In this document: one piece after another, positions 1 through 64,000 of the stretch
How the letters are laid out: every line of letters starts with the position of its first letter
Position numbering within the stretch: the first letter of the stretch is position 1
Notes under the pieces: model-generated
Seen by the model: the letters and a program-made list of their open reading frames with translations, nothing else
Told to the model about the DNA's origin: nothing
Database searches by the model: none
Origin: Spirochaetales bacterium
GTDB taxonomy: Bacteria > Spirochaetota > Spirochaetia > DSM-2461
DNA: 64,000 nt
Direction of reading: 5' to 3'
NCBI GenBank assembly: GCA_016936555.1
Contig: JAFGXR010000058.1
Coordinates: 1 to 64,000 of the forward strand
Program-made: the position numbers and the translations under genes

Positions 1-418
1 CCTTTGGCGAGGATGGAAACGACTCATTGACCTCGCCGAAGGCTGGGAGCTCGCCCTTAATCCCAAGACTTATGGGTAATAGTATGTTTTGGGAGAGGGG
101 TTGGGGGTGAGGGCGGGAAAAAGCTCTCTCATAATAAAGTTGTGTATAGAGTTTTCACACAGTCTGCTTGGAAGAGGGTCGGGGAGGGTCGTATTGCCCC
201 TACTGCCAAAAGATAGTACTTCTACACCATTTCAGCTTTTTTTTATTATCAGGGAATTATTCAGCATTTATTCCCAATTTCACAGCAACTAAATACCACT
301 TTCACTATATCCCCAACAATAAATATATAATTTTATCTATATTTTTTCTTTAATATGCTTATGCGATCTGGTATTTATTTATCCATTCGCGTTATGATCG
401 CCCTGAGCCGCCTTCCCG

Positions 419-709
419 GTGAAAATATTTAAAGGAAAATACATGATACTCTTTATTTATGTGGGCTGTCTTATGGGGTTTCTCCTGTTGGGAGCCATAC
501 GGTTTATCAAGGGTCCGGAGCTGAGCGACCGCATCCTCTCGCTGGACACCATGACCATTCTGGTGACTTCGCTCCTCGTCATACTTTCGATCATCCTCGA
601 CAAAGCCATCTATCTCGATGTGGCCATGATCTTCGGAGTTGTCAGCTTCGTGGAAGTCATTGTCTTCGGCCGTTTCCTCGAAAAGGAGGGTCACAGTGAC
701 AGCCACTGA
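419..709 (+). CDS. MrpF/MnhF-like antiporter subunit (MbxB-like) of membrane-bound oxidoreductase
   Basis: 96 aa, three hydrophobic segments, 'GPELSDRILSLDTMT' MrpF signature; first gene of a tightly packed operon. Start may be internal at the second Met. Confidence 0.85.
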   Translation: MKIFKGKYMILFIYVGCLMGFLLLGAIRFIKGPELSDRILSLDTMTILVTSLLVILSIILDKAIYLDVAMIFGVVSFVEVIVFGRFLEKEGHSDSH

Positions 710-1049
710 TATCCTCGCCCTTGCCGCATATATTTTTATGGGATTCGGTGTCCTGACTTTCGGATTAAGCATTATCGGAATCCTCAGAATGCCCGACAGC
801 TACACCCGGATTCATGCGGGAACCAAAGCGTCGACCATGGGAACCATTCTGATACTCCTGGGAACCATGTTTCTCAAACCGCTCTGGATTCCGAAACTCA
901 TTCTCCTCGGGTTTTTCATACTGGCGACGAGCCCGATTTCCTCATCGATCCTGGTCAAAGGATCCTACATCGGAAAAAGCCCGATGTTTACCAAGAAGCC
1001 GTCAAAGGACTACCGGAAGGAACTGCGCGACAAAGGGGAGCCCTCATGA
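696..1049 (+). CDS. MrpG/MnhG-like antiporter subunit (MbxC-like)
   Basis: GTG start at 696 after AAAAGGAGGG; 'GILRMPDSYTRIHAGTKASTMG' is a typical MnhG motif. Confidence 0.88.
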   Translation: MTATDILALAAYIFMGFGVLTFGLSIIGILRMPDSYTRIHAGTKASTMGTILILLGTMFLKPLWIPKLILLGFFILATSPISSSILVKGSYIGKSPMFTKKPSKDYRKELRDKGEPS

Positions 1050-1303
1050 TGATTTATTTTTCCATGCTGGTTCTGTTCATACTCATGAATGTGACGGCTC
1101 TTATGATGATTAAAGAAAAAAGCCTTTTTTCCGCTGTCGCCGCCCTTTCTTTTATCGGACTGCTGGCTTCAGTCGTTTTCTTTCTCCTCGGCGCGCCCGA
1201 TGTGGCACTCACCGAAGCGGCCATGGGTTCCGGCCTGACCAGCCTCGTCTTCGTCGTTGCCATCAGAAACACCAGAAGCCAGGTGGAGGATATCAATGAG
1301 TAG
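1046..1303 (+). CDS. DUF4040/MbhD-like subunit (C-terminal MrpA fragment-like; MbxD-like)
   Basis: 'FFLLGAPDVALTEAAMGSGLTSLVFVVAI' matches the MbhD/MrpA motif; ATGA overlap with the preceding gene. Confidence 0.85.
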   Translation: MMIYFSMLVLFILMNVTALMMIKEKSLFSAVAALSFIGLLASVVFFLLGAPDVALTEAAMGSGLTSLVFVVAIRNTRSQVEDINE

Positions 1304-2018
1304 ACTTATCGTCCCGGTCAAAAAGATTTTTATTCTTCTCCTTCTTCTCGCTCTCTCCTTCAGCGCGTTGTGGATCTTTTTCTCCGCACCGGCCGCTGCG
1401 GAGAGAATCGGAGATCATTACATATCGATCAATGGTTCGGAAATGGGCGCCGCCAATATCGTCACCGCCGTCCTCGGAGGCTTCAGGGGGCTCGATACAC
1501 TGGGAGAGGTCACCATTCTGTTTCTCTCCACAACGGGAATCGGCCTGATCCTCTCCATGGGGGGACAGTATTTCCGCTGGCTCCAGTTCCGCCCCCACGC
1601 CGTTCTGACGGCGGCCATCCCCTATCTGTTTACGGCCATCGTTTTTTACGGCGTCTATATTATCGTTCACGGTCACCTCTCTCCGGGAGGCGGTTTCCAG
1701 GGGGGAGCCGTTATCGCCACGGGTTTCATGCTCCTCTTCTTTACCGATTCGGACCATATGATCAAAAAGAAGGCGATCTATATCAGCGAATCCCTTTCGG
1801 GGCTCTCCTTTGTGATTCTCGGAGTCCTCGGGCTTGTGCTGGCGGGGAGCTTCCTGATGAACTTTCTCCCCCATTCGGTCCGCGATACGGGCCGTCTGCT
1901 CAGCGCGGGAACGCTGCCCCTTCTCTCTCTGTTTATCGGAATCAAAGTGGGAGCGGAACTCTCCGGACTGGCACAGAGCCTGATCGGTCGGAAAGAACAC
2001 AAGGAGGTGGACAAATGA
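1296..2018 (+). CDS. MnhB-domain (MbhE+MbhF fused, MbxF-like) antiporter subunit
   Basis: Start set to ATG at 1296; C-terminal 'YIIVHGHLSPGGGFQGGAVIATGFM' is the MnhB signature. Confidence 0.87.
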   Translation: MSRLIVPVKKIFILLLLLALSFSALWIFFSAPAAAERIGDHYISINGSEMGAANIVTAVLGGFRGLDTLGEVTILFLSTTGIGLILSMGGQYFRWLQFRPHAVLTAAIPYLFTAIVFYGVYIIVHGHLSPGGGFQGGAVIATGFMLLFFTDSDHMIKKKAIYISESLSGLSFVILGVLGLVLAGSFLMNFLPHSVRDTGRLLSAGTLPLLSLFIGIKVGAELSGLAQSLIGRKEHKEVDK

Positions 2019-2386
2019 TGGACTATTTCAACAGCGAAGCTGCGCTGACCCACCTGATGATGGCGGGGATTCTCTCCCTGGTCGTCATCGGGCTCTATGG
2101 GATTCTCACCAGAAAAAACCTGATCAAGATTTTTCTCTCTCTCGGCGTCGTCGAAACAGCAGTGAACATACTCATCGTCGCTCTTCCCTACAGAAAAGGC
2201 GGCGTCGCCCCGATTCTGACAGGTCAGGGAATGGAGGGTTTTCTCGACCCCGTTCCCCAGGCTCTGGTCCTGACGTCCATCGTTATCGGGCTGGCCATTA
2301 CGGCGCTCGGACTGGTTATGGCTGTGAAGTTCTATCAGCACGAAGGCCATCTGAATATCAGAAAAATGAATGGATTAAAGAGGTAA
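2015..2386 (+). CDS. MrpC/NuoK-like subunit (MbxG-like)
   Basis: ATG at 2015 after AAGGAGG, ATGA overlap; 'IGLYGILTRKNLIKIFLSLGVVETAVNIL...DPVPQALVLTSIVIGLAITALGL'. Confidence 0.9.
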   Translation: MMDYFNSEAALTHLMMAGILSLVVIGLYGILTRKNLIKIFLSLGVVETAVNILIVALPYRKGGVAPILTGQGMEGFLDPVPQALVLTSIVIGLAITALGLVMAVKFYQHEGHLNIRKMNGLKR

Positions 2387-2388
2387 TA

Positions 2389-3825
2389 ATGGTATCGACA
2401 ATATGGTTTATCGCTCTGCCGCTCGGTCTGGCCTTTATTCTGCCATTCCGGGGACTGGGCCACACAAAACGGGATCTGACCATTATCCCTCTGGTTCTGA
2501 CAATTGTTCTCGGGGGGCTGCTCTTCCTGTTCCGGTTGGCGGTTACTTCTCCGGTTCTCGAGGGTTTTGTTCTCGACCCGCCTCTGGGCATCAGCTTCCG
2601 GATGGGGGCTACGGAATTTCTGTTCCTGATGATTGTGATCGGTTCGGCCTTTCTTATCGCCCTGAATATCTATGGGGAGAAAAATGACATTTTCAAGGGC
2701 TATCAGTTTCCCCTGATTTTTTCACTCTTTCTCACCGGTGCCATAGGAATCATTCTGACCGGCGATCTTTTCAATCTCTTTATATTCTGGGAGATTCTCT
2801 CCATCGCCGCTTACTTGCTCACAACGCTCGAAGGAAAGAGCCGCAGTTTCGAGGGGGGGATCAAATACCTTCTCACCGGAGCTCTCTCATCGGTATTTAT
2901 TCTGATCGCCGTGTCTCTGATTTACTACTCGGCGGGAACCATGGACATGGTGGAACTGGGCAGACTGATCCCGGCTCTGCCCTCCGGATTTAAAGCTCTG
3001 ATTTTTCTCTGCCTTTTTATCGGGTTCGCCATTGAAGCGGAAATCTTTCCCCTCAATCTCTGGGCGCCCGATGTTTTCGAAGCATCTGAAAGCCGGGCCG
3101 GCGGACTTTTTTCATCAATCGCCGTAAAAACCGCCGCTTTCGCCCTTCTCAGGCTCTTCTTCGTGCTGTTCGGAGGGGCGGAAATAGCGGGGTATTCCTT
3201 TTTTACGGTTCTCCTGGTACTCGCCCTGGCCACCCTGATCATTGCGGAGTTCGCCGCCTTTCATCAGTCCAATCTGAAACGAATGCTCGGCTATTCTTCT
3301 ATCGGGCAGGTGGCGCTGGCCCTAACCGCCCTTTCACTGGCGACGGAAAGCGCTTTGACAGCGGGTCTCTTTCATCTGCTGAACCACAGCCTCATCAAGG
3401 TTCTCCTCTTTTCGCTGGCCGCCTTCTTCATCAGAAAAGCGGGAAGCGAATCGATCGCCGATTTCAAAGGTATGGGCCGGAAATTTCCCGTCGCCGGTCT
3501 CTTCTTCACAATCGGAGCCCTGGCCGTCGCGGGATTTCCCCCCTTCAGCCCTTTCGCCAGCAAAATGGCCATTCTGAAAGCGCTGATGGACGGCGGACAC
3601 TTCATCGTTCTCACGGGCATTCTCGTCGCCACAGTCGTCGAGGTGGGATACTACTTCAAGGTGATTCAGGTTCTCTATGCGCCTGTGGAAAAAACGGAAA
3701 AGGAAAAAATCAAACCGATGGTCCTCTTTTCCTGGTTTGTACCCGCAGCCCTGCTGACCGGTCTGGGAATCTATCCCTCTGTCATTATGAAATATATCAG
3801 CCTCGCCGCAGGCGCGCTGTTCTAA
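2389..3825 (+). CDS. MrpD/NuoN-like proton-conducting membrane transporter (MbxH-like)
   Basis: 478 aa multi-TM protein; 'LFNLFIFWEILSIAAYLL' and 'HLLNHSLIKVLLF' antiporter-like motifs. Confidence 0.92.
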   Translation: MVSTIWFIALPLGLAFILPFRGLGHTKRDLTIIPLVLTIVLGGLLFLFRLAVTSPVLEGFVLDPPLGISFRMGATEFLFLMIVIGSAFLIALNIYGEKNDIFKGYQFPLIFSLFLTGAIGIILTGDLFNLFIFWEILSIAAYLLTTLEGKSRSFEGGIKYLLTGALSSVFILIAVSLIYYSAGTMDMVELGRLIPALPSGFKALIFLCLFIGFAIEAEIFPLNLWAPDVFEASESRAGGLFSSIAVKTAAFALLRLFFVLFGGAEIAGYSFFTVLLVLALATLIIAEFAAFHQSNLKRMLGYSSIGQVALALTALSLATESALTAGLFHLLNHSLIKVLLFSLAAFFIRKAGSESIADFKGMGRKFPVAGLFFTIGALAVAGFPPFSPFASKMAILKALMDGGHFIVLTGILVATVVEVGYYFKVIQVLYAPVEKTEKEKIKPMVLFSWFVPAALLTGLGIYPSVIMKYISLAAGALF

Positions 3826-3835
3826 GGGGTTTTCC

Positions 3836-5701
3836 ATGATTCAAGGAAAATTAACACTGATATTACTTCTTCCCATGGTTTCGGCTCTGGCTGTCTTCTT
3901 TCTGGGAACACATAAAATTATCAGAGAACTATTGTCCATAGTTTCTCTGGCACTGCTTACGGGATTACTGCTGATGAGAATAGTTTCTCCTGTCAGCGAT
4001 GATTTTACCTGGCAGTACATGCCGGGCTTTTTCACTCTCAGTTTTTCTTTAAGCTCTTTCGGCCTGCTCTTCGCCCTGATCGCGGCTATCAGCGGACTGC
4101 TGAAATCCTTTGCCTCCTGGGGGATCAACTCAAAGGGATATCACGCCCTCTTCCACCTGATGATGGGGGGGCTGATGATACTCCTGAGCGCAGGTGACTA
4201 CATCTCCTTCTTTCTGGGATGGGAGATCATGACCTGGTCCAGCTTTATGCTCTTCAACAATTTTTCCTCAGCCGATGATCCCATCGAAAAATCACAGGAT
4301 ACGGGCTTTCTTTTTATCACGCTCTCCCTTATTTCGGCTCTGCTGATGCTCGGAGTTCTCTTCTTTCTTTACAACCGGACGGGAAGCATGAATATCGCCG
4401 ACGGCGTCGCCTGGCTCCATGGAGTCAAGGGTCTTCCCTCGTGGATTCCCGGACTGCTGCTGATGAGCGCCTTTTTCCTGAAAAGCGGACTCCTTCCCTT
4501 TCACGTCTGGGTCCCCGGGACCTACCGGGAAGCGCCCCACACCTTTACGGCCTTTCTATCAGCGGCCCTTTCCAAAGTGGGGATCTACGCCTTTATCCTG
4601 TTCTTTCTCCCTTTTTCCCTGAATGAGGGATCGGGACAGATATCCTATCTCATCGCCTGGATCGGCGCTATCACGGCGACGGTAGCCACTTTCAAGGCCA
4701 TCGAACAGAATGATATGAAAGGGCTTCTCGCCTATTCCTCCATCGGACAGATGGCCTATGTCTTCACAGCTATGGCCGTCGGTTCTTCGCTGGCCATGGG
4801 CGGAGCGCTCTTCCAGATGGTCAACCACAGCCTGATCAAACTCCTCCTCTTTTTCATCGTGGCGGGCATCATCGAGAGAACCGGTAAAACACGGTTCGAC
4901 CAGCTCGGCGGATTGATCTACAAAATGCCCTTCTCCTTTATCGGCGTGCTCGTCGGCATTATCGCTCTGGCGGGAATGCCCCCCTTGAGCGGGTTCTACG
5001 GAAAGTGGATGATTTACACTTCGCTGATCGAAAAGGGGTGGCTGCTGGTTCTGACCGGCATCGTCCTTCCCTCGACGGCGGCTTTTATCTACTGTTACAA
5101 ACTGATTTACGGTATTTTCCTCGGTCACCCGACGGAAGTGAATCCCGAAGAGGCGAAAGAGATTTCTCCCCGCTACCGGGTTCCCTCCGGACTTCTGATG
5201 GCCTCCATCGTCCTTCTCGGACTTTTCCCGGGGCTGATTCTGAAGCCGGTCAATGTTCTTCTCTCCGACTTGGGGATGGAAACACTGGCCCTCACGAGTC
5301 AGGGCAGCCTCAACGCCGCATCCGGATCGGTCAGCGGTTTTATGGTTATGAATGTCTTCGGAGGAGTTTTTGCAGTGATCCTCATTCTTCTTTCGCTCTT
5401 TGGAAAGAAAGCGCCGACCCGCAACCTCCACAGGCTCGATATAGCCTATGCGGGGGAACTTCCCACAGAACAAACGCCTCTCCACTACGGACGGGGCCTG
5501 GGACATGAAGTCAAACGGGTCGCCATCGCCGGAGCGATCGTGAAAAGAAGCCTGACGGAAAAATATATGAAAATCGGAAACCAGCTCGGCGGGATTCTGG
5601 AACATGTCCGGGGATTCTATCCCGGGAACGGCCAGGTATCGCTTATTATGACAATGGTCGGAGCAGCCGCCGTGGCTCTCCTGATCGGACTCAAGGGGTA
5701 A
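3836..5701 (+). CDS. Second antiporter-like subunit (NuoL/HyfB family; MbxH'-like)
   Basis: 621 aa multi-TM; 'FFLGWEIMTWSSFMLF', 'KSGLLPFHVWVPGTYREAPHTFTAFLSA', 'MVNHSLIKLLLFF'. Confidence 0.9.
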   Translation: MIQGKLTLILLLPMVSALAVFFLGTHKIIRELLSIVSLALLTGLLLMRIVSPVSDDFTWQYMPGFFTLSFSLSSFGLLFALIAAISGLLKSFASWGINSKGYHALFHLMMGGLMILLSAGDYISFFLGWEIMTWSSFMLFNNFSSADDPIEKSQDTGFLFITLSLISALLMLGVLFFLYNRTGSMNIADGVAWLHGVKGLPSWIPGLLLMSAFFLKSGLLPFHVWVPGTYREAPHTFTAFLSAALSKVGIYAFILFFLPFSLNEGSGQISYLIAWIGAITATVATFKAIEQNDMKGLLAYSSIGQMAYVFTAMAVGSSLAMGGALFQMVNHSLIKLLLFFIVAGIIERTGKTRFDQLGGLIYKMPFSFIGVLVGIIALAGMPPLSGFYGKWMIYTSLIEKGWLLVLTGIVLPSTAAFIYCYKLIYGIFLGHPTEVNPEEAKEISPRYRVPSGLLMASIVLLGLFPGLILKPVNVLLSDLGMETLALTSQGSLNAASGSVSGFMVMNVFGGVFAVILILLSLFGKKAPTRNLHRLDIAYAGELPTEQTPLHYGRGLGHEVKRVAIAGAIVKRSLTEKYMKIGNQLGGILEHVRGFYPGNGQVSLIMTMVGAAAVALLIGLKG

Positions 5702-5708
5702 TCAGGCT

Positions 5709-6614
5709 ATGTTATTCACCATATTCAACAGCCTTCTGGCTGTTCTGCTCACCTATTCCATGGGGATGCTCTACTACGGTTTCTACCGGATCGGAAACGC
5801 CCGGATCCACCGCCGCGTCGGGCCGCCTCTCTGGCAGAACGTCATCGACAATATCAAGCTCTTCGCCAAGCGGGAGGCTCCCGGACACGGCATCATGTTC
5901 CACCTGGGACCGGTCATTATGACGGCGGGAACCATCACGTCCATGCTCTTCGTCCCCTTTCTGAAGGACAGCGCCTGGCTCCAGGGATTCTCCTCCTACG
6001 GAAACCTCATCCTGCTCATCTATCTGATGGTCGTCGGCCCTCTGGGCAACGCTCTCGCCGTCGGTGTGAGCGGCGTTCCTTTCGGAGTCATGGGCGTGAC
6101 ACGGGGTCTCACCAGACTCATCGGCCTGGAAGTTCCTTTTTTCCTCTCCGTCGCGTTGCTTATGAGCGGCAGCGGAACCATCTCCATCAGCGAAATCATG
6201 ATGGCACAGGACAGTTTTAGCAACTGGAACATGATGGCCCATCCCGCGGCCTTTATCGTCTCCCTTTTCTCCTTCGTGGGGATGATGGGAGCCAGCCCCT
6301 TCGATGTGGTCGGTGCGCCCGTGGAGGTCTACTCGGGACCCCAGGCGGAATTCGGAGGGAAATACCTCGGCTTTCTCGCCGCCCAGAGAGTCATGTTCTC
6401 CATGGTCAAGCTCATCCTCTGGGTGGACCTTTTCCTGGGGGGAGCCACCAATGTCTTTATTCTCATGGCAAAAAGTTTTGCCCTGTTTTTCTTCTATTTC
6501 ATCGTGGGAGCCGCGTTTCCCCGATTCAAAACGGAACAGGCCGTCGACTTCATGCTGAAGCTTCCCCTGATCATCGGGATCGGCGCCGTTCTTGTGCGTT
6601 TCTGGAGTCTGTAA
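5709..6614 (+). CDS. NuoH/HyfC-like membrane subunit (MbxM-like)
   Basis: 'RRVGPPLWQNVIDNIKLFAKREAP' and 'GASPFDVVGAPVEVYSGPQAEFGGKYLG' are NuoH-family motifs. Confidence 0.92.
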   Translation: MLFTIFNSLLAVLLTYSMGMLYYGFYRIGNARIHRRVGPPLWQNVIDNIKLFAKREAPGHGIMFHLGPVIMTAGTITSMLFVPFLKDSAWLQGFSSYGNLILLIYLMVVGPLGNALAVGVSGVPFGVMGVTRGLTRLIGLEVPFFLSVALLMSGSGTISISEIMMAQDSFSNWNMMAHPAAFIVSLFSFVGMMGASPFDVVGAPVEVYSGPQAEFGGKYLGFLAAQRVMFSMVKLILWVDLFLGGATNVFILMAKSFALFFFYFIVGAAFPRFKTEQAVDFMLKLPLIIGIGAVLVRFWSL

Positions 6615-7223
6615 ATGGATAATTTGAACAAGAAAGATAAAGCTCAGTTGAAAGAGCTGAAGTCGCCGATGGCCGTCGTGGACTGGGCCGTGAACTGGTT
6701 CCGCAAGCAGAGCATCTTCATGCTCGCCTACGGAACGGGATGCGGAGCGATTGAAATTCCCCCCACCGTCACGGCGCGCTACGATGCGGAGCGCTTCGGC
6801 GTCAGAGGGGCCGCGACCCCGAGACAGGCCGACGTCATCGTCCTCTCCGGTTACCTGGCCGTCAAAACTTTGAAAAGGGTCATCCGCACCTACGAGCAGA
6901 TGCAGGAACCCAAATACGTTATCGCTCTCGGTTCCTGCCCCATCAACGGCGGCATGTACTGGGACAGCTACAACACGATCAAGCAGCTGGACCGCTACCT
7001 TCCCGTCGATGTCACCGTGGCGGGCTGCATGCCCCGTCCCGAAGCGGTGCTCGAAGGCTTTATGGCCCTCAAGGATAAAATCCAGAGAGGCGAAGCCGAA
7101 GGGGCCCGGGACTACAGGGACAATATCGAAAAGTACAAAAACAACCAGAAAGAGATATTCGGCGACAAAATGCTCCCCGGCTACACCTGCGACTGGTACT
7201 TCTCCGACGGAGGTTCATTCTGA
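6615..7223 (+). CDS. NuoB-like Fe-S small subunit (MbxJ-like)
   Basis: 'GTGCGAIEIPPT', 'RQADVIVLSG', 'YVIALGSCPINGGMYWDSY', 'DVTVAGCMPRPEAVL'. Confidence 0.92.
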   Translation: MDNLNKKDKAQLKELKSPMAVVDWAVNWFRKQSIFMLAYGTGCGAIEIPPTVTARYDAERFGVRGAATPRQADVIVLSGYLAVKTLKRVIRTYEQMQEPKYVIALGSCPINGGMYWDSYNTIKQLDRYLPVDVTVAGCMPRPEAVLEGFMALKDKIQRGEAEGARDYRDNIEKYKNNQKEIFGDKMLPGYTCDWYFSDGGSF

Positions 7224-7789
7224 TGACAGAGACAATCGACAATCTGCTCGAACGGATCGGGCGGAATTTTCAGATAACCGGACAGGAAGTGAAAAAGGCC
7301 GGTCTGGCCGCTCTGCACTGTTCGCAGGAACAGCTTCACGGCGTTCTGATCTACCTGAAAGAAGTGGAGAAATTCGACACTCTGACCATGATCGGCTGTG
7401 CCGACTGGATCGAGGACGACTATTTCGAGCTCTCCTATATGGCCTATTCCTTCACCACCTTTTTTACGGTGATGGTAAAGATCCGCGTCTCCCGCGACGG
7501 ATCTTCGGTTCCGACAGTCGAGGGGATATGGCGGCAGGCCCGGACCTTCGAACGGGAAATCCACGAAATGTTCGGCGTCGACTTCCCCGGTAACACCCGA
7601 CTGAAGGAGTTCTTCCTGGAAAACTGGCAGGGCATGCCCCCGATGAAACGGGATTTCGACACGGTCCAGTTCGTCAAAGACCACTACAAGCTGCGGGAAG
7701 AGGGACGGGAAGGCGCCTGCAATGTCTCGGTGGAGCGGAAAAAGCGCATCGACGCCAAAAAACTGGAACTGAAAAAGGAAGGGGAATAA
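7223..7789 (+). CDS. NuoC-like 30 kDa subunit (MbxK-like)
   Basis: 'ARTFEREIHEMFGVDFPGNTRLKEFFLENWQGMPPMKRDF' is the complex I 30 kDa signature. Confidence 0.9.
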   Translation: MTETIDNLLERIGRNFQITGQEVKKAGLAALHCSQEQLHGVLIYLKEVEKFDTLTMIGCADWIEDDYFELSYMAYSFTTFFTVMVKIRVSRDGSSVPTVEGIWRQARTFEREIHEMFGVDFPGNTRLKEFFLENWQGMPPMKRDFDTVQFVKDHYKLREEGREGACNVSVERKKRIDAKKLELKKEGE

Positions 7790-8898
7790 TGGCACAGGAT
7801 ATTATCACGATTTTCCATGGTCCCCAGCACCCCGGAATCACGGGAAACATGTCTGTTGAGTTGGACCTTCTGGGCGAAACCATAAAAAGAGCCGAAACCC
7901 ATGTGGGATACCTCCATCGAGGTTTCGAGAAAATGATAGAACGGCGGACCGTTCTCCAGGCCTTTACAATCGTCTGCCGGATCTGCGTTCCCGAACCGGA
8001 CCCCAACGAGGAGAACTTCGCCCGCGGCGTGGAAGAGCTTATGGGACTGGAAGTTCCCGAGAAAGCGAAATGGCTCCGGACCATGGTCCTCGAAATGGCC
8101 CGTCTCCAGGCCCAGATGCTCTGGTTTGCCGGACAGGGCGGAAGTCTCGGACACTACATTTCCCCCCAGTGGGCCGTGGCCGACAGAGACCTGATCCTCG
8201 ACCTTTTCGAAGAGCTCACCGGCGGACGGGTCTACCATATGTATATAACGCCCGGCGGGGTCAGAAGGGACCTGCCCGAGGGATTCCTCGGCCGGCTGGG
8301 CCATTTCCTGGACTATCTGGAAAGCCGTCTCCCCGAGTACGACAATATGCTTCTCCGCAACCCGGTCTTTCTGGAAAGAGCCAGAGGCGTGGGCATCATC
8401 GATCCCGCGACAGCCCGGGAATACGGTGTCGTCGGCCCGAACCTCAGAGCCTGCGGATTCATGAACGACATCCGGAAAGACGAGCCCTATGAAATGTACG
8501 GCGAAGTCGATTTTATCGTTCCCACGGAAACAAGCGGCGATGTCTACGGCAGAGCCATGGTCCGCCGGGCGGAAATCGAACAGTCCATCTCCATCCTCCG
8601 GCAGATCATCAGAAGAATGCCCGCTGAGAAAGAGATCATGGCGGTTCTTCCGAAAAACCACAGGAAATGGGAAGTGCCCAAAGGCGATACCCTGGTTAAA
8701 ACCGAATCGGCCCGCGGTGAGTACAGCTATTACATGGTCGGCGACGGAACGGACAAGCTCAGGCGTGTTCAGGTCAAAGGGCCTTCGGCGGTCCATGCCA
8801 TCACCCTGCTCGAGGAAATGCTGGTCGATTCCCAGCTCTCCGATGTGGCCATGATCATGAACTCGCTGGGAACCAATCCCCCGGAAATAGAGAGGTAG
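7789..8898 (+). CDS. NuoD / [NiFe]-hydrogenase large-subunit-like protein (MbxL-like)
   Basis: 'HGPQHPGITGNMSVELDLLGETIKRAETHVGYLHRGFEK'; 'AFTIVCRICVPEPD'; no C-terminal CxxC. Confidence 0.92.
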   Translation: MAQDIITIFHGPQHPGITGNMSVELDLLGETIKRAETHVGYLHRGFEKMIERRTVLQAFTIVCRICVPEPDPNEENFARGVEELMGLEVPEKAKWLRTMVLEMARLQAQMLWFAGQGGSLGHYISPQWAVADRDLILDLFEELTGGRVYHMYITPGGVRRDLPEGFLGRLGHFLDYLESRLPEYDNMLLRNPVFLERARGVGIIDPATAREYGVVGPNLRACGFMNDIRKDEPYEMYGEVDFIVPTETSGDVYGRAMVRRAEIEQSISILRQIIRRMPAEKEIMAVLPKNHRKWEVPKGDTLVKTESARGEYSYYMVGDGTDKLRRVQVKGPSAVHAITLLEEMLVDSQLSDVAMIMNSLGTNPPEIER

Positions 8899-8903
8899 AC
8901 AGT

Positions 8904-9329
8904 ATGAAGATCGATATTAAAGGTATCTGGGGAGCTCTGAGCTCTCTTAAATATCTCTTTCAGCCTCCCGGGACCCTGCGCTACCCCGATGTGAAAAAGG
9001 AAGCCGCCGATGGATACCGGGGCTTTCACGACAACGACCTTTCAAAGTGCATCGGATGCGGGATGTGCGAAGATATCTGCATGAACCTGGCCATCGATAT
9101 GGTCAAGCCGAAAAGCGAAGCTTACCTCAATGCTAAAAACGGATCGGGACTGATTCCCCGGCTCGACTACGGACGGTGCTGCTGGTGTTCGCTCTGTACC
9201 GATGTCTGTCCGGTCAACTCGCTGAAGCTGACGAAAAACTACGTATACGTCTCGGAAGATATGAACAGATTCATCTACACGCCCGGAGAGGAAAAACTGG
9301 GCAAAAGAGAAAAGGAGACCGTGAAATGA
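8904..9329 (+). CDS. NuoI-like 2x[4Fe-4S] ferredoxin subunit (MbxN-like)
   Basis: 'CIGCGMCEDIC' and 'CCWCSLCTDVCP' cluster motifs. Confidence 0.92.
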   Translation: MKIDIKGIWGALSSLKYLFQPPGTLRYPDVKKEAADGYRGFHDNDLSKCIGCGMCEDICMNLAIDMVKPKSEAYLNAKNGSGLIPRLDYGRCCWCSLCTDVCPVNSLKLTKNYVYVSEDMNRFIYTPGEEKLGKREKETVK

Positions 9330-9790
9330 GAATTCTGAAGTGGACAGCCGCGCTCTTCGTCATGTGGATCGCCATGACTCTGAGTCTTGATACAGAAGAA
9401 CTGATTGCCGGACTGGCTCTCTCCCTTATGATGGCGGTCATCAGCACGAAATATTTCGCCCCCCGGAGCAGAGGGATGATCAATCCCTTTAAGGCGTTAA
9501 AATACCTCGCCGTTCTGATGGTGAATCTCTATAAATCCAATGTGGATATCGCGCGGAGGGTTCTCGACCCGAAGCTGCCCATCAATCCGGGCATCGTAAA
9601 AATCTCCACAAAGCTGGAAAGCCCCTTCAGAAAGCTGATTCTGGCCAACAGCATAACCCTGACGCCGGGGACGGTGACTCTCGATGTGGACGGTCAGGAC
9701 CTCTACGTCCACTGGATCGATGTGGTTACTGATGATCCGGAAAAAGCAGGAGAGCTGATCAAAGGGGATTTTGAGAGGGTCTTGAGTTAA
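9326..9790 (+). CDS. MrpE/MnhE-like antiporter subunit (MbxA-like) at 3' end of operon
   Basis: ATGA overlap with previous gene; 'ANSITLTPGTVTLDVDGQDLYVHWIDV' is the MnhE signature. Confidence 0.9.
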   Translation: MRILKWTAALFVMWIAMTLSLDTEELIAGLALSLMMAVISTKYFAPRSRGMINPFKALKYLAVLMVNLYKSNVDIARRVLDPKLPINPGIVKISTKLESPFRKLILANSITLTPGTVTLDVDGQDLYVHWIDVVTDDPEKAGELIKGDFERVLS

Positions 9791-9802
9791 AGGAATGAAT
9801 AT

Positions 9803-9828
9803 CCGGCTTCCGGGAATCAGGAAGCCGG
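9803..9828 (+). terminator. Hairpin downstream of the Mbx-like operon
   Basis: CCGGCTTCC-GGGAATCA-GGAAGCCGG perfect 9 bp stem; no strong T-tract. Confidence 0.5.
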
Positions 9829-9876
9829 AAAACTCTTATATTGATAATCGGTTGAAATTGCAGTATCGTAAAAATC

Positions 9877-10278
9877 ATGAAGAGCGATAGCATTGCGGAT
9901 AAAATAAAATCCCTCGTTAAGAATAATGACAGATTCACACTTGTAGAGCTCTACGGTTCCGCAGCCACCGGAAGAATGAATGAACAAAGTGATATCGATA
10001 TTGCTGTTGGTTCCGATTCAGGATTGACGAATGATGATTGCCTTTCTCTATCACTGCAGCTTTCCGAGCTGTTTAACAGGGAAGTTTCGGTTATTAATCT
10101 GGAGAAAATGGAAGGTTTAATCCTTTCGGAAGTTTTGACCAAAGGCATAACTATCAAAAACAGTTCTCCTCTGTACAAGTCGCGCCACCTGATCCGTATG
10201 TACGAGTATAATGAAGATATTTTACCCTTTCAGCAATTGGCTTTCGAGAAAAAACGGCAGAGGTACCTCAATGGTTAA
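9877..10278 (+). CDS. mntA: MntA-type nucleotidyltransferase antitoxin
   Basis: GSX10DXD motif intact: 'GSAATGRMNEQSDID'; overlaps downstream HepT-like gene. Confidence 0.85.
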   Translation: MKSDSIADKIKSLVKNNDRFTLVELYGSAATGRMNEQSDIDIAVGSDSGLTNDDCLSLSLQLSELFNREVSVINLEKMEGLILSEVLTKGITIKNSSPLYKSRHLIRMYEYNEDILPFQQLAFEKKRQRYLNG

Positions 10279-10684
10279 CCCTCTGATATCCAGTAAAGTA
10301 GATTCCCTGATTCGGTGTCTGGAAAGAATCGAATCCAAGAAACCGGCTCAAATTGAAAATCTTATTGAAGATTACGACTTGCAGGATATTATTTCTGTAA
10401 ATCTCGAAAGAGCTATCCAAATTTCCGTTGATATCGCTGCGATCATCATTGCGGAAAAAGGATTGAAGACAGCTCAAACAATGAGCAGTGCCTTCAAGGC
10501 TCTTTCCGATAGTAAAATCATCCCCGAAGAGTTATCACTGAAATTACAGAAATCAGTGGGCTTCCGGAATATCTCTGTCCACGAATATTGTTCCATCGAC
10601 TGGGAAATAGTTTTTGATATAATTCACAATCATCTGGTGAACTTCAGGGATTTTATCAGAAGTGTTACACTCTCTTTAGATTAA
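10271..10684 (+). CDS. hepT: HepT-like (DUF86) ribonuclease toxin
   Basis: RX4HXY motif intact: 'RNISVHEY'; ATG at 10271 overlaps mntA by 8 nt. Confidence 0.85.
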   Translation: MVNPLISSKVDSLIRCLERIESKKPAQIENLIEDYDLQDIISVNLERAIQISVDIAAIIIAEKGLKTAQTMSSAFKALSDSKIIPEELSLKLQKSVGFRNISVHEYCSIDWEIVFDIIHNHLVNFRDFIRSVTLSLD

Positions 10685-10723
10685 TCTTGTTCTATTGATT
10701 CCATAAGCCTCAATCCGAAAGAT

Positions 10724-11641
10724 TTAATTATACTTCTTCTCCTTGTTTCTCTTATCCCGGATCTCATCGAGCAGCTCGAGTGTAATACGGGAAACCCCGC
10801 GATTTTCCGCATCTTCCAGAATCCCCTTCAAAGCTGTATTGAGAAATATCTTCGGAATCCTTTTGAGCCTGATGAAGCACTCTTCATCCCACTGCATCTG
10901 CTCATTCAATTTCAAAGCTGCAGCGCGGACCACATCCTCACCTACGCCTTTGTCTTTCGGAATCGGAAATCTGAGAGGTTTCCGGAAAGGGGAGATCCAG
11001 AATTCCGCATTATTCCTGAACCCGTAATCAACCGGAAAAGCCGGCATCTGCGAACTGCCTTCAATCAGAGCTTTTTTCCATTTGGATCTGAGAAGAATCT
11101 TATCGATTTTCAGAATAAAAATGGCCCCGTGTTCCGATGTTATCCCGTTAAACCGGTTATAGGGAGGATGATAGACGACACCATCGCCATCGGGCGGAAT
11201 TGTTTCAGAATCATCCCAGGTGCACTCAAAAACCTGTTCGGCTTCCGAAATGATCAGAGGAAATGATTCATCGACCTTTTCAACAGCCCGGAGCCCTTTC
11301 TGGAGATGAAAAATGGTTTCCCTCATTTTCTCGGAAGTCTCCTCCCCGGGAAAACCGAGCCGGACAATCTCTTTCAGGTACCTTTTTTTATCGGGCAGAA
11401 AATTGATAGCGCATTTCCTGTCCCGCAGAATATTCTGCGCCGTATTGCTCGAATTCCTCGCCCCCAGAAACATTCCGAAATAATCTTTTTCTGCAATATA
11501 ATAGGGAAAACAGAGGCTATAGGCCCCGAGGTTCGTTTCTCCCTCAGGACTCAAAGTGCTGATTAGAACCGTCGGCATGGGGAAAAACGAAGAGGTCTGA
11601 TAAAAATTGTTCAGTATTTCAATTTCTTCAAAGTGTGTCAT
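10724..11641 (-). CDS. Flavin reductase-like (FMN-binding split barrel) protein
   Basis: 'PMPTVLISTLSPEGETNLGAYSLCFPYYIAEKDYFGMFLGARNSSNTAQNI'; start set to internal Met 'MTHFEEIEIL'. Confidence 0.75.
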   Translation of the reverse strand: MTHFEEIEILNNFYQTSSFFPMPTVLISTLSPEGETNLGAYSLCFPYYIAEKDYFGMFLGARNSSNTAQNILRDRKCAINFLPDKKRYLKEIVRLGFPGEETSEKMRETIFHLQKGLRAVEKVDESFPLIISEAEQVFECTWDDSETIPPDGDGVVYHPPYNRFNGITSEHGAIFILKIDKILLRSKWKKALIEGSSQMPAFPVDYGFRNNAEFWISPFRKPLRFPIPKDKGVGEDVVRAAALKLNEQMQWDEECFIRLKRIPKIFLNTALKGILEDAENRGVSRITLELLDEIRDKRNKEKKYN

Positions 11642-11724
11642 ACTGAATATTGTAACAGTCCTGTTTGAAATTGAAAGAGTTATCTTCGCTGAAGACCTTT
11701 CGGGCAACCATAGGAGGATAAGAT

Positions 11725-12507
11725 ATGGAAAACCTCTACCTCTATTTTTCAGGAACGGGAAATACCAAATACGTTATAGGCAAATTTGCTGAACTCTACG
11801 AACGGGGAAATCATTACAGCATCCATTCGATCGAACACAGTGATATCGATTTTTCCCGCATCATCGGCGAAGCCGAAAACATCGTGCTGGCCTACCCCAT
11901 CCACGACAGCATGCTGCCCTTTATCGTTCAAGAATTCCTGGAGAGCCATATAGGGTCTTTCAAAGGAAAAAATCTCACGACAATCTGCACCCAGCTTTTA
12001 TTCAGCGGAGACGGAGGGGCTCTCCCCTTCTACATCCTGAAAAAATCCGGCGTTAAGCATCTCCACAGCATTCATATCAATATGCCGAGCAACCTGACCG
12101 ATGTTAATATCTTTTTCAACAAACCGCTTGCCGAAACAGCCCGATCATATGTCAAAGCTGATCGAAAAATCGCTTTAGCCGTTGATACGATCAGGTGCGG
12201 GGGAATATGCAGGGACGGAAGAAAATGGTTTTCCCGTTTTTCCGGATTTATTCTTCAGCGGGCCTGGGGCAAAGCCATGATGGTGAAGCTCAGAAACTCT
12301 GTGAAAATCAGCAGCGATTGCATCTTATGCCAGAAATGCGTTCAGATCTGTCCTGTGAAAAACCTGGAGATCAGAGAAAACAGAGTCGGACAGCAGGGCC
12401 GATGTACTCTTTGCTACCGCTGCGTCAACGAATGTCCCGTCCGGGCTATTTCCATCTTTATGAAAAGCAAACCGAAAATCCAGTACTCGAGAAAAGACTA
12501 TAACTGA
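11725..12507 (+). CDS. EFR1-type flavodoxin-ferredoxin fusion
   Basis: N-terminal 'LYFSGTGNTKYV' flavodoxin P-loop; C-terminal 'CILCQKCVQICPVKNL' and 'CTLCYRCVNECPVRAI' clusters. Confidence 0.85.
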   Translation: MENLYLYFSGTGNTKYVIGKFAELYERGNHYSIHSIEHSDIDFSRIIGEAENIVLAYPIHDSMLPFIVQEFLESHIGSFKGKNLTTICTQLLFSGDGGALPFYILKKSGVKHLHSIHINMPSNLTDVNIFFNKPLAETARSYVKADRKIALAVDTIRCGGICRDGRKWFSRFSGFILQRAWGKAMMVKLRNSVKISSDCILCQKCVQICPVKNLEIRENRVGQQGRCTLCYRCVNECPVRAISIFMKSKPKIQYSRKDYN

Positions 12508-12639
12508 ACCATGAGCTCGATCTCCTGGCTCGATGGACAGCGGACTTCGCCGCCATGACCAATCGGAGGGATTTGGAAAGCCACGCCCTCCGGTATCGGG
12601 AGGACGCGGTATGGATAGGGGGAGAACTCGTGAACGATT

Positions 12640-13227
12640 CTAGGAATCTCGCCTTTCAAGCTCGGCCATAAGATCGTGAAACTCCACGCCGGCCGCTTCA
12701 AGCAGCACGAGGAGATGATAAATCAGATCCGCCGATTCATACACGATATCTTCTCTGGAGACAGCCAGAATCAATTCAATGGCTTCCTCCCCTACCTTTT
12801 TGCGGATCTTCTCAAGACCTTTCTCGAAGAGATGTGTCGTGTAGGAGCCTGAAGGCATCTCCTTTTTCCGCCGGGCTATAGTCTCCGCCAGACGGTAGAG
12901 GATTCTTGACTCGCTTTCCTTCTCCGCATTCAAAGCCGTGTTTTCGTGAAGCTCCGGATCTACATCCTCTCCCGAAAGCTCACAGGCGACATCGGAACTC
13001 CCGGCTGGCAGCTCGGCGGCAAAGAACCCCTTTTCCTCTTTCAGAGAGAGATAAACCGGATCCCCCTCCCAGGGGAGAATACGTCCCGTCTCGGGGTGGA
13101 CAATCCAGAGAATTTTCGTCTCGACACTCTTGGAAAAGGCCTTCCGGTTCATAAGCGCGCCCGATGTCACACCGCCTTCAATATTTACGACAACAGGTAA
13201 TACCGTTCCATCTGCCATATTCATCAA
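12640..13227 (-). CDS. hisE: Phosphoribosyl-ATP pyrophosphohydrolase (HisE) with degenerate HisI-like N-terminus
   Basis: C-terminal 'GSYTTHLFEKGLEKIRKKVGEEAIELILAV...ESADLIYHLLVLLEAAGV' is HisE/MazG-like; N-terminus 'GALMNRKAFSKSVETKILWIVHPETGRILPWEGDPV' resembles HisI without its metal ligands. Confidence 0.75.
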   Translation of the reverse strand: MMNMADGTVLPVVVNIEGGVTSGALMNRKAFSKSVETKILWIVHPETGRILPWEGDPVYLSLKEEKGFFAAELPAGSSDVACELSGEDVDPELHENTALNAEKESESRILYRLAETIARRKKEMPSGSYTTHLFEKGLEKIRKKVGEEAIELILAVSREDIVYESADLIYHLLVLLEAAGVEFHDLMAELERRDS

Positions 13228-13238
13228 CTCCTCAATTA

Positions 13239-14234
13239 TCAGTTTTTAACTATCCACCGGATCACTTTCGAGGCAAAGAAGGGAATAACCTCCCCGTAAG
13301 CCTCCGGGACAATCCAGCTTTCTTCAGCCAGTTCAATTCTCTCCTCATTAAGAGGCATTCCGTAAAATTCCGCTCCGAACCGCGAGACAAAATCCTCAAG
13401 CATAGGGAGTTTGCCGCAGCCATCAAAAAATTCCGCCAGCAGCGCCAGCGAGACCGGGGCCGAGTAGGAGCCCGCCGCCCCCTCCTGTTTTTTTGCGGCG
13501 CTATGAGGTGCACTGTCCGAACCGAAAAAGAATTTTCTGTTACCTTCCAGCACGACTTTCTGAATAGCCTTTCTGTCTTCCGGTCCTTTCAGAACGGGTT
13601 TGCAGAAATTGTGGGGATTCAGGGCACCTCCGATCACATCGTCCAGGGTCAGCAGAAGATGATGCACCGTAATGGTTCCGGCCAGATTATCGGGACCCTC
13701 AGCGACCGCCTGAATCCCCTCGGCGCTGGAGAGGTGTTCAAAAACGACCTTCAGACCGGGAAATTTCCGGCAGATTTCCAGAATTTCGGGAATATAGGCT
13801 TTCTCCCTGTCCAGAGAATAAACCGAAGGATCCTCCCCGTGTATGCTCAGAACCAGCTGTTCCTCTTCCATCACTTTCAATAGACCGGCAATATCTCTCC
13901 AATCGGTTATTCCGTCAGTCGAATTTGTCGTCGCTCCGGCGGGATAGAGCTTTCCCGCTATAGCACCGGCTTTTTTAAGCGCCCGCACATCGCTCTCCTT
14001 CATGTTCTTCAGAAGCTTGAATGTCATAAGCGGATTAAAGCCGGGATCGATCTCAACAATCTGCCTGCGGTATTCCTCCAGAGTCGAAGCGGAATCAATA
14101 GGCGGAATGGTATTGGGCATGACAACAGCCCTGGAAAAATAGGCGGAACAGTGGGGAACCGTCATTTTCAGCAGTTCACCCTGTCTCAAATGGATATGGA
14201 AATCATCGGGTTTTCGTATTTCAATTCTCTTCAT
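13239..14234 (-). CDS. pyrC: Dihydroorotase
   Basis: 'DDFHIHLRQGELL', 'AGAIAGKLYPAGATTNS', 'FFFGSDSAPHS' (metal ligands and carboxylated Lys). Confidence 0.93.
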   Translation of the reverse strand: MKRIEIRKPDDFHIHLRQGELLKMTVPHCSAYFSRAVVMPNTIPPIDSASTLEEYRRQIVEIDPGFNPLMTFKLLKNMKESDVRALKKAGAIAGKLYPAGATTNSTDGITDWRDIAGLLKVMEEEQLVLSIHGEDPSVYSLDREKAYIPEILEICRKFPGLKVVFEHLSSAEGIQAVAEGPDNLAGTITVHHLLLTLDDVIGGALNPHNFCKPVLKGPEDRKAIQKVVLEGNRKFFFGSDSAPHSAAKKQEGAAGSYSAPVSLALLAEFFDGCGKLPMLEDFVSRFGAEFYGMPLNEERIELAEESWIVPEAYGEVIPFFASKVIRWIVKN

Positions 14235-15213
14235 CTTTATAACTCCAGATCGTTTCGCCTTTCAGGTTGATATAACGGGCGTATCCGTCTTCAATGACGA
14301 GAGCCAGGCCGAACCGGAAATCATCAGCATAATCGTAATGGGGTTCAATAACGGATTCGCCTTCCTTGTTGATAAAGCCGAGCTTGTCCTCTTTTCCCAG
14401 GCGCACTCTGGCCAGCCCGTCGGAAAAATCCCCGGCAAAACTGTATTGCGGCTCGATCCGGACTTCTCCCTTCTTATCAATATATCCGCCTCTGCCCTCG
14501 GACACGATAAGAGCCAGGCCCTCGGAAAAATCTTTTGAATAGAGGAACTGCGGCTCAATGATGTATTCGTTTTTCTTATTGATATAGCCCCCTTTGTCAT
14601 CGGAAACGACAAGAGCCAGACCTTCGGAAAAATCTCCGGCAAAATCATATTGCGGAACGATAACTTCTTCCCCTTTATTATTTATAAAACCGACCTTCCC
14701 GTCCCGGCTGATCCGGGCCATACCTTCATTGAAAGCCGTAGCGCTTTTCCAGTCGCCGCCGAAAAGTTTTTCATTTTTTTTATTGATATAAAAGTGATCG
14801 TCTCCCGTAACGACCGAAGCAGCGTTTTCCTGAAAATCCCCCGCTCTGTCATAGATAAAGGGAATGACGATTTCCCCTTTCCGGTTGATATAACCGCATT
14901 TGCCATCGCTCACCACCATGGCCAGACCTTCGCTGAAGGATGAAGCTTTATCATAGATAAAAGGAATAAGGATCTCATCCTGATCATTGATGAATCCCCC
15001 TTTCCCTTCATTTACAGCCAGAGAAAGACCCTCGGAAAAACTCAATGCCATTTCATAACGGGGTTCTATAACGACTTCCCCTTTCCGGTTGATAAACCCG
15101 GTTCTCCCTTTGACTGTCACGGGAAACAATCCGCTGTTCCCTTTACTGCAGCTTCCCGCTAAAATCAGAATGAACAGGGATAGAAAAATAACACCGGCAA
15201 TTCTACAGGTCAT
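14221..15213 (-). CDS. WG (KWG)-repeat lipoprotein
   Basis: Lipobox 'LAGSC' and repeated 'GYINKKGE..I.P.YD.A.DFSEGLA.V' units throughout. Confidence 0.88.
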   Translation of the reverse strand: MTCRIAGVIFLSLFILILAGSCSKGNSGLFPVTVKGRTGFINRKGEVVIEPRYEMALSFSEGLSLAVNEGKGGFINDQDEILIPFIYDKASSFSEGLAMVVSDGKCGYINRKGEIVIPFIYDRAGDFQENAASVVTGDDHFYINKKNEKLFGGDWKSATAFNEGMARISRDGKVGFINNKGEEVIVPQYDFAGDFSEGLALVVSDDKGGYINKKNEYIIEPQFLYSKDFSEGLALIVSEGRGGYIDKKGEVRIEPQYSFAGDFSDGLARVRLGKEDKLGFINKEGESVIEPHYDYADDFRFGLALVIEDGYARYINLKGETIWSYKDEEN

Positions 15214-15298
15214 TAATACACCTCATTTTTTAATTGATTCAATATGCCGGTAATTATATCTTTATCTCGATCGAACTTTAATACGCTGAGGAGTAAAA

Positions 15299-15484
15299 AT
15301 GACAAAAGAGGAGAATATCGATTACCTGACTTTGAGGGCCGAAGAGTGCCGTCTCCCCGAAGACCAGGTTCTGAAAATACGTACAGCACTGGCAGAAGTA
15401 TCTGAAAAGGATTACGAAAAACTGAAAAGGATTTCCGAACCGGAGTTCCGCTCCTGGTGCAAAGAGGCAAGTAACCGTCCCTGA
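15299..15484 (+). CDS. Small hypothetical protein (61 aa)
   Basis: ATG after 'TGAGGAGTAAAA'; no family recognised. Confidence 0.5.
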   Translation: MTKEENIDYLTLRAEECRLPEDQVLKIRTALAEVSEKDYEKLKRISEPEFRSWCKEASNRP

Positions 15485-15540
15485 ATTAATTTGCAGATAA
15501 ATCCCGCGCATGATAAAATTCATATAGTACAGGAGGTCTT

Positions 15541-15879
15541 ATGGAAAATGTAAATCTTTTGGATCAGAAAGAAAAAATTTTCTTCGCCGGCTGCCTGAAA
15601 AGTCTTCTTCTGACCGATGGAAAAATTGAAGAGGACGAAATCACCGATCTTCAGGAACTGACGGAAAAACTCTATTTTGACTCCTTTGAATCCTACCTCG
15701 AAACTTTTGAAGAAAGAGTGAAGACAATCGAAACGTTCTGGGAAATGGCGGAGAAAATTACGGACAATGAGGTTCAGGATCTCATTATCACTTCACTGCA
15801 TGAAATTATGCTGAAAGACCATATTCCCGACACACAGAACGGCAAGCTCATCCAGGAGCTTGAACACATGTGGGCATGA
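15541..15879 (+). CDS. Small TerB-like helical protein
   Basis: AGGAGG SD; 'LLLTDGKIEEDEITDLQELTEKL' resembles TerB-fold proteins. Confidence 0.5.
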   Translation: MENVNLLDQKEKIFFAGCLKSLLLTDGKIEEDEITDLQELTEKLYFDSFESYLETFEERVKTIETFWEMAEKITDNEVQDLIITSLHEIMLKDHIPDTQNGKLIQELEHMWA

Positions 15880-16003
15880 AAGGAAAACTTCGCAAAGGAT
15901 AAAGAAATCTCACTTTTGTGCAACCGTTTGCATATATTCCATTGTTTTTGGTCATTGATAAATGATACACTTTGGAACAATATAAAAGAGAAAGAGGATA
16001 ACC

Positions 16004-17965
16004 ATGAAGTTTCCCCCTGTAGATCATAAAATGACCGGCGTTGTCGTTCCTGTTTTTTCACTTAGGAGCTCAAAGAGCTGCGGTATCGGAGAATTCGCCG
16101 ACCTGGCCCTTCTGGGAGAGTGGTGCCGGCAGATCAATCTGGATCTGATTCAGATTCTTCCCGTTAATGACACGGGATATCAGGAATCACCTTACAGCGC
16201 CTTAAGTGCATTCGCCCTTCATCCTATTTTTATCCGTCTCGAGGATATTCCCGAGGCAAAGACTTTCAAAAAAGATATCGATTTTCTCAGGAAGGAATTT
16301 GAACCTGATAAAAGAGTCAATTTTTCAGCTGTTCTTACGGGAAAACTTGAAATACTGAGAAAAATCTTTGAAAAGAACAGAAAGACAATCGGTGAAGATA
16401 AGAATATAACAGCTTGGATGAAAGAGAATCCCTGGGTGAAAAATTACGCCGTATTTTCCACGGTCCGCCGGAATAATCTCATGGCATCCTGGAAGGAGTG
16501 GAAAAACTTCCGCAACCCCACGTCAAAAGATCTGGAAAAACTCTGGACCAAGTACGAAGAGGAGAATTTCTTCTATGTCTGGGTTCAGTTTCACCTGGAA
16601 AAACAGCTTAAAAGCGTTGCTGCAGCTCTGGACTCCATGGGCATCAGCCTTAAAGGAGATATTCCGATCCTGATGAACGAAGACAGCTGTGATGTCTGGG
16701 CCGACAGAAACTTCTTCGATCTCAGTCTGTCCGCCGGAGCCCCGCCGGATATGTTCTCAACCGACGGCCAGAACTGGGGATTCCCCGTTTACAACTGGAA
16801 CAATCTTAAAAAGGACGATTACAGCTGGTGGAGGAAGCGCCTTAAACAGGCCGCCAAATTTTACCATGCCTACCGGATTGACCATGTCCTCGGATTTTTC
16901 AGAATCTGGAATATTCCCTATCATATGGTGACGGGCAGCCTGGGCTATTTCAACCCATCAGCATATATAACCAGAACAGATCTTGAAAATATCGGATTCG
17001 ATAAGGGAAGGATCACCTGGCTTTCCAAACCTCATGTATACGAGCATGAATTGCGCGATCGTCTGGGAGCGGAAACCGAATCAGTCATTAATCTCTGCTT
17101 CGAAAGAATCGGCAATGAAAACCTGTTCCTTTTCAATGACTCCTTTTCTTCAGAAAAAGTTCTCTACCGTTCCGATTTATCGGATAAGGCCAAATCGGTT
17201 CTCAGCGAAATGCTAAAAAATGTCACGTTGATCCAGGTGGACGAAGACAACTTCAGTTTATCCTGGTCTTTCCGGGGAACGAGGGGGTTCGAGAGCCTCA
17301 ATGAATGGGAAAAGGAAAAAATGGAGACTTTATCAGCCCGCTGCGGTTCCGAAGCGGAAAAGATATGGGAGGAAAACGCCCTCAATCTGCTCTCGTTCAT
17401 GAAGAATACAACCGATATGCTCGTCTGTGCCGAAGACCTGGGCGCCGTGCCGGACTGCGTCCCCTCTGTTCTCCGCAAACTGGGCATTCTGGGGCTGAAA
17501 GTCCTACGCTGGGCGAGAGAGTGGGGAGAACCGGGAGATCCCTACACGAAAGTGAAAGAATATCCCGAACTGTCGGTTTGTACCCCGGCAGTTCACGATT
17601 CGACGACACTGAGACAATGGTGGTATGAGGAGCAGGATAAAGCAGCTCTGGCCCGCGGTCTCGATGTGAAGGAAATCCCATACGAAGATCCGACTGAAGA
17701 AGCCGTCCGCTTTTTCCTGGAGTCGCTTTTTAGAAGCCGATCGGCGATCTGTATGGTACAGCTCCAGGACTTTTTCGCTCTCGACAGCGGGATCTGCGAC
17801 AGCGATATCCATTTCGAGAGAATCAATATCCCCGGTACCGTTCAGGATATCAACTGGTCCTACAGAATGAATCCGACCGTTGAGGAACTGATGAAAGCTG
17901 AAAAACTGAAAGAAAGCATCAGTTCTCTGGTTGAAATCAGAAAAAGCCAGAAAATATCTCTGTAA
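16004..17965 (+). CDS. malQ: 4-alpha-glucanotransferase
   Basis: 'GIGEFADLALLGEWCRQINLDLIQILPVNDTG', 'YRIDHVLGFFRIWNIP', 'AEDLGAVPDCVPSVLRKLGILGLKVLRW'. Confidence 0.93.
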   Translation: MKFPPVDHKMTGVVVPVFSLRSSKSCGIGEFADLALLGEWCRQINLDLIQILPVNDTGYQESPYSALSAFALHPIFIRLEDIPEAKTFKKDIDFLRKEFEPDKRVNFSAVLTGKLEILRKIFEKNRKTIGEDKNITAWMKENPWVKNYAVFSTVRRNNLMASWKEWKNFRNPTSKDLEKLWTKYEEENFFYVWVQFHLEKQLKSVAAALDSMGISLKGDIPILMNEDSCDVWADRNFFDLSLSAGAPPDMFSTDGQNWGFPVYNWNNLKKDDYSWWRKRLKQAAKFYHAYRIDHVLGFFRIWNIPYHMVTGSLGYFNPSAYITRTDLENIGFDKGRITWLSKPHVYEHELRDRLGAETESVINLCFERIGNENLFLFNDSFSSEKVLYRSDLSDKAKSVLSEMLKNVTLIQVDEDNFSLSWSFRGTRGFESLNEWEKEKMETLSARCGSEAEKIWEENALNLLSFMKNTTDMLVCAEDLGAVPDCVPSVLRKLGILGLKVLRWAREWGEPGDPYTKVKEYPELSVCTPAVHDSTTLRQWWYEEQDKAALARGLDVKEIPYEDPTEEAVRFFLESLFRSRSAICMVQLQDFFALDSGICDSDIHFERINIPGTVQDINWSYRMNPTVEELMKAEKLKESISSLVEIRKSQKISL

Positions 17966-17974
17966 TTAAAAATT

Positions 17975-17998
17975 GCCGGCTTAATGCCGGCTTTTCCT
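17975..17998 (+). terminator. Intrinsic terminator after malQ
   Basis: GCCGGC-TTAAT-GCCGGC followed by TTTTCCTTT. Confidence 0.75.
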
Positions 17999-18038
17999 TT
18001 ATAATTAGAACAAAGACAGATTTCGGGAGAAACATTAT

Positions 18039-21000
18039 ATGATCGGTGATATGACTCTGGAATTGCATTTGAGAAACGAATGCAGGGAAAAATACAGTCT
18101 GAAAGAATTATCTTTCTCGGAAACAGGAAAAACCCTTCTGGAAGGGAATTACCAGATACAGGATATGACCGAGAACTTCAACAAGGTGAAACGGCTCAAT
18201 AATGTGCTGGAAGATTTTTACCACTCCAGCGATATCAACGCCCTGGCCCTGATCGAACGGATCAATCACTACATCATCAGCAGATACCTCCGGGAATCCG
18301 ATAATCTGGCCTTTCGAAGCTCCCTTAACACTCTCTACGGGCTCTATGGCGAGAAGACAATCGATTCCATGCTCAGGCTCTACAATTCCCATTTTTCGGG
18401 AACTCCCGGACGGTCTCTCGATGAACCGATTGATAATGTTCCCGCCAGGGAGAAAATTCTCGAAGAAGTGGTTCTCCTGAAAATCTGCAACAGCAACAGA
18501 GCCGCCCTGAAGTACAGGGAAATTTTCGACGATACTCCTCTCGCGGAAAAAACGCCCTATACGCCCGCTTTTTACACTCTTCTGGAACATTTCGATAAAA
18601 CGCCATCTTTCGGCAATTACGGTAGCAATCTTCTGAAACTTCTCCTGGAACCGGCACAGAAGCACCCCGAATCGCTCCAGAGTCAGATAGAGTATATGAA
18701 GGAGATGTGGACTTTCCTCACCGACGACTTCCTTCTTATGCTTCTCAAGGGTATCGATCTTATAAATGAGGAAAACAAGATCCACTTTTCCGGGCCTGGC
18801 CCCACAGCCGCCATGCAATTCGGGACCTATCACAACAGCGAGGACGAAGATAATCCCAATTACAGCCCCGACAGCAACTGGATGCCCGAAGTTATTCTCC
18901 TGGCGAAAAATGCCCTGGTCTGGCTGACTCAGCTCAGCCGGGATTATAAAAGGGAAATTAAAAGACTGGATCAGATACCCGATGAAGAACTGGATACCAT
19001 GGCATCCCGGGGGATCAACTGTCTCTGGCTTATCGGAATATGGAACAGAAGCAAAGCATCCCGCGAAATCAAACGGCGCTGCGGCAACCACGATGCCGTC
19101 TCCTCAGCCTATTCCCTTTTCAGTTACGATATTGACTGGGAAATCGGTGGCTGGGACGCCCTTGCAAACCTCCGGGAAAGATGCCGGAGCAGAGGAATCC
19201 GCCTGGCTAGCGATATGGTTCCCAACCACACGGGTATCGATTCGGAATGGACGCGAAGCCGACCCGACTGGTTTATCCAGACGGACAGACCGCCTTTCCC
19301 GTCCTATAGGTACAACAGCGAAAACCTTTCGGAAGACCCGGGTATAGGCATCTACCTGGAGGATCATTATTACGATAAAAGCGATGCCGCCGTCACCTTT
19401 AAAAGAGTCAATTTTCACAATGGAGAAACCCGTTACATCTATCACGGAAACGACGGAACATCGATGCCCTGGAATGATACGGCCCAGCTCGATTTTCTCA
19501 AAGCGGAAGTCCGGGAAGCTGTAATAGGGGAAATCCTCCATGTAGCGCGTAACTTTCCTGTCATCCGATTCGATGCGGCCATGACTCTGGCGAAAAAACA
19601 TATTCAGCGGCTCTGGTATCCTCTTCCAGGCCAGGGCGGAGATATCGCTTCAAGATCGAACTTCGCCCTGACCGCCCATGATTTTGAAGAGGCCTGCGGC
19701 GGCGAGTTCTGGAAGGAAGTTGTCACCCGTGTAGCATCGGAAGCTCCCGACACGCTGCTCCTCGCCGAAGCATTCTGGATGATGGAGGGCTATTTCGTCC
19801 GCAACCTGGGCATGCACCGGGTCTACAATTCCGCCTTTATGAACATGCTCAAAAATGAGGAAAACGGCAAATACAAAGAGACGATAAAAAACACACTCAA
19901 TTACGACCGGAAAATTCTCAAGCGCTTTGTAAACTTCATGAACAACCCGGACGAAGATACGGCAGCCGTTCAGTTCGGAACGGGAGACAAGTACTTCGGC
20001 GTCCTGACCCTTATGCTGACCATGCCCGGTTTACCCATGATCGGACATGGACAGATCGAGGGTTACCGGGAGAAATACGGCATGGAATTCCACAAGCCGC
20101 TCTGGGACGAATATCCCGATCCCGAAATGGTCGCACGGCACGAACGGGAAATTTTCCCGATAATGAAACGCCGCTATCTCTTCGTTTCGGCCAACAAATT
20201 CAGGCTCTACGATCTGATAGAACACTCCGGAGCTGTCAATGACAATGTCTTCGCCTATTCGAACAGGTGCGGCTCAGAGTACGTCCTGGTACTATACAAC
20301 AACGCCTATGAAAGAGCGGTCGGCATGATCAATCATTCGGCTCCCTTTATTGAAGAAGACGGGAAGGGTTCGCGCTTCGAAAGCTCAACTCTCGGAGAAT
20401 CCCTCGGCCTGTCAAATGACAAAGACTGTTACTGCGTTGTCCGCGAACTGAAAAGCGGGCTCTGGTTCATTAGGAACAGCAGGGCGATCTATGAACAGGG
20501 TCTCTACGTGGAGCTCGATGGCTTTAAAAGCCAGGTTTTCATGGATATCCACGAACTGAGAGACAGCGATGCCAACCGAATCGCCGATATATGCGGGAAA
20601 CTGAACGGCGCGGGAACTCCCGATCTTGACCGGGAATACAGGGAGATGATCTTTCAACCTCTCTACAGAGCCTACGGGAAATTGATTAACCGTGAGATTC
20701 TCAGCGCTCTCAAAGATGAAAAATTGACGCTTACAGGCATATTCGAAAAAAGGAACGAAAGTCTTTTGGAAACTCTCAACGCCGTGAAGGAGTTTGCCGG
20801 AGGCACGGGAAAACCGGAAGAGATAGCTTCAATGATTCTCGCATCTTTGAGCAGACCGGACTCCATCGCGGAGAAACTCATAAAAGAGAAGAAAGCCGCC
20901 GAATATTTCAGGAAGGGTTATTCGTGGCAGAACCGTGTCGTACTCTATCTCTTTTCTCTCTTCCGCTATACGGGGCGTCTGATCGGACCTGCCGATAAAG

Positions 21001-21434
21001 ACAGAATCAACAGAGATATTCTGGATAACTGGATGATAAATCACTTTCTGAGGGATCTTTTTTCCGATATGGGCTGGAAAGAGATCGATATTGACGGAAT
21101 TATCTCCCTGTTCCGGTTCCTCCAGGAGAGATACAGCCGGATAACCGAAATAACTGAAACACCCCTTTCTGTTGAATTTCTTGAAAATCTGACTGATATG
21201 GAAGGGTTCCGTCAGCTTCTGGGAATGAACACCTATGAAGGAACTCTCTGGTTTAACCGGGAAAGATTCACAATGTACCTGTGGTGGTCTTTCTATTGCG
21301 CCATGCTTGAGAAAGACCGGAAAGAGATAGATGAGATCTTCAAAAAAATACCGGCCCTGGAAAAAGCGGCCGAAAAATCAGAATACGATTTTGACAAGTT
21401 ACTTAAATTGATGGGAAAGGAATCGCTTCCTTGA
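18039..21434 (+). CDS. Large GH13 alpha-amylase-family protein (1131 aa)
   Basis: 'ALVWLTQLSRDY..MASRGINCLWLIGIW', 'RLASDMVPNHTGIDSEW', 'VIRFDAAMTLAKKHIQRLW', 'LLLAEAFW'. Confidence 0.85.
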   Translation: MIGDMTLELHLRNECREKYSLKELSFSETGKTLLEGNYQIQDMTENFNKVKRLNNVLEDFYHSSDINALALIERINHYIISRYLRESDNLAFRSSLNTLYGLYGEKTIDSMLRLYNSHFSGTPGRSLDEPIDNVPAREKILEEVVLLKICNSNRAALKYREIFDDTPLAEKTPYTPAFYTLLEHFDKTPSFGNYGSNLLKLLLEPAQKHPESLQSQIEYMKEMWTFLTDDFLLMLLKGIDLINEENKIHFSGPGPTAAMQFGTYHNSEDEDNPNYSPDSNWMPEVILLAKNALVWLTQLSRDYKREIKRLDQIPDEELDTMASRGINCLWLIGIWNRSKASREIKRRCGNHDAVSSAYSLFSYDIDWEIGGWDALANLRERCRSRGIRLASDMVPNHTGIDSEWTRSRPDWFIQTDRPPFPSYRYNSENLSEDPGIGIYLEDHYYDKSDAAVTFKRVNFHNGETRYIYHGNDGTSMPWNDTAQLDFLKAEVREAVIGEILHVARNFPVIRFDAAMTLAKKHIQRLWYPLPGQGGDIASRSNFALTAHDFEEACGGEFWKEVVTRVASEAPDTLLLAEAFWMMEGYFVRNLGMHRVYNSAFMNMLKNEENGKYKETIKNTLNYDRKILKRFVNFMNNPDEDTAAVQFGTGDKYFGVLTLMLTMPGLPMIGHGQIEGYREKYGMEFHKPLWDEYPDPEMVARHEREIFPIMKRRYLFVSANKFRLYDLIEHSGAVNDNVFAYSNRCGSEYVLVLYNNAYERAVGMINHSAPFIEEDGKGSRFESSTLGESLGLSNDKDCYCVVRELKSGLWFIRNSRAIYEQGLYVELDGFKSQVFMDIHELRDSDANRIADICGKLNGAGTPDLDREYREMIFQPLYRAYGKLINREILSALKDEKLTLTGIFEKRNESLLETLNAVKEFAGGTGKPEEIASMILASLSRPDSIAEKLIKEKKAAEYFRKGYSWQNRVVLYLFSLFRYTGRLIGPADKDRINRDILDNWMINHFLRDLFSDMGWKEIDIDGIISLFRFLQERYSRITEITETPLSVEFLENLTDMEGFRQLLGMNTYEGTLWFNRERFTMYLWWSFYCAMLEKDRKEIDEIFKKIPALEKAAEKSEYDFDKLLKLMGKESLP

Positions 21435-21435
21435 T

Positions 21436-21460
21436 CCCCTCTCCACTTCCGGGAGAGGGG
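21436..21460. terminator. Hairpin between convergent GH13 gene and nadE
   Basis: CCCCTCTCC-ACTTCCG-GGAGAGGGG perfect 9 bp stem. Confidence 0.55.
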
Positions 21461-21489
21461 CAGAGGCTGTGCAGGAAAAAAACCCTCAC

Positions 21490-23130
21490 TTATACTTCGT
21501 AGAGCTTTCTGGCTACGGGCATTCTTCTGCCCGTTCCGAAAGCCTTGTCGGAAATGCGGAGAACCGGAGGAGCCTGCCCTCTTTTGTATTCGACCCGCCC
21601 CACGAGTTTTACGATTTTTTCAACAGTTTCCGGCTCATACCCCAGGGCTTCTATTTCATCAGCCGTCCTGTGGTTCATCAGGTATTCAACCAGAATTCCG
21701 TCGAGAATATCGTAGGGGGGAAGGGAATCCTCATCTTTCTGATCGGGCCTCAATTCCGCTGACGGAGGCTTGTTTATAATTTCCCAGGGGATGATTTCGC
21801 CATGGCGGTTCAGATAGCGGCACAGATCAAATACTTCCGTTTTTAGAAGGTCTCCGATAACAGCCAGACCTCCGGCCATGTCCCCGTAAAGAGTGCAATA
21901 ACCCGTAGCCAGCTCCGATTTGTTTCCTGTTGTCAAAACGAGAGATCCCCATTTATTGGAATAGCCCATCATCAGCGTTCCTCTGATCCTGGCCTGGATA
22001 TTCTCTTCGGCGACATCCATCTCGCGACCGCCGAAATGCGGTTCCAGAGCCCCGAGAAATGACTTGAACATATCTTCTATGGGAATGATATCATAGGAAA
22101 CTCCGAGATTTTCCGCCAGTTTTTTCGAATCGGACAGGCTGCCTCCGGAAGAATAACGGGAGGGCATGGCAAAAGTTTTGACATTTTCCGCCCCTAACGC
22201 CTTCACAGCCAGGGCTGCGACCAGAGCGGAATCAATCCCCCCGGAGGAACCGAGGTGAACTTTTGAGAAACCGCATTTATGTACATAATCGCGGATACCC
22301 AGAACAAGCGCTTTTTCGATCTCCCCGTATTTATCGACCTCGAGTTCCAGTTCGACGCAGACATCTTTCGGATCACACAAAAAATAATCCTCTTCAAAAT
22401 CGGCCGCTCTTTTAACAAGACGACCCTCTCCGTCGACGACGATGGAATTACCGTCAAAAATCAGACTGTCATTAGCTCCGACGCTGTTGATGTAGAAAAC
22501 CGATGACGCCCCTTTCCGGATTGTTTTCCGGCAGAGATCCAGACGCTTTCTTATCTTGCTTTTATGAAAAGGGGAAGCCGAAGGAACCACTATGATCTCC
22601 GCTCCCAGATCAAGGAGCTCCATAACGGGATCGATGGGATATACAGAGTCGGTTTCCCTCGCCGATTCCCACCAGAGATCCTCACAGATGGCAATCCCGA
22701 TTTTTTCCCCTTTGAAAGAAAACAGCTGTCTCTTGGCGGACGGCTCGAAATACCGCGTTTCGTCAAAGACATCATAGGTGGGGAGAAGTGTCTTATCCTG
22801 AGTAAAGATCACTTCGCTGCCGTATATTACGGAAATAACATTTCTGAGTTTTTTTCCCGTACCGCTTGAATTGAGGGCGACATGCCCTACGGCTACGGCC
22901 GTCTCCGGGGGAAGATGGCGCTGTAGCCATCGGAGAGAAAGTGTATTTTCCTCAACAAAGCTGTTATAATCCAGCAGGTCCATAGGAGGATATCCGCAGA
23001 GAGCCAGCTCGGGAAAGACAATAAGATCGGCGCCGTCAGCGGCTGCGCGAAGGGAATATTCTACGATTTTCTCCCGGTTTCCTTTAAAATCGGCGATAAG
23101 AGAATTTATCTGTCCGGCGGCTATTTTCAA
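21490..23130 (-). CDS. nadE: Glutamine-dependent NAD+ synthase
   Basis: Nitrilase domain ('LIVFPELALCGYPPMDLL') plus synthetase domain ('LGSSGGIDSALVAALAV', 'TTGNKSELATGYCTLYGDMAGG'). Start assigned to TTG at 23130 with AAGGAG six nt upstream; the ORF extends to 23181. Confidence 0.93.
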   Translation of the reverse strand: MKIAAGQINSLIADFKGNREKIVEYSLRAAADGADLIVFPELALCGYPPMDLLDYNSFVEENTLSLRWLQRHLPPETAVAVGHVALNSSGTGKKLRNVISVIYGSEVIFTQDKTLLPTYDVFDETRYFEPSAKRQLFSFKGEKIGIAICEDLWWESARETDSVYPIDPVMELLDLGAEIIVVPSASPFHKSKIRKRLDLCRKTIRKGASSVFYINSVGANDSLIFDGNSIVVDGEGRLVKRAADFEEDYFLCDPKDVCVELELEVDKYGEIEKALVLGIRDYVHKCGFSKVHLGSSGGIDSALVAALAVKALGAENVKTFAMPSRYSSGGSLSDSKKLAENLGVSYDIIPIEDMFKSFLGALEPHFGGREMDVAEENIQARIRGTLMMGYSNKWGSLVLTTGNKSELATGYCTLYGDMAGGLAVIGDLLKTEVFDLCRYLNRHGEIIPWEIINKPPSAELRPDQKDEDSLPPYDILDGILVEYLMNHRTADEIEALGYEPETVEKIVKLVGRVEYKRGQAPPVLRISDKAFGTGRRMPVARKLYEV

Positions 23131-23181
23131 TCTCGACTCCTTGTTGACCTCGCAATATATTGAGGATACTATAAACTCCAT

Positions 23182-23853
23182 ATGGGAAAAGTCATACTTA
23201 TCACGGGCAGCGAAACACTTCTGGGGAGAAAACTGATCGAGAAAAATCTCGCAGCCGGAAACAAGGTCATAGCCCCGGTTATTTCCAGAGACGAGAACAG
23301 CGGAGAGCCGCAGAAAAACAATCTGCTGGTACTCCCCTGGAACAAATCCTCCATCATTTCCTCCCGTACGGTTATCCGCGAAGGTATGAGAATTTTCCGC
23401 TCTATTGACGATGCTATTTTAGTGTATTCTGAAAATAAAACCAATGATCAACTATCAGATTTTTCCACATCGGAAATCGACGAGGCCATCGAATCCTCCA
23501 TCCACGGAACCGTCTACCTCACGAGAGAATTGCTGAAGATAATGGATGGGGATCCCGCAAAGGTCCTGTCATTCGTTCTGACAAGAAAAAACCGCCAGTC
23601 CGGCAGTCCCATGGAGAAGGGGTTTCTGGGATTCTTCCGCTCTTTTGCCGATGCGGTTATAACGGCGGAGGGAAATCCCTACAAATGCGCCTTTACCAGC
23701 GAAGTGACGGATATGGACAGCTTTGCTCTATTCATCAACAGTATTCTGTCGGATAAACCGGCCAAGGGCGGCGGTCAATGGCTGGACTACAGGGAAAAGA
23801 AAAACCTCTTTTCCAGCCTGCCCGTCATTCCGAGAAAACCGGATACGATTTAA
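23182..23853 (+). CDS. SDR-like Rossmann protein, apparently degenerate
   Basis: 'VILITGSETLLGRKLIEKNLAAGNKVIAP' N-terminal Rossmann motif; no clear YxxxK. Confidence 0.5.
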   Translation: MGKVILITGSETLLGRKLIEKNLAAGNKVIAPVISRDENSGEPQKNNLLVLPWNKSSIISSRTVIREGMRIFRSIDDAILVYSENKTNDQLSDFSTSEIDEAIESSIHGTVYLTRELLKIMDGDPAKVLSFVLTRKNRQSGSPMEKGFLGFFRSFADAVITAEGNPYKCAFTSEVTDMDSFALFINSILSDKPAKGGGQWLDYREKKNLFSSLPVIPRKPDTI

Positions 23854-23873
23854 CCCAGTAACAGGAGATTTCA

Positions 23874-25085
23874 ATGAAACTACTTATCAGCTCTCTGCTG
23901 GCTTTAGCCGCCGGCATCATATCAGCCCTGTTTATACCTGTCGGAGAAGGTGTAAATGATTTTTTCATTCAACTCACCCGTTTGTCCATCAATATGGGCC
24001 GCTATATAGTCTTTCCCCTTGTCTTTTTTTCACTGGCCATAGCGGTCACCAAATTGAGAAGGGAAAAAAAACTGCTTCAATCCGCTCTGTATACAGCGGT
24101 GATTATTGCCGGGTCTACCGTCGTTCTAGTTATTATCGGGGTCACCGTGACAATGATTATTTCACCATCACGCATTCCATTAATCGTAGAGACCCGCAGT
24201 CTTTTCGATCTGGAGGATCAGAGAAATACGATAATGTCTATTTTTCCCCAGAACATGTTCACCCTTTTCACGGGCAACAGCAATATACTCCTGCCAATTT
24301 ATTTTCTCTCCTTCATTCTCGGTTTTATCATGTACAGGGACAGGGAGGTTTCCGAACCGGCCTTCAATCTTTTTGATTCCCTTTCGCGCATACTCTTTGA
24401 ACTGAATATGCTCATTTCCGGTATTTCACCCCTCTTACTAGCCATAATCAGCTTCAGCTTCTTCAGGTCTATCAAGGCCATTCCAGACAGGACCATGTTT
24501 TCAAACCTGATCATCATACTGGCTGTTTCCACAGCCATTGTCATACTGGCCATATACCCATTGGTTCTTTACCTGACAGACAGAAAAACGAATCCCTATA
24601 AAACACTTTACAGTCTCATACTTCCTCTTTTTCACGGTTTGATAAGCGGGGACTCTTTTTTCAGCCTTTCCATGCTTACAAGAACCATGAAAAAAAACCT
24701 GCATATATCCAGGAAGGTTTCGGCTCTGACTCTTCCATTTAATGCCATGTTCGCCAAAGCGGGAACGGCTCTCGTGTCATCGGTCACATTCCTGACCATA
24801 CTCAAATCATACTCGAGTCTAGAAATAACACTCTATCAGATTTTCTGGGTTATTTTATTTTCCATTCTGGTTTCTTTCACGGTGGCTTCTTTTCCCGCCA
24901 TGGGAGTTTATACCGCTCTCTATATGCTTTCAGAGCTATACAGCCGTTCTCATACAGGGCTGACCGATTCCTATCTGCTGATAAAGCCGGCGATACCGAT
25001 ACTGATCGGATTCGCCGTTCTTATCGACGTGGCGACTTCGGCACTGGTCACGGTAATCGTCAGCCGGAAATGCAACGGGGAATAA
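23874..25085 (+). CDS. Dicarboxylate/amino acid:cation symporter (SDF/DAACS family)
   Basis: 'LSINMGRYIVFPLVFFSLAIAVTKL' and multi-TM C-terminus. Confidence 0.8.
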   Translation: MKLLISSLLALAAGIISALFIPVGEGVNDFFIQLTRLSINMGRYIVFPLVFFSLAIAVTKLRREKKLLQSALYTAVIIAGSTVVLVIIGVTVTMIISPSRIPLIVETRSLFDLEDQRNTIMSIFPQNMFTLFTGNSNILLPIYFLSFILGFIMYRDREVSEPAFNLFDSLSRILFELNMLISGISPLLLAIISFSFFRSIKAIPDRTMFSNLIIILAVSTAIVILAIYPLVLYLTDRKTNPYKTLYSLILPLFHGLISGDSFFSLSMLTRTMKKNLHISRKVSALTLPFNAMFAKAGTALVSSVTFLTILKSYSSLEITLYQIFWVILFSILVSFTVASFPAMGVYTALYMLSELYSRSHTGLTDSYLLIKPAIPILIGFAVLIDVATSALVTVIVSRKCNGE

Positions 25086-25089
25086 AAAA

Positions 25090-25755
25090 CTACCAGATAA
25101 AACGGGCTCCCGCTGATGCCGAAACGGTCAGACCGTCAGCAAAGGGGAGTCCGACGTCATTCCACAGGTTGTGTATAGGCACATGAGTCTCACCCCTGAA
25201 TATAAAAGCGATTCTGTCCGAAAGGGGGAGAACAAAAGAAAGTCCTCCCAGAACATTGAAAAAACTTCCATCGGATAGTAAATAATCTGTCATATCTTCC
25301 CGGACTTCCTCATTTTCTCCCCATAGAGGTATCCGGAAATTCAATTGGGGCCCTGCATACAAGGTCAGCGAGAAAGAACTGAAATTAATCTGGAACCCAA
25401 CGGGAAGATCGAGATCAAAATAGAGAACATATAAATCCCTGAACATCTGATCCACAGGCATGGCCCAGTCTTCCGTCTCCACATATTGCCACCAGTTTCC
25501 CGATATTCCCAGTCCGGGACTGAAGTAAAATACATCTGAAAAATACAGGGGAAAATTGAGATTAAAATGAAATATGATCGGGTCGGGATCCCGGTCTCCC
25601 GGTCCTTCTTTCCCATAGGCTTCGCTGTGCACCCACATTACACCGGTACCGAGCTCCATCATAAAATGATCAACTGCCGACAAAGAGAAATTTGCGGCTA
25701 TACACAGCAATATCAGGATTAAACCGCTTCTTTTCATACTGTTAAAGTATATCAC
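25090..25755 (-). CDS. Putative outer-membrane beta-barrel protein
   Basis: Signal peptide and alternating aromatic beta pattern ending in W ('ASAGARFIW'). Confidence 0.55.
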   Translation of the reverse strand: MIYFNSMKRSGLILILLCIAANFSLSAVDHFMMELGTGVMWVHSEAYGKEGPGDRDPDPIIFHFNLNFPLYFSDVFYFSPGLGISGNWWQYVETEDWAMPVDQMFRDLYVLYFDLDLPVGFQINFSSFSLTLYAGPQLNFRIPLWGENEEVREDMTDYLLSDGSFFNVLGGLSFVLPLSDRIAFIFRGETHVPIHNLWNDVGLPFADGLTVSASAGARFIW

Positions 25756-27473
25756 TTCACTTTTTCCCTGCCCAGAAATTCGGAAACAAATGCGGGGACC
25801 TCAGAGGGAGACAGCTCCAGTTTCTCACCTGATTTACGGATTTTTAATTCGACAACACCATTTTCAAGAGATTTTTTGCCTATTCCGATCTGCAGGGGAT
25901 ATCCGATCAGATCGGCATCATTGAATTTAAATCCCGCTCTTTCCGCTCTGTCATCGATCAGAACATCCACTCCGGCCTCCATCAGATCCCTGTAAATTGC
26001 CTCTCCGGCTTCAAGAACCTCTTCGCTGTTCATCTGAAGCGGCATGACAATAACTTCATATGGTGCGATAGCCGCCGGCCAGACAATCCCCGATTCATCG
26101 TGATTCTGCTCTATCGCCGCTGCCAAGGTTCTGCCTACGCCGATTCCGTAGCAACCCATATGGGCGGGCTGCTCCTTCCCTTCGCTGTCCAGATAGGTAC
26201 AACCCATGGAATCACTGTACTTGGTTCCCAGATGAAAAACCTGCCCCACTTCAATCCCCCGGTATTCCTCCATAGGCATGCCGCAGAGGGGACAGGGATC
26301 GCCGGAACGTGCAAAAGAGAAATCATCGATTCTATCAACCCTGTAATCCCGTTCCCAATTGACATTTATCCTGTGATAATCCTTTCTGTTAGCTCCGCAG
26401 ATCATTCCCGAACGGCCTTCAATGGATCTGTCCGCCAGTATCGTTACCTTTCCATAGAGACCTACCGGACCGACATAACCGGTTTCAGTTCCGCAGAGAA
26501 TCCGGACAGTCTCCTCATCGGCCAGTTCGATTTTATTGGCCTGCAGGACAGACAGGATCTTCTCTTCATTGACTTCCCGATCCCCCCGTACGAGAACCAG
26601 AGCCGGTTCCCCATCGATTTTGTAAAGAAGAGTTTTAATAAAATCAATGGGATCTCTACCGAGAAATTCCGAAACCTCCTCGATGGATCCGGCGTCCGGA
26701 GTATGGATATCAGTAGATCTTTCATTCACTTGTTCCACCGGCCTTCCAGAGGCAAAAACGGTTCGCCCTTTCTCTATATTTGCAGCATAGGAACAACCGG
26801 GGCAACTTAATATCAGATCTTCTCCGGAGTCGGCCAGTACCTGAAACTCATGGCTGAGAGACCCTCCGATATTGCCTGTCAGAGCTTCCACCGCTTTATA
26901 CTGAAGGCCGGTGCGGTTGAAAATTTCCTCATAAGCCCGGTACATTCTGTAATAGGTTTCCCGGGAAGTATCAGAGTCCCTGTCGAAACTGTATCCATCC
27001 TTCATAATGAATTCTCGCCCTCTCATAAGACCGAACCGAGGCCTGATTTCGTCGCGGAATTTCGTCTGTATCTGGAAAAGATTCCAGGGCAGCTGCTTAT
27101 AGGATTTTAGATTGCGCCTGACCATATCTGTGATGACTTCTTCGTGAGTCGGTCCGAGGCAGAACTCGTTATTCCTGCGATCGGTGAATCGGAGAAGCTC
27201 ATCGCCGTAAAATTCCCATCGACCGCTCTCTTTCCACAGATCCGCAGGTTGAACGACGGGTAGCAGAACTTCTTCGCAATCGTTTTTTTTCAGAACTTCC
27301 CGGATAATAGTCTCTATTTTCCGAAGACTTTTCAGCGCCAGCGGGAGATAATTGTAAATTCCGCTCGAAACCTGCTGTATCATTCCGGCCCGAAACATCA
27401 ACTGGTGGCTCGGAATAGACGCTTCCTTGGGTATTTCTTTCATAGTGCGATAAAACATACGGCTCAATCTCAT
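25752..27473 (-). CDS. proS: Prolyl-tRNA synthetase
   Basis: 'MFRAGMIQQVSSGIYNYLPLALKSLRKIE', 'FCLGPTHEEVITDMV', 'GRTLAAAIEQNHDE'; start at 'MRLSRMFYRTMKEIP'. Confidence 0.95.
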   Translation of the reverse strand: MRLSRMFYRTMKEIPKEASIPSHQLMFRAGMIQQVSSGIYNYLPLALKSLRKIETIIREVLKKNDCEEVLLPVVQPADLWKESGRWEFYGDELLRFTDRRNNEFCLGPTHEEVITDMVRRNLKSYKQLPWNLFQIQTKFRDEIRPRFGLMRGREFIMKDGYSFDRDSDTSRETYYRMYRAYEEIFNRTGLQYKAVEALTGNIGGSLSHEFQVLADSGEDLILSCPGCSYAANIEKGRTVFASGRPVEQVNERSTDIHTPDAGSIEEVSEFLGRDPIDFIKTLLYKIDGEPALVLVRGDREVNEEKILSVLQANKIELADEETVRILCGTETGYVGPVGLYGKVTILADRSIEGRSGMICGANRKDYHRINVNWERDYRVDRIDDFSFARSGDPCPLCGMPMEEYRGIEVGQVFHLGTKYSDSMGCTYLDSEGKEQPAHMGCYGIGVGRTLAAAIEQNHDESGIVWPAAIAPYEVIVMPLQMNSEEVLEAGEAIYRDLMEAGVDVLIDDRAERAGFKFNDADLIGYPLQIGIGKKSLENGVVELKIRKSGEKLELSPSEVPAFVSEFLGREKVK

Positions 27474-27500
27474 TGGATCCTCCAGAACAACCGGGAAATG

Positions 27501-27526
27501 AAAAAAGGCTCCCATCCCGGAAGCCT
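27501..27526 (-). terminator. Intrinsic terminator of 27551..28234 (- strand)
   Basis: - strand AAGGCTTCCGGGATGGGAGCCTTTTTT hairpin plus T-tract. Confidence 0.7.
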
Positions 27527-27550
27527 TAAGTGTATCAAAAAATAATATAT

Positions 27551-28234
27551 TTAATTGATTTTAACTGTTTCAATCATATATCGGACATTGAGGTCAATAT
27601 CGCTTTTACTGATTATGAAAACCAGAGAATCTTCACCGGGAGAGAGAAGAATCCTATTGATATTATATTCCGTTATGCCCTTTCTGCTGTAATCAGGATG
27701 CCCTATTTTCAGATTTTTTACAATTCCGTTGCGTTGCACGATTTTCAAATCAATATAAAACCGGGACTGAAGCGCATTGCCCTCGCCTTCCACTTCCTGA
27801 ACGAGATCCACCGTATATTCAGAACCCCTTTCGAAATCCCTGAAATTAAGATTATTGGAGTTTTCCTCTTCTGTTTCGGGAAAGCGGATATAGAGTGGGC
27901 GCCCTTTTTCCAGATATGCGATATTATACCTTTTTCTCTGTTCCGCAGTCGTTTCCAGCAATGAATATAGAGCTCCATCAGAAGATTGGCCAGGCTCTAT
28001 TATGGACTCATATTCTCCGTGGTGTACACCTCCGGAAACAAATACATTTCTTTTTACATCTACAATATAGAGGTCGGAGTACAGTCTGCCCGAGTCAGCC
28101 TGGAATCCATGCTGGGCAAACATGAAATTGGCGCCGTCTGCGGAAAAACCGAGATTGACGAATCTCGCAGTATCCCCGGCAAAAAGAGAAAAAGCTATGA
28201 GCAGAAAACTGCAGATCATTACTGTTTTTTTCAT
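27551..28234 (-). CDS. Predicted secreted protein (DUF2259-like)
   Basis: Signal peptide 'MKKTVMICSFLLIAFSLFAGD'; 'FVNLGFSADGANFMFAQHGF'. Confidence 0.6.
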   Translation of the reverse strand: MKKTVMICSFLLIAFSLFAGDTARFVNLGFSADGANFMFAQHGFQADSGRLYSDLYIVDVKRNVFVSGGVHHGEYESIIEPGQSSDGALYSLLETTAEQRKRYNIAYLEKGRPLYIRFPETEEENSNNLNFRDFERGSEYTVDLVQEVEGEGNALQSRFYIDLKIVQRNGIVKNLKIGHPDYSRKGITEYNINRILLSPGEDSLVFIISKSDIDLNVRYMIETVKIN

Positions 28235-28327
28235 GGACACTCCTCTTCTTTCTTTATCGAACAATTTTCAAAAAACAAAAGTCTTTTATCCTTTGTTTTT
28301 TTGATAAAAGTAGTATTTAATAGGATT

Positions 28328-29149
28328 ATGACTTTATCGCTGAGAAACAGGCTTATAAGAATTACGATAATTTTCTGTTTTGCTCTCTCGGCCTTTTATC
28401 TTCTATCCTATTTTTATCTCAATCAGAATAATTTTTTTTCACTATCGGCAGTTACGGGATCTCTGGACAATCTGGACAGCTTCACTTCGGAATCAGTCTA
28501 TAGCTCTCTCTTTTGGGCCATTATTACGGCAACTGTTCTCTTTGTGTTTTCCATAACGACGTCACTGGTTCTCTTTCACTATTTCAAGAAAAAAGTATCT
28601 CCGGAAATTTTTTTCTTTGTTCTCTTCGTTCTCTCTCTTTCCCTTCAATCGATAAGACTTTTTCAGTTACAACTGCTTCTGATGCAGATATCTCCGTTTT
28701 TCGGTGTGCTGATTACCAGAGCGTACTACTTCTTCAAGCTCTTCGGAATTTTCTGTCTCTTTGCCTCAAGTCTTTTTCCCATAGGCGTCCAGTTTCAGAA
28801 ATTCGGAACGATTCTTATTTCAATACTGCTCCTGTCCTTTACCATTTCGGCCTTGATGCCGATTGATCCGACCAGGATGAATAGTTTTTTTCTCTACGAA
28901 ATTAGTGATTCCATGAGCCTGTTGGTCATGACACTATCCATACGCTTTCTGACTGTTATAAATTTTATCCGGGTTTCATTGACCACAAGATCCCGGAATT
29001 ATCTGGCGGTACTCATTGCCGCCGTTCTGATAATAACCGGTGACGAACTGCTCTTTGTGCTTCCCGTCCCGTTTATTTCTATCATTCTTCTTCTTACGGG
29101 GACAATTATCTATTCGAGGTCTTTGTATACCTATTATTTGTGGATTTGA
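28328..29149 (+). CDS. Multi-TM hypothetical membrane protein
   Basis: Start set to ATG 28328 ('MTLSLRNRLIRITIIFCF'); about seven hydrophobic segments. Confidence 0.55.
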   Translation: MTLSLRNRLIRITIIFCFALSAFYLLSYFYLNQNNFFSLSAVTGSLDNLDSFTSESVYSSLFWAIITATVLFVFSITTSLVLFHYFKKKVSPEIFFFVLFVLSLSLQSIRLFQLQLLLMQISPFFGVLITRAYYFFKLFGIFCLFASSLFPIGVQFQKFGTILISILLLSFTISALMPIDPTRMNSFFLYEISDSMSLLVMTLSIRFLTVINFIRVSLTTRSRNYLAVLIAAVLIITGDELLFVLPVPFISIILLLTGTIIYSRSLYTYYLWI

Positions 29150-29150
29150 A

Positions 29151-29765
29151 TCAGAGAATCAGCTGGGCAAAAGCCGCTGTACCCACCGGAATGAGAAGAT
29201 TATCAAAATCTTTAAGAGGAACGGCTTCGATAACTGTTGCGGCAAAGGCGATCAAGACAGATTCAAAGATTCTGCCTGTTACGGCTGTCGTCGCCAGAAA
29301 AACCGCGATAAAGCAGGTTAAGGAACCCGCGACTGTTTTACCGCCCAGACCGGGAATCCTGACCCGACCGAAGAGCTTTCCGAAAACGCTGGATAGACCG
29401 TCCCCGAAAGCCAGAGCGTATATACCGATAGTAGCAGCCGGATTGGGGTAGAGAAGAAGCGTGAGAAGAGCACCCAGACCAAGTGTAACTGGTCCGAGAA
29501 CAAACTTGTTATTATCCCTCTCCCGCGCAGCGAGTACAGTAATATTCGATATAATAAATACTTCTGAACCGGAACAGCGCAATGTTTCAGCATAACTGTA
29601 AATCAAAGTCCCGGCGGTAAGTAGTCCGATTGTTATGGATATATTAATTGAAGCTAAAACAGGAATGGATGCGATAAGCAAATGAATTGATTTCCGGACA
29701 AATTCTTTTTCCAGACCGACGGCCGGATTCGCCACAGTATTCACAGTCACATTTTTAAACATCAT
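29151..29765 (-). CDS. Dolichol/phytol kinase-like (CTP-dependent lipid kinase or phosphatidate cytidylyltransferase-like)
   Basis: 'EFVRKSIHLLIASIPVL', 'ALAFGDGLSSVFGKLFGR...GGKTVAGSL'. Confidence 0.7.
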   Translation of the reverse strand: MMFKNVTVNTVANPAVGLEKEFVRKSIHLLIASIPVLASINISITIGLLTAGTLIYSYAETLRCSGSEVFIISNITVLAARERDNNKFVLGPVTLGLGALLTLLLYPNPAATIGIYALAFGDGLSSVFGKLFGRVRIPGLGGKTVAGSLTCFIAVFLATTAVTGRIFESVLIAFAATVIEAVPLKDFDNLLIPVGTAAFAQLIL

Positions 29766-29960
29766 CAGGCTCCACTATTAAATTCACAGATTTAATAATG
29801 CAAAATTCATACCACAATTGTATCTACATATAAAAACATATAATTGCATACACCGAAAAGAATTAGCTATTTATCAAACTATAGGGGAATAAAATAAGGA
29901 TGGAACTGTATTCTTTTTTATACATTCAAATTCTCAAATGACTATTTTCTCAATACGGTA

Positions 29961-30455
29961 TCAGTTCTTAATCTCATTAACAAGGGCATCAAAGAGGGTC
30001 AAAAGATCCTCATTCGTCTTTCTGAGCCGGGAAGCTACAGTCTTGAGAATAACTCTGGTAATAGGTAAACCGATCTCTGGTTTCCTGTTCCCGAGCTTCT
30101 CAAAATCATCCTTATCCATAACGATGAAAACGGAATCTTCCAGAGCCAGCACGGTTGCGGACCTCTTATCGTCATCAATCAGAGCCATCTCACCGAAGAA
30201 AACATTGTATTCCGCTTTGAGCTTGACAACTGTAAAGTCGTCCCCGGCTCTGGAACGTTTTATAATCTCAACAGCTCCGTCATAGACAATAAACATTTCC
30301 GAACCGATATCGCCTTCCACGATAATCTTTTCATCTTTTTTGAATTTTCGTATGGTGCAGATCCGGCTGACCTCGTTCATGTACCCGTCGTTTTCGCATA
30401 TATCGGCAAAAAGAGGGATTTTTTTCAGTTTATCTATAATTTCATTCTGCTTCAT
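29961..30455 (-). CDS. Cyclic nucleotide-binding (Crp-like) domain protein
   Basis: 'KIIVEGDIGSEMFIVYDGAVEI...VFFGEMALIDDDKRSATVLALEDS'. Confidence 0.85.
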   Translation of the reverse strand: MKQNEIIDKLKKIPLFADICENDGYMNEVSRICTIRKFKKDEKIIVEGDIGSEMFIVYDGAVEIIKRSRAGDDFTVVKLKAEYNVFFGEMALIDDDKRSATVLALEDSVFIVMDKDDFEKLGNRKPEIGLPITRVILKTVASRLRKTNEDLLTLFDALVNEIKN

Positions 30456-31608
30456 ATATCTTCTCCAGAACGATAGCCTGCGTATGTCTTCTGATTATGT
30501 AGTCATTTGGAGGGACAAAGAGTGGCTTATTGACTTCCATTCCCTTCACGCTCTGAAGGTTATCCACAAGAAGAGACATATTGGACGTTTTCTGAGCGGC
30601 TCTCAGAGCTTCCATTTTCATCTTGTTCGGAGAGCCCGTATTCTCCAGAAGACCGAGTATAATAAAAGGAGATTCTGCTTCCCCCACCTTATATTCATGA
30701 AAAGGACCGTCAATATACTTCTCATCGATATCAATCGTTCTGAGACGGGAACCATGCTCTCTCTGAGACAGTAGATCATAGAGAATATGTCCCATTCCGT
30801 TTTCTACTGAAGTGTATGAGAGAACTTTCTGGGAGACTTCCCGTTTAAATAGGATTTCATCGCACATAGCTTGCTTCAGATTGCTCTCGTATTTGCGGTT
30901 GATCATTTCCGCGCAGATATAAACTTCACGGGAAAGGGTTCTGATGGACATGACTGTCATGATCGTTTTCGAATCAGCTTCCGCATCGGCGTGGCTTTCA
31001 AAGGTATCGGAAAGAATCAGAACTTTTTTAGCTGTCTGCACATTCGCTCTTTTCAAAGCCGAATCCGAAAAATAATCCCCTCTTACAAACTTCAGATCCG
31101 CCAGTTCCCGACTCTCCTTGAGCGTTTCAATTTTCTCACTGGGAATATTGGAAACTATAATGATCTCTTCAGCCGTAAAGCTATTGGCAAAACCGACAAT
31201 ATCGAGAAGTATCTCTTTAATTTCTTCGGTCCATCCGCATATAACCAGATGATCTTTTATTTTGGGATAATCCACGAGACCCCTCCTCGCTCTGGAATTT
31301 CTATCGACAAAAACAGAAGCGAACACACCGGAAAGGAAACTCATTCCCGCCACACCGAGAAAAATAGTTATGACAGCAACAACCCGTCCGCCCAGAGTTA
31401 TTGGGAATTTATCCCCATACCCGGTCGTACTGAATGTAATGATCGCCCACCAGAGTCCGTCGATAATATCGACGAACTGGTCATTGGAATCTTTCTCGAT
31501 CCAAACAACCAGAGCGCCGGCAACGATAAAAATCAGCATGAAGGCCAGGGTCGGTTTGAGATAAGGTGTGTTCTTTACCAGACTGTTGAACCGGTTCTGT
31601 TTTTTCAT
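30442..31608 (-). CDS. Potassium channel with TrkA-N/RCK domain
   Basis: Pore filter 'TFSTTGYGDKFPI'; 'HLVICGWTEEIKEILLDI' Rossmann. Confidence 0.88.
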   Translation of the reverse strand: MKKQNRFNSLVKNTPYLKPTLAFMLIFIVAGALVVWIEKDSNDQFVDIIDGLWWAIITFSTTGYGDKFPITLGGRVVAVITIFLGVAGMSFLSGVFASVFVDRNSRARRGLVDYPKIKDHLVICGWTEEIKEILLDIVGFANSFTAEEIIIVSNIPSEKIETLKESRELADLKFVRGDYFSDSALKRANVQTAKKVLILSDTFESHADAEADSKTIMTVMSIRTLSREVYICAEMINRKYESNLKQAMCDEILFKREVSQKVLSYTSVENGMGHILYDLLSQREHGSRLRTIDIDEKYIDGPFHEYKVGEAESPFIILGLLENTGSPNKMKMEALRAAQKTSNMSLLVDNLQSVKGMEVNKPLFVPPNDYIIRRHTQAIVLEKIYEAE

Positions 31609-31654
31609 ATTTCCTATCTAAAAATTCGGTATCATTTCTTATTAAGTTTAAGCT

Positions 31655-32800
31655 TTAATCCTCAGTAAACACAACGGGAATCCATTTTTCACCCTCTGCC
31701 ATGGACTGAGGAATCATCCCGAGATCGACGACTTCCGTCGTCTCTCCGACAAGATAGCTTTCATCGCCCAGAGGATACCGTGCTCCGTCGCCGGAAACAT
31801 TGACTGCGCTGATGGAATGTTTGTACTGCCACGAAACGAGCAGAATGGAATCAATATCCAGATGGCGGAGCATGATAGAATAGGAAAGCCCTCTGGCATC
31901 GCAGTCTCCCTCTTCATTGGAAACAGTATGGATAGGAGAGAGAAGATCAGAAAACGTTCCGGAACTGATGTATTTAAAATTCTGTATCCAGTTGAGGAGT
32001 ATTACCGCTTTTTCCCGGTCGCTGTAGCGGTCAAGAGTACTCCGGAGAGTTTGTCCCAGCGAATCGAAGCGGCTGTAATTATCCCTGAAAATGATTTTGT
32101 AGTAGCGTTTCCATGCTTCTTCGAATAGAGGTTTATCACCCAGGTCCTGATAGTATTTCATAAGCTGGGCTTCTCTTTCAATGACCGCCTGGGAAGAGTC
32201 AAACTCCCGAAGGTCTGTCTGGAAACTCACTATGTTTCCATTCAGGACCATCTGTGCCATTACATCACTTTTTCCCGGAAAAGGATAATAGAACTGGCTG
32301 ACCGCCCCCGGCTTATTGAGAGCTTCGTCACTCTCTATCCGGAAAGTGTCGAGAACCGAGAGGATAAAGGGTAGTTTCTCCTCGTAATAATCTGCCCCGC
32401 AGAAGGAAAGCAGGTAATAATCCCTGTCTTCTCTGTTGAGAAAAAGAAACCAGCCTCTCAATTCACCATCTCCCTGAGAGAAGGTGATATCTGCGAGAAA
32501 GGCGTCGTCGCCATTATAACGGAATCTCTCGCCGTCGCTTTCACCGCGGAAATCAACAGTCAGGGCTTCATACATCTCCAGGGAAGATGAGAAATCAGCT
32601 CCATCGTATACAGATGTCTGAAAAATAACGGTCTGGTCATCGGAGATGAAAGAGAGCTCCGACAGACTTGTCCTGTCAAAAGTGTCCCAGCCTTCTGGAA
32701 CATAAACGCTGTAATTGTATTCTTCAATAAAAAACTCTTCCCCGAAAAGAGGAAGAGCTGTGAATACAATCGCCAGCATAAAAGCTTCGATTCTAGTCAT
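31655..32800 (-). CDS. Secreted protein with transglutaminase-like segment
   Basis: N-terminal signal; 'NEEGDCDARGLSYSIMLRHLDID' resembles a transglutaminase Cys motif. Confidence 0.5.
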   Translation of the reverse strand: MTRIEAFMLAIVFTALPLFGEEFFIEEYNYSVYVPEGWDTFDRTSLSELSFISDDQTVIFQTSVYDGADFSSSLEMYEALTVDFRGESDGERFRYNGDDAFLADITFSQGDGELRGWFLFLNREDRDYYLLSFCGADYYEEKLPFILSVLDTFRIESDEALNKPGAVSQFYYPFPGKSDVMAQMVLNGNIVSFQTDLREFDSSQAVIEREAQLMKYYQDLGDKPLFEEAWKRYYKIIFRDNYSRFDSLGQTLRSTLDRYSDREKAVILLNWIQNFKYISSGTFSDLLSPIHTVSNEEGDCDARGLSYSIMLRHLDIDSILLVSWQYKHSISAVNVSGDGARYPLGDESYLVGETTEVVDLGMIPQSMAEGEKWIPVVFTED

Positions 32801-32801
32801 T

Positions 32802-33803
32802 TTATCTTTTTTTTAATTTCCTCATGTCGTTCTTACCTTTGATTATCGGCTTGTCCGCAACTTTCCCGCCCTTTTTATTCCTGAAATATATAATCAGATT
32901 CAGAGCCGTCCCGGAAATGATCATGATAAAACAGAGTATCTGACCTGTTGAAAAGTTTAAGAAAGATGTCAGAAGGTAATTGGGCGCTTCTGAGGCGCCC
33001 CATTGAAGGGGGAAATCCATTCCGGCGTCGGGTTCTCTCAGATATTCAATAAAAAAGCGGAACACACCGTATCCGACCATATAGGAACCGATAACAAAGC
33101 CGTTGAAAGGCTTTTTCTTTCTTACGACAAACCAGAGAATTGCCCAGAGGATAATTCCCTCAAATAAGGCTTCGTACAGTTGGGAGGGATGTCTGGGAAG
33201 GTTGACAGCATTCAAGCCGCTGATATCCATTCCGATCCGTGAAGCCGTATCCTGCACCCAGTTCAGGGATGGGGAAAAGCGCTGAGCATGGGGAAAGACG
33301 ATACCGAGCGGAGAAGTGGTGACGCGGCCGTAAAGTTCCCCGTTTATAAAGTTTCCCAGTCTTCCGAATGTGTATCCCAGAGGAATGGAGGCCGTCAGCA
33401 TATCGCCCCACAAGAGCGTGTCGAATTTTTTCACTCTCAGGTAGATAACCGCTCCGATGACTCCGCCTATCACACCTCCGTGGTAGGACATCCCCTGAAG
33501 TCCCACGAAATGGCCGTTGTAGAAAGGCCAGAAAATCAACCAGGGTTTGGCTCTGTAAATTCCCGAAGTATCATAGACCAGTGCGGCGAAAATCCTCGCG
33601 CCGATAATCAGTCCGATTATTGTCCAGAAGATAAAATTCACAACATCGTCTTCCGGAACGTCGAGTTTTTTTTCCTTAACCTGATATTTGAACAGGTAAA
33701 AGGCAAAGGCAAAGGCAATCAGGTACATCAGTCCGTACCAGCGGACTGGCAGACCGGGGATGATTTCCGGCTTAAGCCAGGTGGGAAATGAAATATAGAG
33801 CAT
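32802..33803 (-). CDS. lgt: Prolipoprotein diacylglyceryl transferase
   Basis: 'GLQGMSYHGGVIGGVIG', 'LGRLGNFINGELYGR', 'PRHPSQLYEALFEG', 'EYLREPD'. Confidence 0.95.
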   Translation of the reverse strand: MLYISFPTWLKPEIIPGLPVRWYGLMYLIAFAFAFYLFKYQVKEKKLDVPEDDVVNFIFWTIIGLIIGARIFAALVYDTSGIYRAKPWLIFWPFYNGHFVGLQGMSYHGGVIGGVIGAVIYLRVKKFDTLLWGDMLTASIPLGYTFGRLGNFINGELYGRVTTSPLGIVFPHAQRFSPSLNWVQDTASRIGMDISGLNAVNLPRHPSQLYEALFEGIILWAILWFVVRKKKPFNGFVIGSYMVGYGVFRFFIEYLREPDAGMDFPLQWGASEAPNYLLTSFLNFSTGQILCFIMIISGTALNLIIYFRNKKGGKVADKPIIKGKNDMRKLKKR

Positions 33804-33818
33804 TGTACTTCCTTTTTA

Positions 33819-34955
33819 CTACTTTCTTTTATTATTTTTCACAAACTGGTTTTTCAGAAACCGGTTCTCTCTTCTCAGCATATTCAATTCGAACTGCTGG
33901 CTTTTAATCGTATCAATAAGATCCCCCTGAGTCAGGGCTCCGCAATCGAGCAGCTCTTCAAGAGACTGCATCTTCGAGTTGAAATCGGTTTCCGCCTCCA
34001 GTTCCGCAATTTGAAAGGACGTTTCGCTTTCATTAAATGTCAGCGGTCTGGGAGCCAGATCATTTTCCTGTTCCAGAATCTTATCGGCAATACGGAAAAT
34101 AGCCTGGGAGAGAACGGACTGGGGTTTATAGGAAACGATGGGAAGACGGGAATTGAGAGCGACAGTCTGCAGTTCATCGCGGTACATAACGCCCAGATGA
34201 TCGAGGTTGATTCCCAGATATTCCCGGCAGGAGTGGCGGAGCTTACCCGCTTTCGCCGCATCTTTCGGGTCTTCCAGCATATTGAGAATAAGCCTCGGCT
34301 GAAGGCTTTTTATCTTCTCCTCGTATATCGCATGATTTTCAGGATCGATTTTCCTGATATTCTCAACCAATCGGGGAATAAAAACCTTCTGAAGGGATTC
34401 TCCGTCTTTTCTCAGGGACTCCAGATACTGATAAGCCGGAGATTTTTTGGGAAAAGAAGCACTCATGATTCTGAATACGGCATTTTTCAGAAACAGATAG
34501 GCATTGAGTGTCGCCGTCAGAGTCGGAGTCGTAACGATAAGTCCCTGTCCCGAAAGGAGAAACATATCCATTGTATTAAAGCTGGTACCCGCTCCAAGAT
34601 CGGCAATTAGAAAATCCGCATCGAGAGAGAGGAGCTTTCGGATTAGTTTATTCTTCTGTGTCGCGCTGATATTTGCCGCACCCGGCAGCTCCGCTTCTCC
34701 GGGAATAAAGAGAAGATTGCTGTAATCCGTTTCATATATAATCTCATCGAGAGTGGTAAAAGGTTTGTTCAGTAGAGTGCCGATTCCTTTTTCCGGTATG
34801 CGGTTACCCAGAATGAGATGGAGATTGGATCCTCCCAGATCCAGATCGGCGAGAATAACTTTTTTACCGGCTTTGGCAAGGGCAATGGAAAGATTCGCGG
34901 CTACAAGCGATTTCCCCACTCCCCCTTTTCCGCTGGCTATAGACAGAATCTGCAT
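33819..34955 (-). CDS. MinD/ParA-family ATPase (FlhG/FleN-like)
   Basis: 'ASGKGGVGKSLVAANLSIALAKAGKKVILADLDLGGSNLH'. Confidence 0.85.
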   Translation of the reverse strand: MQILSIASGKGGVGKSLVAANLSIALAKAGKKVILADLDLGGSNLHLILGNRIPEKGIGTLLNKPFTTLDEIIYETDYSNLLFIPGEAELPGAANISATQKNKLIRKLLSLDADFLIADLGAGTSFNTMDMFLLSGQGLIVTTPTLTATLNAYLFLKNAVFRIMSASFPKKSPAYQYLESLRKDGESLQKVFIPRLVENIRKIDPENHAIYEEKIKSLQPRLILNMLEDPKDAAKAGKLRHSCREYLGINLDHLGVMYRDELQTVALNSRLPIVSYKPQSVLSQAIFRIADKILEQENDLAPRPLTFNESETSFQIAELEAETDFNSKMQSLEELLDCGALTQGDLIDTIKSQQFELNMLRRENRFLKNQFVKNNKRK

Positions 34956-35053
34956 CTGGTCTCCTTTCTTTTTCTGATATTATATTATAATGTACACAGA
35001 GTAATTTTAAGTTTGTTAGTATAACCGGTCAAGTAAGGCCTTAGAGGATTGTT

Positions 35054-36472
35054 ATGAAAAGAAATAGAGAAAGATTAATCTGGGCGGGAGTCACATCGAC
35101 ACTACTTGTCGCTGTTGTCATACTCCTTTTCGCTTTCAGGGCGCCCTCCGTTGCAGCACAAAACAGTTTTTCCTATAACAGGGACGTGGAGAAGTACATG
35201 AATCTTCTCAAGAACGCCTATTATTACATATTGAATAACTATGTGGAGGAAGTTCCGCCCGAAGATCTTTTTAAAGGAGCCATGAACGGTCTCTTCGAGA
35301 GCCTGGACGATCCCTATTCGGTTTATCTCGATGAACTGGCGGTTCAGAATCTCACCGATACGACCGAGGGAAAATTCGGCGGGGTTGGTTTATATATTTC
35401 CAAATCCCTTATTTTCGATGAGGAAAATCCCTACGGCCGGAAACCCTATGTAGAAGTGGTCTCCCCTATAGAGGGGACTCCCGCATTCAGGGCGGGAATT
35501 CATTCAGGTGATTATATTTTTAAAATCAACGGGGAATCTGCGAAAGACCTTTCGACCAATGAAGTGTCCGATCTTCTCCGCGGAACACCGGGCACACCGG
35601 TTGATGTGACGATTTTAAGAGGTGAAAGCATAACTTTCGATGTGACTCTGATAAGAGCCAATATCGAAATTCCGACCGTAAAGGTTGATATGATCGATGG
35701 TGATATCGCCTACATGAGGATCATACAATTCACTCCCTACACAGCTGACAGAATCGAAGACGCCTTAAAAACTTTTAAAAGAAACCGCTACAAAGGTCTG
35801 ATTATTGACCTTCGCGGCAATCCCGGAGGGCTGCTCTCATCGGTCGTGGAAATTGCCGATTACTTTTTCGATAATGGAACAATTGTCAGTACAAAATCGC
35901 GCATAGAAGAGGAAAATGAAGTTTTTACCGCTAAAAGAGGCACTCTGGTCGATGAAAACATTCCCATAGTCGTACTGATCGACAACGGATCCGCCTCCGC
36001 TTCGGAAATCCTGACCGGAGCTCTGAAGGACAGAAACAGGGCTGTCGTGGTAGGACAGACGAGTTACGGGAAAGGTTCGGTACAGACAATGGTCGGACTG
36101 GGCGAAAGCGCCATAAAGCTCACAATGGCCCGCTATTACACCCCCTCGGGTGTCAGCATTGACAAAACGGGAATCGATCCCGATGTCCCTGTCGAACTCC
36201 CGGAATTTACCGATGAGGAACTGAAATCCTACTCGATTTTACTGGAAAAGAATACAATCAGAGAATTTGTTCAGGAAGGGAATGTCACGGACAGTTCTAT
36301 CAGCAATTTTATCAGTCAACTGAAGAGCGATAATATTGTCCTTTCCGACAATACGATCCGCAGGCTCATCAACTCCGAAGTAAACCGGATGTCCGACAAT
36401 CCCCCAGTATACGATATGGAATTCGATGAATCTCTCCAGAAAGCTGTGGAACTGATCAAAGAGAAACTATGA
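35054..36472 (+). CDS. ctpA: S41-family C-terminal processing peptidase
   Basis: PDZ domain plus 'GLIIDLRGNPGGLL', 'NGSASASEILTGALKD', 'SYGKGSVQT'. Confidence 0.93.
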   Translation: MKRNRERLIWAGVTSTLLVAVVILLFAFRAPSVAAQNSFSYNRDVEKYMNLLKNAYYYILNNYVEEVPPEDLFKGAMNGLFESLDDPYSVYLDELAVQNLTDTTEGKFGGVGLYISKSLIFDEENPYGRKPYVEVVSPIEGTPAFRAGIHSGDYIFKINGESAKDLSTNEVSDLLRGTPGTPVDVTILRGESITFDVTLIRANIEIPTVKVDMIDGDIAYMRIIQFTPYTADRIEDALKTFKRNRYKGLIIDLRGNPGGLLSSVVEIADYFFDNGTIVSTKSRIEEENEVFTAKRGTLVDENIPIVVLIDNGSASASEILTGALKDRNRAVVVGQTSYGKGSVQTMVGLGESAIKLTMARYYTPSGVSIDKTGIDPDVPVELPEFTDEELKSYSILLEKNTIREFVQEGNVTDSSISNFISQLKSDNIVLSDNTIRRLINSEVNRMSDNPPVYDMEFDESLQKAVELIKEKL

Positions 36473-36870
36473 GCAGCAGAGAAATAACGGTAAAAACCAG
36501 AGAGCGGACAGTTATGATCGATATCTCCTCAGAAGTCCAGAAAGCAGTTTCCGCTGCCGGGATTCTAGAGGGAATTGCCGTAGTGTACAGCCCTCACACG
36601 ACAGCGGGAATTACGATCAATGAAAATGCCGATCCGTCAGTCAAAAACGATATGATCCGAACCCTTAACAAGCTTATTCCCTATGAAGACGGCTATACCC
36701 ATATGGAAGGCAATTCCGACGCGCATATCAAAGCGACATTAACCGGTCTATCCGTCACTGTGCCTGTAATCGGGGGAAGGCTGGCCCTTGGAACCTGGCA
36801 GGGAATTTATTTTTGTGAATACGACGGCCCCAGAAACCGACGGTTCATAGTGAATGCAATTAATGGATAA
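36469..36870 (+). CDS. yjbQ: YjbQ/UPF0047 secondary thiamine-phosphate synthase-like
   Basis: 'VYSPHTTAGITINENADPSVKNDM', 'AHIKATLTGLSVTVPVIGGRLALGTWQGIYFCEYDGPRNRR'. Confidence 0.92.
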   Translation: MSSREITVKTRERTVMIDISSEVQKAVSAAGILEGIAVVYSPHTTAGITINENADPSVKNDMIRTLNKLIPYEDGYTHMEGNSDAHIKATLTGLSVTVPVIGGRLALGTWQGIYFCEYDGPRNRRFIVNAING

Positions 36871-36872
36871 AT

Positions 36873-37628
36873 ATGAGACAGTTTATATTACCCGATGAGT
36901 TTGATGGACGGCCAGATCTCTCCCTGACAGGAGAGAACTTTCACTATCTCTGCCGGGTCCTCAGAAAAAAAGAAGGGGATTCTTTCCCCGGACTGGATAA
37001 AGACGGTTCCCGCTGGACTATCGTCATTAAAGCGATAAACGAGAGTTCCTGTCTTCTGGGCATCAGTCCCGATAGCTATTTCAAAGGTAATACGCCTGAA
37101 ATTACCCTTGTCCAGTGTCTCCCTAAAGGGAAAAAAATGGAACTTGTTATCAGGCAGGCTGTCGAATCAGGCGTTTCCCGCATCATTCCCGTTGAAAGTG
37201 ATCACGCAGTTCCGCGTTTTGAAAATGACAGGGACAGATTGAAAAAAAAAGAACGATGGGAAAAAATAGCCATAGAGGCTATGCAGCAGAGCGGATCATT
37301 AATCGTTCCGGCCATAAACAGACCGGTAAAAATGGACTTGGTACCGTCATTTATGGAAGGAAATAGTTTAGGGCTTTTCTGTCATCAGGAGAGGATTGAC
37401 CACAATTCCCTACATCAGTATCTTAATGAGACCCCTCATAAGGTTTTCATCGTTATCGGCCCTGAAGGAGGACTTTCCGATCGGGAAGTGAGTATTCTCA
37501 GAAAAGATAATTTCAAACCTGTTTATCTGGGTGACAATATTTTGAGAACGGAGACCGCCGCCCTTTACGCGACTGCAGCGGTTAAAGTTCTGCTACTGGA
37601 GAAAGAGACATGGAGCCTGAAAGACTGA
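36873..37628 (+). CDS. rsmE: 16S rRNA (uracil1498-N3)-methyltransferase
   Basis: 'LVQCLPKGKKMELVIRQAVESGVSRIIPV', 'VFIVIGPEGGLSDREV', 'LGDNILRTETAALYA'. Confidence 0.93.
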   Translation: MRQFILPDEFDGRPDLSLTGENFHYLCRVLRKKEGDSFPGLDKDGSRWTIVIKAINESSCLLGISPDSYFKGNTPEITLVQCLPKGKKMELVIRQAVESGVSRIIPVESDHAVPRFENDRDRLKKKERWEKIAIEAMQQSGSLIVPAINRPVKMDLVPSFMEGNSLGLFCHQERIDHNSLHQYLNETPHKVFIVIGPEGGLSDREVSILRKDNFKPVYLGDNILRTETAALYATAAVKVLLLEKETWSLKD

Positions 37629-38362
37629 ACAGCCGCATAAATTTTATGAAAGTCCCTCTGGATATTCTTGAAGAGAATGATCTTGAGGAAACTATTCTGC
37701 ATCTGCTGCTGAATGAGAAATCCAATCAGATTGTTCTTTTAAGTTTCCGCGATTATCTCAAGGCAAGAAGCAGCAAAGATTTCCGGAAACTTCTCGATGA
37801 AGCGGCTCTGGTCCTCCCCTCCTCTTCGCTGATCACCGGAGGAATCAAATTTCTTTTCGGACGCGATTCTTCTATTTATATCAATTATGATCTTGTATTA
37901 AAAATGCTCAGCATTCTGGAAAGAAACGGCAAATCCATTTATATAATAGGTTCTAACAGAAAAACGATTCTCACATCTGAGAAAAACCTCAAAGACTCTT
38001 ATCCGGGATTACACCTTGTGGGAAGAAGCAGCAGTTTCTACAGCAAAGACAGCGAAAATGATATTATTCTGGCAATAAAAAAATCATCACCTTCTTTATT
38101 ACTGGCAGGTAGCGGCCTTAAAGGCAAAAACAACTGGCTCTACAGAAACAGAGACAAATTCAACCCGGGACTTACACTCTGGAGTCCCGATTGCTTTGAA
38201 ATCTTCTCCGGTAAAAAGAAAAGGCCGTCAAAAAAGCTTTCAAAGCGATTTTTCTCCCGTTTAAGACACTCTATTATCAGACCATGGAAAATTATCTATT
38301 TATTCCCGTACCTGATGTTTCACATAAATCTGATATTCTACAAACTTTTCAAAAACAAGTGA
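37610..38362 (+). CDS. WecG/TagA/CpsF-family glycosyltransferase
   Basis: 'IYIIGSNRKTILTSEKNLKDSYPGLHLVG' and the family's C-terminal TM/RW-like tail. Confidence 0.75.
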   Translation: MEPERLNSRINFMKVPLDILEENDLEETILHLLLNEKSNQIVLLSFRDYLKARSSKDFRKLLDEAALVLPSSSLITGGIKFLFGRDSSIYINYDLVLKMLSILERNGKSIYIIGSNRKTILTSEKNLKDSYPGLHLVGRSSSFYSKDSENDIILAIKKSSPSLLLAGSGLKGKNNWLYRNRDKFNPGLTLWSPDCFEIFSGKKKRPSKKLSKRFFSRLRHSIIRPWKIIYLFPYLMFHINLIFYKLFKNK

Positions 38363-38369
38363 GGTTTTC

Positions 38370-38810
38370 ATGCTAAGCATTCAATATATATTATCCCTGT
38401 TTAAAGATACAAAAGCTGTACAGATACTATTTTTTCTCATGGGAGCCTCAATCATTCAAATTATCGATCTCATTCTGACTCTCTATCTCACCCATTTGTT
38501 CGGCGATTATCTCATTCTGGCAATAATCAGCAGCCTGTCTCTGGCAGGAATCTTTTTTTCCTACATAAGCGTCAACAGCAGAATAAGACAGATAAACACC
38601 AGTTGCGGAGAGGGATGCTTTCCGGAAAATCTTTTCAATCAATTAACCGGAACTTTTTTTGCCGCTGTTCTTCTTTTTATGCCGGGATTTATTTCTTCTT
38701 TTTTCGGTTTTCTACTCCTCTTTCCGCTTTTTTCTATTCCCGCGGGACGATACATTTCCCGGAATAGCGATACGGAATGGCATACTGTCTATGAATACAT
38801 GAAGATCTGA
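38370..38810 (+). CDS. FxsA-like membrane protein
   Basis: 146 aa, four TM segments, 'LLFMPGFISSFFGFLLLFP'. Confidence 0.7.
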   Translation: MLSIQYILSLFKDTKAVQILFFLMGASIIQIIDLILTLYLTHLFGDYLILAIISSLSLAGIFFSYISVNSRIRQINTSCGEGCFPENLFNQLTGTFFAAVLLFMPGFISSFFGFLLLFPLFSIPAGRYISRNSDTEWHTVYEYMKI

Positions 38811-38883
38811 TTGGGGATATCGGGAAAAAAAACTTACCCAAAAGCCCCATTCCCAATAAGCTAGTGTATAGTAAAATAGGTTC

Positions 38884-40005
38884 ATGATTCGCATATTTTA
38901 TATTGACAGAGATCCTGATTTTTACACAGGACTTCTTTGCTGGCTTCCCGAATACTGCACTTTGCATAAAATAAAGCTTTCTGAAATTGAATCCGCACTT
39001 CCATCTCTAAAATGGGAAACAGATATTATTCTCATCAATCCCGATTACACGGGAAATAGTGACGAGTTTCTCTCGGAGCTGATTGAGACACTTATTCCCG
39101 TACCGGTCATTTTTCTGTCGGAATCGTTGGATCTGCCCTTTCTGGTTTCTCTGATTAAGCTGGGAGCCCATTCATGTTTGAGCAAAAACAGGGATAAGAG
39201 CATATTAATCGAGACTATCAAGAATCTTCTCTATATATTACCGGAACAAAGAGATTTTGTGGAAAACGGTCTGATTCCCGAAATAGTCGGCTCATCATTA
39301 CAGATGCAGAAACTGAAAAAAGAGATCATGAACCTGAGCACTACCTCCATGCACGTCCATATATCGGGAGAAACAGGAACGGGAAAAGAGATAGCTGCCA
39401 GAGCCATTCATAAATATCGTTCCGGTAAAGGGAAACAGCTTCTTGCCTTAAACTGCAGTTCCATAGCTGAAACACTGGTTGAAACAGAACTATTCGGTAC
39501 AAAAAAAGGAGCTTTTACTGATGCTGTAGAAAGAGCCGGCATTTTTGAAAGTGCTGACGGTTCAACCCTTCTGCTTGACGAAGTGAGTGAACTCCCGATT
39601 AATGTGCAGGCTAAATTACTCCGCGTACTCGAGTACGGTACTTTCAATAGAGTGGGAGGTGTACAGGAACTGAAATCCAACTTCCAGCTCATTACCGCTA
39701 CAAACAGAATATTGAAGGAGGAAGTGCGAAAAGGAACATTCAGAGAAGACCTTTTTTACAGGATAACAACATTAGTATTACAAATACCTCCCCTGAGAGA
39801 GAGGAAAGAAGATATAAACGAACTTTCGCGGCATTTTTTAAAATTAAACGGAAGTTCGAAACATCTGACCGCGGGTGCTCTGAAAAAACTTAACGATCAT
39901 CAATGGCCTGGAAATGTAAGAGAACTAAAACAGGTCATCGAAAGAGCAGAACATTTTTCCGGGAAGAAACAGGTTGTAACTCATAAGGATATTGTGTTTT
40001 ACTGA
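38884..40005 (+). CDS. Sigma-54-type AAA+ activator with receiver-like N-terminus, no C-terminal HTH
   Basis: 'GETGTGKEIAARAIH', 'GAFTDA', 'LLLDEVSELP', ends after 'WPGNVRELKQVIERAEHF'. Confidence 0.88.
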   Translation: MIRIFYIDRDPDFYTGLLCWLPEYCTLHKIKLSEIESALPSLKWETDIILINPDYTGNSDEFLSELIETLIPVPVIFLSESLDLPFLVSLIKLGAHSCLSKNRDKSILIETIKNLLYILPEQRDFVENGLIPEIVGSSLQMQKLKKEIMNLSTTSMHVHISGETGTGKEIAARAIHKYRSGKGKQLLALNCSSIAETLVETELFGTKKGAFTDAVERAGIFESADGSTLLLDEVSELPINVQAKLLRVLEYGTFNRVGGVQELKSNFQLITATNRILKEEVRKGTFREDLFYRITTLVLQIPPLRERKEDINELSRHFLKLNGSSKHLTAGALKKLNDHQWPGNVRELKQVIERAEHFSGKKQVVTHKDIVFY

Positions 40006-40517
40006 ATTTTTCTTATATATTCCCCATCGACAACGGCCTTCAGTTTTCCCTGTTCCATGACGTAGGAGCTGACTTTTCCGATGACCAATATCCGGCTGTT
40101 CTGAACAAATATTTCATCATCTATCACACGGGGCACTCTTTTGGGAAAATTCTGTTCCCATTCAATACCATTAATATTGACGATACAGGAATAGTTTTCG
40201 ACAGTTTCGAGACCGATCCATTTACCGTTTACCAAATGAAGATCCAGGATAAGATTGGATTCAGATCTCTCTATCTCCGTTATTGATGAAATTGTCCCGT
40301 TTATGACAATATATTTATCCGATTGTATGACGCGATCCAGTTCGGCAGGGTCCATGCGACTGAGGACTTCGAGAGAAATCTCCGGATTACAAAAATCGGG
40401 CAAATCCGTTTTTTGCGCAAAAATAAAGTCAGTGATAATAAGAAATAATATAAAAAGGGGAATAAATACTCTCTTCACAGGCAATACCTCTCTAAAAATA
40501 ATAAACGCCTCATTCAA
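39999..40517 (-). CDS. Hypothetical secreted protein
   Basis: Signal peptide 'VFIPLFILFLIITDFIFAQ'; no family recognised. Confidence 0.5.
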   Translation of the reverse strand: MNEAFIIFREVLPVKRVFIPLFILFLIITDFIFAQKTDLPDFCNPEISLEVLSRMDPAELDRVIQSDKYIVINGTISSITEIERSESNLILDLHLVNGKWIGLETVENYSCIVNINGIEWEQNFPKRVPRVIDDEIFVQNSRILVIGKVSSYVMEQGKLKAVVDGEYIRKIQ

Positions 40518-40650
40518 GATTTACAATTGTATTTCAATTTTGGAGTGAAATAATATCTATAATATTTGACAAAAAGGATGCCGATAAATAGAATAGAAAT
40601 TGATACATTTTGAATACTTCACTTTCAATATGTGAAAATGAAGGGGTAGC

Positions 40651-41205
40651 ATGAGCAACAACAACAATATCGTACCGGGTTTTGATGAAGAAAAAGATGA
40701 TAGCCTCAAAATAAGACTTCAGAGTATACCCACAACCAAAGGATGTCTTGTTCTTTATTTGACCGGATATATCGATACATACAATTCAAATTTTTTCCAG
40801 AAGAGAGTTACCAAAGCTATAGAAGCCGGTTTTACAAAGCTCATCTTTCATTGCGGCGGATTGAACTATGTTTCCAGTACCGGTATTGGTTCTTTTACAG
40901 CTTTCCTGAAATCCGTTAAACCCCGAGGTGGAGATCTTGTACTTCTGGAGATCCAGCCGAAAGTCTATGAAGTATTTCAACTTCTGGGATTTTCCCAGTT
41001 TTTCAATATACAGGATAGTCTGGATGAAGCTGTTGAATTTTTCGGACCTGATGGTACGTTGCCGAAGAGCGATGTATTTCCGAAAATTTTCCGTTGTCCC
41101 ATCTGTTCAAAGAAGCTCAAGGCCAGTAGAGCCGGTAGATTTCGATGCAGTGAATGTAAAACAATCCTTGCCATTGATAATAGTGGTCAGGTTTTTTTGG
41201 GATGA
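40651..41205 (+). CDS. STAS-domain protein (anti-sigma antagonist-like) with C-terminal zinc ribbon
   Basis: 'KGCLVLYLTGYIDTYNSNFFQKRV...LNYVSSTGIGSFTAFLK'; C-terminal 'CPICSKKLKASRAGRFRCSEC'. Confidence 0.85.
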   Translation: MSNNNNIVPGFDEEKDDSLKIRLQSIPTTKGCLVLYLTGYIDTYNSNFFQKRVTKAIEAGFTKLIFHCGGLNYVSSTGIGSFTAFLKSVKPRGGDLVLLEIQPKVYEVFQLLGFSQFFNIQDSLDEAVEFFGPDGTLPKSDVFPKIFRCPICSKKLKASRAGRFRCSECKTILAIDNSGQVFLG

Positions 41206-41214
41206 CATAAAAGA

Positions 41215-41238
41215 GGGTCTGAAAAGACCCTTTTTTTT
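41215..41238 (+). terminator. Intrinsic terminator after STAS gene
   Basis: GGGTC-TGAAAA-GACCC followed by eight T. Confidence 0.85.
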
Positions 41239-41251
41239 ATTATAAATAAGT

Positions 41252-41890
41252 ATGGGAAAAATCATTAACATAATAAGACCTGATGAAGATCTCGAGCTTC
41301 TTCTATCGGAAATGACTTCTATTCCGGATTCTCCTTTTACATTTCACATCACAGATAAACCATTTGTATCAGCTGAAATTCTTTTTTTGTCTTTTGATAA
41401 TTTATCAAAGTATAGAGAGCATAACCCTGAATTCAGGTATATTCCCTTTATCGTCTATGGTAAACTTACCTATTTGAACAGAGCCTTCGCTCTGGGTGCT
41501 TCTGATTATATAAAACCACCTTATTCGCTCGATGAACTACTTTGCCGCTCAACGAGATTATGCAAAGATGATCGCCTCTCCATTAATGGACTGGAGGCCA
41601 GTTTTGATTTATCTGGAATTCGTTACAAAGAACAATTTATTCCATTTACAGAAAGCGAATATAAAATACTGCATATACTTATCATGAATATTCATAGAAT
41701 TGTCGATAGAGAGATTTTCCATTATCGCCTGGACCTGGGTGAAGATATTCACCGTTCACTGGATGTGCATATGAACTCTCTCAGAAATAAACTTGAAATT
41801 CTTGTTTCAGATAAAGAAACTGGCAGAAAAATCATAAAGACTGTCAGGGGAAAAGGTTATATGATTAATTCACAGTTCACTTGTGGATAA
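41252..41890 (+). CDS. OmpR-type winged-helix regulator with receiver-like, non-canonical N-terminus
   Basis: C-terminal 'LTESEYKILHILIMN...SLDVHMNSLRNKLE...IKTVRGKGYMI'; N-terminal REC-like 'GASDYIKPPYSLDELL' without phospho-acceptor Asp. Confidence 0.8.
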   Translation: MGKIINIIRPDEDLELLLSEMTSIPDSPFTFHITDKPFVSAEILFLSFDNLSKYREHNPEFRYIPFIVYGKLTYLNRAFALGASDYIKPPYSLDELLCRSTRLCKDDRLSINGLEASFDLSGIRYKEQFIPFTESEYKILHILIMNIHRIVDREIFHYRLDLGEDIHRSLDVHMNSLRNKLEILVSDKETGRKIIKTVRGKGYMINSQFTCG

Positions 41891-42085
41891 CTTGTTAAAA
41901 ACTATAATTTCACAAGGAATAAGTTTTTTAAAATTCGATATTTTCCTGACTAACCATTCTTTAAATACTATTTAATTACTTACATTATATATGATTAGCA
42001 AGTAAGGGTAACCTAAATTCCCGGATTCCGGGGTTGTGGATAAGCTGTGGAAGAATTCTGAATTTCTCTAATAAATTGTGGATAA
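41882..42085 (+). promoter_or_regulatory. Cluster of three perfect DnaA boxes (TGTGGATAA) at 41882, 42035 and 42077
   Basis: Exact TGTGGATAA three times in the same orientation; related TGTGGAAGA at 42046. Confidence 0.7.
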
Positions 42086-42115
42086 AAAAAGCCTGCCATT
42101 GAATTCGGCAGGCTT
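42083..42115 (-). terminator. Intrinsic terminator of murA (- strand)
   Basis: AAGCCTGCC-ATTGAATTC-GGCAGGCTT stem, T-tract on - strand. Confidence 0.8.
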
Positions 42116-42134
42116 GACTTGTGGAAATGTGAAT

Positions 42135-43418
42135 TTATTCGTCCTTAATCCTTTTTATCCGGGCACCAAGACTATTGAGCCTGTTAGCAATATCTTCATA
42201 TCCTCTTTCAATCTGATAGACATTGTGAATTTCGCTCTGCCCCTGAGCGCAGAGAGCGGCAATTACCATAGCCATTCCCGCCCGTACATCGGGAGAGACC
42301 AGACTGTCTCCCCGAAGCCTTCTGGGGCCCGTTATGACCGCCCTATGAGGATCACAGAGAATGATACCCGCTCCCATCCCTATTAACTTGTCCACAAAGA
42401 ACATTCTCGATTCAAACATTTTTTCATGGATGAGTATTGTTCCTTCCACCTGAGTAGCAATGACTGTCATGATACTGAGAAGATCCGGCGGGAAACCGGG
42501 CCAGGGAGCATCATCGATATGGGGTATACTGCCCCCCATATCTGCGACGACTTTCATCTTCTGGTTGGAAGGTACAAAAACAGAGTTATCATCCTGCTGC
42601 CAGTTGATACCCAGCTTATTGAATCCGAGTTTTGTCATTCTCAGATAGTGGGGATCAGCATCATTTATTTCAAGCTCCCCACCCGTAACAGCGCATAAAC
42701 CGATAAGAGAACCGACTTCCATAAAATCGGCACCGATTTTAAATTCAGTTCCCGATAATTTCGCTTTTCCCTGTATCCTCAGAATATTCGATCCGATTCC
42801 GGTAATTTCAGCTCCCATGGAATTGAGCATATGACACAGGTCCTGAATATGGGGCTCCGATGCGCAATTTGAGAGAATCGTTTCGCCTTCAGCCAGTACG
42901 GCGGCCATTATAGCATTTTCCGTTGCCGTTACAGATGCTTCATCGAGAAAAATGTCCTGACCTATAAGTTTATTGGCGGTCAGTTTGAAAACTCCGTCTA
43001 TCTCGACCCGGGCTCCCAGCTCGGAAAGAGCCAGAAAATGTGTATCGAGTCTTCTCCTTCCTATGACATCTCCCCCGGGAGGAGGGAGAATGACTTTTCC
43101 GGTTCTGGCTAGAATCGGACCGGCAAAAAGAATTGAGGCTCTTACTTTTCCGCATATTTCCGCCGGTAACTCACTGGTTTTTATATCATTGGTTTTAACT
43201 CTGTAGTTGTGATCGCTGATCTTTTCGACGTTCGATCCCAAATGTCTGAGAATATCAAACATGACCAGAACATCTTCGATTTCGGGAATATTGCTCAGAA
43301 TTATTTCTTCATCACTCAGCAAAGTGGCAGCAATGCAGGGAAGAGCTGCGTTTTTATTGCCGTTGGCCTTGATTTTACCTTTAATAGGAAACCCGCCTTC
43401 AATGACATATTTATGCAT
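42135..43418 (-). CDS. murA: UDP-N-acetylglucosamine 1-carboxyvinyltransferase (Asp variant)
   Basis: 'GNKNAALPCIAATLLSDE', 'VRASILFAGPILARTGKVILPPPGGDVIGRRRLDTHF', 'RAGMAMVIAALCAQG'; start set to 'MHKYVIEGG'. Confidence 0.95.
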   Translation of the reverse strand: MHKYVIEGGFPIKGKIKANGNKNAALPCIAATLLSDEEIILSNIPEIEDVLVMFDILRHLGSNVEKISDHNYRVKTNDIKTSELPAEICGKVRASILFAGPILARTGKVILPPPGGDVIGRRRLDTHFLALSELGARVEIDGVFKLTANKLIGQDIFLDEASVTATENAIMAAVLAEGETILSNCASEPHIQDLCHMLNSMGAEITGIGSNILRIQGKAKLSGTEFKIGADFMEVGSLIGLCAVTGGELEINDADPHYLRMTKLGFNKLGINWQQDDNSVFVPSNQKMKVVADMGGSIPHIDDAPWPGFPPDLLSIMTVIATQVEGTILIHEKMFESRMFFVDKLIGMGAGIILCDPHRAVITGPRRLRGDSLVSPDVRAGMAMVIAALCAQGQSEIHNVYQIERGYEDIANRLNSLGARIKRIKDE

Positions 43419-43519
43419 GGAAAACACCTTTTTGTTGATATATTCAGGATTTATATATTTTCTAATCTGACTAGAAAAAGATATAGTATGGGATAAATAA
43501 CATCAATAGAGGAAATCTC

Positions 43520-44893
43520 ATGAAGGTGCAGAAATTCGGGGGGAGCTCTCTCGCCGACGGAGACAGAATTAAAAATACAGTCAAAATAATTCAATCGGAA
43601 AATCAGAGGATTTTCGTAGTGCTATCCGCCATGAAAGGAATTACGAACCTTCTCATTGAAGCCTCTACTAATGCTGAAAAAGGGGATAAGCAGTACAAAG
43701 TACAACTGGAATCCATAAAAAATCAGCATTATAATGCCATCGAAGTCCTTTTTGAAGGCAAAGATAAGCAGCCTGTCATTGAATCGGTTAACTCGTTGAT
43801 CGGAGAATTAAAGGATATACTCCACGGCGTTGAGCTCGTTCAGGAATGTTCGCTTCGCACCGGTGATCTTATCATGAGTTTCGGAGAACGTTTAAACTGT
43901 ACCGTTACGGCAGCCTATTTCAATTCATTAGGTCGGAAAGCCGAAATGACCGATGCAAGGGATATAATCGTTACTGATGATCATTACGGCAGCAGCAATG
44001 TCTTTCTGGATAAAAGCTACGAGCTTATAAAGGAAAGATTATCAGATCCCGGGACTCTCTATGTCATTACGGGATTCATTGCTTCATCGGAAAAGGGGTT
44101 AACAACGACTCTTGGCCGGAACGGTAGCGACTATACAGCTTCCATTATCGGAGCGGCTATGAATGTGGATATCGTTGAAATATGGACAGATGTAAACGGC
44201 GTTTTAACCGCTGATCCCCGTATTGTGGAAAAGGCACACACAATTCCCCGCTTAACCATAGAAGAAGCAATGGAGCTCTCCTATTTCGGTGCGGAAGTCA
44301 TCCATCCCTATACTCTTCTACCCACTGTAGAAAGGAATATTCCCGTAATTATAAAGAACACACTTGATCCGACTAACGAAGGGACCATTATAGGTAACGG
44401 ACCGGTGAAGAGAACACGGGCCATTACGGGTATCGCTTCAATTGACAGCGTTTCATTCATAAATGTCGAAGGCGGCGGCATGCTGGGCATACCCGGGATA
44501 GCCTCAACTATTTTCAGTGCTCTTGCAGAAGCAGGCGTTAACATAATCATGATTACCCAGGCTTCTTCAGAACACAGTATCTGTATTGTCATCCGTTCAA
44601 TCGAAGTGGAAAGAGCCGTCAGTTATCTTGAAAAAAAGCTTGAATATGAAATAAAAACTAAAAAAATAAACAGAATTGATGTAAAAAACAACCTTGAGAT
44701 AATCGCTGTTATCGGTGAAAACATGAAAGGCATGACCGGAATTTCTGGAAAACTTTTCAGTTCTCTCGGAGACAGCGGTGTCAACATCCTGGCCATCGCC
44801 CAGGGATCATCAGAGCGGAATATTTCACTTGTCATAGAAAACAGAGATAAGGAAACTGCTCTGAACACTATACACAGAACATTTATAGCCTAA
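43520..44893 (+). CDS. lysC: Aspartate kinase with ACT domains
   Basis: 'MKVQKFGGSSLADGDRIKNTV', 'TTLGRNGSDYTASIIG', 'EIWTDVNGVLTADPRIV'. Confidence 0.93.
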   Translation: MKVQKFGGSSLADGDRIKNTVKIIQSENQRIFVVLSAMKGITNLLIEASTNAEKGDKQYKVQLESIKNQHYNAIEVLFEGKDKQPVIESVNSLIGELKDILHGVELVQECSLRTGDLIMSFGERLNCTVTAAYFNSLGRKAEMTDARDIIVTDDHYGSSNVFLDKSYELIKERLSDPGTLYVITGFIASSEKGLTTTLGRNGSDYTASIIGAAMNVDIVEIWTDVNGVLTADPRIVEKAHTIPRLTIEEAMELSYFGAEVIHPYTLLPTVERNIPVIIKNTLDPTNEGTIIGNGPVKRTRAITGIASIDSVSFINVEGGGMLGIPGIASTIFSALAEAGVNIIMITQASSEHSICIVIRSIEVERAVSYLEKKLEYEIKTKKINRIDVKNNLEIIAVIGENMKGMTGISGKLFSSLGDSGVNILAIAQGSSERNISLVIENRDKETALNTIHRTFIA

Positions 44894-44911
44894 TTTCCAA
44901 GGAGTATATCA

Positions 44912-46213
44912 ATGCAGTTTTACAGTACCAGAAACAAAGAAGATATAGTGGATTTTCCCACAGCATTATTCAGGGGTCTCGCTCCCGACGGGGGGCTCTA
45001 TGTCCCCGCAGAAAAGGCGGATTTAAAGGAAGTTTTCAATCAGTTCGACAGCAGAACTTCTTTTACAGATATTGCCGGACAAATGATTTTCAGCCTTCTC
45101 GGTTCAACCTTTGACAGGAAACAGTCCTTTGAAATCGCCAAAAAGGCCTTTCCTTTTTCACCGGTCATCACCGGATTGAAAAATGACATATCCATTCTGG
45201 AACTTTATCACGGGAACAGTTGCGCCTTTAAGGATTACGGTGCTTCTTTCCTGGCTCAGTCCATGGATACACTTCTCAGAAATAGAGAGGAAAAAGCTGT
45301 CATTCTCACAGCTACTTCGGGTGATACGGGATCTGCAGTGGCCCAGGCTTTCGTCGGAAAAGAGAATATAGATGTGGTCATTCTCTATCCATCCGGTCGT
45401 GTCAGCCCGCTTCAGGAGAAGCAATTGACGACTCTTGGAGGAAATATAAAAGCTCTGGAAGTAAAAGGATCCTTTGATGACTGTCAGAAAATGGTAAAGC
45501 AAGCCTTCGTAGACAGGGATATCACAGATAGAATTACATTGTCTTCCGCCAATTCGATCAACCTGGGGCGCTTGATTCCCCAATCCTTTTACTATGTCTG
45601 GGCCTACTCGCGCATCAGGGACGCTGCTCCTGAGACTGTTTTTGCTGTTCCCAGCGGTAATTTCGGCAATCTGACAGCCGGCCTCTATGCACAGTCCTGG
45701 GGACTATCCATCAGCCGTTTCATTGCCGCGACAAATGCCAACGATGTTATTCCGAAATATATCGAAGAAGGCCTGTATAATCCTATGTCTTCGATTCCGA
45801 CAATTTCCAATGCCATGGATGTAGGAGCCCCCAGCAACTACGAAAGAATGACCGAACTCTTTGTTGGAAGTGTGGAGAAATTCAGAGAAAAGATTTCCGC
45901 ATTCAGGGTTGATGATGAAACGACTCGAGAAACAATAAAAAAAGTCTACAACAGAGAGAACTACGTCATGTGCCCCCATACAGCTGTCGGGTATAGGGCG
46001 GCGGAAATGTATCAAAAGGAAATGGGAGCGCAACCGGTCATGGTTCTTTCCACAGCTCATCCGGGAAAATTTACTGAAGTTATTGAGGATGTGATTAACA
46101 TCAAACCGGAACTTCCCGAAGAGTTGAGAAAACTGGAGAAACTTAAAAAAGTTTCTGTTATCATTGACAATACGACAGAAGCTCTGAAAGATTATTTATT
46201 AACAACTTATTAA
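44912..46213 (+). CDS. thrC: Threonine synthase
   Basis: 'FHGNSCAFKDYGASFLAQ'-like PLP-Lys motif and 'TATSGDTGSAVAQAF'. Confidence 0.94.
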   Translation: MQFYSTRNKEDIVDFPTALFRGLAPDGGLYVPAEKADLKEVFNQFDSRTSFTDIAGQMIFSLLGSTFDRKQSFEIAKKAFPFSPVITGLKNDISILELYHGNSCAFKDYGASFLAQSMDTLLRNREEKAVILTATSGDTGSAVAQAFVGKENIDVVILYPSGRVSPLQEKQLTTLGGNIKALEVKGSFDDCQKMVKQAFVDRDITDRITLSSANSINLGRLIPQSFYYVWAYSRIRDAAPETVFAVPSGNFGNLTAGLYAQSWGLSISRFIAATNANDVIPKYIEEGLYNPMSSIPTISNAMDVGAPSNYERMTELFVGSVEKFREKISAFRVDDETTRETIKKVYNRENYVMCPHTAVGYRAAEMYQKEMGAQPVMVLSTAHPGKFTEVIEDVINIKPELPEELRKLEKLKKVSVIIDNTTEALKDYLLTTY

Positions 46214-46343
46214 CAAAAAAAACTGAATCGGAAAGAAAAGGGAGTCTGAATTTAAATTCATTAAAAATTCAGGCTCCCTCCAATTTTATAAATAAAACTG
46301 AATATTTATAAAATTCTGAGAATAAAAATTCAATGGTTATAAA

Positions 46344-46372
46344 AAAACGGGAAGTAATTAACTTCCCGTTTT
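46344..46372. terminator. Bidirectional terminator between convergent thrC and jag/khpB
   Basis: AAAACGGGAAGT-AATT-AACTTCCCGTTTT; a second imperfect hairpin lies at about 46240-46278. Confidence 0.8.
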
Positions 46373-46405
46373 AGAGTTATAAACATGTTTTCCACAGGGA
46401 AAAGT

Positions 46406-47077
46406 CTATTCTCTGCTTCCTTTGTAAATGATTCTCACCTGTTTATACAGACCATCACCTTCGCTTTTTGTAATAACATCATTCATATCGTTCAAAGCTG
46501 TATGAATGAGTCTTCTTTCAAAAGGATTCATAGGTTCAAGAAGTTTGGAATTTTTGGAACGGCAAACCTGTTCAGCTGTCTTTCTTGCCATTCTGATTAT
46601 ACTGTCTTCTCTCCGTCGCCTGTAATTTTCCGAATCGATGATAACACGGGCCGGTTTTTCGTCGACAGGGGTTATTTTCCCGAGATAAACATTTGCCAGT
46701 AACTGTATGGCATCCATGTTTTTACCTTTCTTTCCGATAAGAATGGCCGAATGTTCAGATTTAATATCCAAACCCAGTTTTCTCTCATCGCGGAAATTCA
46801 CAGAAACGGAACCGGGATAGCCCATCTTTTCTATGATGTTCGTTACAAATTCCGCTGTTTCTTTCTCCAGATCCCCATCAAAATCTGTAAGGGGAACTCC
46901 GGCGGATTCATCTTCAACGTGTACACGTATTTTGACTGAACCCCTTTTAAAAATACCGTTCGATACCGTTTCTAAAATTTCGACATCGAATTCATCCTGT
47001 TGAAGACCGAGTTCTGCTACTGCTTTTGAAATAGCATCTTTCTCTGTTTTACCTTCAAATTCTCTTATCATAGTCAA
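46406..47077 (-). CDS. jag: Jag/KhpB RNA-binding protein (Jag-N, KH, R3H)
   Basis: 'FEGKTEKDAISKAVAELGL', 'LIGKKGKNMDAIQLLANVYL', 'RRLIHTALNDMNDVITKSEG'; position next to yidC. Confidence 0.92.
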   Translation of the reverse strand: MTMIREFEGKTEKDAISKAVAELGLQQDEFDVEILETVSNGIFKRGSVKIRVHVEDESAGVPLTDFDGDLEKETAEFVTNIIEKMGYPGSVSVNFRDERKLGLDIKSEHSAILIGKKGKNMDAIQLLANVYLGKITPVDEKPARVIIDSENYRRRREDSIIRMARKTAEQVCRSKNSKLLEPMNPFERRLIHTALNDMNDVITKSEGDGLYKQVRIIYKGSRE

Positions 47078-47115
47078 CTCCTGGTTGCTTTCGTTTTCCT
47101 ATCAGGAGCTCACTT

Positions 47116-48807
47116 TCAGGACTGAGCCGCTCTTTTCTTATTTATGACATACTGCTGCGCTGCAGATAGCACATTCGTTATGGTCCAGTACAGGAGAAGT
47201 CCCGACGGCATGTCATAAAGAATGAAAAAGAACATTATCGGCATACCTAAAGTAAGCATTTTCATCTGTGAGTTACTCTGACCGCCTGCTGACGCCGTAC
47301 CGGCCTGGGTAATTCTCGACATAACCAGCTGCGTTCCCAGATAGAGGAAAGGAAGAAGCCTGACGGCTGTCCATCCGAGAAGGGGAATGGCAAAAGGTAA
47401 TGTGAATATGGATTCGGGACTGGAGAGGTTATCGATCCATCCGGGGATGAATGAGGCCCCTCTCAATCCGAAATAACTGTTCAATAGTCCGTAAAGGGCA
47501 AAGAAGATAGGCATCTGAACCAGCATGGGCAGACAACCGCCCAGAGGATTTACCCCCTCTTCCTTATACAGCTCAGCCGTAGCCATATTGAGCTTCTGAG
47601 GATCGCTCTTATACTGATCCTGAAGTTTCTTCAATTTCGGCTGTATAGCCTGCATCTTGCTCGTTGATTCGAAGCTCTTGTGTGTAACGGGATAAAATAT
47701 AACCTTGATCAGGAGAGTAAGGAGAATAATAGCCACACCGTAGTTGGGTATCAGCTTATGAAATAAAATAAGGATATATTTCAGAATATTGGAAAGCCAG
47801 CCCAGTCCCGGGATTGTCGATGAATCAATAACTTCATTGAAATGGCTATCACTGAGACCGAATTCATTGGTCTCGCTCATCTCGTATTTCTTCAGAATTT
47901 CCGTATTTTTAGGACCGGCGTAAACATAGAAGCTGCCGTTTGTTGTATTTCCAGACAGATTGCTGGAAATATGAAGCTCAGAAGACTGATCATATCCGCT
48001 TAAACTGTTCTTTTCCCAGGTAACGGAATCAGTTTTATCTTCAGGAATGATTATAAGTGAGAAATACTTTCCATTTATTGAGGCCCAGTCGACCTGATTG
48101 GTTATGGTTTCCTCATTGCCTTTCAGTTTGTGGTTTACCTTTTTTCCATCGCTGTAGGAATAATACCGTCTCAATTCATTTCTATTATCAAGTTTGGTGA
48201 ATGTAGGACCGATATCGGGTCCGAATGAAAGGGAATAGCTTCTATAAGGGGCATTGACTACTGTTACATCAATTTTAAAAAGATATTCATCGGCGGAAAA
48301 TGTATAACGCTTTATGACTCTGAAAACATCTTCACTCCCGGCTTTACGAAAATCTCTGAAAAACTCGTGAACACCATTTCCTTTATTTTCATAGTTGAAG
48401 TTTTCTGTCAGAAATTGATCGTATTTTTCATCGAAACTGATATTGAAAGCACTGTAATCGCCTTGGCCTTTGTTAATCATGTCAATGGGAAGTCCCGTAT
48501 CGTAATCCAGATGATCTTTCAGGACAAGAGATGTAATAACGGCTCCACTATTGCTTATTTCGATGGATAAGACATCTGTTTCTACTTTAACTGTTCGGGA
48601 GGGTATTATTTCATCGACCGCTTCAAAATCGACTGAAACATGAACCTCAGGTTCCGCTGCGGTTTCCTGTTCAACCGTTTCAACCGTTGCAGCTGTTTCT
48701 GTCTCTTCAATTACAGGTGCGGGAGGAGCCAGTTTATTCTGAATCAGATACCCCCCCGTCATGACTATGACTGACAGAATGACTGCCAAAAGCGTTCGTT
48801 TGTCCAT
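47116..48807 (-). CDS. yidC: Membrane protein insertase YidC
   Basis: Periplasmic domain plus 'LNMATAELYKEEGVNPLGGCLPMLVQMPIFFALYGLL'. Confidence 0.96.
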   Translation of the reverse strand: MDKRTLLAVILSVIVMTGGYLIQNKLAPPAPVIEETETAATVETVEQETAAEPEVHVSVDFEAVDEIIPSRTVKVETDVLSIEISNSGAVITSLVLKDHLDYDTGLPIDMINKGQGDYSAFNISFDEKYDQFLTENFNYENKGNGVHEFFRDFRKAGSEDVFRVIKRYTFSADEYLFKIDVTVVNAPYRSYSLSFGPDIGPTFTKLDNRNELRRYYSYSDGKKVNHKLKGNEETITNQVDWASINGKYFSLIIIPEDKTDSVTWEKNSLSGYDQSSELHISSNLSGNTTNGSFYVYAGPKNTEILKKYEMSETNEFGLSDSHFNEVIDSSTIPGLGWLSNILKYILILFHKLIPNYGVAIILLTLLIKVIFYPVTHKSFESTSKMQAIQPKLKKLQDQYKSDPQKLNMATAELYKEEGVNPLGGCLPMLVQMPIFFALYGLLNSYFGLRGASFIPGWIDNLSSPESIFTLPFAIPLLGWTAVRLLPFLYLGTQLVMSRITQAGTASAGGQSNSQMKMLTLGMPIMFFFILYDMPSGLLLYWTITNVLSAAQQYVINKKRAAQS

Positions 48808-48823
48808 TTAATCTCCCATATCC

Positions 48824-49057
48824 TTAAGGTAAAGGATCATACCCACCCGGATGGAAGGGGTGGCATTTCGTTATTCTTTTTATTGATAGATAAGACCCTT
48901 TGAAGGGTCCGTATTTTTTTACCGCTTCCAGAGAATAGGTGGAACAGGTCGGGTAAAATCTGCAGCTGTTCGGCAATAAAGGAGAAATAATTTTTTTATA
49001 AAATAGAATAATTCCAATCAAGAGATACTTGATTATATTTTTAAGAAATTTTAACAA
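48824..49057 (-). CDS. yidD: Membrane insertion efficiency factor YidD
   Basis: '[59 protein letters not shown]'. Confidence 0.95.
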
Positions 49058-49388
49058 GATCTCCCCTTTTCATTAAGGAATATAACTGTTTCTTTCTCTC
49101 GATAAAAGTAAAATTGCCCGGATATAAAACAATGACAAAATCAAAACCGGAAATATATGAATCTTTGGATTCTCTGTATATTTCCCTCAGAATTCTTTTT
49201 GATTTATTCCGCTCTACAGAATTTCCGTACTTTCTCACAAGAGCTACGGCAAAACGGTTAAAGGCCAGACCGTTTGAAACGTAAATCAATTTAGCTCCTC
49301 TGCATGAAACATTATTTCCTTCAGAGAAGACCCGTTTCAGATCTGACCTTTTACCTAAACGCTCTTTCTTAGTAAGGCTTTTTCTCAT
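49041..49388 (-). CDS. rnpA: Ribonuclease P protein component
   Basis: '[20 protein letters not shown]', '[28 protein letters not shown]'; start at 49388 preferred, the ORF extends to 49433. Confidence 0.92.
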
Positions 49389-49524
49389 CTGATATAGAAA
49401 GTTTGGCTCTGCCTTTTCTTCTTCTTCTGGCAAGAACAGCTCTTCCGGATTTAGTTTTCATTCTGGCCCTGAATCCGAATTTTCTATTTCTTTTTACCTT
49501 ACTGGGCTGATATGTTCTTTTCAT
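49369..49524 (-). CDS. rpmH: 50S ribosomal protein L34 with short C-terminal extension
   Basis: Hand translation: [51 protein letters not shown]; not in the ORF track (51 aa). Confidence 0.93.
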
Positions 49525-49621
49525 CTTAATACTCCTGTATATGGATAAAGAATTTTAATTGGCTCAATTCACAATTCCAGTTAATATAAATTTTAAATTC
49601 GCGGCATGTCAACTCTCACGA

Positions 49622-50095
49622 TTAAAGTTGAGACCTTTTCTTCATGTCCCGTAAAAGATCTCTGAAATTCTCGTCATCAATCTTTTCGAAATTCTCGTTG
49701 TTCCCTGTATTTATTCCTGAAGAAAATGTCTCATCCCCCGGGAAAGAGGCTTTATTTCTCTCATTTCTTTGAATCCGGTACTCCGGATTTTTGACAAACA
49801 TCCTAAGATCACTTATTTGTAACTGAGGATATTTTCTTCTGATTTTATCGAGGATTTCTCTATATTTCAGTTGCAGAAGCTGAATTATGGCAGGATGATC
49901 AGCTTCTATTAACAGTGAATGATTATCGATATCCACTATACGGGAATACTGAGACAGTTTCTGACCGGCTATCTTTTCCCAGGAACTGAATATCCTGCTG
50001 TATTCACCGGCATGGGGATCATCTGCAGATGAGAAAATTGAAAATTTTTTCAGTAAATCACCGGCTTTATCCACGCTTTGAAAACTCCCCTCCAT
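49622..50095 (-). CDS. DUF721 protein
   Basis: 'SSWEKIAGQKLSQYSRIVDIDNHSLLIEADHPAIIQLLQLKYREIL'; downstream of recF. Confidence 0.85.
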   Translation of the reverse strand: MEGSFQSVDKAGDLLKKFSIFSSADDPHAGEYSRIFSSWEKIAGQKLSQYSRIVDIDNHSLLIEADHPAIIQLLQLKYREILDKIRRKYPQLQISDLRMFVKNPEYRIQRNERNKASFPGDETFSSGINTGNNENFEKIDDENFRDLLRDMKKRSQL

Positions 50096-51152
50096 TCACT
50101 TCATAAATCATTGTATTTTCTTTATGGTAATTTACATAGTCTTCATTGGGAAGAAACGTGAAAAATGCCTGTTCGTAGGGCGGTAGGTTTTCAAGAATAT
50201 GAATTCTTTTTTCCCTATCCAGTTCCAGCAGTACATCATCGAGAAGAAGAAGCGGTTTCCTCCCCGTGGTCCGGGAATAAAACTCCGCTTGAATTATTCT
50301 TAAAATAAGGGAAATCAGCCTCATTTGGCCCGTCGAACCGATCAGGGAAAAATCGCTGTCTCTATGAAGAAACAACAGTCTATCCCTATGAGGACCTGTT
50401 AATGACATACCGGCAATAAGTTCATTATTTCTTTTTTTCCGGAGATACTGCAATATATCCTCTTTTGCCTTCATACCGTTCCAGGTAGATTGATACTCAA
50501 TCGTGACATTTTCACGGAATTTGGCAATTTCACTGAATTTTTCCATAAAAAAAGGTTCGAAAAGCCCGGTTATTTCTTCTCTTTTTTTCTGTATTTCCAT
50601 ACCGATATCCACAAATTGTTCATCGTAAACATCAAGAAGTGCCAAATTCTGTTCGCGCAACAGGTGATTTCTTGTTTTCAGTATTTTTTTATATTTCCGG
50701 AGAAGATCGATGTAATAGGGATTATAGAGACTGAGTGTCTGATCGATAAAGAGCCTTCGTTTTTCGGGAGTACCGTTTACAAAGGCAATATCATCATGAG
50801 AAAAAACTATACAGGGTTGATTTCGGATAATGTCTTTTCTGTCTGTTATAGTCTTTCCGTTCAAACGGATATTCTTAGTTCTGTTTCTCCAGGTAATCGA
50901 TATTTCATTGATATCTTCTTTTGATTTGTAATAGGAAGCTGTTGCGCTGAAAGACTTTTCATCATTTTTACAAAGAATATTGTCTTCCCTGGTTCTGAAA
51001 GACGTTCCATAACAGAGAAAATAGACAGATTCGAGAATATTTGTTTTACCCTGGCCGTTTTCTCCGACAAAAAAAACTTCCGGAGCATCTGTATCCAGTT
51101 CACACTGCTCAATATTCCGGAAGTTTATCAGTTTTATTGCTGCAATCGGCAA
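50067..51152 (-). CDS. recF: DNA replication/repair protein RecF
   Basis: 'INFRNIEQ', 'FFVGENGQGKTNILESVYFLCYGTSFRT', 'LLLLDDVLLELD'. Confidence 0.95.
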   Translation of the reverse strand: MPIAAIKLINFRNIEQCELDTDAPEVFFVGENGQGKTNILESVYFLCYGTSFRTREDNILCKNDEKSFSATASYYKSKEDINEISITWRNRTKNIRLNGKTITDRKDIIRNQPCIVFSHDDIAFVNGTPEKRRLFIDQTLSLYNPYYIDLLRKYKKILKTRNHLLREQNLALLDVYDEQFVDIGMEIQKKREEITGLFEPFFMEKFSEIAKFRENVTIEYQSTWNGMKAKEDILQYLRKKRNNELIAGMSLTGPHRDRLLFLHRDSDFSLIGSTGQMRLISLILRIIQAEFYSRTTGRKPLLLLDDVLLELDREKRIHILENLPPYEQAFFTFLPNEDYVNYHKENTMIYEVNGGEFSKRG

Positions 51153-51154
51153 TT

Positions 51155-52267
51155 TTAATCCATCTGCATTGGCATAATTATATGAAAATAGTTTTTCTGG
51201 GGAACAGAATTGAGAGTTATAGCTCTATTGGCTTCAGTAAAATCAATCCTGATTTCCTCATCTTCAATAACTCTCAGGGGATCCTGAAGGTACTGGCAGT
51301 TGAGGGCAATAGTCAAATCCGGACCGTTGTAAATACAGGAGAAATCCTCTTTTGCCACCCCGATATCGCTTTCCTCCGATTTTAACGATATGGTTTCACC
51401 GGAAACAGAGAGAAAAATCCGCTTGGATTTCTGCTCAGCAAGAAGTGATACACGTTTAAGAGCATCGGAAAAGTCCCTTTTGCTGATAGTTATGCTGTAT
51501 TCCTGTTTTTCAGGAATAACCCGGTTATAATTTGGAAACTGTCCGTCTATCAATGTGGAATAAACTTTCTGATTATCAAATTTCACATAAAGAGTCTTTT
51601 CGGAAACGGCAATGGAAAGGTTACCTTCACCGGAAGAGAGTTTTTTAACAAGATTAAGAATCTTCGAAGGAATAATAACGCCGTTAAAATCCTCAATGGG
51701 ATTTTCCAGTGTCTCTGAAATATAGGAAAGTCGTCTTCCATCAGTAGCGACCATTATAATTTCCTCTCCGTTTTTTTCCATATAGACACCATTCATAAAA
51801 TATCTGGTTTCATCATCGGAAATGGAAAATACAGTCTGGGAAATCATCTCGTTGAACTTACTCTGTGAAAATTCAAAGTAATGTTCTTCAGATATATCCT
51901 GAATTTCAGGAAATTTCTCCGAAGATATGGTTTTGAGCTGAAAATCAATTTTTTTATCGACGGGTTTGATAACGAGTTTTTCATTATCTTTCAGAATAAA
52001 GTCTATATCACCTTCAGGAAGGGATCGAAGAATTCCCAGAAATTTATCACAAAAGACCGATGTACTTCCGGAAATTTCCACATGAACGGGAATTCTGGTC
52101 TCGAATCCCACTTTCAGGTCAGTAGCCCTTATGATAAGTGAATCGTCAATGGCTTCAATCATAACATTGGAGAGAATGGACAGAGCATTTCTTGAGGAAA
52201 TTATCTCATGAGCTATGGAAATTTCCTTGAGAATAACGTTTTTTTCACAATTGAATTTCATTTTCAA
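51155..52267 (-). CDS. dnaN: DNA polymerase III beta clamp
   Basis: Three-domain clamp; 'SILSNVMIEA', 'YFMNGVYMEKNGEEIIMVATDGRRLSY'. Confidence 0.95.
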   Translation of the reverse strand: MKMKFNCEKNVILKEISIAHEIISSRNALSILSNVMIEAIDDSLIIRATDLKVGFETRIPVHVEISGSTSVFCDKFLGILRSLPEGDIDFILKDNEKLVIKPVDKKIDFQLKTISSEKFPEIQDISEEHYFEFSQSKFNEMISQTVFSISDDETRYFMNGVYMEKNGEEIIMVATDGRRLSYISETLENPIEDFNGVIIPSKILNLVKKLSSGEGNLSIAVSEKTLYVKFDNQKVYSTLIDGQFPNYNRVIPEKQEYSITISKRDFSDALKRVSLLAEQKSKRIFLSVSGETISLKSEESDIGVAKEDFSCIYNGPDLTIALNCQYLQDPLRVIEDEEIRIDFTEANRAITLNSVPQKNYFHIIMPMQMD

Positions 52268-52296
52268 ATTCTCCTAAATATTTTTATAAGAAACAG

Positions 52297-52332
52297 TAGT
52301 AGTAGTAGTAGGCCCTGTGAATTTGTGGATAA
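52297..52332 (-). promoter_or_regulatory. oriC: Candidate oriC basal unwinding element: DnaA box, GC cluster, DnaA-trios
   Basis: + strand (TAG)x5 at 52297-52311, GGCCC 52311-52315, TGTGAATTT 52316-52324, perfect TGTGGATAA 52324-52332. Confidence 0.75.
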
Positions 52333-52473
52333 CCATACAAGTCTATAAATAATCAAATTTTATCCGTTTAAAAATTACTGTATAAAAGACTCCGGGAATT
52401 CACAGAATTCACAATCTTACTAAAGTAAAGCGGATTATACAGAATTTATCCACTGAATTATATCACTTATCAA

Positions 52474-53871
52474 CTAATTATTACCATGTTCTTTTACAGA
52501 CCTGATTAAATTCATAACAAGGGGCTCCAGTGTCGAATCGGTCTTCATTCTGTCTTCTATTCTCTGACAGGAGTGCATAACGGTTGTATGATCTCTCCCT
52601 CCGAACTCAAGTCCGATTTCCGTAGTAGAGAAATCCGTGATTTCTCTGATAATATACATACATATCTGACGGGGGTATGTAATGACTTTTGTCCTCTTTT
52701 TTCCTTTCAGGTCATTTGGTGTAATATTGAAATATTCAGACACGATTCTCTGAACCCGGTCTATGGTAATATTAGCTTGTATGGGAGCATTGAAAGCCTG
52801 TTTTAACTGATTCTGTGCAATTTCCAGTGTAATATTTTTTCCTACAAGTTCGGCGTAGGCAATCAATTTTGTCAGTGCGGCCTTTAGATCTCTTATATTG
52901 GTTGTGATATTTCTACTGATCAGTTCCATTACCTCTTCAGGTATGTTGCTGTTGCTGTTTTCATTCATATTTTTAAGTATAGCCAGACGTGTTTCATAAT
53001 TAGGGGGCTGAAGGTCTACATTGAGGCCCATCTCAAAACGGCTTTTAAGTCTGTTGGCGAAGTTAACGAGCTCCGATGGGGGCCTGTCGATTGTGAAAAC
53101 CATTTGCTTATTAGCGTCATACAAGGCATTAAATGTATGGAAAAGCTCATCCTGTGTACTTTCTTTACTGTGAAATTCATGAATATCATCAATCAGAAGA
53201 ACATCAACGTTGTTTCTGTACTTGTTTTTAAATGCCTGTTGCGAACCTTTCTGGACAGCCTGAACAAATTCCGAAACGAAAGTCTCGGCGGATATGAAAA
53301 CGATTTTCTTTCCATCGTTCTTCTTAAATATCGAATTTCCAATAGATTGCATCAGATGGGTTTTTCCCATGCCGACGCCGCCGTATATAAGACAGGGATT
53401 GTAATTTGAGCCCGGGTTTTCCGCGATTCCCTTGGCGGCATTGGCTGCAAATTCATTATTATTCCCGATAATGAAATTTTCGAATGTGTAATCCTCTCTT
53501 AATTGAGGATGGGGCTTTCGGCTTACATGTTCTGAGATTTTCTGACTCTGTTCCGGTTCCGATGGCGCAACTTTTGCCGGCTCTTCCTTACGGAGCTGTA
53601 CACTTTCAGTTTTCTGTATTATTTCGAAATCGATTTTCAATTTGCGCCCGGAGAGTTCGAGTAGTTTATTTTCCAGAATATCGAGATATCTCTGAATGAC
53701 CTGATCTTTGTAAAAATTAGAAGGAACACTGACAGTAATGGAAGATTCGGAGCTTCCCACATAATTGATATTGGTAAACCACATATCGAATTCCTGGTTG
53801 CTGATCAGTTTTTCATCTTTAAGCTGCTTGATCGATTCTTTCCAGAAAATGCTGAAATCGTAGGAACTCAT
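52474..53871 (-). CDS. dnaA: Chromosomal replication initiator DnaA
   Basis: 'YGGVGMGKTHLMQSIGN', 'VLLIDDIHEF', 'GGRDHTTVMHSCQRIE'; start at 'MSSYDFSIFWKESI'. Confidence 0.96.
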   Translation of the reverse strand: MSSYDFSIFWKESIKQLKDEKLISNQEFDMWFTNINYVGSSESSITVSVPSNFYKDQVIQRYLDILENKLLELSGRKLKIDFEIIQKTESVQLRKEEPAKVAPSEPEQSQKISEHVSRKPHPQLREDYTFENFIIGNNNEFAANAAKGIAENPGSNYNPCLIYGGVGMGKTHLMQSIGNSIFKKNDGKKIVFISAETFVSEFVQAVQKGSQQAFKNKYRNNVDVLLIDDIHEFHSKESTQDELFHTFNALYDANKQMVFTIDRPPSELVNFANRLKSRFEMGLNVDLQPPNYETRLAILKNMNENSNSNIPEEVMELISRNITTNIRDLKAALTKLIAYAELVGKNITLEIAQNQLKQAFNAPIQANITIDRVQRIVSEYFNITPNDLKGKKRTKVITYPRQICMYIIREITDFSTTEIGLEFGGRDHTTVMHSCQRIEDRMKTDSTLEPLVMNLIRSVKEHGNN

Positions 53872-54239
53872 AATTTCTCCATAAACCATATTATTAAGAA
53901 TTTCTGCAAATTGTAAATAATTAATTACTTTATATACCTGTGGAAAAGTTATTCGCCAGTATTAATAAATCCTTAATAGAAAAGCACTTATTAAGTTTCC
54001 ACAGGATAAAAAAATAATATTACTGTATTTAAGGAAACATTTTATTGATAATTACTTACTACATAAATAAATATTTATATTAATCCACATGTTATACAAT
54101 AACAAAACGTGTATATTCTATTTGAGAAATCATAGAGATGCAAGCGCTAATCGACCTTTACTTTTTCACTATCTGTCGATATACTGATTTATCTTTTCAC
54201 ACTAACATTTTATATGTATAAAATTATGCAAACAGGTAG

Positions 54240-56153
<1,914 letters not shown>

Positions 56154-56169
56154 TAAAAAAGGATAACTC

Positions 56170-58695
56170 ATGAGTGATTTAATAAAGGATGATAAAAGCA
56201 GGGTCATACCCATTGCTATCGAAGATGAGGTTAAAGAATCTTATCTGAATTATGCTATGTCTGTCATTGTCAGCCGGGCTCTTCCTGATGTGAGAGACGG
56301 TTTAAAACCGGTACACCGGCGAATTCTTTATGCCATGAATGAGATGGGTCTTAGAAATGATAGATCCTATAAAAAATGTGGTCGTATAGTTGGTGATGTA
56401 CTGGGAAAATATCATCCCCATGGAGATCAGTCTATTTATGATGCTCTTGTCCGTTTAGCTCAGGATTTTTCTTTGAGAATTCCCGTTGTACAAGGACAGG
56501 GTAACTTTGGATCCATAGATGGAGACCCCCCTGCTGCGATGCGTTACACCGAAGCTAGAATGGCAAAAATTGCCGAGGCTATGCTGCGGGATATTAAGAA
56601 GGATACGATTGATTTCGGCCCGAATTACGATGATTCCATGAAGGAGCCTCTTGTTCTGCCGACAGCTTTTCCTTTTCTTCTCGTAAACGGGGCCAGTGGT
56701 ATTGCTGTCGGTATGGCGACAAATATGGCACCCCATAATCTTATCGAAGTCTGTAATGCCATCAATGCTACAATAGACAATAGGGACATCACGTCAGAGG
56801 AACTTCTCGAATATATTCAGGGACCTGACTTTCCTCAAGGGGGAATCATTTTCGGTCGCCGGGGTATCAAAGAGGCTTTTCTTACCGGTCGGGGTAAAAT
56901 CACTGTAAGGGCCAGATACACTGTCGAGGAAATTAGACCGGAGAAAGAGGCTATTATTGTCACAGAATTGCCCTATATGGTGAATAAGGCAACTCTGATT
57001 GTTAAAATTGCCGATCTTGTACGGGATAAAAGAGTGGACGGTATTTCCGATATCAGAGATGAGTCTGATAGAAACGGAATGAGAATTGTTATTGAACTTA
57101 AGAGAAATGTCTCTCCAAAAGTTACAATGAATCTCCTGTTTAATCATACAGCCCTCCAATCCAATTTTAATGTCAACAATCTTGCTCTCGTCGACAATAT
57201 GCCCAGGCTCTGTACATTAAAGGATATGCTTGAATCCTTTATAAGTCATAGATTTGATGTCATTACGAGACGAACTCAGTTCGATCTTAAGAAAGCCAAG
57301 GAAAGAGAGCATATTTTAGAGGGATTGAAAATTGCTCTCGACAATATTGATGAAATAATTCAGATAATTAAATCTTCAAGCAATGTTAATATTGCAAGAG
57401 CCAATCTTATGGCCCGTTTCGGTTTTTCTGAGGAGCAATCCCAGGCTATTCTCGATATGAGACTTCAGAAACTGACAAGCCTGGAAACTCAGAAAATACT
57501 TGATGAATTAAAAGAAATAAGGGAACTGATTGCCTATCTCGAAAGCTTATTGGCTGATGACAAAAAAATCATGGAAGTCATAAAAGAAGAGACCACAGAT
57601 CTTTCCGAAAAATATGGTGATGAAAGAAGAACCGAGATCCTCAATGAGGAAATAAACGGAATGATTATGGAAGATCTGATTGAGAAAGAGGATGTTGTCG
57701 TTCTTATTTCCAACAGAGGTTTCATTAAAAGAGTTCCTTTGACTGCTTATAAAGAACAGGCAAGAGGTGGAAAAGGTTCGAACTCCACAGTTTTAAAAGA
57801 TGATGATTATGTAGAACATATTTTTATAGCCAATACACACGATAAGATTATGTTTGTAACAACTCTTGGAAAGGCCTATTGGTTGAAAGTTTATGAGATA
57901 CCTGAAGGAACAAGGGGATCCAGAGGCAAACATCTTAAGACAATATTCGAGTTCCTTCCCGAAGAAGATATAACCACTACGGTTCAGATTGACGATTTTT
58001 CAGAGGATACATATCTTTTTATGGCAACAGAGAAAGCTGTTGTGAAGAGAGTTTCGACCTATGCTTTCAGAAATGCTAAAACAAGAGGTATAACGGCAAT
58101 AATTCTCGATGAGGGCGATAAGCTTATTAAAGCAGAACTCACAACCGGTAATGATGATGTTATGCTCTTTACAAAAAACGGCAAGGGTTTACGCTTCCAT
58201 GAAGAAACCGTAAGAGCTATGGGACGTCAGACTCATGGTGTAAGAGGGATAAAACTTTCCGAAGATGACGATATTCTGATCGGCGTAACAATAAAGAAGG
58301 AAAATGAACAGATTTTCATGCTTTCAGAATACGGATATGGAAAGCGGACTGAATTTGATGAATTCAACCCCCATGGAAGAGGAACTCAGGGGCAAAAAGC
58401 TTATAACGTCACGGACAAAACCGGAAAATTAATAAGTGCCATTACTGTGAACGATACAGACAGTCTGGTTTGTATGACTTCACAGGGGAAAACTATAAAA
58501 CTGTCTCTTACAAATGTTTCCATTCTCGGACGTAATGCCCTGGGGGTTAAAATAGTCAACGTATCCGAAGATGATTCTCTCGTTGGTGTAGCCAGAGCTG
58601 AAAATGATAAAGTCGATCCTGAAGAAGGGGCTGAAACAGCCGCCGAAATTATTAAAAATGATGACTCTGATGAACCCACATTATTTGATGAATAG
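56170..58695 (+). CDS. gyrA: DNA gyrase subunit A
   Basis: '[29 protein letters not shown]', '[52 protein letters not shown]'. Confidence 0.97.
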
Positions 58696-58713
58696 TTAGG
58701 TTTTTACACATAA

Positions 58714-58729
58714 TGTTTCACGTGAAACA
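58714..58729. promoter_or_regulatory. parS: parS site 1
   Basis: TGTTTCACGTGAAACA, perfect palindrome matching parS consensus, 5' of parAB. Confidence 0.93.
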
Positions 58730-58753
58730 CTTAAGATCTTTTACCGGGTTTTA

Positions 58754-58769
58754 TGTTTCATGTGAAACA
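58754..58769. promoter_or_regulatory. parS: parS-like site 2 (central C to T variant)
   Basis: TGTTTCATGTGAAACA. Confidence 0.8.
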
Positions 58770-58824
58770 TTTTTTTTTAATACCAAAATAATATTTTCAA
58801 AAGTCTTTGTTATATAAATTTCGG

Positions 58825-58840
58825 TGTTTCACGTGAAACA
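58825..58840. promoter_or_regulatory. parS: parS site 3
   Basis: TGTTTCACGTGAAACA. Confidence 0.93.
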
Positions 58841-58988
58841 TTTTTTTGTGGAAAAGATGTTAATGATTTGAATCTTGAAAGTATCAAGGTTTTAAATTTT
58901 ATTCAGTGGAAGCATTAATTACTTGTATTATAAGAAAATAGAAATTTATATAATCTTGACTGTTTTGATTCCCTCTCAGAGAATAACT

Positions 58989-58997
58989 TGTGGATAA
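58989..58997 (+). promoter_or_regulatory. Single perfect DnaA box
   Basis: TGTGGATAA, downstream of gyrA between parS and nfu. Confidence 0.5.
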
Positions 58998-59115
58998 ATG
59001 AATATATCAAATCTCATTTATTGGGAAGAAAATATCAGAAACCTATTTTCTGATCTGATTTTTTAGGATGGAATAATAACTCTTTTCCTTAATCACGGTA
59101 TTTGTGCAAAAAAAA

Positions 59116-59141
59116 ACAGTACATTCCTTCGAATGCACTGT
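59116..59141 (-). terminator. Terminator hairpin downstream of NifU-like gene
   Basis: ACAGTaCATTC-CTTC-GAATGcACTGT flanked by A and T tracts. Confidence 0.75.
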
Positions 59142-59183
59142 AAAAAAAATCAAAATAACAGCAATTGTTGTCGCTGAAAAAGT

Positions 59184-59405
59184 TTAAACGGATTCAACCG
59201 ATTTAACTTCGGGTATCACTTTTTTCAGATAATTCTCAACGCCCTGTTTAAGTGTCATTTGGGACATGGGGCAACCGGCACAGGCTCCGACAAGTTTTAC
59301 CAAAACGGTTCCGTCGTCCTGCACTTCAATTAATTCAATATCTCCTCCATCTGCCTGAAGGGAAGGTCGTACATCATTCAAAGCTGCTGCGACTCTATCT
59401 TTCAT
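59184..59405 (-). CDS. NifU C-terminal domain (Nfu-type) Fe-S scaffold
   Basis: 'VRPSLQADGGDIELIEVQDDGTVLVKLVGACAGCPMSQMTLKQGVENYL' with CxxC. Confidence 0.93.
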   Translation of the reverse strand: MKDRVAAALNDVRPSLQADGGDIELIEVQDDGTVLVKLVGACAGCPMSQMTLKQGVENYLKKVIPEVKSVESV

Positions 59406-59563
59406 AAATAAACTCCTGTATTAATTAAATCGATACCAGCTCAAGAATAGCTTATAGGTCAAAAAGCCGGTATGGTTATATAATACTAAATTCAAATCAG
59501 TAAAGTCCATAGTCAAACCCTTCTTAATCGACAAGACAAAAACAATCATGTATAATCGGTTTT

Positions 59564-60331
59564 ATGGGTAAAACTATCGTATTTGCTAACCAGAAAGGTG
59601 GAGTCGGAAAGACCACGACAGCCGTAAATGTCGGTTCATATATCGCTGCTGAAGGAAAAAAAGTCCTTCTTGTCGATTTTGATCCTCAGGGAAATCTATC
59701 GAGTTCTGTCGGATGGTCCAATAAACAGGACGGGATTTATGAAGTTATTACAGGTAAGAGAAATATCCGGGACGTTATTTTAAAAACCGATCAGGATGGT
59801 CTTTCTATTGTAACTTCAAATCTGAATCTGTCCGGTGCTACAATTGAACTTGTGGATATGGATGGGCGTGAATTTATTTTGAAAAAAGCCCTGGAAGCTA
59901 TAAAAGAGGATTTTGATTATATATTAATTGATTGTCCACCCTCTCTGGGAGTTTTGACTCTCAATGGTTTTGTTGCTTCCGACTATGTAATTGTCCCTCT
60001 TCAGTGTGAATTCTTTGCTCTGGAAGGATTTATTACCATGTTGTTTCAAACTGTAAAGCGAATACAACAGACCGTTAATAAAAAACTTAAAATTGCCGGT
60101 ATAGTTTTTACTATGTACGATTCGCGGACAAGGCTGAGCAATGAAGTTATTCACAAGGTAAAATCAACGTTTGCCTCGCATCCTGAAATCCTTTTTCAAA
60201 CTATAATTCCCAGAAATATCAGATTAACTGAAGCGCCTTCACATGGAGTCCCCATTAATTTGTATGATAACAGCTGTGTAGGCGCAAAAAGCTACTATAA
60301 ACTCGCATTAGAGGTAATTGAACGTGTCTAA
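59564..60331 (+). CDS. parA: Chromosome partitioning ATPase ParA/Soj
   Basis: 'FANQKGGVGKTTTAVNVGSYIAAEGKKVLLVDFDPQGNLSSSVG'. Confidence 0.95.
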   Translation: MGKTIVFANQKGGVGKTTTAVNVGSYIAAEGKKVLLVDFDPQGNLSSSVGWSNKQDGIYEVITGKRNIRDVILKTDQDGLSIVTSNLNLSGATIELVDMDGREFILKKALEAIKEDFDYILIDCPPSLGVLTLNGFVASDYVIVPLQCEFFALEGFITMLFQTVKRIQQTVNKKLKIAGIVFTMYDSRTRLSNEVIHKVKSTFASHPEILFQTIIPRNIRLTEAPSHGVPINLYDNSCVGAKSYYKLALEVIERV

Positions 60332-61235
60332 GAATAAAGCTCTGGGTAAAGGTCTCGATGCCCTTCTTGAACTCAATTCCGAAATTATCGATATTAATAA
60401 TTATGCGGAAATGGATAATGAAGTCATAGATAACACCAATAAAGTAATTTTCGTATCACTCGATAATATTGAAGCTAACCCCAATCAGCCGAGAAAAACA
60501 TTTGATGAAGATTCTCTGGTGGAACTGGCTGAGTCTATAAAGCAGAAAGGTATTATCCAACCGATCCTGGCTGAAGAAAACAGTGAAAAAGAAGGGTTTT
60601 ATATTATCGTAGCCGGTGAGCGGCGTTATCGGGCTTCCCGACTGGCCGGAATCGAACAGATACCCCTGATAGTCAGATCGTTTTCTGAAGAAGACAAGCT
60701 GGAAATTGCACTGATAGAAAATATCCAGAGAGAAAATCTTACTCCGATTGAGGAAGCTCGGGCTTATCGCCACATTATGGAAACACTCAATCTCAATCAG
60801 CAGGATCTTGCAGACAGGGTGGGAAAAAACCGCTCTACAGTAGCAAACAGCTTGAGACTTCTTAAACTGCCTGAAGATATGCAGGATTCGCTCAATGAAG
60901 GAAAACTAACATCCGGCCATGCCCGTTCAATACTCTCAACTTTAAATCCTGCCGATCAGAGAATACTTTTTAACCGTATTGTTGATAAAGGGCTTTCGGT
61001 AAGGGAAGCAGAAACAATGGCCGGAGATTTAAACAAAGGATCCAGATCTACTCAAAAAAAGGAAAGTGTACCAAAGAAGAAAGTACCAGAAATTCTGAAC
61101 GTCGAGCAGAAATTTATTGATATATTCGGAACTAAAGTTCAGATTATTGGAAACATCCAAAAAGGAAAAATCGAGATCACCTATTATTCAGCTGATGATC
61201 TCGATCGTATTTTCGAAATAGTCAGCAAAGATTGA
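60324..61235 (+). CDS. parB: ParB/Spo0J chromosome partitioning protein
   Basis: 'NPNQPRKTFDEDSLVELAESIKQKGIIQPIL', 'VAGERRYRASRLAG', 'IENIQRENLTPIEEARAY'; GTG start at 60324 preferred. Confidence 0.95.
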   Translation: MSKNKALGKGLDALLELNSEIIDINNYAEMDNEVIDNTNKVIFVSLDNIEANPNQPRKTFDEDSLVELAESIKQKGIIQPILAEENSEKEGFYIIVAGERRYRASRLAGIEQIPLIVRSFSEEDKLEIALIENIQRENLTPIEEARAYRHIMETLNLNQQDLADRVGKNRSTVANSLRLLKLPEDMQDSLNEGKLTSGHARSILSTLNPADQRILFNRIVDKGLSVREAETMAGDLNKGSRSTQKKESVPKKKVPEILNVEQKFIDIFGTKVQIIGNIQKGKIEITYYSADDLDRIFEIVSKD

Positions 61236-61273
61236 TTTTATTGACGGAGATATTTCTCCGCCAATAAAATCAA
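61232..61273. terminator. Bidirectional terminator overlapping the ends of convergent parB and DUF4954 genes
   Basis: TTGATTTTATTG-a-CGGAGA-tatt-TCTCCG-c-CAATAAAATCAA long inverted repeat. Confidence 0.8.
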
Positions 61274-63373
61274 TTGACTCATTTCCAGATTTATTTGCTC
61301 TATAAAACTGTTTTCTTCCAATTTCCCGACCACTGTTTCCATTTCTTCCTTCGTATCGTAAGTGCTCAATCTGAAAGGATTGACATAGTCTTTGGCTCTC
61401 GATTTATATGTCTGTTCACTGATGAAATGGCAAGTTTCAATGAACTTATCGCAATATATGTTTATATTTGAACTACCAAACAGCTTGTTGTAAAGGGCAG
61501 TTCCATGTTTAAGTCTGGATATTCCATATTCTGAAGCATATTGTGTATATTTTTTATGAATAGCATCCCAGTTATCCAGTTCTCCCTTTTTAATCAGGAA
61601 TTTAATTTCATCCAGATCCTGTTCTCTAATAAGTTGTCCGCCAAGACTAATCCATTTTACGACTTCTATTTCAGCGTATTTTATCATGATATCCTGTGCG
61701 TTTTGATTATTTTCGTCACAATGTGTTACTAAATTCCTGATAATATAGAATAGTATAAAATCTTTATAGGTTTTGTAGGCTTTTCCACTTTTAAGAATAC
61801 GGGTGGTTCTTTTACTGTTTTCAATTGATTCAACTTCTATGGTAAAATCGGGATTGGCCAGCAGAAATTTTTCTTCATTGTCGAATTCCGATTCTTTATA
61901 TTCCGATGTTTCCGAAATCCATTGCTTTAAATAATTCAGAGCATAAAACATTTCATTGGCCGTATCGGGAGCCAGATAGTCAAACTCCAGGTTGAGCATT
62001 TTGAAAATTCGCTGATCTCTGACAGAATATTTCCAGGAATTTCTGGCCAGGGCATATAAATTGTATTGAAACCAGTATGCCGGAATAATCGTCAAGTGTC
62101 CTTCAGTCACATCATTGGAGAGTAAGGAAAAGGGCAGGGGATTGTTAATCTCCGCTGGATAGGATCCCTTTGCCAGAAGATTGAATGATGAAAATCGTGA
62201 ATTGTGTTTAAGACTCGTGCAGAGTCCGGGCCAGAATCCTCTGGATGCCTGTATTTCCCCGTCATTGGCTCGTGAGTTGTGATTGGAACCAATGGTCGCT
62301 CCGGATGCAATGTTGCTCTGACCGCCCAATGTGGCTGCGCAGAGGAAGGAATTATTGTGATGCTGTTCATGTCCGGGAAAAATCAGTGAGTTGAGAACTT
62401 CACAGCATGAAATTGTTGAATTGGAACCGAGAAAGGAGTTTATCAGCCTGGCACCGTATTTGAGTGTTGAATAATCGGACATGACGAAACGGATGGCTTT
62501 GACTCCGTAAAAAATACGGCAGCCGTAGCCGACAATTCCGTTTACCAGCTCTATCCCTTCCCCCAGCTGTGTGGAAGACTGCCGGCTGCTGTTCACAGTC
62601 AGATTCTTCAGTTTGTTACAACCCTTGATATAGGCGTGATTACCCACTTTGACATCTTTGATAATCCTACAGTTTTTGATAACTGAATTTTCACCGATAG
62701 TACCATAATGGGCCCGGCGCGAATCGAATGATTTCTGGGTTATGTCCTTCAGTTTTGTCATGAGTTCATTGTCATCGCGGAATTTGGACCACAGCCAGGC
62801 ATCTCCTGAAATCATCGAGTCAAAGGGCAGTACGGCTCTATTACCGTTTTCATTGCTCAACTCGATCTGTATTCTGACGCCTTCCTCTTCTCCGTCCTTG
62901 ATGATTCCGTTGCCGAATTTAGCATGATCTGTGGTCAGCATCTCATTGACATTGATGATGATGGAAGTATCGCCGATGATGTAATGTGAGAGATAATTGA
63001 CATTGCTTATAGCGGTATTGGATCCGATATCACAAGAGACTATGGTGCTGTCGTATATTCCCACCGGTTGATGGAGATCGTGAAAATCGAGATAGACATC
63101 ATCGATATCGCCAATGCGGTTCAGACCGTAAAAATTATTATTAATAACCCTGTTCGGGCTGAAATTTTCAGTAACGAGAATATTATTCCAGTTATCTGCT
63201 TTATTGCCCCGGCTTTTCAGAATACCGATTTCATCGTGGGATAATTGCCTGTAAGTCCGGGAGGGGGCCTGACGGAAACGGATATGGTATTCGTCGCTGT
63301 TTTCAGGCAGATATTTTTTTTCGGTGAAATTGAAACCGAGACTCTTGAGCTGGACTAATTTTATATCGTTCAT
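61238..63373 (-). CDS. DUF4954 family protein (left-handed beta-helix acyl/nucleotidyltransferase-like)
   Basis: 711 aa; 'GENSVIKNCRIIKDVKVGNHAYIKGCNKL', 'GSNSTISCCEVLNSLIFPGHEQHHNNSFLCAATLGGQSNIASGATIGSNHNSRANDGEI'. Confidence 0.8.
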   Translation of the reverse strand: MNDIKLVQLKSLGFNFTEKKYLPENSDEYHIRFRQAPSRTYRQLSHDEIGILKSRGNKADNWNNILVTENFSPNRVINNNFYGLNRIGDIDDVYLDFHDLHQPVGIYDSTIVSCDIGSNTAISNVNYLSHYIIGDTSIIINVNEMLTTDHAKFGNGIIKDGEEEGVRIQIELSNENGNRAVLPFDSMISGDAWLWSKFRDDNELMTKLKDITQKSFDSRRAHYGTIGENSVIKNCRIIKDVKVGNHAYIKGCNKLKNLTVNSSRQSSTQLGEGIELVNGIVGYGCRIFYGVKAIRFVMSDYSTLKYGARLINSFLGSNSTISCCEVLNSLIFPGHEQHHNNSFLCAATLGGQSNIASGATIGSNHNSRANDGEIQASRGFWPGLCTSLKHNSRFSSFNLLAKGSYPAEINNPLPFSLLSNDVTEGHLTIIPAYWFQYNLYALARNSWKYSVRDQRIFKMLNLEFDYLAPDTANEMFYALNYLKQWISETSEYKESEFDNEEKFLLANPDFTIEVESIENSKRTTRILKSGKAYKTYKDFILFYIIRNLVTHCDENNQNAQDIMIKYAEIEVVKWISLGGQLIREQDLDEIKFLIKKGELDNWDAIHKKYTQYASEYGISRLKHGTALYNKLFGSSNINIYCDKFIETCHFISEQTYKSRAKDYVNPFRLSTYDTKEEMETVVGKLEENSFIEQINLEMSQLILLAEKYLRQ

Positions 63374-63467
63374 GGGTATAATATAAAAGATAATTAATCT
63401 TTTAAAAAGATTAAAAACTATTGACTTATAGACGCTATTCGGGGTATTTTACCCTTCGTAATTATTA

Positions 63468-63552
63468 GGAGAGGTGTCCGAGCGGTCGAAGGAACTGGTC
63501 TTGAAAACCAGCGTAGGGAAACCTACCGTGGGTTCGAATCCCACCCTCTCCG
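63468..63552 (+). tRNA. tRNA-Ser (TGA)
   Basis: GGAGAGG...CCTCTCCG acceptor, long variable arm, anticodon loop CTTGAAA, GGTTCGAATCC T-arm. Confidence 0.95.
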
Positions 63553-63567
63553 TTCAAAAAAATTACT

Positions 63568-63654
63568 GGAGAGGTGACCGAGCGGCCGAAGGTGGCACCC
63601 TGCTAAGGTGTTGTGCGGGTAACCGCACCGGGGGTTCGAATCCCCCCCTCTCCG
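63568..63654 (+). tRNA. tRNA-Ser (GCT)
   Basis: GGAGAGG...CCTCTCCG acceptor; anticodon region CCTGCTAAGG; long variable arm. Confidence 0.95.
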
Positions 63655-63659
63655 ATCGC

Positions 63660-63733
63660 GTGCCCATAGCTCAGTTGGATAGAGCGTTAGATTGCGGATC
63701 TAAAGGTCGGAGGTTCGAATCCTCTTGGGCATA
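63660..63733 (+). tRNA. tRNA-Arg (GCG)
   Basis: GTGCCCA...TGGGCATA; anticodon stem TTAGA-TTGCGGA-TCTAA. Confidence 0.9.
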
Positions 63734-63785
63734 CTCTGTCAGACGCCAATCGGTACTGACGGTAAAAAACATATCATTTCAACCT

Positions 63786-63870
<85 letters not shown>

Positions 63871-63875
63871 TTTTT

Positions 63876-64000
63876 CCCCTTCGGTGCTGACTTTCAGGTT
63901 CTGCACTATTCCTCATTGCCCAACCCCGTCAGGACCGGAAGGTAGCAGCGGTAAGTAATCGAGAAATGTGTGCAATAAGCTTGAAATGAGCTGAAGGGGT
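63876..64000 (+). ncRNA. ffs: Signal recognition particle RNA (4.5S-like); ends approximate, may run past the window
   Basis: 'CCCCGTCAGGACCGGAAGGTAGCAGCGG' SRP tip motif; CCCCTTC (63876-63882) pairs with GAAGGGG (63993-63999). Confidence 0.88.

What the first reader, a model, noticed from the sequence alone, without database searches (positions are those of the whole stretch)
419..9790. Complete 13-gene Mbx/Mbs-type complex with the mrpE gene moved to the operon's 3' end
Seen: thirteen same-strand, mostly overlapping genes in the order MrpF, MrpG, MbhD-like, MnhB (E/F fused), MrpC, MrpD, second antiporter-like H', NuoH-like, NuoB-like, NuoC-like, NuoD-like, NuoI-like, MrpE. Established knowledge: this matches the archaeal/Thermotoga mbxABCDFGHH'MJKLN set, including the H/H' duplication and E/F fusion that separate Mbx from Mbh, except that the MrpE-like (MbxA) gene is last instead of first. 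Inference: an ion-pumping ferredoxin-oxidising complex in a spirochaete, with unknown electron acceptor.
Basis: partly seen in the sequence, partly recalled or inferred. Interest (0 to 1): 0.7.

Follow-up and report, generated by a model that had tools for sequence, protein, structure and literature searches.

The report
Spirochaete sulfane-reductase-type complex, mrpE gene last
A spirochaete carries a complete 13-gene set for an ion-pumping, ferredoxin-using relative of respiratory complex I; its odd gene order, together with loss of an NAD(P)H-binding half of one subunit, marks a distinct lineage of this enzyme shared with sulfur bacteria of two other phyla.

Summary
Window 419-9790 carries 13 tightly packed + strand genes, and mrpE is last. 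Every core subunit tested matches the Pyrococcus MBS structure (6u8y) best, ahead of complex I, MBH and Mrp. The L tree puts the complex in the MBS/MBX family, apart from group 4 hydrogenases and Nuo. MBS's defining proximal-cluster signature is present: three Cys ligands in J, and no quinone His/Tyr in L.

mrpE-last is neither ordinary nor unique. Of 72 loci where both traits could be scored, 57 are mrpE-first with a ~600-760 aa NuoI-GltD fusion. Fifteen are mrpE-last with a short NuoI. The single apparent exception is a tandem operon. The fifteen form one clade (100/100) nested inside mrpE-first/GltD forms: four spirochaetes, seven Campylobacterota and four Chromatiaceae. Moving mrpE and losing the NAD(P)H-flavin half of NuoI therefore mark one derived lineage. 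I found no description of it in the papers searched.

The host genome also has two GltD-bearing paralogues, FeFe hydrogenases and Rnf/Nqr.

Most likely it is an Na+/H+-pumping ferredoxin:sulfane (polysulfide/disulfide) oxidoreductase. Family and architecture are shown; electron acceptor and direction are inferred. New variant of a known kind.

The parts
419..709 (+). mrpF-like (MbxB); GTG start
   Evidence: Pfam PF04066 54 bits
696..1049 (+). mrpG-like (MbxC); GTG start, overlaps previous gene
   Evidence: Pfam PF03334 72 bits
1046..1303 (+). MbhD-like (MbxD)
   Evidence: Pfam PF13244 72 bits
1296..2018 (+). fused MbhE + MnhB (MbxE/F)
   Evidence: Pfam MbhE at residues 33-78 and MnhB at 104-222 of one 240 aa protein
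2015..2386 (+). mrpC-like (MbxG)
   Evidence: Pfam PF00420 89 bits
2389..3825 (+). antiporter-like subunit MbxH (MrpD-like)
   Evidence: Best PDB hit 6u8y_H 251 bits, next 146; E135, E216, K247, H329 and K392 kept
3836..5701 (+). second antiporter-like subunit MbxH' (621 aa)
   Evidence: Best PDB hit 6u8y_X 203 bits, next 128; E130, K216, K247 and K390 kept, H336 equivalent is Q327
5709..6614 (+). NuoH-like membrane anchor MbxM
   Evidence: Best PDB hit 6u8y_M 153 bits, next 56; D199, E206 and E214 kept, E104/E193 equivalents are V108/S196
6615..7223 (+). NuoB-like MbxJ; three conserved proximal-cluster Cys (C43, C108, C138), no Cys at the MbsJ C25 position (G40)
   Evidence: Best PDB hit 6u8y_J 222 bits, next 132; motif survey
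7223..7789 (+). NuoC-like MbxK
   Evidence: Pfam PF00329 86 bits
7789..8898 (+). NuoD-like MbxL; keeps C63 and C66, both C-terminal NiFe Cys absent (LGTNPPEIER), quinone His/Tyr replaced by T18/V67
   Evidence: Best PDB hit 6u8y_L 327 bits; complex I 231; MBH 129; trees
8904..9329 (+). NuoI-like MbxN, short form (141 aa, two 4Fe-4S), lacking the GltD half
   Evidence: Aligns to the first 139 of 611 positions of NCBIfam PRK13984 (147 bits against 94 for the best NuoI model); best PDB hit 6u8y_N
9326..9790 (+). mrpE-like (MbxA), at the 3' end
   Evidence: Pfam MNHE 140 bits; best PDB hit 6u8y_A 121 bits, MBH 75, Mrp 66; groups with MBX-type E
9802..9829 (+). 10-pair hairpin after mrpE, possible operon end (no strong T run)

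Best explanation
The operon encodes a membrane-bound MBS/MBX-type complex. Reduced ferredoxin gives electrons to the two [4Fe-4S] clusters of the short NuoI-like subunit. They pass to a proximal [4Fe-4S] cluster in the NuoB-like subunit, held by only three cysteines. Its open iron reductively splits an S-S bond (polysulfide or another disulfide/sulfane substrate). The energy is passed through M and H/H' to pump ions, coupled to the Mrp-like Na+/H+ module (A-G, with MrpE as the outermost subunit). The operon belongs to a derived lineage in which NuoI has lost the GltD-like NAD(P)H half found in most bacterial relatives and in which mrpE has moved from first to last gene. The position of mrpE itself probably has no effect on the enzyme. 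Shown here: family membership, subunit set, three-Cys signature, lack of quinone and NiFe ligands, conserved ion-path residues, and the clade with its two linked traits. Inferred: ferredoxin as donor, sulfane sulfur as acceptor, direction, and Na+ coupling.
For: All seven tested core subunits have MBS 6u8y as best solved relative by wide margins. L groups with MbsL and bacterial relatives, outside complex I and group 4 hydrogenases (SH-aLRT 99; 100/100 against complex I). J has exactly the three ligand Cys in every one of about 110 relatives scored, and L lacks the complex I His/Tyr and the MBH Glu. These are the features that PMC7684303 ties to sulfane reduction by the proximal cluster. Ion-path residues are mostly kept. 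No NiFe hydrogenase over the cut-off in the genome. In Thermotoga maritima the MBX gene tested (mbxA) rises with S0 (PMC9431562). In strain 3DAC most MBS genes rise with S0 (PMC10356935). The mrpE-last clade is found in sulfur-cycle bacteria: Sulfurovum, Nitratifractor, Thiocystis, Thiorhodococcus.
Against: No sulfur-metabolism gene was recognised next to the operons of the clade whose flanks were identified, and no neighbour is shared across its lineages; most flanking genes were not identified. The three-Cys signature is equally present in the GltD-bearing forms, so it does not by itself separate acceptors. MbsL C385 is Asn in the window, though that Cys was shown not to be needed in Pyrococcus (PMC7684303). 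Two acidic MbsM residues (E104, E193) and the H' histidine are not kept. No bacterial member has been assayed biochemically in the papers read.
Confidence: 0.6

Rival explanations
1. Ferredoxin:NAD(P)+ oxidoreductase: the complex works like the GltD-bearing paralogues and borrows a separate GltD/NfnB-like flavoprotein in trans.
For: 57 of 72 scored relatives carry the GltD half on NuoI. The host genome has two such paralogues. MBX was first proposed to make NADPH (PMC3035292, PMC6349859).
Against: The window NuoI ends where the GltD half would begin. In the clade mrpE follows NuoI directly, with no reading frame of GltD size between them. A GltD-like protein encoded elsewhere in these genomes was not searched for.
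Confidence: 0.15
2. It runs in reverse in at least some hosts: ion-motive force drives electrons from sulfide or polysulfide uphill to ferredoxin, feeding CO2 or N2 fixation.
For: The clade occurs in purple sulfur bacteria and in Sulfurovum/Nitratifractor. In the Riftia symbiont a putative Mrp-Mbx complex is co-expressed with the reverse TCA cycle, direction unknown (PMC11636981).
Against: The window host looks like an anaerobic fermenter with FeFe hydrogenases and Rnf/Nqr, where ferredoxin oxidation is the more useful direction. No direct evidence for direction.
Confidence: 0.15
3. A ferredoxin-dependent quinone reductase resembling complex I.
For: L and J score next best against complex I subunits, and the chamber in MBS is of complex I size (PMC7684303).
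Against: Quinone-binding His38 and Tyr87 equivalents are T18 and V67, and the tandem Cys of NuoB is absent. The tree places it outside Nuo.
Confidence: 0.05
4. Group 4 NiFe hydrogenase (MBH-like).
For: Same overall architecture; L keeps one CxxC (C63/C66).
Against: C-terminal CxxC missing, MBH Glu21 absent, 327 against 129 bits, separate clade, H/H' pair rather than one H.
Confidence: 0.02
5. mrpE-last is an assembly error or an accident of this one genome.
For: The operon begins 418 bases from a contig edge, and sister operons in this genus are tandem and partly collapsed.
Against: Fifteen loci in three phyla, including one in a two-contig genome (G005), have the same order, and they form one clade by L (100/100).
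Confidence: 0.01

Closest known systems
Pyrococcus furiosus MBS (membrane-bound sulfane reductase, PDB 6u8y, PMC7684303)
   Same: 13 subunit types incl. H, H', fused E, NuoI without GltD half, three-Cys proximal cluster, no quinone or NiFe ligands.
   Different: Bacterial; L lacks the C385 equivalent but has an extra C63; J lacks C25; the L tree places it within a bacterial clade well away from MbsL. mrpE is last (mbsA is treated as first in the finding; archaeal gene order was not fetched).
Bacterial MBX with NuoI-GltD fusion (NCBIfam PRK13984 type), e.g. C119 and C97 of the same genome
   Same: Same complex family and subunit set; the three Cys of J.
   Different: mrpE first; NuoI carries a Fer4_20 + pyridine-nucleotide oxidoreductase half; in many, H and H' are one fused protein of about 1050 aa.
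Thermotoga maritima MBX (PMC9431562)
   Same: 13-subunit homologue of MBS; mbxA induced by S0.
   Different: Sequence and gene order not available here for comparison.
Putative Mrp-Mbx complex of the Riftia symbiont (PMC11636981)
   Same: MBX in a sulfur-oxidising gammaproteobacterium.
   Different: Subtype not established here; direction unknown there too.
MBH (group 4 NiFe hydrogenase, 6cfw)
   Same: Mrp-type membrane arm with a MrpE-like subunit.
   Different: NiFe site, one H subunit, four-Cys proximal cluster.

Membership tests
MBS/MBX (membrane-bound sulfane reductase / oxidoreductase) | L subunit groups with MbsL, apart from Nuo and group 4 hydrogenases | tested here: met
MBS/MBX (membrane-bound sulfane reductase / oxidoreductase) | Two antiporter-like subunits H and H', one fused E/F | tested here: met
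MBS/MBX (membrane-bound sulfane reductase / oxidoreductase) | Proximal cluster with three Cys ligands in J | tested here: met
   C43, C108, C138; match MbsJ C28, C93, C123. By sequence only; J also has a non-conserved C192 near its C-terminus
MBS/MBX (membrane-bound sulfane reductase / oxidoreductase) | Quinone His/Tyr (Nqo4 H38, Y87) and MBH Glu21 absent from L | tested here: met
   T18, V67
MBS/MBX (membrane-bound sulfane reductase / oxidoreductase) | Two of four NiFe cysteines kept in L (MbsL C85, C385) | tested here: inconclusive
   C85 equivalent C66 kept, C385 equivalent is N363 in the window but Cys in its clade; not needed for activity in Pyrococcus
MBS/MBX (membrane-bound sulfane reductase / oxidoreductase) | mrpE/mbxA as first gene | tested here: not met
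   Last in the window and all 14 clade members. Gene order is a usual trait, not one the enzyme depends on
MBS/MBX (membrane-bound sulfane reductase / oxidoreductase) | Ferredoxin-dependent polysulfide reduction with ion pumping | not testable with these tools
   needs biochemistry
Bacterial NAD(P)-linked MBX (NuoI-GltD) | GltD-like half on NuoI | tested here: not met
   141 aa NuoI, aligns only to positions 5-139 of PRK13984
Group 4 NiFe hydrogenase (MBH) | Both CxxC motifs of the NiFe site | tested here: not met
Respiratory complex I (Nuo) | Tandem Cys in NuoB and quinone His/Tyr in NuoD | tested here: not met

The most novel reading that the evidence does not exclude
The mrpE-last, GltD-free lineage is a functionally separate enzyme of the sulfur cycle. 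It interconverts ferredoxin and sulfane sulfur/sulfide directly, without pyridine nucleotides, and in Chromatiaceae and Campylobacterota it works in reverse to make reduced ferredoxin from sulfide with ion-motive force.
Probability: 0.2. Interest if true: 0.75.

Novelty: new variant of a known kind. Interest (0 to 1): 0.5.

Why it matters
MBS is regarded as the link between hydrogenases and complex I. Biochemical evidence in the papers read comes from Pyrococcus. The survey splits the bacterial relatives into a pyridine-nucleotide-linked majority and one derived, GltD-free lineage with a simple genetic tag (mrpE last), and shows three paralogues in one spirochaete. It names cultured hosts (Thiocystis minor DSM 178, Thiorhodococcus mannitoliphagus DSM 18266) where the open question of acceptor and direction in bacteria can be tested.

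Tried and rejected
mrpE acquired from a stand-alone Mrp operon: a first tree with one Bacillus MrpE hinted at this. With 23 MrpE from other (mostly stand-alone) Mrp operons of spirochaetes, the clade's mrpE stays inside the MBX-type E group (99/83) and away from 21 of them, so relocation of the same gene is preferred. The Bacillus sequence is a long branch that attaches to one Sulfurovum row.

Apparent exception L088 (mrpE after a NuoI-GltD gene): the two contigs C6 and C18 of G002 converge into the same mrpE sequence, so this is best read as the first gene of the next tandem operon.

Functional clue from neighbours: none shared across the clade.

NiFe hydrogenase identity: rejected. Loci from the genome collection could not be used as search centres, so Thermotogae and archaea were not surveyed and their gene order rests on published statements.
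Full report
OBSERVATION. The window starts at base 1 of contig C101 of a 4.7 Mb, 134-contig assembly. Thirteen + strand genes fill 419-9790 with gaps of -14 to +10 bases. Pfam gives the order MrpF, MrpG, MbhD, MbhE+MnhB in one protein, MrpC, H, H', M, J, K, L, N, MrpE. A ten-pair hairpin follows mrpE.

WHAT IT IS. The best solved relative of each of seven subunits tested is the corresponding chain of Pyrococcus MBS (6u8y). L scores 327 bits (complex I 231, MBH 129). J scores 222 (next 132), M 153 (next 56), H 251 (next 146) and H' 203 (next 128). N scores 77 (next 50) and MrpE 121 (MBH 75, Mrp 66). In an L tree of 125 rows all MBX-type rows plus MbsL form one group (SH-aLRT 99), with group 4 hydrogenases and NuoD outside. 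A careful tree of 55 rows rooted on complex I gives the same separation from Nuo.

ACTIVE-SITE SIGNATURE. PMC7684303 ties sulfane reduction in MBS to a proximal [4Fe-4S] cluster held by three Cys of MbsJ, and reports that the quinone residues of Nqo4 and MbhL Glu21 are absent. In the window, J has C43, C108 and C138 as ligand candidates, and the dispensable MbsJ C25 is Gly. L has T18 and V67 in place of Nqo4 His38 and Tyr87. It keeps C63/C66 but neither C-terminal NiFe Cys: N363 replaces MbsL C385, which was not needed for activity. About 110 relatives scored all keep the three J cysteines. In H, all five charged or His residues highlighted in MBS are kept; in H', four of five; in M, three of five.

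GENE ORDER SURVEY. I annotated 118 loci from two sources: whole spirochaete genomes and a scan of 84,980 species genomes. Where both mrpE position and full NuoI length can be read, 57 loci are mrpE-first with NuoI of about 590-760 aa, and 15 are mrpE-last with short NuoI. There is one apparent mrpE-last/long-NuoI locus, L088; it is best read as the junction of two tandem operons in a congener. The long form is NCBIfam PRK13984: NuoI fused to a GltD-like Fer4_20 + pyridine nucleotide oxidoreductase half. Short NuoI proteins of the clade match only the first ~130-139 positions of that model, and better than any NuoI model, in all four tested. That fits loss of the GltD half.

THE CLADE. The 15 mrpE-last loci are the window, three other spirochaetes of the same family (G005, G007, G010), seven Campylobacterota (titles: Campylobacteraceae, Sulfurovum, Nitratifractor) and four Chromatiaceae (two Thiocystis, Thiorhodococcus mannitoliphagus, an unnamed one). 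They form one clade by L, 100/100, nested in a 39-row group (100/100) whose other scored members are mrpE-first with GltD. The clade's mrpE sequences group together inside MBX-type E rather than with most spirochaete stand-alone Mrp. So one relocation of mrpE and one loss of GltD mark a single derived lineage. Because it is one event, the association of the two traits is descriptive, not statistical proof of a functional link. The tandem operons seen in G002 suggest a route: tandem duplication followed by deletion from the GltD half to the next mrpE would give exactly N-short followed by mrpE. This is inference.

CONTEXT. The same genome holds two more complexes, both with NuoI-GltD. C119 has mrpE first and a fused 1083 aa H-H'; C97 is cut at the contig end. 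It also has FeFe hydrogenases and Rnf/Nqr-type RnfD, and no NiFe hydrogenase over the cut-off. In G005 the mrpE-last complex is the only one found at E<=1e-30. No neighbour gene is shared across lineages of the clade, so the operon looks like a self-contained unit.

HOW IT LIKELY WORKS. Reduced ferredoxin to NuoI-like clusters, to the three-Cys proximal cluster, to S-S bond; coupling through M, H' and H to the Mrp-like Na+/H+ module. Steps shown: parts and residues. Inferred by homology: donor, acceptor, ion. Supporting physiology from relatives: mbxA of Thermotoga rises with S0 (PMC9431562), MBS of a thermophilic bacterium rises with S0 (PMC10356935). A Mrp-Mbx in the Riftia symbiont is co-expressed with the reverse TCA cycle, direction unknown (PMC11636981). 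In sulfur oxidisers the reaction may run backwards; this is open.

COMPARISON AND NOVELTY. It is a member of the MBS/MBX family on every sequence feature tested except gene order and one dispensable Cys. It is not a member of the GltD-bearing subtype. I found no paper describing the mrpE-last/GltD-free subtype in seven library searches, which cover only open-licence papers. Verdict: new variant of a known kind; the enzyme class is known, the lineage and its tag appear undescribed.

Noticed in passing
9877-10684: MNT/HEPT-type toxin-antitoxin pair (Polbeta nucleotidyltransferase + HepT-like) directly after the operon's hairpin.
   Followed up: partly
11725-12507: EFR1-family flavodoxin-ferredoxin protein (NCBIfam 148 bits), 2 kb downstream of the complex; a possible redox partner but not shared by other loci of the clade.
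   Followed up: partly
10724-11707 (-): 327 aa protein with no Pfam or NCBIfam match.
   Followed up: no
L051 (G000:C119) 4335-15100 and L052 (G000:C97): Two further MBX complexes in the same genome with NuoI-GltD fusions; C119 has H and H' fused into a 1083 aa protein; an ArsR-type regulator gene (L051:15325-15684) follows it.
   Followed up: partly
L088 / L233 / L070 (G002): Apparently tandem GltD-type MBX operons in a congener, with near-identical 5' ends collapsed in the assembly.
   Followed up: partly
L135, L139, L147, L148, L155, L168 (Thiomargarita and relatives): L subunit gene found without NuoI or several membrane-arm genes beside it; these MBX operons seem to be split.
   Followed up: no
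L112, L118, L127, L128: NuoI-GltD proteins of 749-763 aa with about 150 C-terminal residues beyond the GltD half, mostly without a Pfam match.
   Followed up: partly

Follow-up and report, generated by a model that had tools for sequence, protein, structure and literature searches.

The window, by which we mean the whole 64-kb stretch of DNA that was analyzed, belongs to an uncultured member of the Spirochaetia and not to Borrelia. The relatives of this host are uncultured Spirochaetaceae/Spirochaetales, the nearest named organism having ~83% DnaA identity and one genome of the same genus 93%. The identities of the genes dnaA, dnaN, recF, and gyrB were confirmed. Between dnaN and dnaA there is a gap of ~212 bp with a G+C content of 28%, and this part of the window has the following features:

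51155–52261, − strand: dnaN (TIGR00663, E 6e-105)
52262–52293, − strand: AT-rich stretch beside the trios, reaching into the dnaN ribosome-binding site
52294–52311, − strand: DnaA-trio array, five CTA and one CTG; on the opposite strand five 3′-GAT-5′ and one 3′-GAC-5′
52312–52315, − strand: GC cluster GGGC between box and trios
52316–52323, − strand: weak second DnaA box AATTCACA, forming a tandem with the strong one
52324–52332, − strand: strong upstream DnaA box, perfect TTATCCACA with 0 mismatches (TGTGGATAA on the + strand), in a slot 12 nt before the trios that is kept in relatives
52396–52414, + strand: two weak DnaA-box-like sites AATTCACA in tandem, opposite-facing, in the region GAATTCACAGAATTCACAA
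52446–52454, + strand: DnaA box TTATCCACT, reverse orientation, conserved in L003, L004, and L005
52474–53889, − strand: dnaA (TIGR00362, E 3e-153; Bac_DnaA and Bac_DnaA_C domains)
53890–54245: dnaA–gyrB gap with the DnaA boxes TTTTCCACA (53939–53947, − strand) and TAATCCACA (54081–54089, + strand), without trio array

In the sense of dnaA (− strand) the gap thus starts with the reverse-facing TTATCCACT box and the two weak reverse-facing sites, which are followed by the tandem TTATCCACA–AATTCACA, GGGC, CTACTACTACTACTACTG, and AT-rich DNA. A previous sequence-only reading had described five perfect trios followed by AT-rich DNA in this gap, and its coordinates were all right when we re-read them: five TAG on the + strand (52297–52311), GGCCC (52311–52315, the G at 52311 being common to the cluster and the first trio), TTATCCACA, GAATTCACAGAATTCACAA, and TTATCCACT. 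The second weaker box mentioned there is AATTCACA at 52323–52316, and to the five trios a sixth triplet, CTG (3′-GAC-5′, 52296–52294), can be added. The start codon of dnaN is most likely the ATG at 52261, only ~33 nt past the array.

The 15-mer TACTACTACTACTAC occurs once in the 4.73-Mb assembly and its reversed control not at all; within the window the trio array is the sole run of at least three CTA. A box with at most two mismatches, followed by a spacer of 11–13 nt and at least four CTA/TTA triplets, is present at a single place in the window, namely the dnaN–dnaA array. The loose published rule (any NAN three times, at most 16 nt from a box) alone would match 82 places in the window, and therefore the argument has to be carried by the full architecture and by conservation, the latter being the stronger proof. 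Boxes as such are frequent: TTATCCACA is found 34 times within one mismatch in the window, against 14.5 expected and with no shuffle reaching 34, and 6 of the 57 perfect copies in the 4.73-Mb assembly are located in the window.

A basal unwinding system (BUS) was predicted in 1755 of 2070 bacterial origins by Pelliciari and colleagues (PMC8287927), where the GAT trio and tandem boxes were commonest and the spacer peaked at 10–13 bp. The published description asks for at least one DnaA box with at most two mismatches, most commonly a tandem with the stronger box upstream, and here we find TTATCCACA and then AATTCACA. The distance between box and first trio should be at most 16 bp with a peak at 10–13, and is 12 nt and conserved in our case. 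Instead of the minimum of three 3′-NAN-5′ trios, with 3′-GAT-5′ favored, there are five GAT and one GAC, and the site also lies where expected, within oriC beside dnaA/dnaN and at the switch of the skew. The conserved module of box, GC cluster, and trios claimed by the sequence-only reading is therefore present with each of its published sequence traits, and it is kept in relatives.

The GC skew of the window, which is weak, turns from negative to positive at ~53 kb (sign change near 52–54 kb). In 20-kb samples from the complete genome of a relative (G002), the skew is above zero from 3.25 Mb round to 0.85 Mb and below zero between 1.45 and 3.05 Mb. The dnaA gene of G002 is at 3.118 Mb, and the sign changes at this locus and again on the opposite side of the chromosome. 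The skew analysis, which had been suggested as a check, agrees in the window and in this relative. Windows of 2 kb beside dnaA likewise show the switch at the locus in G002 and G014. Chromosome copying in this uncultured spirochaete very probably starts at this spot. The resolution of the skew is too coarse to separate the dnaN–dnaA gap from the dnaA–gyrB gap, which are 1.5 kb apart, and in the third-codon-position skew of dnaA, calculated with the aim of choosing between both gaps, the neighboring genes had no common sign. As a side observation on base composition, positions 1–9000 of the window have a G+C content of 50–56%, compared with 36–39% around the origin, and could be a foreign stretch or a different gene class.

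We compared the gap downstream of dnaA in 18 relatives of the family, 71 other spirochaete loci, and 24 Borrelia-type genomes; since these loci share ancestry, the counts of genomes are not counts of independent events. All 19 family arrays (window and 18 relatives) consist of six triplets in one register, the array being fixed in length and register. Trio 1 is always CTA, trios 2, 3, and 5 are CTA or TTA, and trio 6 is CTN in 19 of 19 loci; trio 4 is looser (CTG, CTT, one CAA), and the middle T is lost in only 1 of 114 triplets. No shuffled gap matched the score of the real array in 60 trials per family locus. The slot of the weak box is occupied by AATTCACA, TTTCCACA, or TATCCACA in the relatives, and the GC cluster position reads GGCC, GGGC, or GACC in most family members. 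The weak sites at 52396–52414 are kept in L003, and L004 has GTATCCACA in the same part of the gap. Outside the family, 42 of the 71 other spirochaete loci have the best box (at most two mismatches) at a distance of exactly 12 nt from the array. The interval between array and dnaN is variable in this wider set, ranging from 16 to over 150 nt. The fourth trio, whose middle base is often lost, is again the most tolerant one (CGA in eight loci of the wider set); trios 1, 2, 5, and 6 mostly stay. One trio of the same-genus relative L003, CAA, violates the NAN rule, and the arrays of several distant spirochaetes (e.g., L044, L053, L072, and L073) are poor. We therefore conclude that parts of the array are dispensable and that some loci do without the complete set of six trios. 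In L006, L009, and L013 (genus g6) the boxes beside the trios read TTATCCCC/TTTTCCCC for TTATCCACA, as if the box preference had drifted.

Boxes are also enriched on the other side of dnaA. Over the 18 family loci (window included) there are 40 boxes within one mismatch in the dnaA–gyrB gap against 1.4 expected, and 55 in the dnaN–dnaA gap against 1.8 expected. The dnaA–gyrB gaps of the same 18 loci contained no trio array above background, with scores of at most 7 compared with 12.5–18 in the dnaN–dnaA gap. The claim that initiation takes place here and not in the dnaA–gyrB gap consequently stands for unwinding, the trios being at background there, but goes too far as a statement on oriC in view of the 40 boxes. 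It is possible, though in our estimate not probable, that oriC is bipartite and that the boxes of both gaps act together across dnaA; opening would still occur at the trios, so such an arrangement is compatible with the BUS. The excess of boxes conserved in both gaps of the 18 family loci speaks for it, and conserved box clusters on both sides of dnaA are seen in the genera g1, g3, and g5, being weak or absent in g4 and g6. On the other hand, L006 and L017–L020 keep the BUS but have a short dnaA–gyrB gap without box, and boxes upstream of dnaA may merely serve dnaA autoregulation. The function of the dnaA–gyrB gap may be dnaA autoregulation, or the gap may form the accessory half of an origin in two parts.

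The proximity of the array to the start codon of dnaN (~33 nt) would also fit a regulatory leader of dnaN, initiation taking place elsewhere. In many relatives, however, the array is 90–157 nt away from dnaN with the box distance still being 12 nt, and the GC skew switches at this very locus; we therefore consider a mere leader function of boxes and repeat very improbable. An interpretation of the TAG run as a neutral trinucleotide microsatellite, a doubt raised by the sequence-only reading itself, is more improbable still: slippage could yield a perfect repeat of five units, but a neutral repeat would vary in length, whereas the family arrays show no length variation and differ by substitutions mostly keeping the trio pattern, the 12-nt register to the box is fixed, and the array is maintained across the Spirochaetia.

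The order of box, box, GC cluster, and trios, the 12-nt spacer, the AT-rich DNA downstream, the adjacency of dnaA, the skew switch, and above all the conservation in relatives lead us to regard the dnaN–dnaA gap as, in all likelihood, the unwinding half of the chromosome origin, which would work as in the Bacillus subtilis model. Sequence, uniqueness, conserved spacing and register, and the position at the skew switch were computed here, and DnaA binding, strand capture, opening, and helicase loading are adopted from this model. DnaA would bind to the tandem TTATCCACA–AATTCACA on duplex DNA, and the 12-nt spacer with the GC cluster would set the register in which the next DnaA protomers step onto the 3′-GAT-5′ trio strand. 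By polymerizing along the six triplets DnaA would stretch the trio strand, and the AT-rich DNA beside dnaN (52262–52293), which we infer to be the unwinding region, would open for helicase loading. Strand separation at the site is predicted to be DnaA-dependent and to need boxes as well as trios.

Trios and 12-nt spacing, where they are kept, fix the position of the DnaA box even if its sequence cannot be recognized. The value of the origin module is therefore that of a ruler for locating the DnaA box, and it yields a concrete candidate for the borrelial one. The oriC of Borrelia burgdorferi was placed in the dnaA–dnaN gap and unusual DnaA binding was reported; the borrelial DnaA box was described as still to be identified, with work under way (PMC9879097). 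Our Borrelia-type set comprises 24 genomes (L103–L106 and L147–L166), the assignment resting partly on the DnaA sequence and on a ~0.9-Mb contig that has dnaA in its middle. The gap of genus g33 has a full trio array, for example CTACTACTGTTACTACTA, and in genus g13 trios 3 and 4 are degenerate, typically CTACTAATACAACTATTA. A TTATCCACA-like box before the trios is absent in g33 and g13 (24 Borrelia-type genomes); its position is held by a tandem of AATTRRACA, for example AATTAGACA–ATTAGACA or AATTGAACA–ATCAAACA. The dnaA–dnaN gaps of the Borrelia-type genomes, 6.3 kb in total, contain 64 exact copies of AATTRRACA (10.2 per kb), compared with none in 11.2 kb on the gyrB–dnaA side of these genomes, and in two whole genomes searched the mismatch-free tandem is present once per genome, at the dnaA–dnaN site. 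The DnaA protein differs as well, with GGKTHSTVLYS in Borrelia and GGRDHTTVMHS in the window. The change affects D433, T435, and H439 (E. coli numbering by our own alignment), which are among the base-contact residues listed (PMC7561715); D433 is also discussed in PMC8235120. From these sequences the AATTRRACA tandem is a candidate for the borrelial DnaA box. Purified borrelial DnaA was reported to bind the 5′ regions of dnaX and holA (PMC9879097). Exact AATTRRACA had no match in the dnaX and holA 5′ regions of eight genomes, holA being weakly matched by Pfam PF06144 in one Borrelia genome only and assigned in the others through a dnaX-family match of similar length and position. The motif therefore does not explain the published binding data. 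In the window itself, four tRNA genes (three Ser, one Arg) and then the SRP RNA are found at 63468–63989, similar to the tRNA–srp–dnaX order described for Borrelia.

A second group of boxes is situated ~10 kb from oriC:

41882–42085, − strand: oriC-proximal, oriented DnaA-box element with three perfect boxes, intergenic
41882–41895: extended box ACAAGTTATCCACA, first box of the element
42035–42043 and 42077–42085: further boxes of the element

This element lies between two convergent genes, murA and a winged-helix regulator gene, whose 3′ ends face each other; the stop codon of the regulator gene is inside the first box. The same gap keeps the boxes in G011, G012, G013, G004, G005, and G002, most of the DNA between them not being conserved, and ACAAGTTATCCACA is invariant in these six and the window (7 of 7); G014 has similar boxes in another convergent gap. 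As an exact 14-mer ACAAGTTATCCACA is found in 47 of 120 Spirochaetia genomes, compared with 2 for the reversed pattern. Many Spirochaetia possess a pair of extended boxes in the same orientation ~200–235 bp apart. Of 394 genomes searched in the phylum, 26 contain the pattern AAGTTATCCACA-N186–216-AAGTTATCCACA, every one of them belonging to the Spirochaetia, and the reversed control is found in none. Nearly all pairs are in noncoding gaps; they follow murA or a DUF721-like gene, lie near STAS-domain genes, or, in other families, occupy the dnaA–gyrB gap. Unless a family search is named, gene neighbors beyond the window were described by eye. The distance of the pair from dnaA is 13 to ~340 kb in single-contig genomes. 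In the window copy only one side carries the extended box. A full pair, with the boxes 235 bp apart, is present elsewhere in this genome, on contig C82 (2498–2746; L189, G000) beside a recC-like gene. This second extended pair beside a recC-like gene occurs in two genera, 235 bp apart in L189 and L190 and 171 in L192. A Rayleigh test of helical phasing of the box pairs gave small nominal p values for 10, 10.5, and 11 bp without distinction, and the data are phylogenetically dependent, so that we claim no phasing. A structured RNA at the distal element was considered and rejected (fold z-score 0.34). In L201 and L202 a parS-like palindrome, TGTTTCACGTGAAACA, is positioned between the paired DnaA boxes.

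The distal element is a noncoding DnaA-box cluster outside oriC that is conserved among relatives, as is characteristic of sites of the datA/DARS type. By this analogy our guess is that it may be a DnaA reservoir or a datA/DARS-type control site. Tentatively, and with some reservation, we propose a combined picture in which the window element binds DnaA off oriC and tunes initiation, in the manner of datA/DARS or of a box cluster, and in which Borrelia would have kept the trios and changed the box to AATTRRACA together with the DnaA residues reading it. In a limited literature search we found no report of a datA/DARS-type initiation-control site in spirochaetes; if functional, the distal element would give them one of this kind.

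With datA and DARS of Escherichia coli and the oriC-proximal clusters of B. subtilis the distal element has in common a noncoding intergenic box cluster outside oriC whose position is conserved. It differs from datA/DARS in the same-orientation extended pair ~200–235 bp apart in many genomes, and is known from its position and its boxes. The B. burgdorferi oriC (PMC9879097) is in the same gap, and Borrelia-type genomes have the trio array in the same register, but the TTATCCACA-like box is replaced by the AATTRRACA tandem and contact residues of DnaA domain IV are altered. The bipartite oriC of Helicobacter pylori (PMC8235120) resembles the spirochaete locus in having boxes on both sides of dnaA, with trios confined to one half, but its boxes have a different sequence and different distances. 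The BUS of B. subtilis (PMC6669920, PMC8287927) also has DnaA-box pair, GC region, and trios in the same order in the dnaA–dnaN gap, the upstream box nearer to the consensus, mostly 3′-GAT-5′ trios, and a spacer within the 10–13-nt peak. The spirochaete site, known here from its sequence, belongs to a different phylum and has gyrB divergent from dnaA. To sum up, the spirochaete origin follows the standard bacterial plan and is conserved in relatives, which is expected and not new, and it confirms in uncultured spirochaetes a mechanism whose occurrence in most bacteria had been predicted.
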